IMG/VR virus record: IMGVR_UViG_3300046491_000464
Coordinates: 1 to 41,098 of that record
From: a virus
DNA: 41,098 bases
Strand: one strand, 5' to 3'
The translations under genes and the position numbers were made by a program. Each line of letters begins with the position of its first letter. Position 1 is the first letter of the stretch. This document shows, piece by piece, positions 1 to 41,098 of this stretch. Below the pieces are notes generated by a model that was not told where the DNA came from, made no database searches, and saw nothing but the letters and a program-made list of their open reading frames with translations.

Positions 1-120
1 ATGTACGGACAACATGGGAGCACCGCCGCCATGCCGGCCTGGCTGTTCGACCGCTGCATTGCCGTGGCCGCAGAACTGGAGCGCATGCATGGCGCCGTTC
101 GCGGCTTCGTTTCTCAATGA
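1..120 (+). CDS. 3' end of an unidentified gene (partial)
   Basis: An open frame runs from the first base to a TGA at 118-120 and encodes 39 residues. They include an amphipathic stretch (FDRCIAVAAELERMHG) that looks like real protein. The frame is open at the window edge, so the ATG at position 1 may be an internal methionine. I do not recognise the product. It is probably bacterial flank or the end of a larger gene. Confidence 0.35.
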   Translation: MYGQHGSTAAMPAWLFDRCIAVAAELERMHGAVRGFVSQ

Positions 121-221
121 CATCGGCGTTACGCCGGGCTTTCGTATTCCTGATCCAAATTGGCAGCAAAACATAGTTGATCTGGAAACAATTGGATAGA
201 TTTCCGCCTACCAATAGTTCA

Positions 222-227
222 TATAAT
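222..227 (+). promoter_or_regulatory. -10 element ahead of the small secreted protein gene
   Basis: A perfect TATAAT lies 44 bases before the start codon at 271. No good -35 is found at 16-18 bases, so the promoter is only probable. A short inverted repeat (CGGC/GCCG) follows in the untranslated leader. Confidence 0.35.
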
Positions 228-270
228 TCCTAAGCGAAACGGCACGCTTTTGCCGCACCGAGGAATAAAA

Positions 271-552
271 ATGAAAAAAATATTGGTCGCAGCGATCACT
301 CTCAGCTTCTCGCTCTCTGGATTCGCCTATGCTGACAAGGGCGCTGGACATAGCACCAGCACAAGTCATCCGCCCAAGGAGTCCACCGGCACAGGCGCCA
401 AGGCAGAACGCGAGCACGTCGATGGATACATGAAGAAAGATGGCACCTATGTCTCTGGTTATGATCGCTCTACCAAGGACGAGACCAAAGACAATAACTG
501 GTCCACCAAGGGCAATACGAATCCTGAGACGGGCAAGGCAGGGACCAAATAA
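271..552 (+). CDS. Small secreted hydrophilic protein
   Basis: This 93-residue protein has a clear signal peptide: MKK, then a hydrophobic stretch, then a probable cleavage site after AYA at residue 22. The mature part is very hydrophilic, rich in Thr, Ser, Lys and Gly, and contains DGYMKKDGTYVSGYDRS, a short motif often seen in small exported proteobacterial proteins. The ATG at 271 is chosen over an upstream in-frame start because AGGA at 261-264 is well spaced and the signal peptide begins there. It is followed 3 bases later by another exported protein gene and is probably co-transcribed with it. The function is unknown. Confidence 0.7.
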   Translation: MKKILVAAITLSFSLSGFAYADKGAGHSTSTSHPPKESTGTGAKAEREHVDGYMKKDGTYVSGYDRSTKDETKDNNWSTKGNTNPETGKAGTK

Positions 553-555
553 TCC

Positions 556-864
556 GTGAAGTTCATCAACGCGATTCTTCTCGCCCTGGCGCTTGCCGCG
601 CCAGGCGCACACGCCCAGCTGGCGCCGCCCGAAAAGGTTCCGATCACAAAACCTCAGAAGCAGGCTGAGCCGGACGAAGCTCAGCTGGAGTCGCACGGCC
701 ACTACCGCAACAAAGCCGGCCAGGATGTCCACGCACCAGCGAAAAGCAAGGATGGCCAGGTACCGGTCGGCGCCAGCGCGCAGTGCCGAGATGGCAGCTA
801 CAGCTTCAGTCGGAGCCATCGTGGGACGTGCTCGCATCATGGTGGTGTGGCGAGTTGGTTGTAG
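556..864 (+). CDS. DUF3761-like small exported protein
   Basis: This 102-residue protein starts with GTG and a signal peptide, probably cleaved after AHA at residue 20. The C-terminal end has the pattern CRDGSYSFSRSHRGTCSHHGGVASWL in two halves: a Cys-Arg-Asp-Gly turn, then Cys-Ser-His-His-Gly-Gly-Val-Ala. That pattern is characteristic of the DUF3761 family of small periplasmic proteins of unknown role. The middle (VDVHAP-like, N-K-A-G-Q-D) is linker. It follows the 271-552 gene by 3 bases, so the two form a pair. The family call rests on the recalled C-terminal pattern only. Confidence 0.65.
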   Translation: MKFINAILLALALAAPGAHAQLAPPEKVPITKPQKQAEPDEAQLESHGHYRNKAGQDVHAPAKSKDGQVPVGASAQCRDGSYSFSRSHRGTCSHHGGVASWL

Positions 865-889
865 CCCGCGCACCATCCAATGCGCGGGC
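864..889 (+). other. Strong hairpin after the exported-protein pair
   Basis: A perfect 9-bp inverted repeat (GCCCGCGCA / TGCGCGGGC, loop 873-880) begins at the stop codon of the 556-864 gene. No T-run follows, so it is not a standard intrinsic terminator. It may protect the 3' end of the mRNA. Bases 890-1036 after it are AT-rich and hold nothing else I can identify. Confidence 0.5.
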
Positions 890-1036
890 CCGGTAGAAGA
901 CAGAGCGCAATCCGCCGAAGAATAATCCGCAAGCGCAACGGCGCCTGCGGGGTGTGACAATTGATGAGTTTTTTGATAATTAAAACTGTTAGGCTCTCAA
1001 GTGTTCGTCTAGGTTTAGTAGGCTAGGGCTTTCGCG

Positions 1037-1065
1037 TCGGCAATTAAAATAGTAAAAATTATATT
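1037..1065 (+). promoter_or_regulatory. Candidate promoter of the 1121-1995 cassette
   Basis: TCGGCA (1037-1042), a 17-base spacer and TATATT (1060-1065) give a moderate sigma-70 match in an AT-rich stretch. The start codon lies 56 bases downstream, with GGAG at 1112-1115. Confidence 0.3.
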
Positions 1066-1120
1066 GCTTTCACTCCGCAATCGTGAGAGCGTTGAGTCGT
1101 AACTCGTCAGTGGAGCATAT

Positions 1121-1519
1121 ATGGGGAATGGCGTTCTAACTGGACATGCTGTCAAGGTGGTCGGGGTCAATGCTGACCACACTTATGTGTCCAGTGATGA
1201 TGGTCGAATATGGGGTTGCTTCGGGCGCACCACCGGAGGGCAGCCGATTTGCTCGGGGCCTGGGAATGTTGACCAGGCTCACTGCCTGTCGCTCCCTCTT
1301 AATACCGCTGGAATTCGCTATGGAATTACGGGAGTCTGCCATCAAGCGGCCAATCGAATTCTGCACCCATCCACGGAGGTGGTCTCGAAAGCAAAAGGCT
1401 ACCGGACGAGTTTCTTTGCATATGGCACCTATGGACGCGATGCGTACGGCAGGCAATGTAGTCCTGCGCAGAATGCTTGGCCTGAACTGAAGGCCTGCCA
1501 TTTGCACGTGCACCCATAA
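1121..1519 (+). CDS. Unrecognised protein with a GVCHQAANR motif
   Basis: This 132-residue protein has no signal peptide. The visible pattern is a Gly/Ser-rich first half, DQAHCLSLPLNT, then GITGVCHQAANRIL at about residues 69-82, and a Cys/His-rich tail (KACHLHVHP). A Gly-x-Cys-His/Gln centre with a later His recalls the nucleophile region of papain-like or transglutaminase-like folds, but this is a weak resemblance. GGAG at 1112-1115 supports the ATG. The partner gene starts 12 bases after the stop. GC content is lower than in the phage structural genes. It could be flanking DNA or phage cargo; the function is unknown. Confidence 0.6.
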   Translation: MGNGVLTGHAVKVVGVNADHTYVSSDDGRIWGCFGRTTGGQPICSGPGNVDQAHCLSLPLNTAGIRYGITGVCHQAANRILHPSTEVVSKAKGYRTSFFAYGTYGRDAYGRQCSPAQNAWPELKACHLHVHP

Positions 1520-1530
1520 GGATCTGTACA

Positions 1531-1995
1531 ATGAACAGCCACGACAAATTTGATGCGATCATAGCTAAAATCCATAGCTCGGATCGAATCAAGGGAGGCA
1601 GCATGGACGTCCGACATGAAGAATTCAAAGCTTTAACCGATGCGTTTCTCGGCGAAGACTATGATCCGGCCAAGCTTGCAGATGTAGAGAGCTTGCAGGT
1701 GAAGGCACAAGACGCGCAAACTACCTTCTATAACCGGTACTCTCAGGGTCACATGAGTCCGGAGCAATATGTTCGCGCAGCCAACCACACTTGGGGTATC
1801 ACATTCGTCGCCTGTCATCGGATTTTGGGCACGCGAGACTTCCAAAAACTTTTTGATGCAACCCCGTCTGAACTGGGTGCACACATCGACTTGAATTCTT
1901 TCCTAGCATCGGAAGGGCTCGCGGGCGACGCTGCTCAAACGGTGATCCAGGCCGACATAGTCCAGAGCCGGCAGTTTACTCCTTCCGCTTGGTAG
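1531..1995 (+). CDS. Unrecognised helical protein, partner of the 1121-1519 gene
   Basis: This 154-residue, probably cytosolic and mainly helical protein has no signal peptide, membrane segment or known motif. Acidic and helical stretches (EEFKALTDAFLGEDYDPAK; VESLQVKAQDAQTTFYNRY) alternate. A second methionine at residue 25 (SMDVRHEEF) is a possible alternative start. AAGGAT at 1518-1523 supports 1531. Tight spacing suggests co-expression with the upstream motif protein, for example as substrate, partner or immunity protein, but nothing in the sequence settles this. Confidence 0.6.
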   Translation: MNSHDKFDAIIAKIHSSDRIKGGSMDVRHEEFKALTDAFLGEDYDPAKLADVESLQVKAQDAQTTFYNRYSQGHMSPEQYVRAANHTWGITFVACHRILGTRDFQKLFDATPSELGAHIDLNSFLASEGLAGDAAQTVIQADIVQSRQFTPSAW

Positions 1996-2220
1996 CGTCC
2001 TGCCTCCAATGCGCTGCGCTTGTTGCGTGGCGCCCCGCCACATCCAACAACATCCTGAGCATCCCCTTCATCTCCTGCGGTTCGCGCTCAATGGCGGCAA
2101 GGTCCTCATTGGCCAGCTGGCGGGTGAGCCAGTTCGCAGACAGCCCTCAATAGCCGCGCGCAGCAGGGACTCGTACGCTCTGCCGCGCGGCCAGTCACGC
2201 GCCAGCACCAAGACTTGCTT
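1976..2220 (-). pseudogene. Frameshifted remnant of a phage-type gene
   Basis: Read leftward from 2220, the strand encodes LVLARDWPRGRAYESLLRAA and then IEGCL. After a one-frame shift near 2120-2130 it continues as NWLTRQLANEDLAAIE and REPQEMKGMLRMLLD, ending at TAA 1976-1978. Both parts have normal helical protein composition, and neither has a start codon of its own. The + strand frame over the same bases (2009-2224) has poor composition. The first part resembles the short frame at 3910-3990. It is probably decayed phage DNA; the original function is unknown. Confidence 0.45.
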
Positions 2221-2232
2221 TTAGTGAAAAAA

Positions 2233-2261
2233 TTGCGAAATTGCGAAATTTCGCATACAAT
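2233..2261 (+). promoter_or_regulatory. Promoter with built-in operator for the HTH-ImmA gene
   Basis: TTGCGA (2233-2238), a 17-base spacer and TACAAT (2256-2261) form a good sigma-70 promoter. The spacer contains a perfect 14-bp palindrome, TGCGAAATTTCGCA (2242-2255), and another half-site, TTGCGAAA, overlaps the -35. Binding of a dimeric repressor here would block RNA polymerase. The gene just downstream encodes an HTH protein, so autoregulation is likely. The expected transcript start is at or next to the ATG at 2269. Confidence 0.6.
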
Positions 2262-2268
2262 TCACCAA

Positions 2269-3402
2269 ATGAATAGTGATTACAAAACCCCTGGCCAGCT
2301 TATCAACTCCCTTCTCGACGAGCGCGGCTGGAATCAGCGACTCCTTTCCAGTGTCCTGGACTTAGGAGAATCCACCACCAATAAACTTATTTCCGGTAAG
2401 CAAGCAATTACAGCCGAGATTGCCCTCGTTCTTGAGGAAGTTTTCGAAGTCCAGGCAGAAATTTTTTTGACGCTGCAAAAAGACTATGACCTTGCTCGCG
2501 CTCGACTGGTGGCTCGGCGCGACCCGCAAAGAGCTACTCGGGCTGAATTATTCAAAGGGCTGCCGGTTAGTGAGATGATAAAGAGAGGCTGGCTGAGTCA
2601 AACTGATATACGGGACGTTCCAGCGATCGAGAGAGCATTGTCGGATTTTTTTAGGGTGAATTCCGTTAGCGAGATCGAGTTCCTGCCGCACGCCGCGAAG
2701 AAAACTGCAGTTCATGACGATACAACTCCAGTACAACTTGCTTGGCTATATCGAGTGAAGTCGATAGCGCTTGAGATGATGGTGCCGCCTTTTAGTGAAT
2801 TGTCTGCTCGACGAGTGGTTGCAAGCTTAAAATCTTTGATTATCTCTCGCGAGGGAGTAAGGAAAGTTCCACGACTTCTTGCTGAAGCGGGTATCCGCTT
2901 TGCAATCGTTGAATCGCTTCCTGGCGCTAAGATTGATGGCGTGTGTTTTTGGCTCGACGACAACTCTCCCGTGATTGCACTTTCATTGCGCCATGATCGG
3001 ATTGATAATTTTTGGTTCGTTCTACGTCATGAGTTGGAACATGTCATTAGGGGGCACGGCAAGGATCGTATCAGCGTTGATGATCTCGATGGCGACCGTG
3101 CCGGGGTTGGTGAGGAAGTGTCGGAGCAAGAACGTCAGGCCAACGAAGCTGCTGCTGATTTTTGTGTCCCTGAAAAAATGCTTGACGCCTTTATTGCCAG
3201 GAAAGAGCCATTCTTTAAAGACGCGGATATCAAGAGCCTCGCAACTGCGCTGAGTGTTCACCCTGGCCTTGTCGCTGGCCGGCTTCAATATAAAACCGGA
3301 CACTACGATCGGTTCCGCGAACATCTTGTGAAAATTCGTACAGTGGTGTCACCGGGTGCCACTGTCGATGGATGGGGTGACATTGCTCCGGTTGGCCATT
3401 GA
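2269..3402 (+). CDS. HTH regulator fused to an ImmA/IrrE metalloprotease
   Basis: This 377-residue protein has an N-terminal XRE/HigA-type helix-turn-helix (about residues 8-70, with the recognition region around LDLGESTTNKLISGKQAI). The C-terminal half is an ImmA/IrrE-type zinc peptidase with HELEH at 254-258 and a likely third ligand, Glu293, in NEAAADF. Members of this family sense stress or a partner and cleave or release repressors. The ATG at 2269 is chosen because it starts the HTH fold; an upstream in-frame start would put 18 odd residues in front and lies before the promoter. No Shine-Dalgarno is visible, which suggests leaderless translation. A partner gene follows after 9 bases. 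Confidence 0.85.
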   Translation: MNSDYKTPGQLINSLLDERGWNQRLLSSVLDLGESTTNKLISGKQAITAEIALVLEEVFEVQAEIFLTLQKDYDLARARLVARRDPQRATRAELFKGLPVSEMIKRGWLSQTDIRDVPAIERALSDFFRVNSVSEIEFLPHAAKKTAVHDDTTPVQLAWLYRVKSIALEMMVPPFSELSARRVVASLKSLIISREGVRKVPRLLAEAGIRFAIVESLPGAKIDGVCFWLDDNSPVIALSLRHDRIDNFWFVLRHELEHVIRGHGKDRISVDDLDGDRAGVGEEVSEQERQANEAAADFCVPEKMLDAFIARKEPFFKDADIKSLATALSVHPGLVAGRLQYKTGHYDRFREHLVKIRTVVSPGATVDGWGDIAPVGH

Positions 3403-3411
3403 AAGGATTAA

Positions 3412-3882
3412 ATGAAAACGAAAGCACAGCAACTACAGGACATTCTTCGTCTTTTCCGCCAAGAAACAGGACGTGATGCCGCAGATATGAATGAAGTAGC
3501 GCAATTTGCCATTCAACGCGGTGTGACTCCGCCGGTTCCCAAAACACCAGTAGCGTTGTTAGCAGAAAAACTTTCAGCTGCTGCACGCGAGGAAACCTCC
3601 ATTGACTCGCAAAGCGGGCGGCCCTATAGGGTGAACTTTGCTGTTACCGAGAATCAAATGACCCTATGGCACACATTGGATCATGCACCTAGGCGAATTG
3701 CGCATAAAGGACTAATGCAGCGACGAGAGCAAATGGTGGGTGACGCCGTTTCACTGGCGGATGATGCTGAGCACTGGAATCGGATAAATCCGACGGACAA
3801 TCCAATTCAAATTCCACTCGACTTTGAATTCGACGTCATGCTTCGACGGAATGCGCCGCCAGATAATGAGATTGCGGCGTAA
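3412..3882 (+). CDS. Unknown partner protein of the HTH-ImmA regulator
   Basis: This 156-residue protein has AAAGGA at 3402-3407 ahead of its ATG, so it is translated as a pair with the metalloprotease regulator. The C-terminal half contains LWHTLDHAPRRIAHKGLMQRR and then EQMVGDAVSLADDAEHWNRI, a helical His/Arg-rich pattern that I recall next to HTH-ImmA genes elsewhere, without an assigned function. No catalytic motif, signal peptide or membrane segment is visible. It could be the effector, the substrate or a modulator of the protease. It converges on the Rz gene, 107 bases away. Confidence 0.7.
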   Translation: MKTKAQQLQDILRLFRQETGRDAADMNEVAQFAIQRGVTPPVPKTPVALLAEKLSAAAREETSIDSQSGRPYRVNFAVTENQMTLWHTLDHAPRRIAHKGLMQRREQMVGDAVSLADDAEHWNRINPTDNPIQIPLDFEFDVMLRRNAPPDNEIAA

Positions 3883-3909
3883 GCTGGAGTGGGGTGAGCG
3901 CGACATGTG

Positions 3910-3990
3910 CTATCGGCAGCCCGTGACCACCGCCTCTAGTTTGCCTTCGTACTTCCGCCCGCACATCCAGTCCCGCGCCAACGCCCGGTC
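3910..3990 (-). pseudogene. Short diverged copy of the LARDW segment
   Basis: The minus strand just after the Rz stop reads ALARDWMCGRKYEGKLEAVV and then TGCR before TAG at 3910-3912. It has no start codon in this frame before Rz1's stop. It shares LARDW, GR-x-YE, a spaced Leu/Ala pattern and a terminal GC with the remnant at 2140-2220. It could be a decayed gene or an uncoded relic. The + strand of 3883-3988 holds no gene. Confidence 0.35.
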
Positions 3991-4495
3991 AGTGCGATGC
4001 GCTGGCGGGCGGATCTCTCGGCCACGCGTCGCTCAGCGTTTTGACGTCGCTGGCGTGACGGTCAGCTTTTTCTGCCAGGTCTCGATATCGGCCCTGGCAC
4101 TCTCCAAGTACGGCTGCGAGGGTTGTGGTTGAGACACGGAGGGCATCGACGGTAGCGCTGGGCACGCCGCCGCTGATGGCGCCGAGGGTGTCGCGCAGGC
4201 TGACAGAAGCGCTGCTGGAACCAGCAGCCAAAGTGCGGATAAGGTTTTCACGGTTTGCTCCTTGCGCCGCGGCTTGCGCGACCTGTTCTGTCAATTGGGC
4301 TTCACGCTTGGCACTCGCAGCGGCATCGATCGCCTTCTGCTTGTCCCAAGCGCCCTGCACTTCCTTTCGCCCGATGTCGCGTTCATGCTCAAGAAATTCA
4401 TGTACGCCGAACGACAAGCCCGCCACCAAGGCACCGATGACGGCGATCTCGATACCGAGCCGATACGGGGCAAAAAAGTCGGTCAGCGCGCTCAC
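3989..4495 (-). CDS. Rz: Rz-like inner-membrane spanin
   Basis: This 168-residue protein has an N-terminal transmembrane anchor (about residues 13-33, GIEIAVIGALVAGLSFGVHE). A long charged, Ala-rich coiled-coil region follows, facing the periplasm. It ends with CQGRYRDLAEKADRHASDVKTL, typical of Rz/DUF2514-type spanins. Its start overlaps the endolysin stop as ATGA. Rz1 is nested inside it in another frame. Together the two proteins fuse inner and outer membranes at the last step of lysis. It is the last recognisable gene of the late operon. Confidence 0.85.
   Translation of the reverse strand: MSALTDFFAPYRLGIEIAVIGALVAGLSFGVHEFLEHERDIGRKEVQGAWDKQKAIDAAASAKREAQLTEQVAQAAAQGANRENLIRTLAAGSSSASVSLRDTLGAISGGVPSATVDALRVSTTTLAAVLGECQGRYRDLAEKADRHASDVKTLSDAWPRDPPASASH
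4033..4251 (-). CDS. Rz1: Rz1 outer-membrane lipoprotein spanin, nested in Rz
   Basis: This 72-residue product lies entirely within Rz in a different frame. It begins MKTLSALWLLVPAALLSACA: a signal peptide ending in the lipobox LLSAC with lipidated Cys19. The mature part is rich in Pro, Ser and Ala, which is standard for Rz1. It would sit on the inner face of the outer membrane and contact Rz across the periplasm. The length is close to other Rz1 proteins. The nested layout matches lambda-type two-component spanins. Confidence 0.85.
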   Translation of the reverse strand: MKTLSALWLLVPAALLSACATPSAPSAAACPALPSMPSVSQPQPSQPYLESARADIETWQKKLTVTPATSKR

Positions 4496-4980
4496 GCAAG
4501 CCTCCCGCCAGCTTTCAGATAGGCCTGCTCCAGGCTGGCCAACTGATTCTCGTGCTGACCGTAGCCAGCACCCGGCAGGCTGGCCCAGCGGCTACGACAG
4601 GCGGCGACGGCGGCTGCGAACTGGCCGGCCTCGACCAGCGGCAGCGCCGTACACTCGCGGATCAGTTGGATCGCCCACTTGTCCTGCGAGGCCGGGCCGA
4701 AGTCGGGCAGCAACAGCTGCACACGGTAATTGTCCCAATACCGCAGCATGTGTTGGTACCGGCCGGCGGCGTTCGACGTCAGCCCCGCGTGGTTGATCAC
4801 CTTCGACGGACGGCCGGCGGCGAACGGGTGCGCGCTGAAATCGGTGAAGATTTCAGGCTTGCCGTCGACGCCGGTCACTATGACGTCATAGCCATCGCAC
4901 TTGGTCGCGGGGCTGGTGCACGTGCCTTCCGAGAAGGCAATGGTATCAAGGAAGGCTTGCAGGTTCTGGCTGATAGTCAT
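4492..4980 (-). CDS. R: Endolysin, lambda R-type lytic transglycosylase
   Basis: This 162-residue protein matches the lambda R (GH104) pattern throughout: AFLDTIAFSEGT with the expected catalytic Glu18, GYDVIVTG, IFTDFSAHPF, SNAAGRYQHMLRYWDNYR, LPDFGPASQDKWAIQLI, and WASLPGAGYGQHENQLASLE. It cuts peptidoglycan glycan strands after holin release. There is no signal peptide, so export depends on the holin. The ATG at 4980 overlaps the stop of the small membrane gene before it. A longer upstream frame exists but its extra residues do not match the family. Confidence 0.95.
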   Translation of the reverse strand: MTISQNLQAFLDTIAFSEGTCTSPATKCDGYDVIVTGVDGKPEIFTDFSAHPFAAGRPSKVINHAGLTSNAAGRYQHMLRYWDNYRVQLLLPDFGPASQDKWAIQLIRECTALPLVEAGQFAAAVAACRSRWASLPGAGYGQHENQLASLEQAYLKAGGRLA

Positions 4981-5123
4981 AGCAAACTCACAAAGGCCAA
5001 GATGCCGATTAGGGACAGCGACAGCGTGCCGATGGTCCGCGTGCGCAGCCGTGGATTCAGGACGCCGTACAGGCATGCACCCAGAACGCCACAGGAAACG
5101 AGATATTGGGCGACGTGGCTCAT
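4977..5123 (-). CDS. Small two-segment membrane protein in the lysis cassette
   Basis: This 48-residue protein has two hydrophobic segments (about residues 5-21 and 32-48) joined by a basic turn, NPRLRTRT. It is locked into the operon by ATGA overlaps at both ends, with the upstream holin-like gene (5120-5122) and the downstream endolysin (4977-4980). The position and topology suggest a second holin, an antiholin or a pinholin-type protein. I cannot assign a family by sequence. Confidence 0.7.
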   Translation of the reverse strand: MSHVAQYLVSCGVLGACLYGVLNPRLRTRTIGTLSLSLIGILAFVSLL

Positions 5124-5467
5124 TTGTCGCTCCCGAGGAGGCGGCGCTTGAGCGTGCCGATCAGGTCAGCGGAATTGATCTCCACGAACAGTTCTCGCAC
5201 GACGGCCAGGGCGAAAAGGCCGACGAGGAACTCGAGGAGCGCTGGCACGTGTTCGCCTGGGATGTGCCAGAACTCGATCGCGGCTGGGGCGACATAGCCC
5301 GCGCACGCCAGGCCGGCGCCGAATGAAGTCGCCTTCTGCCAGAGCGTCAGGTCAGCGCCCAGGAACTTTAGCGAGAATGCCGCGCCGACCGCGCCCGGCA
5401 AATATGTCGCTGCGGATTTGATGGCGGTCGCCACAATGGCGGTCGCGGTGGTCACAGGTTCGGTCAT
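5120..5467 (-). CDS. Holin-like membrane protein
   Basis: This 115-residue protein has about three hydrophobic segments (around residues 20-38, 47-65 and 78-96) and a basic tail (GTLKRRLLGSDK). It stands in the holin position, just before a small membrane protein, endolysin and spanins. Holins form lesions in the inner membrane that release the endolysin. The start at 5467 follows the U-tract of a terminator hairpin at 5483-5503. The role is inferred from position and topology. Confidence 0.7.
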   Translation of the reverse strand: MTEPVTTATAIVATAIKSAATYLPGAVGAAFSLKFLGADLTLWQKATSFGAGLACAGYVAPAAIEFWHIPGEHVPALLEFLVGLFALAVVRELFVEINSADLIGTLKRRLLGSDK

Positions 5468-5482
5468 GTCGGCCTTTGCATG

Positions 5483-5503
5483 AAAAAACCCGCCGAAGCG
5501 GGT
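5483..5503 (-). terminator. Intrinsic terminator before the lysis genes
   Basis: On the minus strand the RNA reads ACCCGC, loop UUCG, GCGGGU and then six U. The stem lies between the hydrolase gene (stop 5512) and the holin start at 5467. Confidence 0.75.
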
Positions 5504-5511
5504 CTGGTTGG

Positions 5512-5970
5512 TTATGGGTTGATCGCGAGAAGTGCTGTCTCGCCGACGTGAGACAGGTCGGCGAACAGGTCGCGCCCGGCGGCGCGCAGCACGGCGGCCG
5601 CAAATTCGTAGCAGAAGAACGCGTCCGCCTCGGCCCAGTCCCGGCCAGGCGCGAGACTGAGGCCCAGCGCGCCACCCCAGTCATACGGCACCTTGCGCCG
5701 AGCTTGCTCCGCCGCCCACTTCAGTCCGGCCGCCGCATCCGGGACCTGGTACCGACGTTCCCGGACAATGACCTGGCCATTGATGGCCGTGGCGTAATCC
5801 ACCGCGCGCACGCCGTGCAGCATCGTCGCCTCGTAGCACTGGTCCGGGCCGACCACGATGGCGTGCGAACTGAGAGCGAAGGCGAAGCGGCTGCGCGGCA
5901 TAGCCCAGCGGATGAACCACGAGATCGGGTTCCAGCGGCGGTGGGTGAAAATCACTTTGATAGTGCTCAT
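5512..5970 (-). CDS. Papain-like (NlpC/P60-type, YiiX-like) hydrolase of the tail-lysis border
   Basis: This 152-residue protein has SSHAIVVG with His36 and later FFCYEFAAAVLRAAG with Cys120. The His-before-Cys order is typical of the circularly permuted papain-like amidases related to YiiX/YaeF. VPYDWGGALGLSL, just before the Cys, is also typical. Similar genes occur in phages between tail fibers and lysis genes, but their substrate is not established; peptidoglycan or a lipid amide are possibilities. AAGGAG precedes the ATG at a normal distance. The start and strand are secure. Confidence 0.7.
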   Translation of the reverse strand: MSTIKVIFTHRRWNPISWFIRWAMPRSRFAFALSSHAIVVGPDQCYEATMLHGVRAVDYATAINGQVIVRERRYQVPDAAAGLKWAAEQARRKVPYDWGGALGLSLAPGRDWAEADAFFCYEFAAAVLRAAGRDLFADLSHVGETALLAINP

Positions 5971-6011
5971 AAGACTCCTTGCGGTCGGGAACTTGATTGA
6001 ATTCTCGTGGA

Positions 6012-6500
6012 TCAGTTGCCCCAGCTCAGGCTGGCGGTGATGCCAGACGCGGTGACGCTGTGGCCGGTGTTGTCAGTGACGATGCACTGCAGCGTGGCGT
6101 TGGCGCCGCCATTGGCGTTGAGGGTGTATCCGTGCGAAACAGTACAGGCAGCGCTGGTGGATAAGCCCAGCGCGCAGCTATTGGGGTTGGCAGTGAACGA
6201 CCATGCGTAGGTATTGCCGCCACTACCGCCTGTAACTGACACACTGGGGTTGCATGTGACAGAACCGGCGCCACCGGCAGAGCTGACACTGTTCGCACTA
6301 TTGTTGCCGGTGACGTTCAATGGGATATACGAGCTTTTGCCATACAGGTCGGATAGGCTGATCGCCCCGGACGGCAAGCCGGCCAGCGCGCGCACATCGG
6401 AGTCGCCCAGGCTGATCGGGTAGGCGCGACCTGGCGTGACCAGGCGGATCTCGTTCATCACGTCGGTCAGACTAATGGTGCCGGAGGCTGGGAGCGTCAT
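6012..6500 (-). CDS. Small tail protein with GTISL/ISLSDLYG motifs
   Basis: This 162-residue protein begins LPASGTISLTDVMNEIRL and then GAISLSDLYGKSS, a repeated motif common in phage baseplate and fiber-end proteins. The rest is Ser/Thr/Gly/Asn-rich with two Cys pairs (VTCNP, NSCAL, AACTV, LQCIV) and beta-sandwich composition. This suggests an Ig-like or adhesin-type domain. The ATG overlaps the stop of the S74 fiber gene (6497-6500), so the two are translated together. It may be a fiber tip or a fiber partner that binds the host surface. Confidence 0.65.
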   Translation of the reverse strand: MTLPASGTISLTDVMNEIRLVTPGRAYPISLGDSDVRALAGLPSGAISLSDLYGKSSYIPLNVTGNNSANSVSSAGGAGSVTCNPSVSVTGGSGGNTYAWSFTANPNSCALGLSTSAACTVSHGYTLNANGGANATLQCIVTDNTGHSVTASGITASLSWGN

Positions 6501-7642
6501 TTCGTGCCCCACAGACGGCGCAGCGTGGCCTGCTGCATGGCGAAGCATAGCCCGCCATAGTTGACCGACAAATTGCCTTGCTCATCCTCATGCACCGCTT
6601 CCGGCACGATGACGCGGATCTCCTGCGCCGAGCCACCCACCGAGGGCCCGCTTCCGTCGACCCACTCGAAAGTACCGGCGCGCTTCATGTCCGCCAGCGC
6701 GTCCAGTTGCGCATCGGTCAGGGGCTTCCAATTCTCCTTCTTGCGCTCGTCGGAGGTTTGTGTAATCTGGTTTGCAACAAACTGCCCCGTATCCGTTAGG
6801 TATGCACAAAGCGCTGTATTTGTTGAATTGACAAACTCAAGATTATTACTTCCTCCCACCCTGATCTGTTTTATGCCACCTGGCGTGTACAGGTAAAGAC
6901 CGCTATAACTAGCGCCAACGTACAGATTTGCATTTGATCCGCCGGCACCGTAGGCGGTGTAACCCCCAGCGTATAACTGACTGTAGCCACCAGAAAGCAT
7001 TGCAAAGCTCATCGAAGCGCACGTCCATGTCCCTGTACCCATACCAGTTGATCCAGGCGTTGGCCCAGCGTCAAAACGGATGTCGTGGTCGTTGGCGTTT
7101 GACGTGCCATGGAAGTCAAGATACCGCCCAACTTCCGCCAAGGCACCCGGGGTAAATACGGAGGACGGCATCCCGCCCAAGTTAGCAAGTCCCGCGACTG
7201 CCGTGGTTGCACCAGTCCCGCCTTGCGCCACCGTGACTGCCGCTGCCGTCGACAGCAGCGTCCCGGAGGCTGGGAACGTCACCGTCGTGGCGCCCGTCAT
7301 CGTAAAGGTCGAATTGAACGCGCCGGAAAGTGTGAGGTTGCCGCCCAGAGTGATCGTCTTGCCTGAGTTATTGACCCCGGTACCGCCATTGGCGCCCGCG
7401 ACAATGCCCGTCACATTCGCGGAGTTTCCGGAAATGGATACGGTCAGCGCATTCCATGTGGTGCCGTCGAATTTCTCGAACCGGGTGTTCGTGCCGCTGT
7501 AACGGATCGCGCCAGCTGTCAGGCCGACAATACCCGTCGCATCGTGCAGCGCGGCCTGCGAAATAAACAGGTCGCGGATCGAGGCGAGCAGCGTCGTATA
7601 GTCCTGCATGACCTTCGGGTTGGTGATGTCAGCTACTGCCAT
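6497..7642 (-). CDS. Tail fiber with Peptidase S74 intramolecular chaperone
   Basis: This 381-residue protein is a Gly/Thr/Asn-rich beta-structured fiber with internal AAVTVAQGGTGATTAVAGL-type repeats. It ends in an intramolecular chaperone domain beginning TSDERKKENWKPL. The expected self-cleavage point is before Ser297, and the conserved Lys residues follow it. Such domains trimerise the fiber and are then cut off. It sits between gpJ and the small tail protein and probably contributes to host recognition. The chaperone part is short (85 residues) but carries the key motif. Confidence 0.85.
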   Translation of the reverse strand: MAVADITNPKVMQDYTTLLASIRDLFISQAALHDATGIVGLTAGAIRYSGTNTRFEKFDGTTWNALTVSISGNSANVTGIVAGANGGTGVNNSGKTITLGGNLTLSGAFNSTFTMTGATTVTFPASGTLLSTAAAVTVAQGGTGATTAVAGLANLGGMPSSVFTPGALAEVGRYLDFHGTSNANDHDIRFDAGPTPGSTGMGTGTWTCASMSFAMLSGGYSQLYAGGYTAYGAGGSNANLYVGASYSGLYLYTPGGIKQIRVGGSNNLEFVNSTNTALCAYLTDTGQFVANQITQTSDERKKENWKPLTDAQLDALADMKRAGTFEWVDGSGPSVGGSAQEIRVIVPEAVHEDEQGNLSVNYGGLCFAMQQATLRRLWGTK

Positions 7643-7657
7643 TGAGATGCTCCTGAG

Positions 7658-10600
7658 TTAAAACACGCCATCGCACTGCCACGAGAACGGGCCCGAGATC
7701 CGCGTGCCGGTTTTGTCGAACAGCAGGACCTTGAAACTGGTTGGATTTACAACAGCCACGTAGTCGCACGCCGCGAACACTGCCGCGGTGCCGCCGGCCT
7801 GGATGAATGGTGTCGTCGCGCTAATGAACGGCAGGTTGAAATTGACCACCGTGCCACCGACGTCGGTCGCCACCGCATTGCCGGTCCCGCTGTCGCGGCG
7901 CTTCTTGCTCGACAACTTGAGGTTGATGTTCGTGATCGACAGCAGATTGGCGCCGCCGGTGGCGGTGAAGTCGTAACGCATCTTCACGTAGCGGAAATTC
8001 GACGCAACGATCGATGACAGCCCTGGGCTATCGGTCCATGCATCGCCCCAGGCCAGCTTGTAGCTGATCGTGGGCGTGACCGTGACGGTGCCGGCCAGCG
8101 GCTGCGACGTCATCGTAGCGGTCACCGACGTCGACGTCAGCGTGCTGCCGTAGTCGACGATCTCCTCGTAGTAACCGCTGGTGCTGGACTTCTCCCAGAA
8201 AAACGGGAAGCCGGCCGCGATTTGGTCCGCCGGGGTTGTCCAGCCGTTCGCAGTAAAGTGGGCCTGCCACGATTGTGTGGTGAGGGCGGCATATAGCACG
8301 CCGCCGTCCTGGGTCACGTTGCTCGTCTTGAACGGCACCAGCCGCACCCAGTCGATATCGAAGATGTCCGCCGACGTGTTGCCAAACTGGAGCTGGACGT
8401 CATTGATGATCGAGGCCATCCAGTCGCTGCCGCCGGCCGTCAGCGCATCCATCGTGAAGGTGACGACCTTCAGCTCGCCAATCGCGGGGCTGGTGTCCGC
8501 CGTCGTTGCCATGTAGCTGGTCGACATGCCGTGGCCGGCCGTGTCGTATTTGCACTGTCCTACCCACCCGGCACCGGCCACGCGCCGCAGCCGCACCTGG
8601 ATCATCGGGTACTCGCAGCCGTACAGAATGAAGGCATTCAGCTGCTTGGCGATGATCGGCGTGGTGCCGGTCGAGACGACATGGAGCACCTCAGGCTGCA
8701 GCGTGATCGTGTCCCCTGCCCCGGTCCAGCCCTGTGTGTCGCTGGCGAACTCGTAGAGCAAGCCGCCGAAGTCGGCGTTATAGTCGAGCCGCAGGATGTA
8801 ATCTGGTGGTTGACTGACGGTCGCGGTCACGCTGGTCGGCGTGCTGGTGTTGCCCGCTGTGTCGGTCGCCTGCACCCAGTACGTGTAGACGCCTGATGCT
8901 TGTTCGAAGAATCCGCAGAATCGGCCGTTGCCGTTGTCGCCGATGCTGATGCCCGCCGCCCAGGTCGCGCCGCGGCGCACGTCGTACTTCTGAATCGGCA
9001 AGGTGGTGGTGCTATCGGACCAGTTCAGCAGTACATTGTTGTCGATCGTCTGCGAAGTCACCACCGCATCGGAGGGGTTGGCGATCGTGATCTGCACGCT
9101 GCCGGCCGGGCCGACGTTACCCGCCACATCGACGGCCGCCACCCAATAGGTGCGCACGCCGCCGTAGCTGATCTTCTCCAGGAATTGCGCGCTCTTGGGC
9201 ATGTCGAGCGTCACGGCGCCCGCCCATGAGGATCCGTAACGAACCTCGTAATGGTCGATCGCATAGGCCCCGACGACTGTCGGCCAGACCAGTACAGCCA
9301 TCTGGCCGGCCACGCGCGCGGTCGGCGCGACCACCGCCGGTGGCGCGACGGTGACCGCCAGCGTCGCCGCGTTGACCGATGGATTGCCGGTCGTGTCGAC
9401 CGCCTTGATGCGGAATTGGTAGGTGGCGGCGACCATCGGCGGCAGCAGACATGAGTTGCCGGCGACGCTGGTCACCGGCGCGGCGCTCGCCCAATCCGTG
9501 CCGCCAACGCGAATCTCGTAGTGATCGAGGTCCACATCGGTGTTGTCGGTCCAGCGCAACCGGGTGCCGAAGCTCTCGACCGCCGAGGCAAGCCCGGTGA
9601 CATCGCCAGGCGGGATCGAGAGCCCGAGCACGGTGTAGTTCAGCGTCTGCGTGTCCACCTTGCGGCCCAGCCCATCAATGGCCGTAACCTCGAACATATA
9701 GGCGATCTGGCTCACCGACTGGAAATCGGCCGACGACTCAAGCACCTCACGGGTGACCCATGCCCCGCCACTAATCGGCCGGTACCGAACGCTGAAGCGG
9801 GGCGCCGTGCTCGTCCACGACAGCGTGGCGCGGATACCGAAGCCGGCATTGGCAACCACATACAGCGCCTCGGCAACGCCCATGTTGGTCACCATCAGGC
9901 TGGCGTTCGCCTGACTGGTCGGCGCCGGCGTGAAGGAAACGCCGTTCTCGATCAGCGCGAACTTCTCGGGCGCGTGCTCGACCGCGGAGACTTCGATGAT
10001 GTTCGGCTCCACCTCGGCCAGGCTAACCACGCGCCAGACCTCCGGCACCAGGTCGTTGGCGGCAAAGATGAACACTGCGTTGGCCACTGGCTGGGCCGGC
10101 AGCGAAGAGGTAAGCGTCAGCGTGCTGGTTGAGCCGAGGGAACCAGTCACCGAGCTGTTGAAGATCGAACCATCTTCCAGCATGATGCTCAGCGAATACG
10201 TTTTGCCGGCAGCGATCGTGACCGGCGCGTCAAGCGTGATGACGCTGCCGGCGATGGCTTTGATGCGCCCTCCCATGCGATTGAGCGCGCGGTTGATGTC
10301 CGATGTCTTGATCAGCGCGCCCGGGTACATTGCGCCTTCGATGCTGGTGCGGAAGGTCACCACCTCCGTTTCATTTGATTCGGAGTACAGCAGCCACTGG
10401 CCCACCCGGTGCGCCTGGCCGCGCGACGTGCAGCCAAATGCGACCAGGCTGACAGTTTTGACGCCGTACATCGCGATCGCTGCGTCGTCGGCCACGTACT
10501 CGACTTTTTGGCGGTAGAAGTCCGCCGGATCATTCCACGAGATCAGGGCGACCGTGTGCCGGGCCTTGATGCTGGTGCCAACATAGCCAAATGCCCCGTC

Positions 10601-11767
10601 GATCACGTTGGCGTTGGTGAACAGCGATATCGGCGTCGCCGGCGCGTCCTGTACGACCATGATCGATCCGGTTGCCCAGAACGTGATGGCGCGGAAGACC
10701 GACGCCATGTTCTGCACGACTTGGTAAGCTTCGGCCTGCGTCTGCAGGTACAGGTTGCAGGTGAACCGCGGCTCGTAGCCGCCGAATCCGTTGGGCACCA
10801 TCCCATCGCAATACTGCGCGATCGTGTACAGGGTCCACTTGTCTACCTGGGTTAAGTCGATAAAATCGCCAAGCCCATACCGTTTGCTGGTCACGAGGTC
10901 GAAATAGCACCACGCCGGATTGTCGGTCCAGGCGAGCTTGAACGTGCCGTCCCACAGGCCCGTGTACGCCCGGGTGATCGGATCGTAATTGGTCGGCACG
11001 CGCACGACGAGCAGCTTGACATCGAAGGCGCGCGTCGGGATCGATGAGAATTGCTGACTGTCGATCGATAGCGACACCAGTGCCGAATTCGGGTAAGCCA
11101 AATGCGTGGGATTGACCGCGGTATACAGGTCCCAGAACGTCTTGTTTTCGAGCGTCTGTACGGTGCTGTCCGGGGTCGTGCGCGAGACACGGATATCCCA
11201 GGGTCCGGCCGCATCGAACGAGATGACGTAGGAGCGCTGGTATTTTGACGACGTCTTGCCGGTGATCGTGTCGACCACCTTGTTGACGTAGCCACCGTTG
11301 TTGCATTGCAGGTCTATGGTGATCGCCACACTGGCACCGTTCAGGTCGCCATTCTGGATATTCCGCTCCTGGAGCGACGGCAGCGAGATCGTGACCACCG
11401 CATAAGCCAGATTGGGATCGGTGATGCGCCGCACGACCGGCACCGCCTGCTTGACCTCGACGCCGACGGCGGTGTCGTAGCGCACATCCTCAGTGCCGAA
11501 GGAGATCGAATTGGCGTCCGGGCTGGTGCCGCCCTGCGACTGTGTGCCAGTGCTCCAGTACAGGTGAACGTCGGCGAAGTTGGACGACCCGTCCGCATTC
11601 TGGAGCGGCGTCTCATTGAGATAGACCGATTTAGCGCCGTCGACCAGGCCGTAAATTTCCCCCTCGCATAGCAGATCAAGGACGTGCGCGAATTGTTTCG
11701 AACGCAGAGAGTCGGTCGCCTCGACCGGGGTGTGTGCGCTCCCGCCGCCGCCCTTGCCGCCGCTCAT
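7658..11767 (-). CDS. J: Tail tip protein J (host specificity)
   Basis: This 1369-residue protein starts with GGKGGGGSAHTPVEATDSLRS, typical of lambda J and its relatives. An N-terminal baseplate-hub region follows, then several fibronectin type III-like repeats (about residues 690-1000, each with W-D and YEIR or YEVRY-type strands). A long beta-rich C-terminal part may contact the receptor. It is longer than lambda J (about 1130). The start overlaps the gpI stop as ATGA. It is assembled at the tail tip after gpI, gpK and gpL, and the C-terminal end is the part most likely to set host range. Confidence 0.92.
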   Translation of the reverse strand: MSGGKGGGGSAHTPVEATDSLRSKQFAHVLDLLCEGEIYGLVDGAKSVYLNETPLQNADGSSNFADVHLYWSTGTQSQGGTSPDANSISFGTEDVRYDTAVGVEVKQAVPVVRRITDPNLAYAVVTISLPSLQERNIQNGDLNGASVAITIDLQCNNGGYVNKVVDTITGKTSSKYQRSYVISFDAAGPWDIRVSRTTPDSTVQTLENKTFWDLYTAVNPTHLAYPNSALVSLSIDSQQFSSIPTRAFDVKLLVVRVPTNYDPITRAYTGLWDGTFKLAWTDNPAWCYFDLVTSKRYGLGDFIDLTQVDKWTLYTIAQYCDGMVPNGFGGYEPRFTCNLYLQTQAEAYQVVQNMASVFRAITFWATGSIMVVQDAPATPISLFTNANVIDGAFGYVGTSIKARHTVALISWNDPADFYRQKVEYVADDAAIAMYGVKTVSLVAFGCTSRGQAHRVGQWLLYSESNETEVVTFRTSIEGAMYPGALIKTSDINRALNRMGGRIKAIAGSVITLDAPVTIAAGKTYSLSIMLEDGSIFNSSVTGSLGSTSTLTLTSSLPAQPVANAVFIFAANDLVPEVWRVVSLAEVEPNIIEVSAVEHAPEKFALIENGVSFTPAPTSQANASLMVTNMGVAEALYVVANAGFGIRATLSWTSTAPRFSVRYRPISGGAWVTREVLESSADFQSVSQIAYMFEVTAIDGLGRKVDTQTLNYTVLGLSIPPGDVTGLASAVESFGTRLRWTDNTDVDLDHYEIRVGGTDWASAAPVTSVAGNSCLLPPMVAATYQFRIKAVDTTGNPSVNAATLAVTVAPPAVVAPTARVAGQMAVLVWPTVVGAYAIDHYEVRYGSSWAGAVTLDMPKSAQFLEKISYGGVRTYWVAAVDVAGNVGPAGSVQITIANPSDAVVTSQTIDNNVLLNWSDSTTTLPIQKYDVRRGATWAAGISIGDNGNGRFCGFFEQASGVYTYWVQATDTAGNTSTPTSVTATVSQPPDYILRLDYNADFGGLLYEFASDTQGWTGAGDTITLQPEVLHVVSTGTTPIIAKQLNAFILYGCEYPMIQVRLRRVAGAGWVGQCKYDTAGHGMSTSYMATTADTSPAIGELKVVTFTMDALTAGGSDWMASIINDVQLQFGNTSADIFDIDWVRLVPFKTSNVTQDGGVLYAALTTQSWQAHFTANGWTTPADQIAAGFPFFWEKSSTSGYYEEIVDYGSTLTSTSVTATMTSQPLAGTVTVTPTISYKLAWGDAWTDSPGLSSIVASNFRYVKMRYDFTATGGANLLSITNINLKLSSKKRRDSGTGNAVATDVGGTVVNFNLPFISATTPFIQAGGTAAVFAACDYVAVVNPTSFKVLLFDKTGTRISGPFSWQCDGVF

Positions 11768-12423
11768 AGGTCCAGCGCTCCGTAGTGGCCACGGCCGGTG
11801 TATGGGCTGGTGGGCGCGGTGCGCACCGGCGCAACGAATCGTTGCTCAACCGACATACCAGCTGACACGACTTGCGATCCGACGATCATCCGGCCATATC
11901 CGACCGGGACCGGATTGCCCTGCGCGATTGTGTTGACCGGCCCGTTGAACGCATACGATGGCTCGCTGCCAGGCGCTTCCTTCGGGGAAGCCGTGCTCGG
12001 CGCCGACATCATCATCTGCGAAAGACCGCCGATAACCATGCTGACGCCGAAGCTCAGGGCCATCGTGCCAGTGGTGCCAGCGACGATGGAACCACTCGCC
12101 GACAGCGACGCGCCGTCCGTAACGAATGCCGCGACGATGATCAGAACACCGACCAGCACCTGGCCCAGTCCATTCTTGGCGCCAGCAACCACCGGCACGA
12201 TCTTGATCGGCGCCGCGCCGCTCTGGAACGTCAAATCCTCCATGCCAATATCGCTCTTGCCGACGAGGATGCGATAACCAGGTTTGTGGCCGGCCATCGC
12301 GGCATCGAAGCCACGGAAGTTGGCGCATAGCGCGCGCACCGCCTCCGCTGGGCTGGCAACCTCGAGCGAGAACACCTTGCCGAACTGCTTAGCTAGGTGC
12401 CCGTACAGTCTCACTTCACGCAT
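11764..12423 (-). CDS. I: Tail assembly protein I
   Basis: This 219-residue protein begins MREVRLYGHLAKQFGKVFSL, a ubiquitin-like beta-grasp start typical of lambda gpI. A hydrophobic Gly/Ala region (LGQVLVGVLIIVAAFVTDGA) and a C-terminal half with NPVPVGYGRMIVGS follow. It works with gpK and gpL to build the tail tip and is thought to be lost before maturation. The start overlaps the gpK end by 13 bases. The upstream in-frame extension is out of character. Confidence 0.88.
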   Translation of the reverse strand: MREVRLYGHLAKQFGKVFSLEVASPAEAVRALCANFRGFDAAMAGHKPGYRILVGKSDIGMEDLTFQSGAAPIKIVPVVAGAKNGLGQVLVGVLIIVAAFVTDGASLSASGSIVAGTTGTMALSFGVSMVIGGLSQMMMSAPSTASPKEAPGSEPSYAFNGPVNTIAQGNPVPVGYGRMIVGSQVVSAGMSVEQRFVAPVRTAPTSPYTGRGHYGALDL

Positions 12424-13121
12424 AGCATATCCTTGTGCCGAATAATTTTCACGGTGCACTTCTCCCAGAACCCACCCCACACGTCGACGCTCGACAGGCG
12501 GTGTTCCAGGTGCTGCATGATTTTTCCGTCGCCGACGTAGACGGCGCCATGGTTCGGCGTACTGGCCCCGATCTGCATCAGCAGCACGTCATGCAGGGCG
12601 ATCTGGTCCACCTGGACGAAACCGGCCTCTTCGTAGTGCTGCAGGTACATGCTGCCACCCGTCTCCCAGAACCGCTCCGGGTGCGGGAAGTCCTTGAGCG
12701 TGATGCCGAGGGTGCGCTGGTAGTAGTCTTGAATCAGCGTGTAGCAGTCGAGGACCGTGTACGAATAGACGCGGTCCACCAGTGGCGCGACGTAGCCGCT
12801 CGGAGCGAATTCATGGATGGCGCCTGTTGGCCAGTTGACGATCAACCACGGCAGGCCGGACGCTTCGCAGCCCACCAGATCGGCTTGGCTGGGCAGTGGT
12901 GCCTCGTTCGGGTGTGAGTGCACGATGCAGATCACCTCACCCTCATCTTCGGCGGCGGCGTAGTCCTCCGGGTGAACCGAGAAGTGATCGTCGCCCAGCG
13001 CGGTGTTGCGGCATGGGTAGTAGCGCCGGCGCCCGCGGCGCACTACCACGACACCGCACGACTCGCGCGGAAACTCGGCCTGCGCGTGGTCGCGGATCGC
13101 CTGCAGTGTTGATTCGTCCAT
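12411..13121 (-). CDS. K: Tail tip protein K with JAMM and NlpC/P60 domains
   Basis: This 236-residue protein has two peptidase-like domains. The N-terminal JAMM metalloprotease keeps Glu20 and the exact H-x-H-x7-S-x2-D pattern (His68, His70, Ser78, Asp81). The C-terminal NlpC/P60 domain has Cys126 in VLDCYTLIQDYY and His191 in NHGAVYVG. Lambda gpK has the same arrangement. It may trim tail components or cut peptidoglycan during DNA entry. Both active sites look intact. It starts just past the U-tract of a terminator. Confidence 0.93.
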   Translation of the reverse strand: MDESTLQAIRDHAQAEFPRESCGVVVVRRGRRRYYPCRNTALGDDHFSVHPEDYAAAEDEGEVICIVHSHPNEAPLPSQADLVGCEASGLPWLIVNWPTGAIHEFAPSGYVAPLVDRVYSYTVLDCYTLIQDYYQRTLGITLKDFPHPERFWETGGSMYLQHYEEAGFVQVDQIALHDVLLMQIGASTPNHGAVYVGDGKIMQHLEHRLSSVDVWGGFWEKCTVKIIRHKDMLCVK

Positions 13122-13133
13122 CGAGTGCCCAAT

Positions 13134-13155
13134 AAAAAACCGCCCGAAGGCGGTT
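13134..13155 (-). terminator. Intrinsic terminator between gpL and gpK
   Basis: On the minus strand the RNA reads AACCGCC, loop UUCG, GGCGGUU followed by a U-rich tract. The tetraloop is the stable UUCG type. The hairpin ends about a dozen bases before the gpK start. Confidence 0.78.
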
Positions 13156-13174
13156 GTATTTGTCGAAATTTAGG

Positions 13175-13873
13175 TCACCGGACTAGGCCGACACCTGGGA
13201 AGCCCCCATAGGGCAGGACCCCGTTCGCGCCGAAGCGCAGCTTGCAGCCACTCAAGCGTTTGCTGCACTTGTCGAGGCCCGCGTTTGATGTCGGGACATC
13301 CATTGCGTCCGCGACCGGCCCGCCGGCATACCCGCACTCGGCCGAGCGATACACCCAGGCGCAACAGTTCTGAATGGCCTGGCGGCGCGGAAGCATCACG
13401 CCCTGAATGTCAAAGGCGCTGGCCAGCTCCCATTCAATCAGCAGCGGCGTCTCGTTCGACTTGCGGTCGACATAGAAGACGTCGTCAGGGAAATGCTGGT
13501 TCGGGTCGGCTGTCGGATTGCCTGCTGAAAAATTGACCGCATCAAGGAAGCGCGCGTACGTGCGCCTGCGCGTGACCTTGCACCCGAGGTAGTACGAGCT
13601 GGCGCGCGCCGCACCGGACAGCAGCCCCTGCGTGTTGGACGCCTGCAAAACGGGGCGTGGCAGCGTTCCGGAACTGCGCCGGTCGAACCCCGTGGCCTTG
13701 ATCGGGAAGCGCGTGTAGACTTGGCCCTGCCATGTCACATCGGTGCTGAGTTCGTTCGTGCCGGCGTGGAAACGCAGGACGCCGCCGCCATACTTGGTTA
13801 GATCGAGTTCGTAAAGCTCCACCAGCGCCGTGGGCGCGAGCAGCTGTACCTCGGTGGCAATCGTGTTTGACAT
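13175..13873 (-). CDS. L: Minor tail protein L, probable iron-sulfur protein
   Basis: This 232-residue protein has the N-terminal beta-domain of gpL (VELYELDLTKYGGGVLRFH). The C-terminal end has conserved cysteines Cys170/171, Cys180, Cys203 and Cys210 (QNCCAWVYRSAECGY, DKCSKRLSGCKLRFG). In lambda gpL, C-terminal cysteines hold an Fe-S cluster; the same layout here supports this role. It joins gpJ and the tail tip. The start at 13873 is chosen because it overlaps the family N-terminus and lies 2 bases from the gpM stop; the longer frame is spurious. Confidence 0.92.
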   Translation of the reverse strand: MSNTIATEVQLLAPTALVELYELDLTKYGGGVLRFHAGTNELSTDVTWQGQVYTRFPIKATGFDRRSSGTLPRPVLQASNTQGLLSGAARASSYYLGCKVTRRRTYARFLDAVNFSAGNPTADPNQHFPDDVFYVDRKSNETPLLIEWELASAFDIQGVMLPRRQAIQNCCAWVYRSAECGYAGGPVADAMDVPTSNAGLDKCSKRLSGCKLRFGANGVLPYGGFPGVGLVR

Positions 13874-13874
13874 G

Positions 13875-14210
13875 TCAGTTCCCGAAGTCCTGTTCGAAGG
13901 TAGCGCTGCCGCGCCAAATGGCGCCAGGCGCCTCGCTGACGCCATATTCTTTGCACGTCCAGCGCTTTGCCACTGCCTCGCCGCGCGCGGTCCAGGTGAA
14001 GGCGGCCGTGCCGCCGAGGGCATCGAGGAAAGCGAGGAAAGCCTGGGATGCCGCCAGCGTGCGGAAATTGAACGTCAGCTGCCAGGAGGCAGGATTCGAA
14101 TTCAGGCCGTTGGGTGTGCGCTGCGTGTAGCCGTCGCCGAACGATGCCGCGAGGATCTTCGGCCTCTTCGTGAGCTGCGCGGTCGCCGGCACAATCGTGA
14201 AGGTCGTCAT
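13875..14210 (-). CDS. M: Minor tail protein M
   Basis: This 111-residue protein has the gpM pattern: PKILAASFGDGYTQRTPNG near the start, then SWQLTFNF, a short helix (AFLAFLDALGG) and FTWTARGEA. It joins the tail tip to the tape measure and tube. The ATG overlaps the tape measure stop. The length agrees with lambda gpM (109). Confidence 0.9.
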   Translation of the reverse strand: MTTFTIVPATAQLTKRPKILAASFGDGYTQRTPNGLNSNPASWQLTFNFRTLAASQAFLAFLDALGGTAAFTWTARGEAVAKRWTCKEYGVSEAPGAIWRGSATFEQDFGN

Positions 14211-16762
14211 GCCAGCATCCCACCCATCCGTTTTTCCTGAATGATCGTCTCGCGCACCTTGTCGCCGATCAGCTTGCCGAGGCGCTCCATCTCGCGGCCG
14301 TCGCCCTTCGAATCAGTTTGGCTCTGGCCAGTGTCCGCGTTCACGATCACATTGACCTCGATGCCACCACCGGCGCCGCCGATTTTGCTGTTCGGGATGA
14401 TTGTGCCGGCGCCGGCCGGCTTGAAAATCTCTGGTCCGCGCTCGCCGACCAGGTAGGTCGAGCCGCCCAGCACCGTACCGCCGGCGGCGAATTTCCCATC
14501 CACCTCGTTCATGTTGCCGTAGCCATCCCACCCGGACGAGCCAGGCCCACTTGAAGGTTGCGCGCCGCCGCCAAACAAGTACTTGGTCGCCATCGACAAA
14601 AGCCCTGAGATCGCCTTGCGCGATTCGATACGAGCCATATCCGCCAAGATGGATGAGGCAAGGCTTTTGAAACTGAGCTTTCCGGTCATGGTGAATTGGA
14701 CGAAGGCATCCTCGGCACTGCGCAGGCCGTCGGTCATAGCATTCCCGATCTGCGCGCCGACGTTGCTCGCTTCTTCGCCGTACCGGGTCACCGATGCTTG
14801 CAGGTTCGCCCAGGGGTCGCGCTGCTGGGCGTCCGCCTGGTCGTACAGCGCGTCGCTTTTGGCCTTTGCGGCAGCGGCTGCTTTGTCGAATTCAGTGCGA
14901 TCTATGGGCTTGTCTGATCCGGCTTGCCTTTGCTTCTGGCGGATCTCTTCTTCGACCTGCAGCTGAATCCGGCGCGCTGCGGTGAGTTTGGCGACCTCGA
15001 TAGAGGACCGACCGTACATCATGATCTCGAACTTGAACTGCTCCGCAGCCTGATCTTGCTGGACCACCCACTCCTTCATCTGGATATTGAGTTGGGACTG
15101 CGCATCGGAACGCTGCAGCGTCGCCAGCTTGGCCTCGTTGCCAGCATCGCGAATCGCCCTCTCCTTTTTCGCGTTCAAAGTGTCGATCTTCGTCTGCTCG
15201 GCTTCACGCTCGGAGCCCTTTTTCAGGGTGTCGCGATAGCGTGTAGCTTCGGCAATCTCGCCGTCGTAGGCTCTCACCGCCGCAGCCAACGTATCCTCCG
15301 CCGCCTTCTTTCGATAGGCGGCATAGTCCGCGACACTCACCAGATCCTGCGCGCGCATCTCGGCCATGTACTTGTTCGAGAACTCGATACCGTCGAGTTC
15401 CTTCGCCATGCCCTCTTCCATATCCTTGATGCGACCGGCGTTGATGTTCTTCGCCAGACGCGAGGCCTCTTGCGCGGCCTCGTTGGCCTTGCGCTGCATT
15501 TCGCGATCTTCTCCGGAGCTGTTGTAATTCAGGTCATTCTTCGGCTTGCCTGAGTCCGGGGAATCAACGCCCTGCGCCCGCGCATTGCGGCGAGCGTCAA
15601 TCTTGGCTTGCATTGCCTTTCTTGTGCCGTCGACTTCTTTGTCGAGCAGCTTCGCGATGTTCTCGCCGTAGACCATCTGCGCTTCGTCGAATTCTTTCTT
15701 GGCCTCCGCCAAGTTATCAAGCGGCTTGCCGCCAGCGACCTTTGTCACCAGCATGGTCCCGGGGACGGACAGCATCACCACTTTCGCCATCGCTCCGACA
15801 CTCTTGATCCCTGACGTGGCGGTCGTCAGCAACGCAGGCATCAGCTTGATCGTATCGACGATCAATGCCAGCGCCATCGCGCCATTGTCCGCCCAATCTT
15901 CGATGGAATGGTCCTTCGCCAAGTCCTTGGCTACGCCATTTACCAGGTTGGTATTTTTGGACGCGTCGAGCATCGCGTTCGTGAAATCGGTCATCGTGGG
16001 CAGCAGAGCCGTTGCAATCGTCTTGAAGAGCATGCCCTGCTGCGCATCCAGCTTGGCGAGGTCACGCTGATACTGTCGCGCGGCCGTCGCCTGGGCATCG
16101 GTGACCTTGGCCTGGATGTCGCCCTGCTCCTCCATCAGCTTCAATGTGGGCAGCATGTCGGCGCCGGATTTGCCGAAGAGCGCCTGCGCGATAGCAGCCT
16201 TGCCGGCCCCATCCTTATACTCGCCCAGCTTCTTCGCCACCTCCATGATCATGTCGCCGGGGTCTTTCAAATTCCCGGCTGAGTCCTTCGCGCTCAGGCC
16301 CAGGTAGCTCAACGCCAGGCCGGCGCCCTTCGTTTCATTGTCGGCGCCTGCCATTCCCTTCGACATCTTCGCCATGGCTGCGGCCACGGCATCAATATCA
16401 CTTCCCGATTGCTTGGCGAAAAACGACAGCTTCGACAAATTCTCAACGCTGGAACCAGTCTTTTCAGAAATGGTCTTCAGGTTCGCCATTCCGTCGATGA
16501 CGCCCAGGACCTTGGTCCTAACCGCGTCGAAACTCATCCCCACGGCCGCGCCGAGCAGCATCCCCTTTCCGAGTGATATTGCAGCCGACGTAGCCCTGCT
16601 TGCCTGGCTCTCCAATCCCTTCAGCGCCTTCTGCACCTGGTCGCTGCTCGCCGCCATCTTCAGCATCGACTGGTCGGTTTTCTGAGCAGCCTTGTCCATA
16701 TCGGCCATGAACTTAGCCATATTGGCCTCTAGCGATACGACCAGACCTGGAAGATTTGCCAT
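14207..16762 (-). CDS. H: Tape measure protein
   Basis: This 851-residue, mostly helical protein has long Ala/Lys/Glu-rich coiled coils and a hydrophobic middle (about residues 295-345). The N-terminal segment (SLEANMAKFMADMDKAAQKT) and the C-terminal segment with FVQFTMTGKLSFKSLASSIL are both typical of lambda-type tape measure proteins. Its length sets tail length and it enters the cell envelope during DNA ejection. AGGA is well placed before the ATG at 16762. It follows the G/GT chaperones, the standard order. Confidence 0.93.
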   Translation of the reverse strand: MANLPGLVVSLEANMAKFMADMDKAAQKTDQSMLKMAASSDQVQKALKGLESQASRATSAAISLGKGMLLGAAVGMSFDAVRTKVLGVIDGMANLKTISEKTGSSVENLSKLSFFAKQSGSDIDAVAAAMAKMSKGMAGADNETKGAGLALSYLGLSAKDSAGNLKDPGDMIMEVAKKLGEYKDGAGKAAIAQALFGKSGADMLPTLKLMEEQGDIQAKVTDAQATAARQYQRDLAKLDAQQGMLFKTIATALLPTMTDFTNAMLDASKNTNLVNGVAKDLAKDHSIEDWADNGAMALALIVDTIKLMPALLTTATSGIKSVGAMAKVVMLSVPGTMLVTKVAGGKPLDNLAEAKKEFDEAQMVYGENIAKLLDKEVDGTRKAMQAKIDARRNARAQGVDSPDSGKPKNDLNYNSSGEDREMQRKANEAAQEASRLAKNINAGRIKDMEEGMAKELDGIEFSNKYMAEMRAQDLVSVADYAAYRKKAAEDTLAAAVRAYDGEIAEATRYRDTLKKGSEREAEQTKIDTLNAKKERAIRDAGNEAKLATLQRSDAQSQLNIQMKEWVVQQDQAAEQFKFEIMMYGRSSIEVAKLTAARRIQLQVEEEIRQKQRQAGSDKPIDRTEFDKAAAAAKAKSDALYDQADAQQRDPWANLQASVTRYGEEASNVGAQIGNAMTDGLRSAEDAFVQFTMTGKLSFKSLASSILADMARIESRKAISGLLSMATKYLFGGGAQPSSGPGSSGWDGYGNMNEVDGKFAAGGTVLGGSTYLVGERGPEIFKPAGAGTIIPNSKIGGAGGGIEVNVIVNADTGQSQTDSKGDGREMERLGKLIGDKVRETIIQEKRMGGMLA

Positions 16763-16798
16763 GGTTATCCTGAATGAAGATATTGCGCTGCCGTAGTG

Positions 16799-17113
16799 CT
16801 ATTCGGTGGGCTGCGAGCCAATGCCAAAAATCGCCGCTCGGATCAAGTTCGACTGCGCGACAGGATCATCGAGCAAGACAGGCTCGTCGTCCTGCGCCGG
16901 CTGGCCAGTGCTGCGCCAGTGGATGAAGTCGGATGCCGCGTAGGGTTCCGGCCGTTTCTCGTGGTTGCGATTGACATTGGCCAGCACCGATGTGGCCACG
17001 CCGTGCCGCGCGTCGGCAATCAGTTCGCCGAATGGCTCAAGCTCGTAGTAAGCCAACCATTCGGTGAACTCGGCCGAACTGATCTCGGCCTGCGCCTGCC
17101 TTACGCTTTTCCC
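16799..17113 (-). CDS. T part of the GT tail chaperone, reached by -1 frameshift
   Basis: After a -1 slip at GGGAAAA the reading continues as KSVRQAQAEISSAEFTEWLA and then YYELEPFGELIADARHGVATSV, a DUF4035/gpT-like sequence, to a stop at 16799-16801. There is no ATG: the only internal candidate start is a TTG that would cut off the conserved ISSAEFTEWL segment. The part should therefore be made as a G-T fusion. In lambda, gpGT recruits tail tube subunits around the tape measure. The family motif crosses the G stop codon in the shifted frame, so the shift is well supported. Confidence 0.88.
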   Translation of the reverse strand, partial: GKSVRQAQAEISSAEFTEWLAYYELEPFGELIADARHGVATSVLANVNRNHEKRPEPYAASDFIHWRSTGQPAQDDEPVLLDDPVAQSNLIRAAIFGIGSQPTE

Positions 17114-17508
17114 GAGCTGGAGGGCGAGGCGGAACCAGAATCGTCGCTCTGGTCGCTCAGAGAGTTTTTTACCGCGTCCTCAACCGAGTTGCCGCCCAGG
17201 CCGTTCAGCCGCATCGCCACGGCGGCCGGCGCGTCCAGTGACGTGGCGTTCTTCGCCTCCAGTTGCGCCAAGTCTTCCATGGTGAACAGTCGTTCGCCGT
17301 CTTCGTCGATGCAGGTGGCGGCCAGCAGCGCGGCCGAGAAGCGACCCAGCGGCACACCCTCGTCCGATGCGATCGCAGCGCGGAACTGGTCGCGCTCCTG
17401 GCCGGTCATGGTACGCACGCGGACCGTGCCGCCCCACAGAGGAACGGGCACGTCTTCGTGTGGCAAGTCGGACGCGCCAAGGATTGCAGATTTAGTCAAC
17501 AGTGTCAT
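17101..17508 (-). CDS. G: Tail assembly chaperone G
   Basis: This 135-residue acidic protein sits between the tail tube and tape measure genes. It has WGGTVRVRTMTGQERDQFRA and then LLAATCIDEDGERLFTMEDL, typical of phage tail assembly chaperones, and a low-complexity Ser-rich end. It ends in ...SSSGKA and TAA, right after a slippery heptamer. Most copies are expected to stop here and a small share to continue as GT. The start at 17508 has AGGA about 9 bases upstream. Confidence 0.9.
   Translation of the reverse strand: MTLLTKSAILGASDLPHEDVPVPLWGGTVRVRTMTGQERDQFRAAIASDEGVPLGRFSAALLAATCIDEDGERLFTMEDLAQLEAKNATSLDAPAAVAMRLNGLGGNSVEDAVKNSLSDQSDDSGSASPSSSGKA
17107..17113 (-). promoter_or_regulatory. 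Programmed -1 ribosomal frameshift site
   Basis: The heptamer G GGA AAA (zero-frame codons GGA AAA) is a canonical X XXY YYZ slippery site, close to lambda's G GGA AAG. It lies two codons before the G stop. The -1 frame immediately opens into the conserved T sequence. Confidence 0.9.
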
Positions 17509-17545
17509 TGTGGAATTCCTATTGCGTGGTTTGTTGGAGCGGCGA

Positions 17546-18181
17546 TTACGACCAGGTCACCGGCCCGGTGATCTTGGTGTCGGTCTTGCCCTTCAGGACG
17601 GCGTTGACGCCGCCGGCGATCGGCATGGATTTGATAAGCGCATTGAACGTCGCCACCTTCGCATCGGGCAGCGTCAGCCGCAGACCGGTCATCGCGCCGC
17701 TCACACGCGCCGCGCGCAGGGCGTTCTGGCCGTTGTCGGCATTGAGCGTTTTGAGTTCGAAGCCGAATTTTCCGTTGTCCACCAGGCCATTGATGTACTC
17801 CATGGCCGTGCTTTGCAGGTCTGTGGTGTCGATGTCGCTGGCCGCGCCGTCGAAACCGTCAAAAGACAGGAAGCCCAGGACCTGGGTGTACGTTGCTGGC
17901 GTCGCCGTGCCGCCCGAGGTGTAGGCCATACCGGTCGAATCCTCATCGAGCAAGGCGAATGTATTTGCCGTGACGTTGGAGACGATATGGGTCTCGCCGT
18001 TCAGCTGCGCCGCGATGGTGCCGACGATGCCGGCCAGCGATACCGCGGTGCCATTGGTGAAGCCGTGGGCCGCACTCGTAAAGATGGTGGGATTGCCGAC
18101 CGTGACGGCGGTGATGGTTTTCGCGCCACCGGTGCCAGTGGCGACTTCGAGCTTGCTGCCTTGCGCGGAAATTCCGGACAT
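17546..18181 (-). CDS. V: Major tail tube protein
   Basis: This 211-residue protein has the pattern SAQGSKLEVATG at the start, SAAHGFTNGTAVSLAGI (an FCCH-type beta insert), then FLSFDGFDGAASDIDTTDLQ and KFGFELKTL, typical of siphophage tail tube proteins. It forms hexameric rings that stack into the tail tube. It lies between tail completion genes and the G/GT chaperones. A terminator hairpin stands just upstream (18204-18228), so its expression may depend on antitermination. The ATG at 18181 is the natural start. Confidence 0.9.
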   Translation of the reverse strand: MSGISAQGSKLEVATGTGGAKTITAVTVGNPTIFTSAAHGFTNGTAVSLAGIVGTIAAQLNGETHIVSNVTANTFALLDEDSTGMAYTSGGTATPATYTQVLGFLSFDGFDGAASDIDTTDLQSTAMEYINGLVDNGKFGFELKTLNADNGQNALRAARVSGAMTGLRLTLPDAKVATFNALIKSMPIAGGVNAVLKGKTDTKITGPVTWS

Positions 18182-18203
18182 GGTGTGATCCTTTGAAGAA
18201 AAG

Positions 18204-18228
18204 AAAAACCCGCATCAGCGGGCGGGTT
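18204..18228 (-). terminator. Intrinsic terminator before the tail tube gene
   Basis: On the minus strand AACCCGCC is followed by a loop and GCGGGTT, then TTTTTCTTTTC. Two pairings are possible (a 5-bp or a 7-bp stem). It lies in the 63-base gap after the DUF3168 gene. Confidence 0.65.
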
Positions 18229-18244
18229 GGGAGTGGTGAAGCGG

Positions 18245-18598
18245 TTATTGGTGCCAGGTGGAGATATCGAGCGTGGTGCGGTGCAGCTTCGTGTCGGACT
18301 CGTAGTCATCCATTTCCATCAAGATGACGTTGGAAACCGACCAGGCCTTGAGCGCAGCTTTCATCGCGCCGACCAGCGTATCGAGCTCGGTGCCGCTGCG
18401 CGAATACACGTCCAGCTGGATGCGCGTGTTCGTCTCGTTGTCAGTGCCGCCGTTCCTGTCGAGCGTCGAACCCTCGATGCCGACGACCCGGAAGAACGTG
18501 GCGTATGGCACGGTCGGGCTGTCGCCGGCACTGTTGCGGTAGACTCGGCCGGCGAACACCGGGCTGGCCAGCGCGTCGAAGTCGGCCAGGATGCTCAT
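18245..18598 (-). CDS. DUF3168 tail completion/terminator protein
   Basis: This 117-residue protein has the DUF3168 pattern: VPYATFFRVVGIEGSTLDRN, then NTRIQLDVYSRSGTELDTLV and a C-terminal beta strand (TTLDISTWHQ). Such proteins cap the tail tube at its head-proximal end. It overlaps the HK97 gp10-like gene by 4 bases and precedes the tail tube. Confidence 0.88.
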   Translation of the reverse strand: MSILADFDALASPVFAGRVYRNSAGDSPTVPYATFFRVVGIEGSTLDRNGGTDNETNTRIQLDVYSRSGTELDTLVGAMKAALKAWSVSNVILMEMDDYESDTKLHRTTLDISTWHQ

Positions 18599-19050
18599 TT
18601 AGTCAGTTCCTTTGCTGCCGCCTCGATCCCGGCGCCAAGCACCTCGCCGATCACCTCGACAGCGCGCTCCTTCTTCGCTTCGAACGCCGGGCGCATGAAC
18701 GGTTTGGCGGCCATCTTGGACGTGCCGAATTCTAAAAAACGCCAGTAGTAGGCGTCGAATTTGCCATTGGCCGCTACACCCTTCTGCCCGTATTTTCCGT
18801 TCTTGGCCTGCCGGACAAAAACGGAGTATTTCGCGCTGGTCTCGCCTTTGGTGTCCTTCTCGCGCTTCATGGCGATCGCGCGCTTCGTCGTCCCAGAGCG
18901 CACTGGCACCCGTATGCGGGCCTCATTGCGCACCTCGGCCGCGCCGGCCGACACCGCACGGCGCAGTGAATTCTTCGCGACACGCGGCCCCAGCTTGCGC
19001 AGTGCATCGGCCAACTCCTTGAAACCGGTCAGGTTTTTCGTGTCAGCCAT
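18595..19050 (-). CDS. HK97 gp10-family head-tail joining protein
   Basis: This 151-residue basic protein has the gp10 pattern FKELADALRKLGPRVAKNSL, then VPVRSGTTKRAI and YYWRFLEFGTSKMAAKPFMR near the end. The FLEFGTS-x-M-x-A-x-PFMRP motif is diagnostic. It joins head and tail. It overlaps the head closure gene by 8 bases and the DUF3168 gene by 4. Confidence 0.92.
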   Translation of the reverse strand: MADTKNLTGFKELADALRKLGPRVAKNSLRRAVSAGAAEVRNEARIRVPVRSGTTKRAIAMKREKDTKGETSAKYSVFVRQAKNGKYGQKGVAANGKFDAYYWRFLEFGTSKMAAKPFMRPAFEAKKERAVEVIGEVLGAGIEAAAKELTK

Positions 19051-19378
19051 TGTTGATTCCCCGCGTGCACATCAGATCGAGCCAGCGACTGTCCGGTCGC
19101 AGCACCGCCTCGATGTCATAGACGTCCGCGCCGTACAGCACGCGCATCTTCTCCACCACGCCCGCGCGCGCGCGGATCCGGATTCTGGTCAGTACCGCGT
19201 TCTGCGTGGCGTGTGCCGCGGCGTACTGGCGGCCGGACATGTCCGTCACCTTCGCCCAGACCTTGCCGTCGCCGGCCGTGATCACGTTCACCCAGTAGTC
19301 CACCAGGGCGCCGCTTGCATCCTTGACCTCGACACGGCGCTGCAGCGTCACCCGCTTGTCCAGTTCGAACGGGCTCAT
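19043..19378 (-). CDS. Head closure protein (head-tail adaptor)
   Basis: This 111-residue protein begins LDKRVTLQRRVEVKDASGAL and has WAKVTDMSGRQYAAA, typical of the SPP1 gp16/HK97 gp7-like head-tail adaptors. It closes the filled head below the connector. The ATG at 19378 overlaps the previous stop as ATGA; a longer frame upstream is a shadow of the connector gene. Confidence 0.88.
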   Translation of the reverse strand: MSPFELDKRVTLQRRVEVKDASGALVDYWVNVITAGDGKVWAKVTDMSGRQYAAAHATQNAVLTRIRIRARAGVVEKMRVLYGADVYDIEAVLRPDSRWLDLMCTRGINNG

Positions 19379-19941
19379 CCGTACGTCCTGATCGGATCGA
19401 GCAGGCCCCCGATGAAATCTGACTGAACCGTGCCCTTGAACTCCTTCGACGCAGGCTCCCATTGCTCAGCCAGACGCGCCAGGATGTACAGGCTCGCGCA
19501 TTCGGGCGTGGTCGTGTCGTCGGGCCCATACCCGCATGTGACGTCCACGGTGACGGCATTGATACGCGCCGCAGTCGCCGGCCAGGCCTTGCCGATGCCT
19601 GGCACGATGTAGCCCGGCAGGGTCACGATGTCGGCGTAGTAGTCGGCAGGGTCCAAGATTTGCAACTGGCTGTCCTGATCGTAGAACTTGACGCTATCCA
19701 CGCTGATCGTCGGCGAGCGCGCCAGGCGAATCGCATCAGGGAAAGCATCGAGCGTCACGCGCCACTTCTGTGTAACGAAGGCGCGCCCCGTCTCATGCTC
19801 GGCCGCCTGCGTGACACCCTTGATCCACACGGTGACCAGCGTGTCCAGGGAAGTGTCGTCCGCATCGATGCGCAGCGCCTCCTTGGCGGCGGCCAGCGAT
19901 ACAGCCAGCGCCGCCGGCGGCGTGATCAGGCGTTCGGTCAT
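19375..19941 (-). CDS. Head-tail connector, phiE125 gp8 family
   Basis: This 188-residue protein has SLAAAKEALRIDADDTSLDT, then VTQAAEHETGRAFVTQKWRV and the late DVTCGYG and LYILARLAEQWEP segments. This is the pattern of the gp6/phiE125 gp8 connector family. It forms a ring under the portal. It overlaps its neighbours on both sides (19938-19941 and 19375-19378), showing tight coupling. Confidence 0.9.
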   Translation of the reverse strand: MTERLITPPAALAVSLAAAKEALRIDADDTSLDTLVTVWIKGVTQAAEHETGRAFVTQKWRVTLDAFPDAIRLARSPTISVDSVKFYDQDSQLQILDPADYYADIVTLPGYIVPGIGKAWPATAARINAVTVDVTCGYGPDDTTTPECASLYILARLAEQWEPASKEFKGTVQSDFIGGLLDPIRTYG

Positions 19942-21713
19942 CGGTTGTTCCTTTGAATTGCAGCGGGGCGGGTCGTATTTCCGCCGCGGAGCCTGGTCGC
20001 AAGCTCATTTTTGTGAGGTGCGTATCCAGGGCCTGTTGGTGCGCGGGCATAGACCACTTGGCCGGCGACAATTGCCCAGGCCGTATCGAAGACCGCGCCC
20101 GCCTCCATTACGGATGCCACGGCGCTGATCATCGCGGACATAGTTGCGTTCGCTGCAACCTGTTCCAGGCTGGCCGCCACAGCGATCAGCAGCGCCGAAT
20201 ACTGGTCCGTTGCTGCGCCCGATTCGGTGATGGCCGCCGCGATCGTCGCGCCGGCCGGGTTGGATGCGTCAGCCGCCGCGGCAACCTCGCTGATGGTCGC
20301 GCCCATAGACGTAGCCGCACCGATCGTTTCGGAACCGCTTGTGCCCTCCGTGATCGCAGCTGCTGCAAGCGATACCGCGCTGACCACATCGGCGGAGCTG
20401 GCTACCTCGGCGACCAGTAACCCGCCAACAGTCGCCGCGCCCTGGCTGTCGGCCGCCACCGCTGATTCCGATTCCTGCGCCGCGAGCTGCGCAGTGGCAG
20501 TCAGCACATCCACAGCCGCCCCTGACTCGCTCACCGATCCCGCGATCGTCGCACTTCCGGTCGCCGTGGCGTCGTTAGCCGTCAGCGTCTCCGCGCCGGC
20601 GGCGGCCAGCTGTGCGGAAGCAGCCGGCACGTCGACGGCCGCCCCGGACTCGCTGATCGTGCCCGTCATCGTTAAGCTGCCGGTCGCCGTGAGGTCACTG
20701 GCCGCCAGCGCCTCGGCTCGCGCCGCGCTCAGCGCCGCAGTCGAAGATGCGGAATCCGCGCCGGCAGCAGTCTCCGCCAGCTGCGCGGTGAACAAGCCGT
20801 ACGCAGCCAGCGCATCGGCCGCTGCGGTGGACTCAGCGCCGGTGGCCGCCATGATCACGGTTGCACCGCAGCTGTCGGCGGCGACGCCAGATTCCGCCAA
20901 CGCGCCAGTCAAGGATCCGCCAGCGGCCACCAGCCACAGGCGCCGCGAAGGCGCGCGGATCAACTGGTGCGGATTATCGAAGTGCGACGCAATCTCACCA
21001 GCACTCAGCGCGCGCGACCATACGTCAAACCCGTCGCTGTAACCTGAGCACCCGCCGTTCGGCAGGCTGCTATCGGAGCTGTTGAATAGCACAGCAGGCT
21101 GAGTGTTGACGAAGTCGATGTTGGTGTTGCCGGTGGCCGTCACCGTCTCCACCAACGCGCCGTTCTTGTACACGGAGATATTCAGCCCGGACCGAACGAA
21201 GTGGTAATGCGCCGCTGTGCCCGCTCCGGTGGCGAATACGTTGGTGGAGAATTTGCCGTAGTCCGCGCCGCTACTGTTGACGGCCCATTGCAAGGTGGTT
21301 TTGTCAGCGTCCGTGCTCTGCGCGAAAATCACCAGCGAGTTATATGGTGTGGACCACGACCCGGCGCGGTAAGGGATGGAGAAATAATTGCTGTAGGCCG
21401 CGTATGCCGTGACCTCAATACGCAGTGAGATCGTCAGGTCGCGCACTACCCTGGAGTAGAAACCCGGCCCAGGCTTGACCGCAACTGCGTCGGCTGACGT
21501 GCTAGACGAGGTATAGACCCGTCCACGCTGGCGCTCGCCGATCCCCGCGCCACCGTACAGCGTATGCAGCGCGCCACCAACGAGGTCGCCGAGACCCGGC
21601 ACAACGGACAATTCCAGCCCCGCCGTGAGATCGTTGCTCCAGTCAATCGGGGATGGTTGCTGCGCCTGGCTGGTCGCACGCCGAGCGCGGCGGGTACGCG
21701 CAATACTTGCCAT
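19938..21713 (-). CDS. LamG-like virion protein with Ala-rich tandem repeats
   Basis: This 591-residue protein begins with a concanavalin/LamG-like jelly-roll region (about residues 20-250, with GGCSGYSDGFDVWSRALSAG near its end). Then come about 13 degenerate repeats of roughly 20 residues of the type E-S-G-A-A-x-D-x-x-x-A-T-A-x-L-A (about 265-535). The C-terminal tail (RAPTGPGYAPHKNE, then TRPAAIQRNNR) is common on phage structural proteins. It lies among head and connector genes, so it may decorate the capsid or neck and bind sugars. The repeats are GC-rich and could expand or contract by recombination. Confidence 0.7.
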   Translation of the reverse strand: MASIARTRRARRATSQAQQPSPIDWSNDLTAGLELSVVPGLGDLVGGALHTLYGGAGIGERQRGRVYTSSSTSADAVAVKPGPGFYSRVVRDLTISLRIEVTAYAAYSNYFSIPYRAGSWSTPYNSLVIFAQSTDADKTTLQWAVNSSGADYGKFSTNVFATGAGTAAHYHFVRSGLNISVYKNGALVETVTATGNTNIDFVNTQPAVLFNSSDSSLPNGGCSGYSDGFDVWSRALSAGEIASHFDNPHQLIRAPSRRLWLVAAGGSLTGALAESGVAADSCGATVIMAATGAESTAAADALAAYGLFTAQLAETAAGADSASSTAALSAARAEALAASDLTATGSLTMTGTISESGAAVDVPAASAQLAAAGAETLTANDATATGSATIAGSVSESGAAVDVLTATAQLAAQESESAVAADSQGAATVGGLLVAEVASSADVVSAVSLAAAAITEGTSGSETIGAATSMGATISEVAAAADASNPAGATIAAAITESGAATDQYSALLIAVAASLEQVAANATMSAMISAVASVMEAGAVFDTAWAIVAGQVVYARAPTGPGYAPHKNELATRLRGGNTTRPAAIQRNNR

Positions 21714-21715
21714 GG

Positions 21716-22192
21716 TCAGGTGTAATGCGCTTCGCGGTACTGCGCGCTGACAACGGTACCCAATGCGGTGCCGGCGTCATTGAACAGAACGATGCCCCAC
21801 TTCGGCGGAATGCAGCCGAGCGGCCCGGTTATCTCAAACGTCTGGTGGATGGTGCGCGCCACGGCGCCCTGGTTCAAATTGATCACGCCCAGGCGCTTCA
21901 GGTTGGTTGGCGCGCCGATGGCTGTCAGCGCCTTGTCGGTGCCGTCAACATCATCCACTGTGCCGTTTGCGCCGCTATAGCTCGTGCCGTCGACGGACGA
22001 ATAGGCATACACGATGATCTGCTTATTGCCGCTTGGTGCCGCGGTAGTGGTCAACACCCCCACGTCCAGCAGAATGTGGTCGATGTTCTTACTCGTGTCC
22101 GTGGTCACCGCTGCCGATGAGCGGTTAGCCGCCGCACCGAGCGAGCCGGCCGTGATAGTGATGGCGGTGGCTGTTCCGTATTGAATCGCCAT
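21716..22192 (-). CDS. Putative phage structural protein
   Basis: This 158-residue protein is beta-rich with many Thr, Ala and Gly residues and begins MAIQYGTATAITITAGSL. The pattern VYAYSSVDGTSYSGANG and TFEITGPLGCIPPKWGIVLF suggests a virion component. Its start overlaps the previous stop as TAATG. Similar genes sit near the capsid gene in related prophages. The exact role, such as head decoration, is not visible. Confidence 0.6.
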   Translation of the reverse strand: MAIQYGTATAITITAGSLGAAANRSSAAVTTDTSKNIDHILLDVGVLTTTAAPSGNKQIIVYAYSSVDGTSYSGANGTVDDVDGTDKALTAIGAPTNLKRLGVINLNQGAVARTIHQTFEITGPLGCIPPKWGIVLFNDAGTALGTVVSAQYREAHYT

Positions 22193-22641
22193 TATTGGGC
22201 CTCGATGATGTCGGTGATGGTGACCGCGCCCAGGCCGAGTACTTCGGCGCGGCTGGCTGGTTGCATGGCACGCGCCATCAGGTCGTTACGCTGGGCTGCG
22301 GTGCAGATGCCGGTGGCGACCCATGCGGTTAGCATCTGCTGCATGTCGGCGCGCTCAAGATGGATATCGACGGCGGCGGCGAATGCTTGCTGCACCACCA
22401 GGCAGGATGCTCGGCAAGGGTGCTCGGCGTCATTCGCCGCGTCCACCACCTTGGCGTACGGGCCGGTGGCCGCCCATGCCTGCGCGGTCGTGGCCCGAAT
22501 CGGCTTGATCATGGTTTGCGTGGGCGCATTGATCAAATCGGCCACGGTGCCCGGCGAGTCCGGTAGCCACGCGGCATAGCCCAGGCCTTCAGGGTCGTTC
22601 AGCAGTTCGGCGGCCAGCACAGCGGTTTGCTGCTGCGTCAT
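22192..22641 (-). CDS. Phage head-region protein, function unknown
   Basis: This 149-residue helical protein begins LAAELLNDPEGLGYAAWLPD, a start I recall from genes near phage heads. A short Cys pair (HPCRASCLVV) is notable. It is linked by overlap to the genes on both sides. No catalytic motif is visible. Confidence 0.65.
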   Translation of the reverse strand: MTQQQTAVLAAELLNDPEGLGYAAWLPDSPGTVADLINAPTQTMIKPIRATTAQAWAATGPYAKVVDAANDAEHPCRASCLVVQQAFAAAVDIHLERADMQQMLTAWVATGICTAAQRNDLMARAMQPASRAEVLGLGAVTITDIIEAQ

Positions 22642-22835
22642 TCTGCCGCGCCCTCGGCCGGCGCCGCTTCGATCTCGTCCTCGGTGAAGTACCGAGCGTG
22701 CGGCTCACCGTCGGCGCCGGTGTAGGCGACTTCGAACTGGACGTCGCCGTCCACGATCTTGACGTCGACCACTTCGCCCTCGATAACAGGGACGATCTGG
22801 CGCACCTTGGCGCCCTTCTTGAATGCGATTGGCAT
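22638..22835 (-). CDS. Small phage protein, function unknown
   Basis: This 65-residue acidic protein is mostly beta (KKGAKVRQIVPVIEGEVVDV) with an SH3-like look and an Ala/Glu tail. AAGGAG is well placed before the ATG. It overlaps the next gene as ATGA. It could be an accessory head protein. Confidence 0.65.
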   Translation of the reverse strand: MPIAFKKGAKVRQIVPVIEGEVVDVKIVDGDVQFEVAYTGADGEPHARYFTEDEIEAAPAEGAAE

Positions 22836-22844
22836 AGTGGCTCC

Positions 22845-23417
22845 TTACACGGACAGTGAGTAGGAAACAGTGAGCGTGTCACCGTTCGCGACGAGCTTGT
22901 CGCCGCCGGAAAAAAGACCGGCACTGAAACAGATGCCGGTCGTACCATCTTTCGTTGCGACGGTGGTCAGGAAGCTGCCCTTAATCGTGCCGGCACTGGT
23001 GATGCTGAACGACAGTGGCGAGCTGAGGGACTTGACGCCGGCGGATGCAGCCGACCAGGCGGCACTCGGGCGCGCGGACTGCGAGTACGCGGGAGCATTG
23101 GTGCCGCCCGCCTCCAGCCAGCCAGCGTGCGACGCCATGGTGTCGCCTGCGGCCACGGCCGAGTAGCTTGTCGCGGCGATCAGGCCAAGATAAAACGCGG
23201 CGGTGTAGCCACTGCCCGCCAGGTACTTGTCCTCCATGTCGTTCTTGCCGGCCGTGGTCACCAGGTTGTCGTAGACATCCTCCCACTTGAGATTGCCGTC
23301 GGCGTCATAGCAGCGCGCGGTGTAGATGCCCCGGGCTTGGGCTTGCTCAGCCTGGTCGCCGGCGCGACTGATCGACGCGCCGGCCGATGCCTGCGCGTTC
23401 CCTTTGTCGTGTTGCAT
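22845..23417 (-). CDS. Putative virion protein after the capsid gene
   Basis: This 190-residue protein has [20 protein letters not shown], then [20 protein letters not shown] and [21 protein letters not shown] recall this motif series from structural genes near the capsid or tail. The C-terminal half is Ser/Thr/Gly-rich beta ([12 protein letters not shown]). GAAGAGG before the ATG at 23417 fixes the start; a longer frame has no support. The exact place in the virion is unknown. Confidence 0.65.
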
Positions 23418-23419
23418 AT

Positions 23420-23659
23420 TTACCTCTTCGGTAGGTCGCCCCAGCGCACGCGGCCCGCGAATAGCGGCGGCGGGCATGTACGGGGACTCGGGGAGATTGG
23501 TTTGTAGCTGATGACGCGCAACCGCCCGAAGCGCTCTTCGACGTACAGGAAGTGCGGGAAGTTGCCGGAATCAGACCAGCGGATGGCCAGGTAGCGACGG
23601 TTGCCTGTTCCGCGCCGGCGCCAGAACAGCGCGATGGCGAAGAAAAGGCAGTTGGTCAT
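23420..23659 (-). CDS. Small basic phage protein with an N-terminal hydrophobic patch
   Basis: This 79-residue protein begins [20 protein letters not shown] and then has [20 protein letters not shown]. The pattern is shared with small phage genes near the capsid, with no known function. Its ATG directly abuts the previous stop (TAA then ATG), so it is translated with that gene. Confidence 0.6.
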
Positions 23660-23833
23660 TTACTTCGCCAACGACTCGGCGTACGCGACTGCCGCCGGAT
23701 CTGGGTCAACGACCCCCGTCAGGCCAGCCAGTTCAGCGGCGTCGACCTCGACAACGTCATTGCACTGTCCATACGCGCACTCGCGCAGAACGCGGACCTT
23801 GACCTTGCCCTCTTTTTGCTCAGTTTTTGCCAT
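23660..23833 (-). CDS. Small acidic phage protein
   Basis: This 57-residue protein begins MAKTEQKEGKVKVRVLRECA, then has a C-x-x-x-x-C pair (ECAYGQC), and continues as an acidic helical region to a Lys end. The composition and the perfect fit between the capsid gene and the 23420-23659 gene (stop and start touch) support it as real although it is short. It could be a head accessory protein; no motif assigns it. Confidence 0.7.
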   Translation of the reverse strand: MAKTEQKEGKVKVRVLRECAYGQCNDVVEVDAAELAGLTGVVDPDPAAVAYAESLAK

Positions 23834-23889
23834 GATCTTCCTTCGTAGGCTTGTTGGGCGGCGGCGCGCAGCCGCCGAGATGACCTAGA

Positions 23890-25083
23890 TCAGGTCGCCG
23901 AGTTCTGGTACAGGCGGACGGCAGCGGTATCCAGCAGATTGCCGCCGGAGCGAGTCCAGCCGCAGAAGCCGACCTGGCCATTCAGTGCGAATGCCGAGTC
24001 GTCGAAGCGACGCATGGTCGTGCTGTTCTTCACATCCCGGATGTTGTATTGCGACAGGTCGCCGAACGCGATCGACTTCGCATTCGCCGCCATCACGGCC
24101 ATGTCGTCGTTGATGGTGACGGCTTTACCCAACAGCAGATCCGGGGCGCCCTCGGTCACAGCTGGAATCCAGATCGGGCGGCCGACCGTGTCCTTCAGCT
24201 TGGAGACTGCGGCCACGCTCAGGTCGTTCATCATCCATTGGGCGCTGGAGCGGTAGGCGCGGTTCACGGAGTGTTTGACATCAACCAGGTCGTCGTAAAT
24301 GACGGTCAAAGTCTGGCCGGCGATACCGACCTTGCCGACAGTCGATGCGGTGACGATGCCAGTCGGCTGACCGGTGCCGGTGCCGGTGGTGTAATGCAGG
24401 TTCTGGATACGCGCGATCCGGGTAGCCAGGCGATTGACGACGAACGCCACGACATCGATTGCGCTGTCCTGGATCAACTCGGCGGGCAGCGCGATTTTCT
24501 TCGAGGAATATTTGAACACCGGCAGACCGACGGTTCCGAAGGTGATGTCCTGGCCACTGGCCGCGACGTTTTCAGATACGATTTCACCAACTTCGGCGGT
24601 GCCATCGCTGGTCGGGAAGTTCATGGCATGGCCGGTCTCAGTGCTCAGCACGGTGGCGACGCCACGCATCCCACCGAAGGCCTTCAGGCGCTCGATGACC
24701 ATAGCAGCGACTTCGGCCGGCACGGTGTAACCGCCCTCGCCCGGCGTCGTGGTGGACATCGCATTGCGGATAGCCACCGCCTGTTCGGCGTTCACGTTCT
24801 GGCCGTGGCGCATGTACAGGGCGACGGCAACCAACGCGGTGATTTCCACCTCATCTCCCGGCTTGGCAGTCGGGCCGGCGTTCTGGAAGAACTTATCAGC
24901 CTCCAGCTCGCGCATGGTTTCGATGTTCTTGATCTGCGCTTTGGCCGCGTTGATCTCGTTGACGAAGCCGTCGAATTTGGATTGGTCTTCGGGGGACCAG
25001 ATGGCATCGCCCTTGTTTGCCAGCAGGTTTTGCGACTGGGTGGCGAGGTTCGAAATCTTCTCGCGCAGTTCTTGAATTGTCAT
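23890..25083 (-). CDS. HK97-type major capsid protein
   Basis: This 397-residue protein has an N-terminal coiled-coil delta domain (about residues 1-70, LREKISNLATQSQNLL). The HK97-fold body has TTPGEGGYTVPAEVAAMVIE, the E-loop region near GTAEVGEIVSENVAA, then MMNDLSVAAVSKLKD. The C-terminal end (FALNGQVGFCGWTRSGGNLL) is typical. The protease gene lies just upstream, so the delta domain is probably removed during maturation. The Shine-Dalgarno is weak and a terminator stands 15 bases upstream. Confidence 0.95.
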   Translation of the reverse strand: MTIQELREKISNLATQSQNLLANKGDAIWSPEDQSKFDGFVNEINAAKAQIKNIETMRELEADKFFQNAGPTAKPGDEVEITALVAVALYMRHGQNVNAEQAVAIRNAMSTTTPGEGGYTVPAEVAAMVIERLKAFGGMRGVATVLSTETGHAMNFPTSDGTAEVGEIVSENVAASGQDITFGTVGLPVFKYSSKKIALPAELIQDSAIDVVAFVVNRLATRIARIQNLHYTTGTGTGQPTGIVTASTVGKVGIAGQTLTVIYDDLVDVKHSVNRAYRSSAQWMMNDLSVAAVSKLKDTVGRPIWIPAVTEGAPDLLLGKAVTINDDMAVMAANAKSIAFGDLSQYNIRDVKNSTTMRRFDDSAFALNGQVGFCGWTRSGGNLLDTAAVRLYQNSAT

Positions 25084-25097
25084 ATGTTTCTTTCAAT

Positions 25098-25122
25098 AAA
25101 AAAGGGAGCCGCGTGGGCTCCC
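25098..25122 (-). terminator. Intrinsic terminator between protease and capsid genes
   Basis: On the minus strand GGGAGCC, loop CACGC, GGCTCCC is followed by six T. The perfect 7-bp stem ends 15 bases before the capsid start. Confidence 0.8.
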
Positions 25123-25167
25123 GATTGGGAGAGGTGACCGACCTCGGCGGGTGTGCGCGAGAGCGCT

Positions 25168-25959
25168 TTACGTTGCTTGCAGCAAGGCGAGCAGGTTGAT
25201 GTTTGCCTGCCTCATGCATGGGACTGGGATAGCCGGCTCTGGCGGGGCGGCCAGCTCGATCACTGCGACCGGCGCCGGCTCCTGGATTGGCTCTGGTTGA
25301 GTGTTCACTGGGGCGGCCGCCGCTGGCGCATGGATGGCGGCCGGGGCTTTTGCGAAGGCCGCCAGGTTCCAGGTATTGCCGACCTTAGCGGTAGACTGCA
25401 GCCGGTCGACGAAGCCGGCAGCGATGGCTTCGCCCGCGTCGAACCAGGTTTCGGCTTGCATCCAGGTGATGATCTGCTCGGTGGTCTGGCCAGTTTCGGC
25501 TGCGTACTCGGCGATGATCGAGCCCTCGACCTTTTCGAGAAGATCGGCCGTCTTGCGCAGATCAGCCTTATCGCCCCACGCCATGCCGCTGGCGTTGTGG
25601 ATCATGAAGAAACCGCCGTCAGAGATCTCGACCTCGTTGCACGCCAGCGCAATGCTCGTGGCCGCGCTGGCCGCCAAGCTGTCGATGTGCGCAATGGTCG
25701 TGCCGGTGAAGCGCTTGATGGCCTCGATAATGGCGCGCGATTCGAACACGCTGCCGCCTGGCGAGTTGATGCGGATGTGCAGGACCGGCGCGTCGGCAAC
25801 CTGGTTCAGCGCGGCGATGATCGAGTTGGCGCTGACGCCCCAGTATGGGTCGATGATGTCGTAGATGTAGATCGTGGCCCCTGCCTCGTTGCGCACCAGG
25901 TTGGAGACTTGCTTCTCGCGCTTGGCGTTGTCCATGCAGAGTTGGAGAATTTTATTCAT
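25168..25959 (-). CDS. ClpP-like prohead maturation protease
   Basis: This 263-residue protein has the ClpP/S14 fold: RINSPGGSVFES (residues 63-74), the nucleophile in SLAASAATS with Ser98, and His121 in FFMIHNASG. A Pro/Ala-rich C-terminal tail (about 205-250) follows. It cuts the capsid delta domain and scaffold. The tail may itself serve as scaffold. It overlaps the portal stop by 4 bases. The portal-protease-capsid order is standard for HK97-type heads. Confidence 0.93.
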   Translation of the reverse strand: MNKILQLCMDNAKREKQVSNLVRNEAGATIYIYDIIDPYWGVSANSIIAALNQVADAPVLHIRINSPGGSVFESRAIIEAIKRFTGTTIAHIDSLAASAATSIALACNEVEISDGGFFMIHNASGMAWGDKADLRKTADLLEKVEGSIIAEYAAETGQTTEQIITWMQAETWFDAGEAIAAGFVDRLQSTAKVGNTWNLAAFAKAPAAIHAPAAAAPVNTQPEPIQEPAPVAVIELAAPPEPAIPVPCMRQANINLLALLQAT

Positions 25960-27272
25960 GGCGCTGGCGTTTCCTCGGTTACTGTTTTATTAGCCGGCTT
26001 GCCGGTGTCGCGCGGCGCGCGATAAAGCTCATCGCCGCCCGGCACCGGTGGCAGGCGCTTGATGCGGCGCACTTCGTTGACCGCCATATGCGCATCGCCA
26101 CTGCCAGGCCCACCCAGCGCCGAGCGGAAATAGTCGCCCTGAGCCTTGATGTCGCCTTCGTAGAGTGCGTCGCGATAGAACTCGACGAAGCGGCCGGTAT
26201 CGCGCGGGAACAATTTGCGGTTTAATTCCTGCTCGATTTTGCGCAGCCAGGTCTGTAGGGTGTACTGAACAAAGGCGCGGCCGATACTTTCGATTCCGGA
26301 GCCCCATGAGGTTGCGCCGGTCGACTCGTTGATCATGAAGCCGGGAACGCCGAACGCGCGCGCCACGTCGAGCACCTGGAATTTTCTCGCTTCGAGCAGC
26401 TGAGCATCCTCCGCCGACAAGCTTATTTCCTTCGCGGTGATGCCCTCGGTAAGCACCAGCGGCAGGCGGTGCGCGTTCTTCAGCCCGGCGTACTTATTAG
26501 CAAAGGCCACTTGGAGCGCAGAAACCTGCTCATCATTCATCTTTGCGGCCGCCTGCAAGATGATCGAAGGGTGTGCGCCATTCTCGAAAAACTTGCCGCT
26601 GTATTCATCCATGGCCAGGGCATTGCCGATGGCGTTACGTGCGCCCCATTGAATAACGGACATGGACCTCATCGTCGCATCGTCAAATCCCAGGCCGGGG
26701 AAATGCAGAATGTCGGACGGATCGAACCAGGTGGTAATACCATGCGATGGCAGACAGACGTAATAGCGCACGCCCCCGGTTCCGGGATCGCGGACCGGCG
26801 AGACGGAGCCCCATGGCAGGGGCAAGAATTCTCGAAACCCTCCAGTGAAGCCGCGTCGGATCAGCGTGTACGCGTCGCCGCGCAATAGTTGCGCCATGCT
26901 CACGCCCTCCCACCAGGAGGCAGCAGTGTATTGAGGGCTTGGCTGTTCGTTCAGTTTGTACCAGAGATCACTACGCGGTAGCCGTGCAGGGATATCACCG
27001 CCAGTCAGCTGATACTCATGGATCGGCATGTTGACGATCGCACCGCTGATTTTAGCGACACATGCAGCGACCGTTGACACGCGCATGGCGGTTGTAGCCG
27101 AGACTGTGGCACCGGAGGACGCCACACCGAAGGCTTCCATAACTTCATCGCTATAGGTCACATTGCTAACCCGTCGCGCCGCCTCCTGCTCCGCCCGCCA
27201 GTTCGTGAGAATCGGAGAGCCGGGTGCTGCGGCGCGACGCTGCACTTCGTCCCATGATGTGTTTTTTGTCAT
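25956..27272 (-). CDS. Portal protein, HK97 family
   Basis: This 438-residue protein has the HK97 portal pattern: VSTVAACVAKISGAIVNMPI, then LLRGDAYTLIRRGFTGG, WFDPSDILHFPGLGFDD, and DVARAFGVPGFMINESTGAT with SWGSGIES near 320. The dodecamer forms the DNA gate at one capsid vertex. Its end overlaps the protease start. A terminator stands just upstream (27287-27307) and the Shine-Dalgarno is weak. Confidence 0.95.
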   Translation of the reverse strand: MTKNTSWDEVQRRAAAPGSPILTNWRAEQEAARRVSNVTYSDEVMEAFGVASSGATVSATTAMRVSTVAACVAKISGAIVNMPIHEYQLTGGDIPARLPRSDLWYKLNEQPSPQYTAASWWEGVSMAQLLRGDAYTLIRRGFTGGFREFLPLPWGSVSPVRDPGTGGVRYYVCLPSHGITTWFDPSDILHFPGLGFDDATMRSMSVIQWGARNAIGNALAMDEYSGKFFENGAHPSIILQAAAKMNDEQVSALQVAFANKYAGLKNAHRLPLVLTEGITAKEISLSAEDAQLLEARKFQVLDVARAFGVPGFMINESTGATSWGSGIESIGRAFVQYTLQTWLRKIEQELNRKLFPRDTGRFVEFYRDALYEGDIKAQGDYFRSALGGPGSGDAHMAVNEVRRIKRLPPVPGGDELYRAPRDTGKPANKTVTEETPAP

Positions 27273-27286
27273 TGTGTTTCAGACAT

Positions 27287-27307
27287 AAAAAAGCGCCGTT
27301 GGGCGCT
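27287..27307 (-). terminator. Intrinsic terminator between TerL and portal genes
   Basis: On the minus strand AGCGCC, loop CAAC, GGCGCT is followed by six T and ATG. The U-tract lies 15 bases before the portal start. Confidence 0.78.
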
Positions 27308-27367
27308 TGCGGTGCTTCGTTTCTAGGCGGCCCCAAATCTCGTGCCGTACTCACCGCGCTTAGCGGG

Positions 27368-29056
27368 CTAATCCAGCGAGACAAACCCTTGCGTAATTTC
27401 GTTGGACTCAGCGCCGGAGATTGCCCGCGCGACCCCCATCAGCGAGGCCAATATCCCGTCGATCTTTTGGTGGGGCTTTTCCTTGCGGGGGTAAATGTTG
27501 TCCTTGGCATCCAGCTTGGCGACCACGTTCGAAGCCATCCAAGTGAGAACCGGGTTGCCATCGTGATGCACGCGGCCGGCCTTCACTGCCGCCTCGAATT
27601 CCTTCATCGGCAGGGACAGGTTCTTGACGGTCTGGCCCAGCTCGACTGCGAGGACGCCGTTCTTGGTGAGCCTCTGCTCCAGCTGCGCCGCGCGGTATGG
27701 GTCGAACACCACTTCGTCCGGGCCGTACTCACCGACGAGTGCCAGCGTATCCTCCTCGATCAGGTCGAAATCGATCTCCGCGCCGTCGTGCTGTTGAAGG
27801 AAACCTTCGATCACCCACTTGCGATAGGTGTTCTGGTTTTTCGTGTCGCCCTCGATTGCGCTTTCCGGCAGGTAGTAACTGCCGAACAGGTAGAAATGCT
27901 GCTTGCCGTCGATGATCCGGACGAACATCAACATGATCACGCACACGTCCGACCGGCTGGCCAGATCGAGTGTCAGGTAGCAGCGTTCACCCTTGAATTG
28001 TTCAGGCCGCAGCTTGCGGTCAGCGCACTTACCCCACTCCAGCAGATTCAGCCAAGCCGACTTGGCAGCACACCAGATGTTCAGGTGCTTGGTCTTGAAG
28101 CGGGTCTGCTTCGACGCGCTCTGTACCGCCTGACGCTGCTGGCTAAGGAGAAAATCCTCAGACACCGACACGCCGTAGTTCGGATTCGCCTTGCGCAGCG
28201 CAGCTGGCGCGTCCCACTTATCGCCCTCGTCGATCGAATAGATGATCGCGAACAGCTCTTCGTCGTCAAGCACGCCTTCCAGCATGCGTTTGGCGTCGCT
28301 CTCCTGGTCGAAGCACGGGCCCGCGATGTTGAATCCGGACGTCGTGATCTCCAGCAACAAAGGCTGGTCGCGCGCGCCCATGCCGGTTTCCATGGTGTCG
28401 ACCAAGTCGCTGGTGTCGTGTTCGTGGTATTCGTCCACGATCGCGCAGGAAGGTGACGAACCGTCGCCAGGCTTGCCGATAACAGGCTCGAATCGGGAGC
28501 CATCCTCCGGCGTTACAAGCGCTTTCGCCCACACTTCCGCGCCGATCAACTCGCGCAACTCCGGCGTGCGCTCGAGCATCTGGCGAGCTGGACGGAACAC
28601 CTCCCACGCCTGCTTTTCCGTCGTCGCGCCCGAGTAGACCTCGGCACCGAACTCGCCATCAGCAGCGAACATATAGAGGCCGATGCCGGCCGCGATAATC
28701 GACTTGCCGTTCTTCCTGGGCACGGCGATGTAGGCCTTGCGGTAGCGGCGGCGGCCATTTTTTCGGTGCTTCCAGCCGAATAGCACGCAGAAAATGAATG
28801 CTTGCCACGGCCGCAGAACGATCAACTCCTTTTTCTGGGCCCATTTCCCTTTGGTATGGGGCAGCAACTCGATGAATTCGCACACCATCTGGGCGTCAGC
28901 GATGTCGAATTTGTACTTAGCGCGGGCCTTTTTGCTCTTCTCAAGGTCGGTTAAATGCCGCTGGCATGCCAGTTTTACCCACTTACACGCATCGATTTTC
29001 CCCGCCACCACCTCGCGGGCGTAGCGATTCGCAGCTGTGACGTGAGGATTTGCCAT
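27368..29056 (-). CDS. terL: Terminase large subunit
   Basis: This 562-residue protein has an N-terminal ATPase with the Walker A-type PRKNGKS (113-119) and Walker B CAIVDEY (Asp208-Glu209). The C-terminal RNase H-type nuclease has Asp364 in LTLDLASRSD and a second acidic site in VVFDPYRAAQL. The length is normal for the COG4626 siphophage group. It pumps DNA into the prohead and cuts it. The small subunit gene lies just upstream, 3 bases away. Confidence 0.95.
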   Translation of the reverse strand: MANPHVTAANRYAREVVAGKIDACKWVKLACQRHLTDLEKSKKARAKYKFDIADAQMVCEFIELLPHTKGKWAQKKELIVLRPWQAFIFCVLFGWKHRKNGRRRYRKAYIAVPRKNGKSIIAAGIGLYMFAADGEFGAEVYSGATTEKQAWEVFRPARQMLERTPELRELIGAEVWAKALVTPEDGSRFEPVIGKPGDGSSPSCAIVDEYHEHDTSDLVDTMETGMGARDQPLLLEITTSGFNIAGPCFDQESDAKRMLEGVLDDEELFAIIYSIDEGDKWDAPAALRKANPNYGVSVSEDFLLSQQRQAVQSASKQTRFKTKHLNIWCAAKSAWLNLLEWGKCADRKLRPEQFKGERCYLTLDLASRSDVCVIMLMFVRIIDGKQHFYLFGSYYLPESAIEGDTKNQNTYRKWVIEGFLQQHDGAEIDFDLIEEDTLALVGEYGPDEVVFDPYRAAQLEQRLTKNGVLAVELGQTVKNLSLPMKEFEAAVKAGRVHHDGNPVLTWMASNVVAKLDAKDNIYPRKEKPHQKIDGILASLMGVARAISGAESNEITQGFVSLD

Positions 29057-29059
29057 GTA

Positions 29060-29458
29060 TCACGCAGCGCCTCGCTTCTTTACAAGCTTTTTGAATGAGT
29101 TTGCCGCTTCCTTTTTCGGTACCTTCACCTTCGACCGGTCAGAAGGGGTCATGCCGAACCGGCCCAGCAATGAATCGAGCCGGGCCAGCTTAGCCGCTGG
29201 GAATTCTGGGTTCACCCGGAAATCCGCCAGCAGCACCGCGGCGATTTCCAGCGCAATGCGGTCCGCACTGCCCAGGACGCCGACGTGACACGTCCGTGTG
29301 AAGTCCGCCCAGGCTACGCGCTGATCTTCGGTAAAACAGTCGGGCGGGGCGCCGACATCCCCTTCGGAGTTGGGTTCATCAGGGCGCGCGCGATTCGGAT
29401 TTTTCTTGAAGGCGCCGCGCGCATCGAGCACATTCGAGGGGGTGCGAGGTCTGCCCAT
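29060..29458 (-). CDS. terS: Terminase small subunit, P27 family
   Basis: This 132-residue protein begins MGRPRTPSNVLDARGAFKKN, typical of P27-like small terminases. A helical core follows (WADFTRTCHVGVLGSADRIA, LEIAAVLLADFRVNPEF), then a basic Lys-rich C-terminal tail. It binds the packaging site and loads TerL. The ATG at 29458 starts the family motif; the longer upstream frame overlaps the HNH gene and is out of character. Confidence 0.92.
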   Translation of the reverse strand: MGRPRTPSNVLDARGAFKKNPNRARPDEPNSEGDVGAPPDCFTEDQRVAWADFTRTCHVGVLGSADRIALEIAAVLLADFRVNPEFPAAKLARLDSLLGRFGMTPSDRSKVKVPKKEAANSFKKLVKKRGAA

Positions 29459-29502
29459 GGTCCGAAATCCAAAACACGAATTTTGTGGAAATAAAAAAAG
29501 AG

Positions 29503-29919
29503 TTACCCAGTCGGTCCTGGACGCGTGTGCCCCAGACTTTCGACGCGCCCCCCTCTTTCCGTCTGCGTCTTCGCGGCGTGGCAGGTCGGGCAGGCCGACT
29601 GCAGGTTCGCGTCGTCCTCGATCTGATCGTCCGTCCATCCCATCGCGCGCGCACGTTCCTTGTTGACCTTGTGGTCCACCTCGCGGGCAACGATGGTGCA
29701 GCCTGGTCCCTTAATCTTGCACAACCCACAGTCGCGTGACAGCACACGGGCGCGGCGCTTGCGCCAATCGGCGCCATACCCACGCTCGGTGCTGCTCTTG
29801 TCGCCGTGCGAGCGGTTCCAGCCAACGGCCTGCTGGGCGTGCTTCGCGCAGTAGCCTGGTTCATCGACCAGGGCGCCGCACGCCACCTTGCGGCAGACGG
29901 TCTTAGGCCGTGCGGCCAT
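29503..29919 (-). CDS. HNH endonuclease
   Basis: This 138-residue protein has the HNH pattern: a zinc-binding N-terminal part (CGALVDEPGYCAKHA), RARVLSRDCGLCKIKGPGC, EVDHKVNK as the first HNH element, and DDANLQSACPTCHAAKT with the late Asn and Cys pair. HNH proteins next to terminases help cut at the packaging site in many cos phages. The start may be ATG at 29919 or GTG three bases upstream. The overlap with the gene before it supports a tight operon. Confidence 0.92.
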   Translation of the reverse strand: MAARPKTVCRKVACGALVDEPGYCAKHAQQAVGWNRSHGDKSSTERGYGADWRKRRARVLSRDCGLCKIKGPGCTIVAREVDHKVNKERARAMGWTDDQIEDDANLQSACPTCHAAKTQTERGGRVESLGHTRPGPTG

Positions 29920-30235
29920 CACTTGCTACTGCGCTGACCTGCGACATCGTCATGCCGCCATCCAGAACCATGATGTGCACATCGACGCCCAGCCCAGCGC
30001 GCACAGCGGTGACCATATGGCCGCGCTGCTCCATGGTAATGCGCTGCGGAGTGGTCAGCACCAACGTATCGTTAGCGGTCAATTCCAGCTTCGCCACTGA
30101 AGCGCACAGGACTGCGGCGTCCTTGTGATCGCGTGCCATGGCGACGATCTCGGACCACTGCGTGTGCAGTGCTGCCACGCGCTGCTCCGCATCAGCCAGG
30201 CCCTCGATCTCCATCTTCAGTTTCATTTCAGGCAT
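29903..30235 (-). CDS. Hypothetical phage protein at the head of the late operon
   Basis: This 110-residue protein begins MPEMKLKMEIEGLADAEQRV and has QRITMEQRGHMVTAVRAGL and VHIMVLDGGM. It seems to be a mixed alpha/beta, coiled-coil N-terminal protein. GGAG lies 6 bases before the ATG at 30235. It overlaps the genes on both sides. No function is assigned. Confidence 0.65.
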   Translation of the reverse strand: MPEMKLKMEIEGLADAEQRVAALHTQWSEIVAMARDHKDAAVLCASVAKLELTANDTLVLTTPQRITMEQRGHMVTAVRAGLGVDVHIMVLDGGMTMSQVSAVASDGRTA

Positions 30236-30434
30236 CTTGCTCTCCGTTGTGATTGAGTGGCACCTGCGCAGCCGTGGCGCTGGCGGACATACCCGTCAGG
30301 CCGTAGCCCTTGGCGCGTAGGATCTCGCGGGCCCGCGCGGCGTCGCTGAGCTGAACGACCAGCTGCTCCAGCACCGTGCCGTCGGCCGCGTGCACGGCGC
30401 GCACGATCAGGTCGCGGTAGTGGTGCGGGTGCAT
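30228..30434 (-). CDS. Hypothetical small phage protein
   Basis: This 68-residue protein begins MHPHHYRDLIVRAVHAADGT, then VLEQLVVQLSDAARAREILR and KGYGLTG, which has normal protein composition. No good Shine-Dalgarno precedes 30434, but the 41-residue membrane ORF overlaps it by 28 bases, so translational coupling is likely. A longer in-frame GTG start at 30539 would add 35 residues of odd composition. Confidence 0.55.
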   Translation of the reverse strand: MHPHHYRDLIVRAVHAADGTVLEQLVVQLSDAARAREILRAKGYGLTGMSASATAAQVPLNHNGEQDA

Positions 30435-30532
30435 GTGTATGGCCAGGTGCTGGTGGGCGCGCGCGGCGCGGCGGGTATTGGTGCCGGCTTGTCGGCGCTG
30501 AAAAGAATCAGCATCAACGCGAATAGCGACAT
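30407..30532 (-). CDS. Tiny membrane protein overlapping the next gene
   Basis: This 41-residue ORF begins MSLFALMLILFSADKP, a single hydrophobic segment, followed by a Pro/Ala/Thr-rich tail. GAGG is ideally spaced before the ATG at 30532, better than any alternative in the region. It would be the first gene of the late transcript, right after the terminator at 30547-30580. The role is unknown, and it could be a leader peptide. Confidence 0.45.
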   Translation of the reverse strand: MSLFALMLILFSADKPAPIPAAPRAPTSTWPYTCTRTTTAT

Positions 30533-30546
30533 GCGGCACCTCAAAT

Positions 30547-30580
30547 AAAAAGCCGCCAGACGCAATGTGCGGCCGGCGGC
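30547..30580 (-). terminator. Terminator in the late leader (tR'-like)
   Basis: On the minus strand GCCGCC pairs with GGCGGC, with an inner CGCA/TGCG helix, followed by five T and ATTTG. A second hairpin, GTCCGG/CCGGAC (30585-30602), stands just before it. The pair lies between the likely late promoter and the first late ORF, as expected for a Q-controlled leader. Confidence 0.7.
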
Positions 30581-30617
30581 GAAGGTCCGGATCAAACCGG
30601 ACGAAGAGACTCTATGG

Positions 30618-30626
30618 ACCATAGCA
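30618..30626 (-). promoter_or_regulatory. Candidate late promoter (extended -10)
   Basis: The minus strand reads TGCTATGGT, an extended -10. It lies within a palindrome, CTATGG-A-CCATAG (30612-30624). No good -35 is present, as often with activated or extended -10 promoters. The expected start near 30611 gives a leader of about 60-65 bases to the terminator. The assignment rests mainly on position after the Q-like gene. Confidence 0.35.
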
Positions 30627-30734
30627 CAGGGACCAAATAAACGGTATGTCCCGTATGCGAGATGCTCAAACGCTCAGCTTTGCTGATCATATCCCTCGGT
30701 GTACGGCCGATTCGTCGTGTGCTAGGATGGCTTT

Positions 30735-31070
30735 TTGCCAATTTCAATCCACATGGGCAACATTCAAATTACAACCTACCGTGGATGGGAAATCTGCACT
30801 TCCAGCCGTATCTATGAGACTGGAACTAGAATTTCCCGTCCCACCGAGGTGGCTGCCTTCGCCCATCTGTGTCAGCGCGGCGATGGAGACGATCCGAAAT
30901 TGAAATGGCGGAGCATGCGGCTCATCCCTACCAAGGGCGAGAGGTACTTCGATACTCATGAACTTGCGCACTCGCTGCTCCAAGCAGAAGCCAAAAGGTT
31001 CATCGACGACTATCTATTTGCGACACGTGATGCGACGCCAGAGATCATTCAAAAATGGATGCGGAAATAA
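30735..31070 (+). CDS. Cargo gene on the opposite strand between Q and the late promoter
   Basis: This protein of 111 residues (TTG start with AGGA 7 bases before) or 105 residues (ATG at 30753) is the only + strand gene between 3.9 and 40.3 kb. It has IQITTYRGWEICTSSRIYET, PKLKWRSMRLIPTKGERYFD and HELAHSLLQAEAKRFIDDYL. The His-Glu-Leu-Ala-His sequence looks like a zinc-peptidase HExxH but has no other support. GC content is lower than around it. The stop is embedded in a bidirectional terminator. Opposite orientation with its own promoter and terminator marks it as a moron; the function is unknown. Confidence 0.65.
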   Translation: MPISIHMGNIQITTYRGWEICTSSRIYETGTRISRPTEVAAFAHLCQRGDGDDPKLKWRSMRLIPTKGERYFDTHELAHSLLQAEAKRFIDDYLFATRDATPEIIQKWMRK

Positions 31071-31093
31071 AAAAGCCACCGCTTGGGTGGCTT
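31068..31093 (-). terminator. Bidirectional terminator between Q-like and cargo genes
   Basis: A perfect 8-bp stem (AAGCCACC / GGTGGCTT, loop 31081-31085) has a T-run on the minus strand after the stem and a weaker TTATTATTT on the + strand. It ends the Q-like transcript from the right and the cargo gene from the left. Confidence 0.85.
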
Positions 31094-31152
31094 ATTATTT
31101 CATTCCGTAGAAATCGGAAAGTAGCACAATATAACCCGAAGCCTAAAGGCGG

Positions 31153-31563
31153 TCAAGCAACTATTTTCGGTTGAGCTCGCTGCTGCGCCAGGCGGTCCTG
31201 CGCTGCGATATCAATGTCCTGCAACGCCTCCATCACTGCGGTATGAAGCGCGTGCAGGCGGTTGTACACCGTGACCTCGCTGCAGCGCAATTCCTGAGCG
31301 ATGCGCTTCACCGTGAAGTTGCCGGCCAAGTAGAACCAGTATGCGACATCGTACTGGGCTTGGTTCGTCTTCCTGATGGCGATGACGACGCCTTCAATTT
31401 CCAGCGCGGCGGCAGCCTCGGTGATGCGGCCGGAACCGCCTTGGGTGTGTATCTGCACCAGGTTGCAGTAACTCGATTGCGACGGGTAGCCAATTCCACC
31501 ATCAGTGCGCCGCTTGCACCAAATGGCCCATTCGATCATCCGCTTGTTGATGTATTCGATCAT
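31153..31563 (-). CDS. Phage Q-like antitermination protein
   Basis: This 136-residue protein begins with a helical part and GIGYPSQSSYCNLVQ, a sequence seen in small Q-type antiterminators. It ends with an HTH, YWFYLAGNFTVKRIAQELRC and then SEVTVYNRLHALH, similar to sigma-70 region 4. Such proteins bind the late promoter, join the polymerase and let it pass terminators. AAGGAA precedes the ATG. The position at the end of the early operon, just before the late region, fits. Homology to lambda Q itself is not visible. Confidence 0.72.
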   Translation of the reverse strand: MIEYINKRMIEWAIWCKRRTDGGIGYPSQSSYCNLVQIHTQGGSGRITEAAAALEIEGVVIAIRKTNQAQYDVAYWFYLAGNFTVKRIAQELRCSEVTVYNRLHALHTAVMEALQDIDIAAQDRLAQQRAQPKIVA

Positions 31564-31673
31564 GTCGTTCCTTTTCGTTTTGGAGATGGTGTTGTGGGCA
31601 CTTTTCGCGCCTCGCCTTGTCTATAACGGATGACTACCAATCATTGCGAACATCAATGCCTGATTGGCTCGCT

Positions 31674-32723
31674 TTAACGTTGCTTGCCATTTTCTTGCCT
31701 CGAAAACCCGATTTTTCCAGCTATGTTCGATTGGGCTTCGGACACCTTGCCCATGTCCTTTTCCAGATAGCCCATTGTGGTGATGTGACTCTTGTGCCGC
31801 ATCACCGCCTGGATGGTCTGAATGTTGGCGCCGTTCTCCGACAGCAGCGTGGCGAACGATCCGCGCAGGCGGTGCGGCGTGATGCCCTTGGTGCTGCACT
31901 TCCTGTTGGCCGCTTGCATCGGTGCGCGCGCGAACCCGGCGACGAACTGCGTGCCGTCCGGCCGTGCCGCTATCAGGCCTTCCTGCTGGCGCAGCGGCGT
32001 GAGGTGAGTCAGCAACCATTCCGGCAGCGGGATCGGTTCGGCCTCTCGCCCCTTCGTCACGCCAGGCGTATAGGTGCCGCGCTCCCAGTCCAACCACTCC
32101 CAGCGCGCGCCGGCCGCCTCGCCCTCCCGCAGGCCGGCGCCGAACATCATCCGGATGGCCGTGGCCACCGCGGGCGCGCGCATCGTCGCCGCGTCGATCT
32201 CCGCGAACCAGGCCATTGCAGCTTCCACCGGCAGGATCGCGCGCGGCCGCTTCTGCACCTTGAGCATGTCCACCTGCCACGGCAGCCTGGCGATGATCCC
32301 GCGCTTGACGGCCCAGTTGACCACCAGCTTCATGATGCGAAGCCAGTGATTGACCGAGGCCGGCTTGTGGTCCACCAAGTGCCGGTTGCGCGCCTTCTCC
32401 ATGCGGATGGTGGTCAGCGCGTTGAGCGGCAAGTCGGCCAGGTCGTACATGTGCAAGCGGCGGACCACGTCGACAGCTTTGCGGTGCGGCGCGCTGGCCA
32501 CCGGAGCCCGCGTCTCTTCCCATTCGGCGAACAGCTCGCCCAGCGTGGGTACCGCATGGCCGCCGTTGGCGCGTTCGAGAGCGTTTGCGTACGCGCGGGT
32601 GGCCACCTGCTCGGCGGCGCCCTTCTCCCTGAGCCGCGTGCTGCGCTGCACGCGCACACCGTCCACCTGGAACCGGTAGTGCCAGACCTTGCAGCCCTTC
32701 GGTTTAAAAACGTCAACACTCAT
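31674..32723 (-). CDS. int: Tyrosine recombinase inside the replication module
   Basis: This 349-residue integrase-family protein keeps the catalytic set: Arg199 (GLREGEA), Lys224 (VTKGREAEP), His284-x-x-Arg287 (HRLRGSF), His310 (MRHKS) and Tyr319 (TMGYLEKD). The N-terminal part has the AP2-like strand region (VWHYRFQVDGVRVQRSTRLR) and a SAM-like core-binding domain (about 60-140). A GAGGG Shine-Dalgarno precedes ATG 32723; a longer frame into dnaB is unsupported. It follows dnaB by 26 bases on the same strand, an unusual place because prophage integrases usually lie at one end. Confidence 0.9.
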   Translation of the reverse strand: MSVDVFKPKGCKVWHYRFQVDGVRVQRSTRLREKGAAEQVATRAYANALERANGGHAVPTLGELFAEWEETRAPVASAPHRKAVDVVRRLHMYDLADLPLNALTTIRMEKARNRHLVDHKPASVNHWLRIMKLVVNWAVKRGIIARLPWQVDMLKVQKRPRAILPVEAAMAWFAEIDAATMRAPAVATAIRMMFGAGLREGEAAGARWEWLDWERGTYTPGVTKGREAEPIPLPEWLLTHLTPLRQQEGLIAARPDGTQFVAGFARAPMQAANRKCSTKGITPHRLRGSFATLLSENGANIQTIQAVMRHKSHITTMGYLEKDMGKVSEAQSNIAGKIGFSRQENGKQR

Positions 32724-32749
32724 CGGAATTCCCTCGCCTTTTGTCAACC

Positions 32750-34123
32750 TTAGAACTTGGACCGGCTTTGCTTCGCTTCGGTCTGCGTCGGCGGCGCGCC
32801 CGACCAAGCCGAAAAGCGGCATGTCGGGCCGTCGAACATGAGGTGCACATCGCCGAGTGCGCCGCTGCGCTGCTTCCTGATCATCACCTCGGTGTAACCG
32901 CGCAGCTGCTCGACGCCCGGGCTGTGCATTTCTGGCCGGTGCACGAACATGACGATGTCGGCGTCCTGCTCGATCTCGCCCGAGTCGCGCAGGTCGGACA
33001 GCATGGGGCGCCGGTCTGCGCGGTCCTCTGACTTCCGATTTAGCTGCGCCAGCGCGATCACCGCGATGCCCAGCTCCTTAGCCAGGGCCTTGAGGCCGCG
33101 CGAATACTGGCCAATTTGAGTGGTTCGGTTGTCGCCTTCTGCGCCACTCATCAGGCCGATGTAGTCCACCAGGATGACGTCCAGGCCATGCTTGCGCTTC
33201 CAGGCCTTCGCCTTCATGCGCAACTCCAGCAGCGTGATGGCGGGCGTTCCATCGATCGAGAATCGCACACTGTCCAGGCGTCCAATGCCGGCGCTGATGC
33301 GGTTCCAGACTTCCTGCTCGTCGTCGCCGATGTGCCCCATTATCTTGGTCAGGGCAACGTTGCCGCGGCTGGCCAGCGCGCGGCCGGCGATCTCCTGCTG
33401 CTCCATCTCCATGCTGAACATCACGACGCTTTTCGTCTCGGCGATGTTCAGCCCGACATCAGCGGCCAGCGCGGTCTTGCCCATGGATGGACGGCCGGCC
33501 ATGATGATCAGTTGGCCGGGCCTGAAGCCGCCGTTGAACATTCGGTCCAGGTCTTCGATGCCGGTTGAAATCGCCGTCTCGTGCCCTTCCGCACGCTTCG
33601 TCATGCCCTCGATGAACTCGAGCAGGATCTCGCGGATCATGCGCGGCTCGTTGCGCACGCGGCGCTCGGCCAGCGAGGTGATCATCGATTGCATCGTGTC
33701 GAGCACCTCGTCGGCGCTCTTGCCCGCTGGACGAAAGGCCAGACCACTGATCTGGTCCGACACCTGGATGATGGCGCGCAGCAGCGCGCGGTCGACCACG
33801 GTCTTGGCGTAGGTGGCCACGTTGGCCGCGCTGGGTACGCTCTGCGCGATCTGGTTGAGGTACGGACCTAGGCCGTCGATGTTCGCGCCGCCCCGGCCTT
33901 GCAGTGCGCCCCAGACGGTCATCGTGTCGGCCGGCTGCCCCTTCGATACCAGCTGTACGATCTCGCGGTAGATCGCGCGATGGTCTTCGCGATAGAAATG
34001 CTTGGCCTGCAGGTCGCCGACGCGGTCGAAGGCGTCGTTGTAGCGCAGGATGGCACCCAGTACGGCCTGTTCAGCTTCGATGCTGTGCGGTGGCGCTGCC
34101 AGAATGGTGGTGTCGTCGTTCAA
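32750..34123 (-). CDS. dnaB: Replicative DNA helicase DnaB
   Basis: This 457-residue protein is full length for phage DnaB. The N-terminal helical domain (SIEAEQAVLGAILRYNDAFD) precedes the RecA-like motor with Walker A GRPSMGKTA (210-218), Walker B VILVDYIGLM with Asp320, and SDLRDSGEIEQDADIVMFVH near the end. It overlaps the DUF1376 protein gene by 4 bases, giving an initiator-helicase pair. It unwinds phage DNA at the origin. Confidence 0.96.
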   Translation of the reverse strand: MNDDTTILAAPPHSIEAEQAVLGAILRYNDAFDRVGDLQAKHFYREDHRAIYREIVQLVSKGQPADTMTVWGALQGRGGANIDGLGPYLNQIAQSVPSAANVATYAKTVVDRALLRAIIQVSDQISGLAFRPAGKSADEVLDTMQSMITSLAERRVRNEPRMIREILLEFIEGMTKRAEGHETAISTGIEDLDRMFNGGFRPGQLIIMAGRPSMGKTALAADVGLNIAETKSVVMFSMEMEQQEIAGRALASRGNVALTKIMGHIGDDEQEVWNRISAGIGRLDSVRFSIDGTPAITLLELRMKAKAWKRKHGLDVILVDYIGLMSGAEGDNRTTQIGQYSRGLKALAKELGIAVIALAQLNRKSEDRADRRPMLSDLRDSGEIEQDADIVMFVHRPEMHSPGVEQLRGYTEVMIRKQRSGALGDVHLMFDGPTCRFSAWSGAPPTQTEAKQSRSKF

Positions 34124-34926
34124 GTTGCGTCCCGATGGTATTTGTTTTCGAGGATTTTTGCGAATGAGCTGGGCGAAAAAATGAAATCGATGTCGGCAAT
34201 GAACGGCGGCTTACCAGGCGATGGTGGCGCGAGACCGGTCAGGAACGGCGAGTCAGCACAAATCGTGAAAAAGCGCCGCCAGGCCTCAAGGCCGTCAGCC
34301 ATGGTCGTGTAGCCAAATGGCTTGCACGTGAGCTTTGAGGCCTCCAGCCAGCGCGCCTTAATCGCAGTTTTCCGCGCAGCGTTGATGACCTTGACTTGCG
34401 GATTGAGCGGCATCAACTCGTGGTACAGGTTTACCAAGGTGCCAGTTGGGCACTGGCGAACGTCGTCGACAGACGACTCTGCAGTAGCTGGTTCTTGGTT
34501 AATGGTTCTTGGTTCTTGGTTAGTTGGAGTGCCGTTATTCGGCTGTTCAACGGCCGTTGGAACGCCCGTTGAAAGTCCGTTCAACGCCTCTTGCTTTTTC
34601 AATGCCCTTTTGGCAGCAGAAGCCTTCCCCGCTAATGATTTTTGGCTTGTCGAGTTTCGATAACTCTCCAACTCCTCTTCGCACCGCTGGTGATACCAAC
34701 CCGTTGGCGTTTTCGTGAAAAACTCGTTCAACACCTGTTCAACGGCCGTTACTTCTTCGCTGGAACGGGCAAGGATCTTCCGGCACAGCGCGGCCTGATC
34801 AAGTGTTAGTTGCTGCTCCGTGTCGTAGTAGACATCGAGCAAATCGCGATAGATGCTGCGCTCGATGCGTGTGAGGTGCCTGGTGGCCCGGTCGAAGTCA
34901 CCGATGTGATGCGGGTAAAAGTTCAT
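34120..34926 (-). CDS. DUF1376 replication protein
   Basis: This 268-residue protein begins MNFYPHHIGDFDRATRHLTR and has SIYRDLLDVYYDTEQQLTLD, the DUF1376 winged-helix domain (about residues 1-110). A basic, Ala-rich linker, a repetitive NQEPRTINQEP segment, and a C-terminal domain with FGYTTMADGLEAWRRFFTIC follow. It stands in the place of lambda O, just before DnaB. The repeat segment is encoded by a tandem heptanucleotide array. Confidence 0.85.
   Translation of the reverse strand: MNFYPHHIGDFDRATRHLTRIERSIYRDLLDVYYDTEQQLTLDQAALCRKILARSSEEVTAVEQVLNEFFTKTPTGWYHQRCEEELESYRNSTSQKSLAGKASAAKRALKKQEALNGLSTGVPTAVEQPNNGTPTNQEPRTINQEPATAESSVDDVRQCPTGTLVNLYHELMPLNPQVKVINAARKTAIKARWLEASKLTCKPFGYTTMADGLEAWRRFFTICADSPFLTGLAPPSPGKPPFIADIDFIFSPSSFAKILENKYHRDAT
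34490..34524. repeat. Five tandem heptanucleotides inside the DUF1376 gene
   Basis: The + strand reads GGTTCTT, GGTTAAT, GGTTCTT, GGTTCTT and GGTTAGT with no gap. The array encodes the repeated NQEP segment on the minus strand. It may be iterons of the replication origin, as lambda's origin lies in gene O, or a slippage-prone repeat. Confidence 0.6.
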
Positions 34927-35207
34927 TCGTCCGCGCTTTCAGTGCCCTCAGCCAACTCGATGCGCTGCGCGTGCGCCAACTCATCGGCCAAGCCTGGATA
35001 TGTACCGCCTAGACCTCGAGCCAATCGGTCAGCCTGCAGGGCCCTCTCGCGCGCCACCTGGAAGTCATTCAGCCGCGTCACCTCCGCATCTGCACCGGCG
35101 GCCGTGAGTGCGACACCGGCCACGGTGCGTGTGCTGCAGCCAGGCGTCAGGTAGGTGATCAGATACTCGCCGGCCTCGTTCGGGCCGGTGCATTCGTGCT
35201 TTAGCAT
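34923..35207 (-). CDS. Hypothetical early phage protein
   Basis: This 94-residue protein begins MLKHECTGPNEAGEYLITYL and has a charged helical second half (FQVARERALQADRLARGLGG). GGAG is well placed before the ATG. It overlaps the DUF1376 gene as ATGA. The function is unknown. Confidence 0.6.
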   Translation of the reverse strand: MLKHECTGPNEAGEYLITYLTPGCSTRTVAGVALTAAGADAEVTRLNDFQVARERALQADRLARGLGGTYPGLADELAHAQRIELAEGTESADE

Positions 35208-35273
35208 GCACTGCTCCTATGGGTGGTGAATTCGTGTTTAATCTGGCGCCCTCGCCTTGCCCTGCGCCCCGTT

Positions 35274-35702
35274 TCAATGAACGGGAAATCTACGGACGGC
35301 GAGGCTGCGGGCGGAACACGACTTGGGGATGTAGTACTGGCCACCGACGCCGAAGTACTGGACCCAGGCAAAGTCGCTGCCGACGTTGTACTGTTCGATG
35401 AACCAGTACCATGCGGCTTCGAACTGATTCCTCAGCTTCAGTATTAGCAGCAGCTCCATCCGGGTCGGCAGCGCGCCACCCTGCAGTTCGGCCCATTTCA
35501 GCGCTTCATTCCACGTAGCGTCTTTGCCTTCACCATCCAGCAGGATCACCCGCTCGCGAACGCCTTTAGCGTTTTCAACGATGCCGAGGAAAGCACCTCC
35601 TTCGACGCGATCGCCAAACTGCGGCGTTCCCGTTTGCGCGGGAATCGGCGCATCGGCCAGCAGGTGATCCAACACTCCGCTGGGCGCAGTGTTCGCGCTC
35701 AT
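35274..35702 (-). CDS. DUF1566-like early phage protein
   Basis: This 142-residue protein has the DUF1566/Lcl pattern: WNEALKWAELQGGALPTRME, then EAAWYWFIEQY and DFAWVQYFGVGGQYYIPKS. The fold is a C-type-lectin-like type, common as a short cytosolic protein of phage early operons and of unknown function. The ATG overlaps the antirepressor stop as ATGA. A hairpin (35268-35285) covers its stop; bases 35208-35267 hold no gene. Confidence 0.72.
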   Translation of the reverse strand: MSANTAPSGVLDHLLADAPIPAQTGTPQFGDRVEGGAFLGIVENAKGVRERVILLDGEGKDATWNEALKWAELQGGALPTRMELLLILKLRNQFEAAWYWFIEQYNVGSDFAWVQYFGVGGQYYIPKSCSARSLAVRRFPVH

Positions 35703-36505
35703 GCCGCACCTCCAGCGCGCGTCGTCAGCTTGAAGCGACCAGTAATATATGGATGCTCGGCCTGGGTGGCGGTGACGTGCACGCACTCCGCGACGAAGCG
35801 CGCGAACACGGCGCTGACGTCCTTCGTCCAGTACACGGCGTAGCTCGCGCCCTGCGCTTCTTCGCGCGCATGCTTCACCATGCCGGCCGGCTTCAGCGCA
35901 ATAGGCGACTGGCGCATCACCTCGTCGATGATGCGCGCGGGCAGGCCGTGCAGATGGTTGATTCGCGCACGGATGTGCACGATGGATTCGGCGCCGGTCG
36001 GGCGCGCCAGCATCAGCATCGTGTCGGCCATCTCCGTCACACGCTGGCGGACCTCAGTGAGCGCCCCAGCCTGCTCAACCTGGGTGGCTGCCAGTGCCAC
36101 GTGCGCTACCCTGATGGCGGCGTTATCCATCATTACGACCACCAGCGCACGTTGCTCCGGCGGCAGGCCGGCCAACGGGTCGGCCGGCGCAGCCAGCGCG
36201 CGGCGCTCGCACTCGATGAAGTAGTCGCGGACCTGGAATCCCTTGTCGGTCTCGCTCATCATGGCTACTTGCTTGCCGGCTTCGAGCGTCAGTTGGTACT
36301 CGATGGTGTGCTGGCCCGAGCTCCCCCTTGAGGGTGAGCTTACAAAATGACTGCCTTCGACCAGGTGGGCGCGGGCGATCTGCGCTTTGACCCAGCTGGA
36401 GAAGTCTTTGCCGACACCCAGGAAGGCGTGCAGGTCACGCGCGTTAGCGGTCTGCACTTCAGCGCCAGCGATGTGAGATTTTCCCAATTTGATCAGGTCG
36501 TTCAT
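35699..36505 (-). CDS. AntA/AntB-type phage antirepressor
   Basis: This 268-residue protein has an N-terminal AntA domain (about residues 15-95): NARDLHAFLGVGKDFSSWVK, then LVEGSHFV, YQLTLEAGKQVAMMSETDKG and a VRDYFIECERR end. The remaining part is helical, and the C-terminal 70 residues (SYAVYWTKDVSAVFARFV) are unassigned. It is probably a regulator that inactivates a repressor. Both ends overlap neighbours. AGGA precedes the ATG. Confidence 0.82.
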   Translation of the reverse strand: MNDLIKLGKSHIAGAEVQTANARDLHAFLGVGKDFSSWVKAQIARAHLVEGSHFVSSPSRGSSGQHTIEYQLTLEAGKQVAMMSETDKGFQVRDYFIECERRALAAPADPLAGLPPEQRALVVVMMDNAAIRVAHVALAATQVEQAGALTEVRQRVTEMADTMLMLARPTGAESIVHIRARINHLHGLPARIIDEVMRQSPIALKPAGMVKHAREEAQGASYAVYWTKDVSAVFARFVAECVHVTATQAEHPYITGRFKLTTRAGGAA

Positions 36506-36852
36506 GATGGAGTCCTTTCGATCACGAGCTGCTCGCTGGCGTTGCCGGCCTCGCGGGAACCAGCGCCAGCATGCGCGCGCTGGTCAGGTGGCGGATCGGC
36601 CAACACGACTGCCGTCATCGACGTGGTGCCGCAGGCAGTGCACACCAGCGTGTCGCCTTCCTGGATGATCTCTTCGAAGGCGGGATGCGGTGGCAAGCTG
36701 GCCAGCACCGCTTGCAGGTAATCCAGCGCTTGACCGGCGGCCGGCTCGGATTCGAAAACGTAACGGGTCTGCGCGATGACGGCGGCCAGATCCTGGGCGC
36801 GCACGTTCCCCGTGCCAGCCGGTTGCCCGGCGGCGTTTTGAGTGGTTTTCAT
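36502..36852 (-). CDS. Hypothetical early protein with a CxxC
   Basis: This 116-residue protein has a helical N-terminal half (LAAVIAQTRYVFESEPAAGQ, ALDYLQAVLASLPPHPAFEE) followed by DTLVCTACGTTSMTAV, with a single C-x-x-C, and a Pro/Ala/Gly-rich tail. A good AAGGG precedes the ATG. The function is unknown. It overlaps the antirepressor gene as ATGA. Confidence 0.6.
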   Translation of the reverse strand: MKTTQNAAGQPAGTGNVRAQDLAAVIAQTRYVFESEPAAGQALDYLQAVLASLPPHPAFEEIIQEGDTLVCTACGTTSMTAVVLADPPPDQRAHAGAGSREAGNASEQLVIERTPS

Positions 36853-36862
36853 GGGGAGCCCT

Positions 36863-37078
36863 TTAGGCTGACGCGATCAGCGCACGGATGTCTTCGACAC
36901 GATAGAACGTGCCGCGACCGCCACCGATACGTACGGGCGCCGGATAGCGGCCGGTCTTGACCCCAGCGTGCCAAGTTGCTTTTGAGACGGGAACGATTGC
37001 CGGTATCGGCGGGATGGCTGTCGGCTTGCCGATGATTTGGCTCAGCTTGAGGAAGCCGGTTTCTGGGATTTGGCTCAT
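36863..37078 (-). CDS. AlpA-family DNA-binding protein
   Basis: This 71-residue protein has the AlpA pattern: GFLKLSQIIG, IPAIVPVSKATWHAGVKTGR, YPAPVRIGG and a FYRVEDIRALIAS end. These winged-helix/MerR-like proteins act as prophage activators or excision factors. It is preceded by a region of inverted repeats and a candidate promoter (TTTTCA-17-TATTGT). It may regulate excision or the neighbouring cargo gene. A TTG or GTG start upstream has no support. Confidence 0.85.
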   Translation of the reverse strand: MSQIPETGFLKLSQIIGKPTAIPPIPAIVPVSKATWHAGVKTGRYPAPVRIGGGRGTFYRVEDIRALIASA

Positions 37079-37160
37079 GTCGGATACAGTCCAAGTTAGG
37101 CCGCTGAGGGCGATGAGCCAACAATATCTATTTTACTTACCCCTGAAAACTCCTTAGCAC

Positions 37161-37198
37161 GCATGGTTATAACTTTTCTAGCACAGTTACAACCATGC
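37161..37198. repeat. Inverted repeat upstream of the AlpA gene
   Basis: GCATGGTTATAAC (37161-37173) and GTTACAACCATGC (37186-37198) form a 13-bp inverted repeat with one mismatch and a 12-base gap. Each arm contains GTTATAAC or its relative GTTACAAC, a near-palindrome. The position before AlpA and after the AT-rich cargo gene suggests an operator. Confidence 0.6.
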
Positions 37199-37206
37199 AT
37201 GCAGGG

Positions 37207-38136
37207 TTATTTATCCAAGCGATTCCATTCCGGAATCCATTTATTAATAATTGTTGAATATGTTATCACCGGCTCATTTTTATCATCCACCGGGACCTTA
37301 GTTAAAACATCATTGGCGAAGGCGCTTTGACCTTTATAACTCGAAGGTTTTTTTTGCCACAAATCCCAACATTCTTTTGCTAAATCCTTAGCAGCTTTCT
37401 TGGCTATTAGTTCTGGATTTGTTTTGTATTTGATTAAAGCTGCGCGCGACGCATTTTCACTCCTCGCGCGCGTTGCTGCATTGGCCTCGATAGCTGCGGT
37501 TAAAGACTCCTTAGTATCCTTTACGGCTTCCCCCCATGCATCGTCCCAAACTCTATATATATGCATCGACTCTAAAGCTTTATACGCCTCATGTAAAGCA
37601 TCATGAGCACTATCCAATCGTCCTGCTAAGTAGTATTCGCCCGCCTCACAAAACCAATATAGAGACATGCACTTCAATGCCATCTTCACTTCCAAAATAG
37701 GCCTCGACATCAAAATTTTAATGCATTCGATGCGTTCATTTTTTGGATTAAGGGCGGCCATTCCATTGCTTAGCGTTGCTGCCCTCCCTTCCATTTCCCC
37801 ATATCCATCTGGCGTTGCTAAGCGGCGCATAGTATCATTGTCCTCAATCCCGCCATTTTCTACGCTCAAGGCGATGTAAGCAGCGCCATCACAACATGCG
37901 AACCAATATTCATGAAGCGCTGTAGCAACCACTATAGGGAGATCTGATCCGTGTTCCGCGTCAAGCTCTTTCCGAATCCATGCAGCCAACGATGTCGCCT
38001 TCTTTCCTAAACCTATTACCGTAACAGGCAAATCAACTTTCTTTGGCAGATTCATTGCCGAAACTCCTTGCAGCGCAATTGTGCCGGATTTCGCGACAGC
38101 CTCCTCGTGAAGCTTGTAAAACTCTTCTCGCTCCAT
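37207..38136 (-). CDS. AT-rich cargo (moron) protein of unknown function
   Basis: This 309-residue protein is encoded in DNA much richer in A and T than its neighbours. It has a central helical part (NGMAALNPKNERIECIKILM, KMALKCMSLYWFCEAGEYYL, then DSAHDALHEAYKALESMHIY). The C-terminal basic helical segment is AKDLAKECWDLWQKKPSSYK, then FANDVLTK and TIINKWIPEWNR, a pattern I recall at the ends of unrelated mobile-element proteins. AGGGA precedes ATG 38136. It has its own promoter and a nearby palindrome, unlike the coupled genes around it. Expression in the lysogen, and a role in exclusion or fitness, are possible but unproven. Confidence 0.75.
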   Translation of the reverse strand: MEREEFYKLHEEAVAKSGTIALQGVSAMNLPKKVDLPVTVIGLGKKATSLAAWIRKELDAEHGSDLPIVVATALHEYWFACCDGAAYIALSVENGGIEDNDTMRRLATPDGYGEMEGRAATLSNGMAALNPKNERIECIKILMSRPILEVKMALKCMSLYWFCEAGEYYLAGRLDSAHDALHEAYKALESMHIYRVWDDAWGEAVKDTKESLTAAIEANAATRARSENASRAALIKYKTNPELIAKKAAKDLAKECWDLWQKKPSSYKGQSAFANDVLTKVPVDDKNEPVITYSTIINKWIPEWNRLDK

Positions 38137-38226
38137 AGCATTTCCCTTGATGCCCCTGAAAATAAGGTGCCAGCCCAGCCCGTCAGGGAAACGAGTTTTC
38201 GGGGATCAGCCTAGAGCTGGCGTAAA

Positions 38227-38282
38227 ATTATGCAATTGCAATTAATTTCCTATTTTATATGGCAACGAACCGGTGTGGTCAT
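38227..38282 (-). promoter_or_regulatory. Promoter and operator of the AT-rich cargo gene
   Basis: On the minus strand ATGACC (38277-38282), a 17-base spacer and TATAAA (38254-38259) form a promoter. The expected start is near 38247, with the perfect palindrome TGCAATTGCA (38231-38240) just inside the transcript. Flanking arms (AAATTA, TAATTT) nearly extend the symmetry. The stretch 38137-38226 after it is untranslated leader. Confidence 0.55.
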
Positions 38283-38635
38283 CGGCGTCGTTGTCTCGCT
38301 CCCATCGAGTCGGTCGGCGTAAGCGCCATGGCAATCAGGTTGAATATCTTCTCGGCGCCGCCGGCAAAGGACACGACGTCGGCCGCCAGTTGCTCCAGCC
38401 GCGGTGTCATCTGCCCGCCGTCGACCAGCGCGCGGAATTCATCGCTGCAGCGAAAGCCGGCGGCAGCAGCGGCCGCCAGCAAGCCGGTGACGATCCCCGC
38501 CGCGCTGGCCCTGTTCACGAGGCGATCCCGGTCGGCGGCCTGTTCGGTGGACATCGTGGCGAACATGACCACGGCCAGGGCGGCGTTCTGGTGCGGCGTG
38601 CCGCCCACGTTGAACATCTCAGCGACGGCGCTCAT
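38279..38635 (-). CDS. Hypothetical early phage protein
   Basis: This 118-residue protein is largely helical and Ala-rich (ASAAGIVTGLLAAAAAAGFR) and ends in a basic tail. It is coupled to the gene before it by ATGA. A role in early takeover is possible, but nothing assigns one. Confidence 0.6.
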   Translation of the reverse strand: MSAVAEMFNVGGTPHQNAALAVVMFATMSTEQAADRDRLVNRASAAGIVTGLLAAAAAAGFRCSDEFRALVDGGQMTPRLEQLAADVVSFAGGAEKIFNLIAMALTPTDSMGARQRRR

Positions 38636-38859
38636 GACGCATCTCCACTGATAAGGTGAAGGTCCGATGCACCGCCCTTGAATTGAAGGACGACTGCGTT
38701 AGTCGACGACATCGGGTTCCGATCGGCTTGGCTTTTCGCCACACGAGATATGAAGTCACGGCTCCGGGCGTCCATCCTGCGGTAGGCCAGCAGCAAGGCC
38801 TGTTCGTTTGCGGTCAGTGCGCGCGCCTCTGGCGGCGTTGTGATGATGAAGGTGTTCAC
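38632..38859 (-). CDS. Hypothetical early phage protein (GTG start)
   Basis: This 75-residue helical protein (LTANEQALLLAYRRMDARSR, DFISRVAKSQADRNP) overlaps the upstream stop as GTGA. GGAGG lies 7 bases before the GTG. Similar small helical proteins are common in early operons. The function is unknown. Confidence 0.6.
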   Translation of the reverse strand: MNTFIITTPPEARALTANEQALLLAYRRMDARSRDFISRVAKSQADRNPMSSTNAVVLQFKGGASDLHLISGDAS

Positions 38860-39104
38860 GATGCACCTCCGACCAGGCCGGCCTTTACAACGCGTTCGCG
38901 CAGGGCGTCGGTTTCGTTGCTGAGTATCCCGGCCACGCCGGCGCCATGCTGGCACAGAGCCCGGATGTCCTTGTCCTCACTCAGACGCGCAATGCTGCGA
39001 AACATCGCGGCAAGCGCATCTGCTTGGTCACATGCACCGGCGGTCACGCATTCAACATCGAAGGCGGTAACCTGCTCAAACCCGTTGACAATAAGGGTAA
39101 TCAT
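38856..39104 (-). CDS. Hypothetical early phage protein
   Basis: This 82-residue protein begins MITLIVNGFEQVTAFDVECV and ends helical (LRERVVKAGLVGG). It is coupled by ATGA at its start and GTGA at its end. The function is unknown. Confidence 0.6.
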   Translation of the reverse strand: MITLIVNGFEQVTAFDVECVTAGACDQADALAAMFRSIARLSEDKDIRALCQHGAGVAGILSNETDALRERVVKAGLVGGAS

Positions 39105-39457
39105 TGGGCACCGCCTTTCTGCGCGATGTCGGCGCCCACCAAGTGGATGAGGTCGTTCAATTCATTGGCCATCTGCTGCGCGAGCCAGAGCAAGCTGACC
39201 CGCGAACCCATGCCCAAGCTATCGAACGATGCGAACTCATCCGCCCCGATCAGTTTCAACAAGCTGCTCAACTGGCTGGTGCGCATCATAGCGTGGTCCT
39301 GCGCATAGTGGCGGTTGATATTGAGCTGACCGTAATCCACCTTCACGCTGCCGATGAACTTCAGGTCAGGCGCTGGTAGCTCCGATTGAGCTGCGCCAAC
39401 TTCGCCGCTCGTTTCCTTGCCTTGCGGTATCGCTGTGCTATTCTTAAACTTCGACAT
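39101..39457 (-). CDS. Hypothetical early phage protein with sequestered Shine-Dalgarno
   Basis: This 118-residue protein has KFIGSVKVDYGQLNINRHYA and then SQLSSLLKLIGADEFASFDS and LLWLAQQMANELNDLI. It is hydrophilic with no motif. The Shine-Dalgarno AGGAG (39464-39468) lies partly in a short CCTAA/TTAGG hairpin, so translation may be restrained. A possible antisense RNA covers the start. The function is unknown. Confidence 0.65.
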   Translation of the reverse strand: MSKFKNSTAIPQGKETSGEVGAAQSELPAPDLKFIGSVKVDYGQLNINRHYAQDHAMMRTSQLSSLLKLIGADEFASFDSLGMGSRVSLLWLAQQMANELNDLIHLVGADIAQKGGAQ

Positions 39458-39523
39458 GATGTACTCCTAAGAAAATTTAGGTCGTGAGGGGCCATCCGGT
39501 GCTGTAACACCGGGTGGCTTTTT
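39451..39523 (+). ncRNA. Candidate antisense RNA over an early gene start
   Basis: A + strand promoter-like TTGCCT (39417-39422), 16 bases and an extended -10 TGCTATTCT (39436-39444) precede a strong intrinsic terminator: an 11-bp stem with one G-T pair, GCCATCCGGTG (39491-39501) / CACCGGGTGGC (39508-39518), then TTTTT. No + strand gene lies to its left. An RNA of about 73 bases would cover the start codon and Shine-Dalgarno of the 39101-39457 gene. Confidence 0.45.
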
Positions 39524-39546
39524 CCATTTTTGAAGGCGGTATTGCG

Positions 39547-39624
39547 CTAGCCCGTGGCGGGCGGGCCGTGCAGGTTCGACTGCAACGCGTGCTTGATCTG
39601 GCTGGTGTTGTGGCTGGCGCTCAT
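39547..39624 (-). CDS. Possible 25-residue peptide
   Basis: ATG at 39624 with GGGGAT upstream opens a frame ending TAG at 39547-39549: MSASHNTSQIKHALQSNL and then HGPPATG. It lies between two early genes. It may be real or chance; it is too short to judge. Confidence 0.3.
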   Translation of the reverse strand: MSASHNTSQIKHALQSNLHGPPATG

Positions 39625-39656
39625 CTCAATCCCCGTTTGGTTTATGTTTCCGCTAA

Positions 39657-39998
39657 TTACTTAAAATTAGTATTGTGTAAACTATTCCTAGTCGGCATTG
39701 ATGTCAAATTATCGGCGTCCTGGTCGGCGATCACGTTCGCGAGCAGCGTGTGCTGCGTGGCGCTAGTCGCCTCGATGACGGCGCGGCGCTCATTCGCGCG
39801 CACCATGCCTTCACCGGACACTCCGGCCGCATCCAGTTGCGCGTGCACTTTGACTTTCTGTTCGGCCGTCAGGGCATTGAGCATGGCCTTGATGATGGGG
39901 TCGGCGTGCTGCAGCTCTGACAGTAGCGATGCGGTGATGCTGATAGGGGATGATGTTCGTTGCGCGCTTGCGCTGGGTGCGGGGGTGCTATTGACCAT
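39657..39998 (-). CDS. First early operon protein, function unknown
   Basis: This 113-residue hydrophilic helical protein begins MVNSTPAPSASAQRTSSPIS and has PIIKAMLNALTAEQKVKVHA and VRANERRAVIEATSATQHTL. GGAGG is 6-7 bases before the ATG at 39998; an upstream extension is unsupported. It is the first gene after the structured leader. Antitermination proteins often hold this place in lambdoid phages, but it shows no Arg-rich N-like motif. The function is unknown. Confidence 0.6.
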   Translation of the reverse strand: MVNSTPAPSASAQRTSSPISITASLLSELQHADPIIKAMLNALTAEQKVKVHAQLDAAGVSGEGMVRANERRAVIEATSATQHTLLANVIADQDADNLTSMPTRNSLHNTNFK

Positions 39999-40096
39999 GA
40001 TGGCCTCCAATGTCGGTGATGAACCGCACATCCCGTCGCCAAACGGGGTGAGCAGCAAATGGCGGGGTTGGCGAACCGGTGACAAAGGAAACCGGC

Positions 40097-40145
40097 ATAC
40101 CCGAGGGTATCCCCACCACTGCCGCTCATTGAGGACACAGTGGTG
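40097..40145. repeat. Inverted repeats in the early leader
   Basis: ATACCC-GA-GGGTAT (40097-40110) and CACCACTG (40114-40121) / CAGTGGTG (40138-40145) are perfect inverted repeats. They lie between the leader terminator and the first early gene. The 364 bases from 39999 to 40362 hold no gene, only these repeats, the terminator and the promoter. They may be operators or RNA structures. Confidence 0.55.
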
Positions 40146-40154
40146 CTACGGACG

Positions 40155-40176
40155 AAAAAAAGCCGCCTGGTGGCGG
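40155..40176 (-). terminator. Terminator in the early leader
   Basis: On the minus strand CCGCC, loop ACCA, GGCGG and C are followed by seven T. It lies about 75 bases downstream of the expected early transcript start, before any gene. It would cut most transcripts unless antiterminated. Confidence 0.75.
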
Positions 40177-40237
40177 TTGTCCGCCTCTGTCTATTCCGAG
40201 TCGCCAAACCCGTGCCCCTTTTTCTCGGAGCGTTTTT

Positions 40238-40267
40238 AGAATAGGCCTACCGTGTGCATGTTGTCAA
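40238..40267 (-). promoter_or_regulatory. Early leftward promoter
   Basis: On the minus strand TTGACA (40262-40267), an 18-base spacer and TATTCT (40238-40243) form a strong sigma-70 promoter. It faces the early operon. The expected start is near 40231. Confidence 0.75.
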
Positions 40268-40362
40268 GAATTTTTGTCGCAAGCCGGGCCCTTCGCAGCG
40301 CGTTGTGCGCCGGCGAGCGTCGCCAGCGCTATCATAAATCGCCGAACCACTGGAAGCGAAAA

Positions 40363-40599
40363 ATGGAACATCCAATTAGCTGGGTCAAGCTGGAGAAGTA
40401 TGTCGAACTCACCGGCGACAGCATTGACGCCGTGCAGGCCAGGCGAAAGGCTGGAAAGTGGCTGGATGGGAACCAGTGCAAAATGGTCGATGGGCGGTTG
40501 TGGATCGACCTGCGAGCGGCTCAGCGCTGGGTCGAGGAATGGGATCCGAGTTCGCCGATGCTCGCCGCCGGCGGGACACGCGCAAAGGTAAAAAAATGA
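40363..40599 (+). CDS. xis: Excisionase-like DNA-binding protein
   Basis: This 78-residue protein begins MEHPISWVKLEKYVELTGDS and has IDAVQARRKAGKWLDGNQCK and LWIDLRAAQRWVEEW, the pattern of small winged-helix phage excisionases. GGAAG lies 6 bases before ATG 40363; a longer frame upstream is unsupported. It leads a + strand set with the DUF4224 genes, by position just before the integrase. It would bend DNA at the attachment site. Confidence 0.78.
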   Translation: MEHPISWVKLEKYVELTGDSIDAVQARRKAGKWLDGNQCKMVDGRLWIDLRAAQRWVEEWDPSSPMLAAGGTRAKVKK

Positions 40600-40799
40600 G
40601 CGATATGTTTTTAACTAAGGACGAAATAGCCACTCTGACCGGGCGCAAAACGAAGAGCAAACAGATTGAAGCTCTGCGTAAAATGGCCTTGCCGTTCTGG
40701 GTGAACGCGCATGATGCACCGGTCGTTCCCCGCTCGGCAATTGAGGGACGCCGAGAACTTCCAAAAGAGGTGAAGCCGAAATGGATACCACCCGACTAA
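40596..40799 (+). CDS. DUF4224-family small protein
   Basis: This 67-residue protein begins MSDMFLTKDEIATLTGRKTK and has SKQIEALRKMALPFWVNAHD and VVPRSAIEGRREL, the DUF4224 pattern. These short proteins usually precede an integrase and may be HTH accessory factors. It overlaps the excisionase stop as ATGA. The next gene is its diverged copy. Confidence 0.85.
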   Translation: MSDMFLTKDEIATLTGRKTKSKQIEALRKMALPFWVNAHDAPVVPRSAIEGRRELPKEVKPKWIPPD

Positions 40800-41098
40800 C
40801 GATAAAATTCGAGCGCGATCCGCGCTACCTCAGCGATGGAGATCTGGCCATCCTCACGGGGTGGCGTAATAAGCGCCATCAAGCGGCGCAGCTGCTCAAA
40901 ATGGGGATCCCGTTCGCGCTGAATATTGTTCGCGAGCCCATTGTGCCAATCTCAGCGATTGAGGGGAGTCTCACGGAGGGCAGGCGCGAAGTCAAAGCGC
41001 TTGAGGCGCACTTCGCTGCGCTCCGACTCAGGTATGAGATCAAAGACCCAAATGCGCCGGAAGTGAAGTCCAAGGCCTCTTCCAAGCCCCATCCATGA
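40781..41098 (+). CDS. Second DUF4224-like protein, longer
   Basis: This 105-residue protein has SDGDLAILTGWRNKRHQAAQ, LLKMGIPFALNIVREPIVPI and SAIEG, clearly related to the DUF4224 protein before it, plus a basic C-terminal extension. It overlaps that gene by 19 bases. AGAGG precedes ATG 40781. The stop is at the last bases of the window and contains ATGA, so the next gene, probably an integrase, may start at 41095. Confidence 0.82.
   Translation: MDTTRLTIKFERDPRYLSDGDLAILTGWRNKRHQAAQLLKMGIPFALNIVREPIVPISAIEGSLTEGRREVKALEAHFAALRLRYEIKDPNAPEVKSKASSKPHP

Follow-up and report, generated by a model that had tools for sequence, protein, structure and literature searches.

Phage mosaicism and the arrival of morons are usually credited to illegitimate or homologous recombination. 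The locus described here, centred on a tyrosine recombinase that we call REC, shares traits with four kinds of known system. As in integrons, there is a primary site beside the recombinase gene, like-oriented sites bracket variable genes, and new DNA appears to enter next to the recombinase gene. REC differs from the integron integrase IntI, however, scoring 42.6 bits on TIGR02249 (cut-off 265) and 39.6 on NF011946 (cut-off 435), and its sites differ from attC in consisting of an arm plus a core that do not fold as hairpins (four site units, folded as single strands, did not outperform the majority of shuffled sequences, z -0.8 to -1.7). Further differences from integrons are an N-terminal domain that looks arm-binding-like in the structural model, the presence of at most one bracketed cargo block in the loci scanned, and carriage by phages that have separate end integrases. 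With lambda Int, Tn916/Tn1549 Int and the IntTn916 subgroups (PMC8138268), REC shares a modelled succession of a putative arm-binding, a core-binding and a catalytic domain, a core whose inverted halves enclose a 7-bp spacer, and an arm-type site at a fixed distance. Unlike the arm-binding integrases of phages and ICEs, it does not lie at a prophage end or at attL/attR, where a second integrase serves. Phage Cre, plasmid ResD and XerCD-cer are also extra tyrosine recombinases near replication genes with a local site. To our knowledge they lack an arm-binding domain, and REC sites differ from theirs in bordering variable cargo genes; REC also falls far below the equivalog cut-offs for XerC (51.7 bits against 335) and XerD (42.7 against 330). 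Finally, the moron or accessory loci of lambdoid phages likewise hold small genes that vary between phages and lie close to Q and the late region, several of them reverse-oriented, whereas the insertion point in the REC phages is a defined recombinase site.

The window, i.e. the whole 41,098-nucleotide stretch analysed here (IMG/VR record IMGVR_UViG_3300046491_000464), is a linear fragment in which REC is the sole PF00589 gene (Table 1). The original prediction, which gave no strand for the recombinase gene, had described a complete enzyme with six catalytic residues lying after dnaB, together with an xis-DUF4224 set at the right end, and all of this was borne out. The open reading frame runs on the minus strand from ATG 32723-32721 to stop 31676-31674, 26 bp from dnaB on the same strand; R199, K224, H284, R287, H310 and Y319 are all present, correctly numbered and invariant across 16 relatives. 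With this R-K-H-R-H-Y set inside a Phage_integrase domain (Pfam 60.5 bits, cut-off 27.1; PHROG integrase 3.2e-45), REC belongs to the tyrosine recombinase superfamily. Downstream, REC, its site and the Q-like gene follow one another, with cargo genes absent between site and Q. Xis and two DUF4224 proteins are encoded at the right end. The last base of the window completes the final stop codon, which is overlapped by an ATG (ATGA, 41095-41098), so a further gene, perhaps the missing end integrase, could start there. The cut at 41098 may have removed that integrase, as happened in IMG/VR's cut of a Paraburkholderia tuberum prophage (G005), which ends at position 113276 of G010 and leaves out the integrase at 111948-113216, thus showing how a record can lose its end integrase.

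Table 1. Positions of features in the window and in related loci and prophages
Locus	Feature	Position	Strand	Remark
Window	Q-like antitermination protein, directly after REC site	31153..31563	minus	profile match
Window	Core AATGA-TTGGTAG-TCATC	31629..31645	minus	39 bp after arm; PWM score 27.2
Window	Arm motif GGCAAGAAAATGGCA (family GGCGAGAAAGTGGCG)	31685..31699	minus	overlaps REC 3' end
Window	REC, complete tyrosine recombinase, 349 aa	31674..32723	minus	Pfam, PHROG, catalytic residues
Window	DnaB-like replicative helicase, directly upstream of REC	32750..34123	minus	DnaB_C 8.4e-83
Window	DUF1376 replication (primosomal) protein	34120..34926	minus	Pfam/PHROG profile match
Window	Excisionase-like protein (xis), right end	about 40363..40599	plus	PHROG
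Window	DUF4224 protein (PHROG excisionase)	40596..40799	plus	50.6 bits
Window	Second DUF4224 protein	40781..41098	plus	24.1 bits; stop = window end
L184	Panacea antitoxin, variable region after REC	11745-12233
L179	Addiction module, variable region after REC	5065-5823
L151	PDC-S31 candidate defence protein, variable region after REC	12088-12888
G290	att repeats	5957608/5996394		60+ bp
G296a	att repeats	205982/243119		58 bp, at tRNA-Leu
G002	att repeats	1256/65857		50 bp, at tRNA-Pro
G010	att repeats	111864/151296		20 bp

An AlphaFold2 model of REC has a mean pLDDT of 79 and a pTM of 0.50, so the placement of its domains is uncertain. The predicted N-terminus comprises three short strands and one helix (E3-5, E13-19, E22-28, H33-51; pLDDT about 88), followed by a helical core-binding part and then the catalytic part. 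On this model the N-terminus looks arm-binding-like; a Pfam search of REC returned no arm-domain match. The closest solved structures are Tn1549 Int, lambda Int, XerA and IntI4, and the top Foldseek matches are Tn1549 Int and lambda Int, the Tn1549 entries being without the N-terminal arm-binding domain. Judging from codon comparisons, REC is kept by purifying selection, with dN/dS of 0.01-0.14 in closer pairs: the ratio is 0.01-0.11 in six of the eight pairs compared and 0.14 for the window and G002. The window/G004 pair, which is strongly diverged with dS near saturation, gives 0.37.

Relatives of REC were collected from IMG/VR (80 kept of 171 found), Oxalobacteraceae (14 loci in 12 of 295 genomes) and Burkholderiaceae (13 loci in 12 of 399 genomes); because these loci are related, counts over them are not independent. 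A tblastn search of REC against 50,697 GenBank phage records gave no match at 1e-5, and at E up to 1 only weak generic integrases appeared. Shadow ORFs that a homemade integrase HMM called on the opposite strand in a few cases (e.g. G002 64204+, G010 122981-) were ignored. One plasmid carries a relative, the 87-kb Massilia violaceinigra NZ_CP024609.1 (G159:C2), which also encodes a second tyrosine recombinase; a plasmid with a prophage and a phage-plasmid are the suggested alternatives.

The original prediction had proposed that the phage may carry two recombinases, one for integration and one for another task. The family lends this good support: 13 large relatives (G002, G006, G009, G010, G133, G155, G159, G179a, G261, G278, G290, G296a and G296b) encode, at 6-40 kb from REC, another tyrosine recombinase that is unrelated to it, usually at a prophage end and often beside a tRNA gene. 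The window record itself shows REC alone, and the other loci with a single recombinase are short or incomplete contigs (G203, G243, G179b), a locus with truncated REC (G136) and viral fragments. We mapped attL/attR direct repeats in four prophages, G290, G296a, G002 and G010; exact matching gave repeats of only 17-20 bp or none in G006, G009, G133, G179a, G261, G278, G296b, G155 and G159. In all four mapped prophages one of the repeats is no more than about 0.2 kb from the other integrase, and REC is situated at least 10 kb inside, so that the enzyme found at attL/attR, where a prophage integrase with a chromosomal attB belongs, is the other one. Mapping of attachment sites, proposed as a check of the earlier reading, thus placed the end integrase and not REC beside the repeats in these relatives. 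Since the end integrase sits at the att repeats and REC is internal, REC is very probably not the chromosomal integrase of its family, and the alternative suggestion, a genuine integrase in the internal gene with a relic for an end module, finds no support in these four relatives.

Many phages in virion order carry int-attP mid-genome, and REC could likewise be an ordinary integrase, either in a contig of virion (permuted) order or integrating the phage at a host site. Its lambda-type domain layout and the att-like core directly beside it fit such a role. In host chromosomes, however, REC is internal while other integrases lie at the att repeats of the four relatives, and a pattern search of 295 host genomes recognised no chromosomal copy of the REC site, so we hold an ordinary integrase to be highly improbable; its virion-order version is ruled out for the family by the four sets of att repeats. 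The REC site was also considered as a chromosomal attB and rejected (of 18 pattern matches in the 295 genomes, REC prophages accounted for 10, and the others were scattered).

Using the first window DUF4224 protein as a probe for the context of end integrases, we found an integrase following DUF4224 in eight of 12 Oxalobacteraceae loci and in the REC prophage G296a, and none following it in G004, L301, L302, L309 and L310; the second DUF4224 protein had no match in IMG/VR or in the 295 genomes. In G004 (L060 12300-13277), which is almost a twin of the window, the stretch after Xis and DUF4224 consists of about 180 bp of non-coding DNA and then tRNA-Pro(GGG). No integrase intervenes, so that of G004, if it has one, is elsewhere. 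This tRNA-Pro(GGG) corresponds to the mapped att site of G002.

Comparison of REC 3' flanks first revealed a composite site, consisting of an arm-type motif, GGCGAGAAAGTGGCG or, in a subgroup, GCCACAAAAGTGGCACA, and, 38-39 bp on, a core GATTA-N7-TCATC, whose position weight matrix (PWM) consensus GATTA-TCAACAG-TCATC has imperfect inverted halves around a 7-bp spacer. The site is present in 92 of the 114 loci, for the most part no further than 35 bp from the stop codon of REC, and is absent or beyond recognition in the other 22, including most of those from Burkholderiaceae. In the window the left half of the core is degenerate. The arm motif is found at all 113 of 113 sites, at 38/39 bp from the core in 99 and at 30/31 bp in 11; with up to three mismatches allowed, it occurs in 12% of arbitrary 90-bp stretches. 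When arm and core were searched together with gaps of 24-50 bp permitted, the match lengths fitted the 38/39-bp gap only. In a control scan of 4.5 million positions none reached a PWM score of 27, and three matches scoring 25 were the complementary strand of the G001-G003 sites. Locus L220 has a site with REC mostly deleted. In L233 a complete arm-plus-core site stands at 9227 in reverse orientation, directly before a Q-like gene, with no REC in 12 kb.

Homology between relatives breaks at this site. In eight REC lineages there are pairs with 88-97% identity across REC and its site that are unrelated beyond. Of 114 HSP ends in the 1.6 kb downstream of the site start, the first 100 bp account for 95 (within-lineage pairs are not independent). 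In group A the variable part begins at +36, not at the core edge. Members of the L150 group agree both in REC and on the Q/terminase side, similarity having resumed ahead of the Q-like gene. The differences are thus confined to the intervening genes, whose right border is without a recognisable site.

REC itself has also been exchanged. The window and G004 are near-identical over dnaB and the first ~15 REC codons, drop to about 60% within REC (the proteins are about 58% identical), and return to near-identity exactly at the core; divergent alleles between near-identical neighbours imply that REC was swapped. Such independence of REC from its neighbours, the REC-less site remnants in L233 and L276, and serial insertions beside REC would suit a mobile element or satellite that invaded the phages, with the site as its own attachment site and the cargo as passengers of successive insertions. 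Against this, homology runs continuously from dnaB into REC with no boundary at its 5' side, and no further element genes accompany it, which makes an invading element decidedly unlikely.

A second, like-oriented (direct) site lies 0.6-2.1 kb downstream in 18 loci, bracketing variable genes; as G261/L146 and G296b/L140 are identical there, these amount to about 16 distinct loci. The REC loci scanned contain no third site, and thus at most one bracketed block. The distal sites are homology islands of roughly 75-95 bp that recur in non-coding DNA; in 69 pairs compared, homology ends on the right at +19 to +24 in 43 and on the left at -53 to -74 in 41. One cassette end is found behind different REC lineages (L134, L141, L135). 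The order of genes in three loci is instructive: L159 reads REC-site-Y; L177 reads REC-site 1-site 2-Y, with 637 bp and one reverse-strand gene between the sites; and in L196 the gene known from L177 comes after a site located about 750 bp away from REC, and a different gene occupies the space between REC and this site. As read from these arrangements, the series shows DNA added stepwise next to REC, in the order expected for entry on the REC side.

Mosaic exchange at short boundary homologies is established in lambdoid phages, and REC might be kept for another role while its site is a short conserved module border that homologous recombination of the phage swaps. Homologous recombination inside the homology island could explain some breakpoints, and some borders are without a recognisable site. 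Against a passive border stand the composition of the island, an arm plus a core with rigid spacing and a second direct copy in non-coding DNA, and the apparent entry of new DNA on the REC side; we therefore regard it as unlikely.

Toxin-antitoxin and candidate defence genes occur among the bracketed and neighbouring cargo. Examples are a SocA/Panacea antitoxin and the antidote of an addiction module together with its Gp49-like partner, and two PADLOC candidate families, PDC-S31 (2e-18) and PDC-S67 (7e-5, weak), are matched as well; counts of cargo families are indicative only, because ORF calling is noisy in GC-rich DNA. Downstream of the REC site, G155 and G179a carry reverse-strand serine-resolvase-like ORFs of about 210 aa ('ATFAYGRVST...'), which adds one more recombinase to their variable regions.

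Genome dimer resolution, the other task that the original prediction had offered for REC, would make it a resolvase of circular phage multimers or cointegrates in the manner of Cre/loxP, ResD/rfsF or XerCD/cer, with the swaps as a by-product. The position of REC beside replication genes and the single strong site per genome in most loci agree with this. A resolvase, however, would delete the DNA between direct second copies, and REC combines an apparently arm-binding-like domain with scores far below the XerC and XerD cut-offs. Resolution is thus very unlikely, and the data favour a process in which cargo genes or modules are exchanged and stacked at the REC site.

The reading that we lean towards, as somewhat better than an even bet, is that REC is an internal recombinase of the arm-binding (lambda/Tn916) type that drives cassette or module exchange at its own site. 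The N-terminal domain is predicted to bind the arm motif, and the core-binding and catalytic domains the core. REC would then join incoming DNA bearing a like site; a circle could thereby be inserted, and a segment flanked by direct sites could be excised. New DNA would enter adjacent to REC, as in an integron. A phage could in this way gain, lose or swap small cassettes or whole downstream modules between its replication and late genes; the window would hold the platform in a cargo-free state (REC, site, Q). We infer that REC catalyses the exchange, as well as the position of the crossover, a circular cassette intermediate and a benefit in collecting lysogenic cargo. The main difficulty is the mismatch between paired sites: the two sites of a given phage mostly have different 7-bp spacers (e.g. 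TCATCAG vs TTGTGAA), so exchange by REC requires tolerance of heterology or later divergence of the spacers. Lambda-type exchange requires matching overlaps, whereas Tn916-type enzymes tolerate differing spacers.

Searches of the open-access literature on phage integrons, two integrases, tyrosine-recombinase morons and tycheposons turned up no description of the REC arrangement. It is an evenly balanced question whether these phages of Oxalobacteraceae and Burkholderiaceae carry an undescribed form of cassette capture, with insertion, stacking and exchange at an arm-plus-core site independent of chromosomal integration: a functional counterpart of integrons that evolved from arm-binding integrases and whose cargo comprises toxin-antitoxin, candidate defence and nucleotide-metabolism genes. 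If so, a dedicated site-specific recombinase with its own phage-internal sites would provide an enzymatic route to gene capture and module exchange, and the REC site would explain the fixed position of the variable cargo. Such a system predicts REC-dependent excision and exchange between two defined sites, and REC with its site would be a new recombinase-site pair for genetics.
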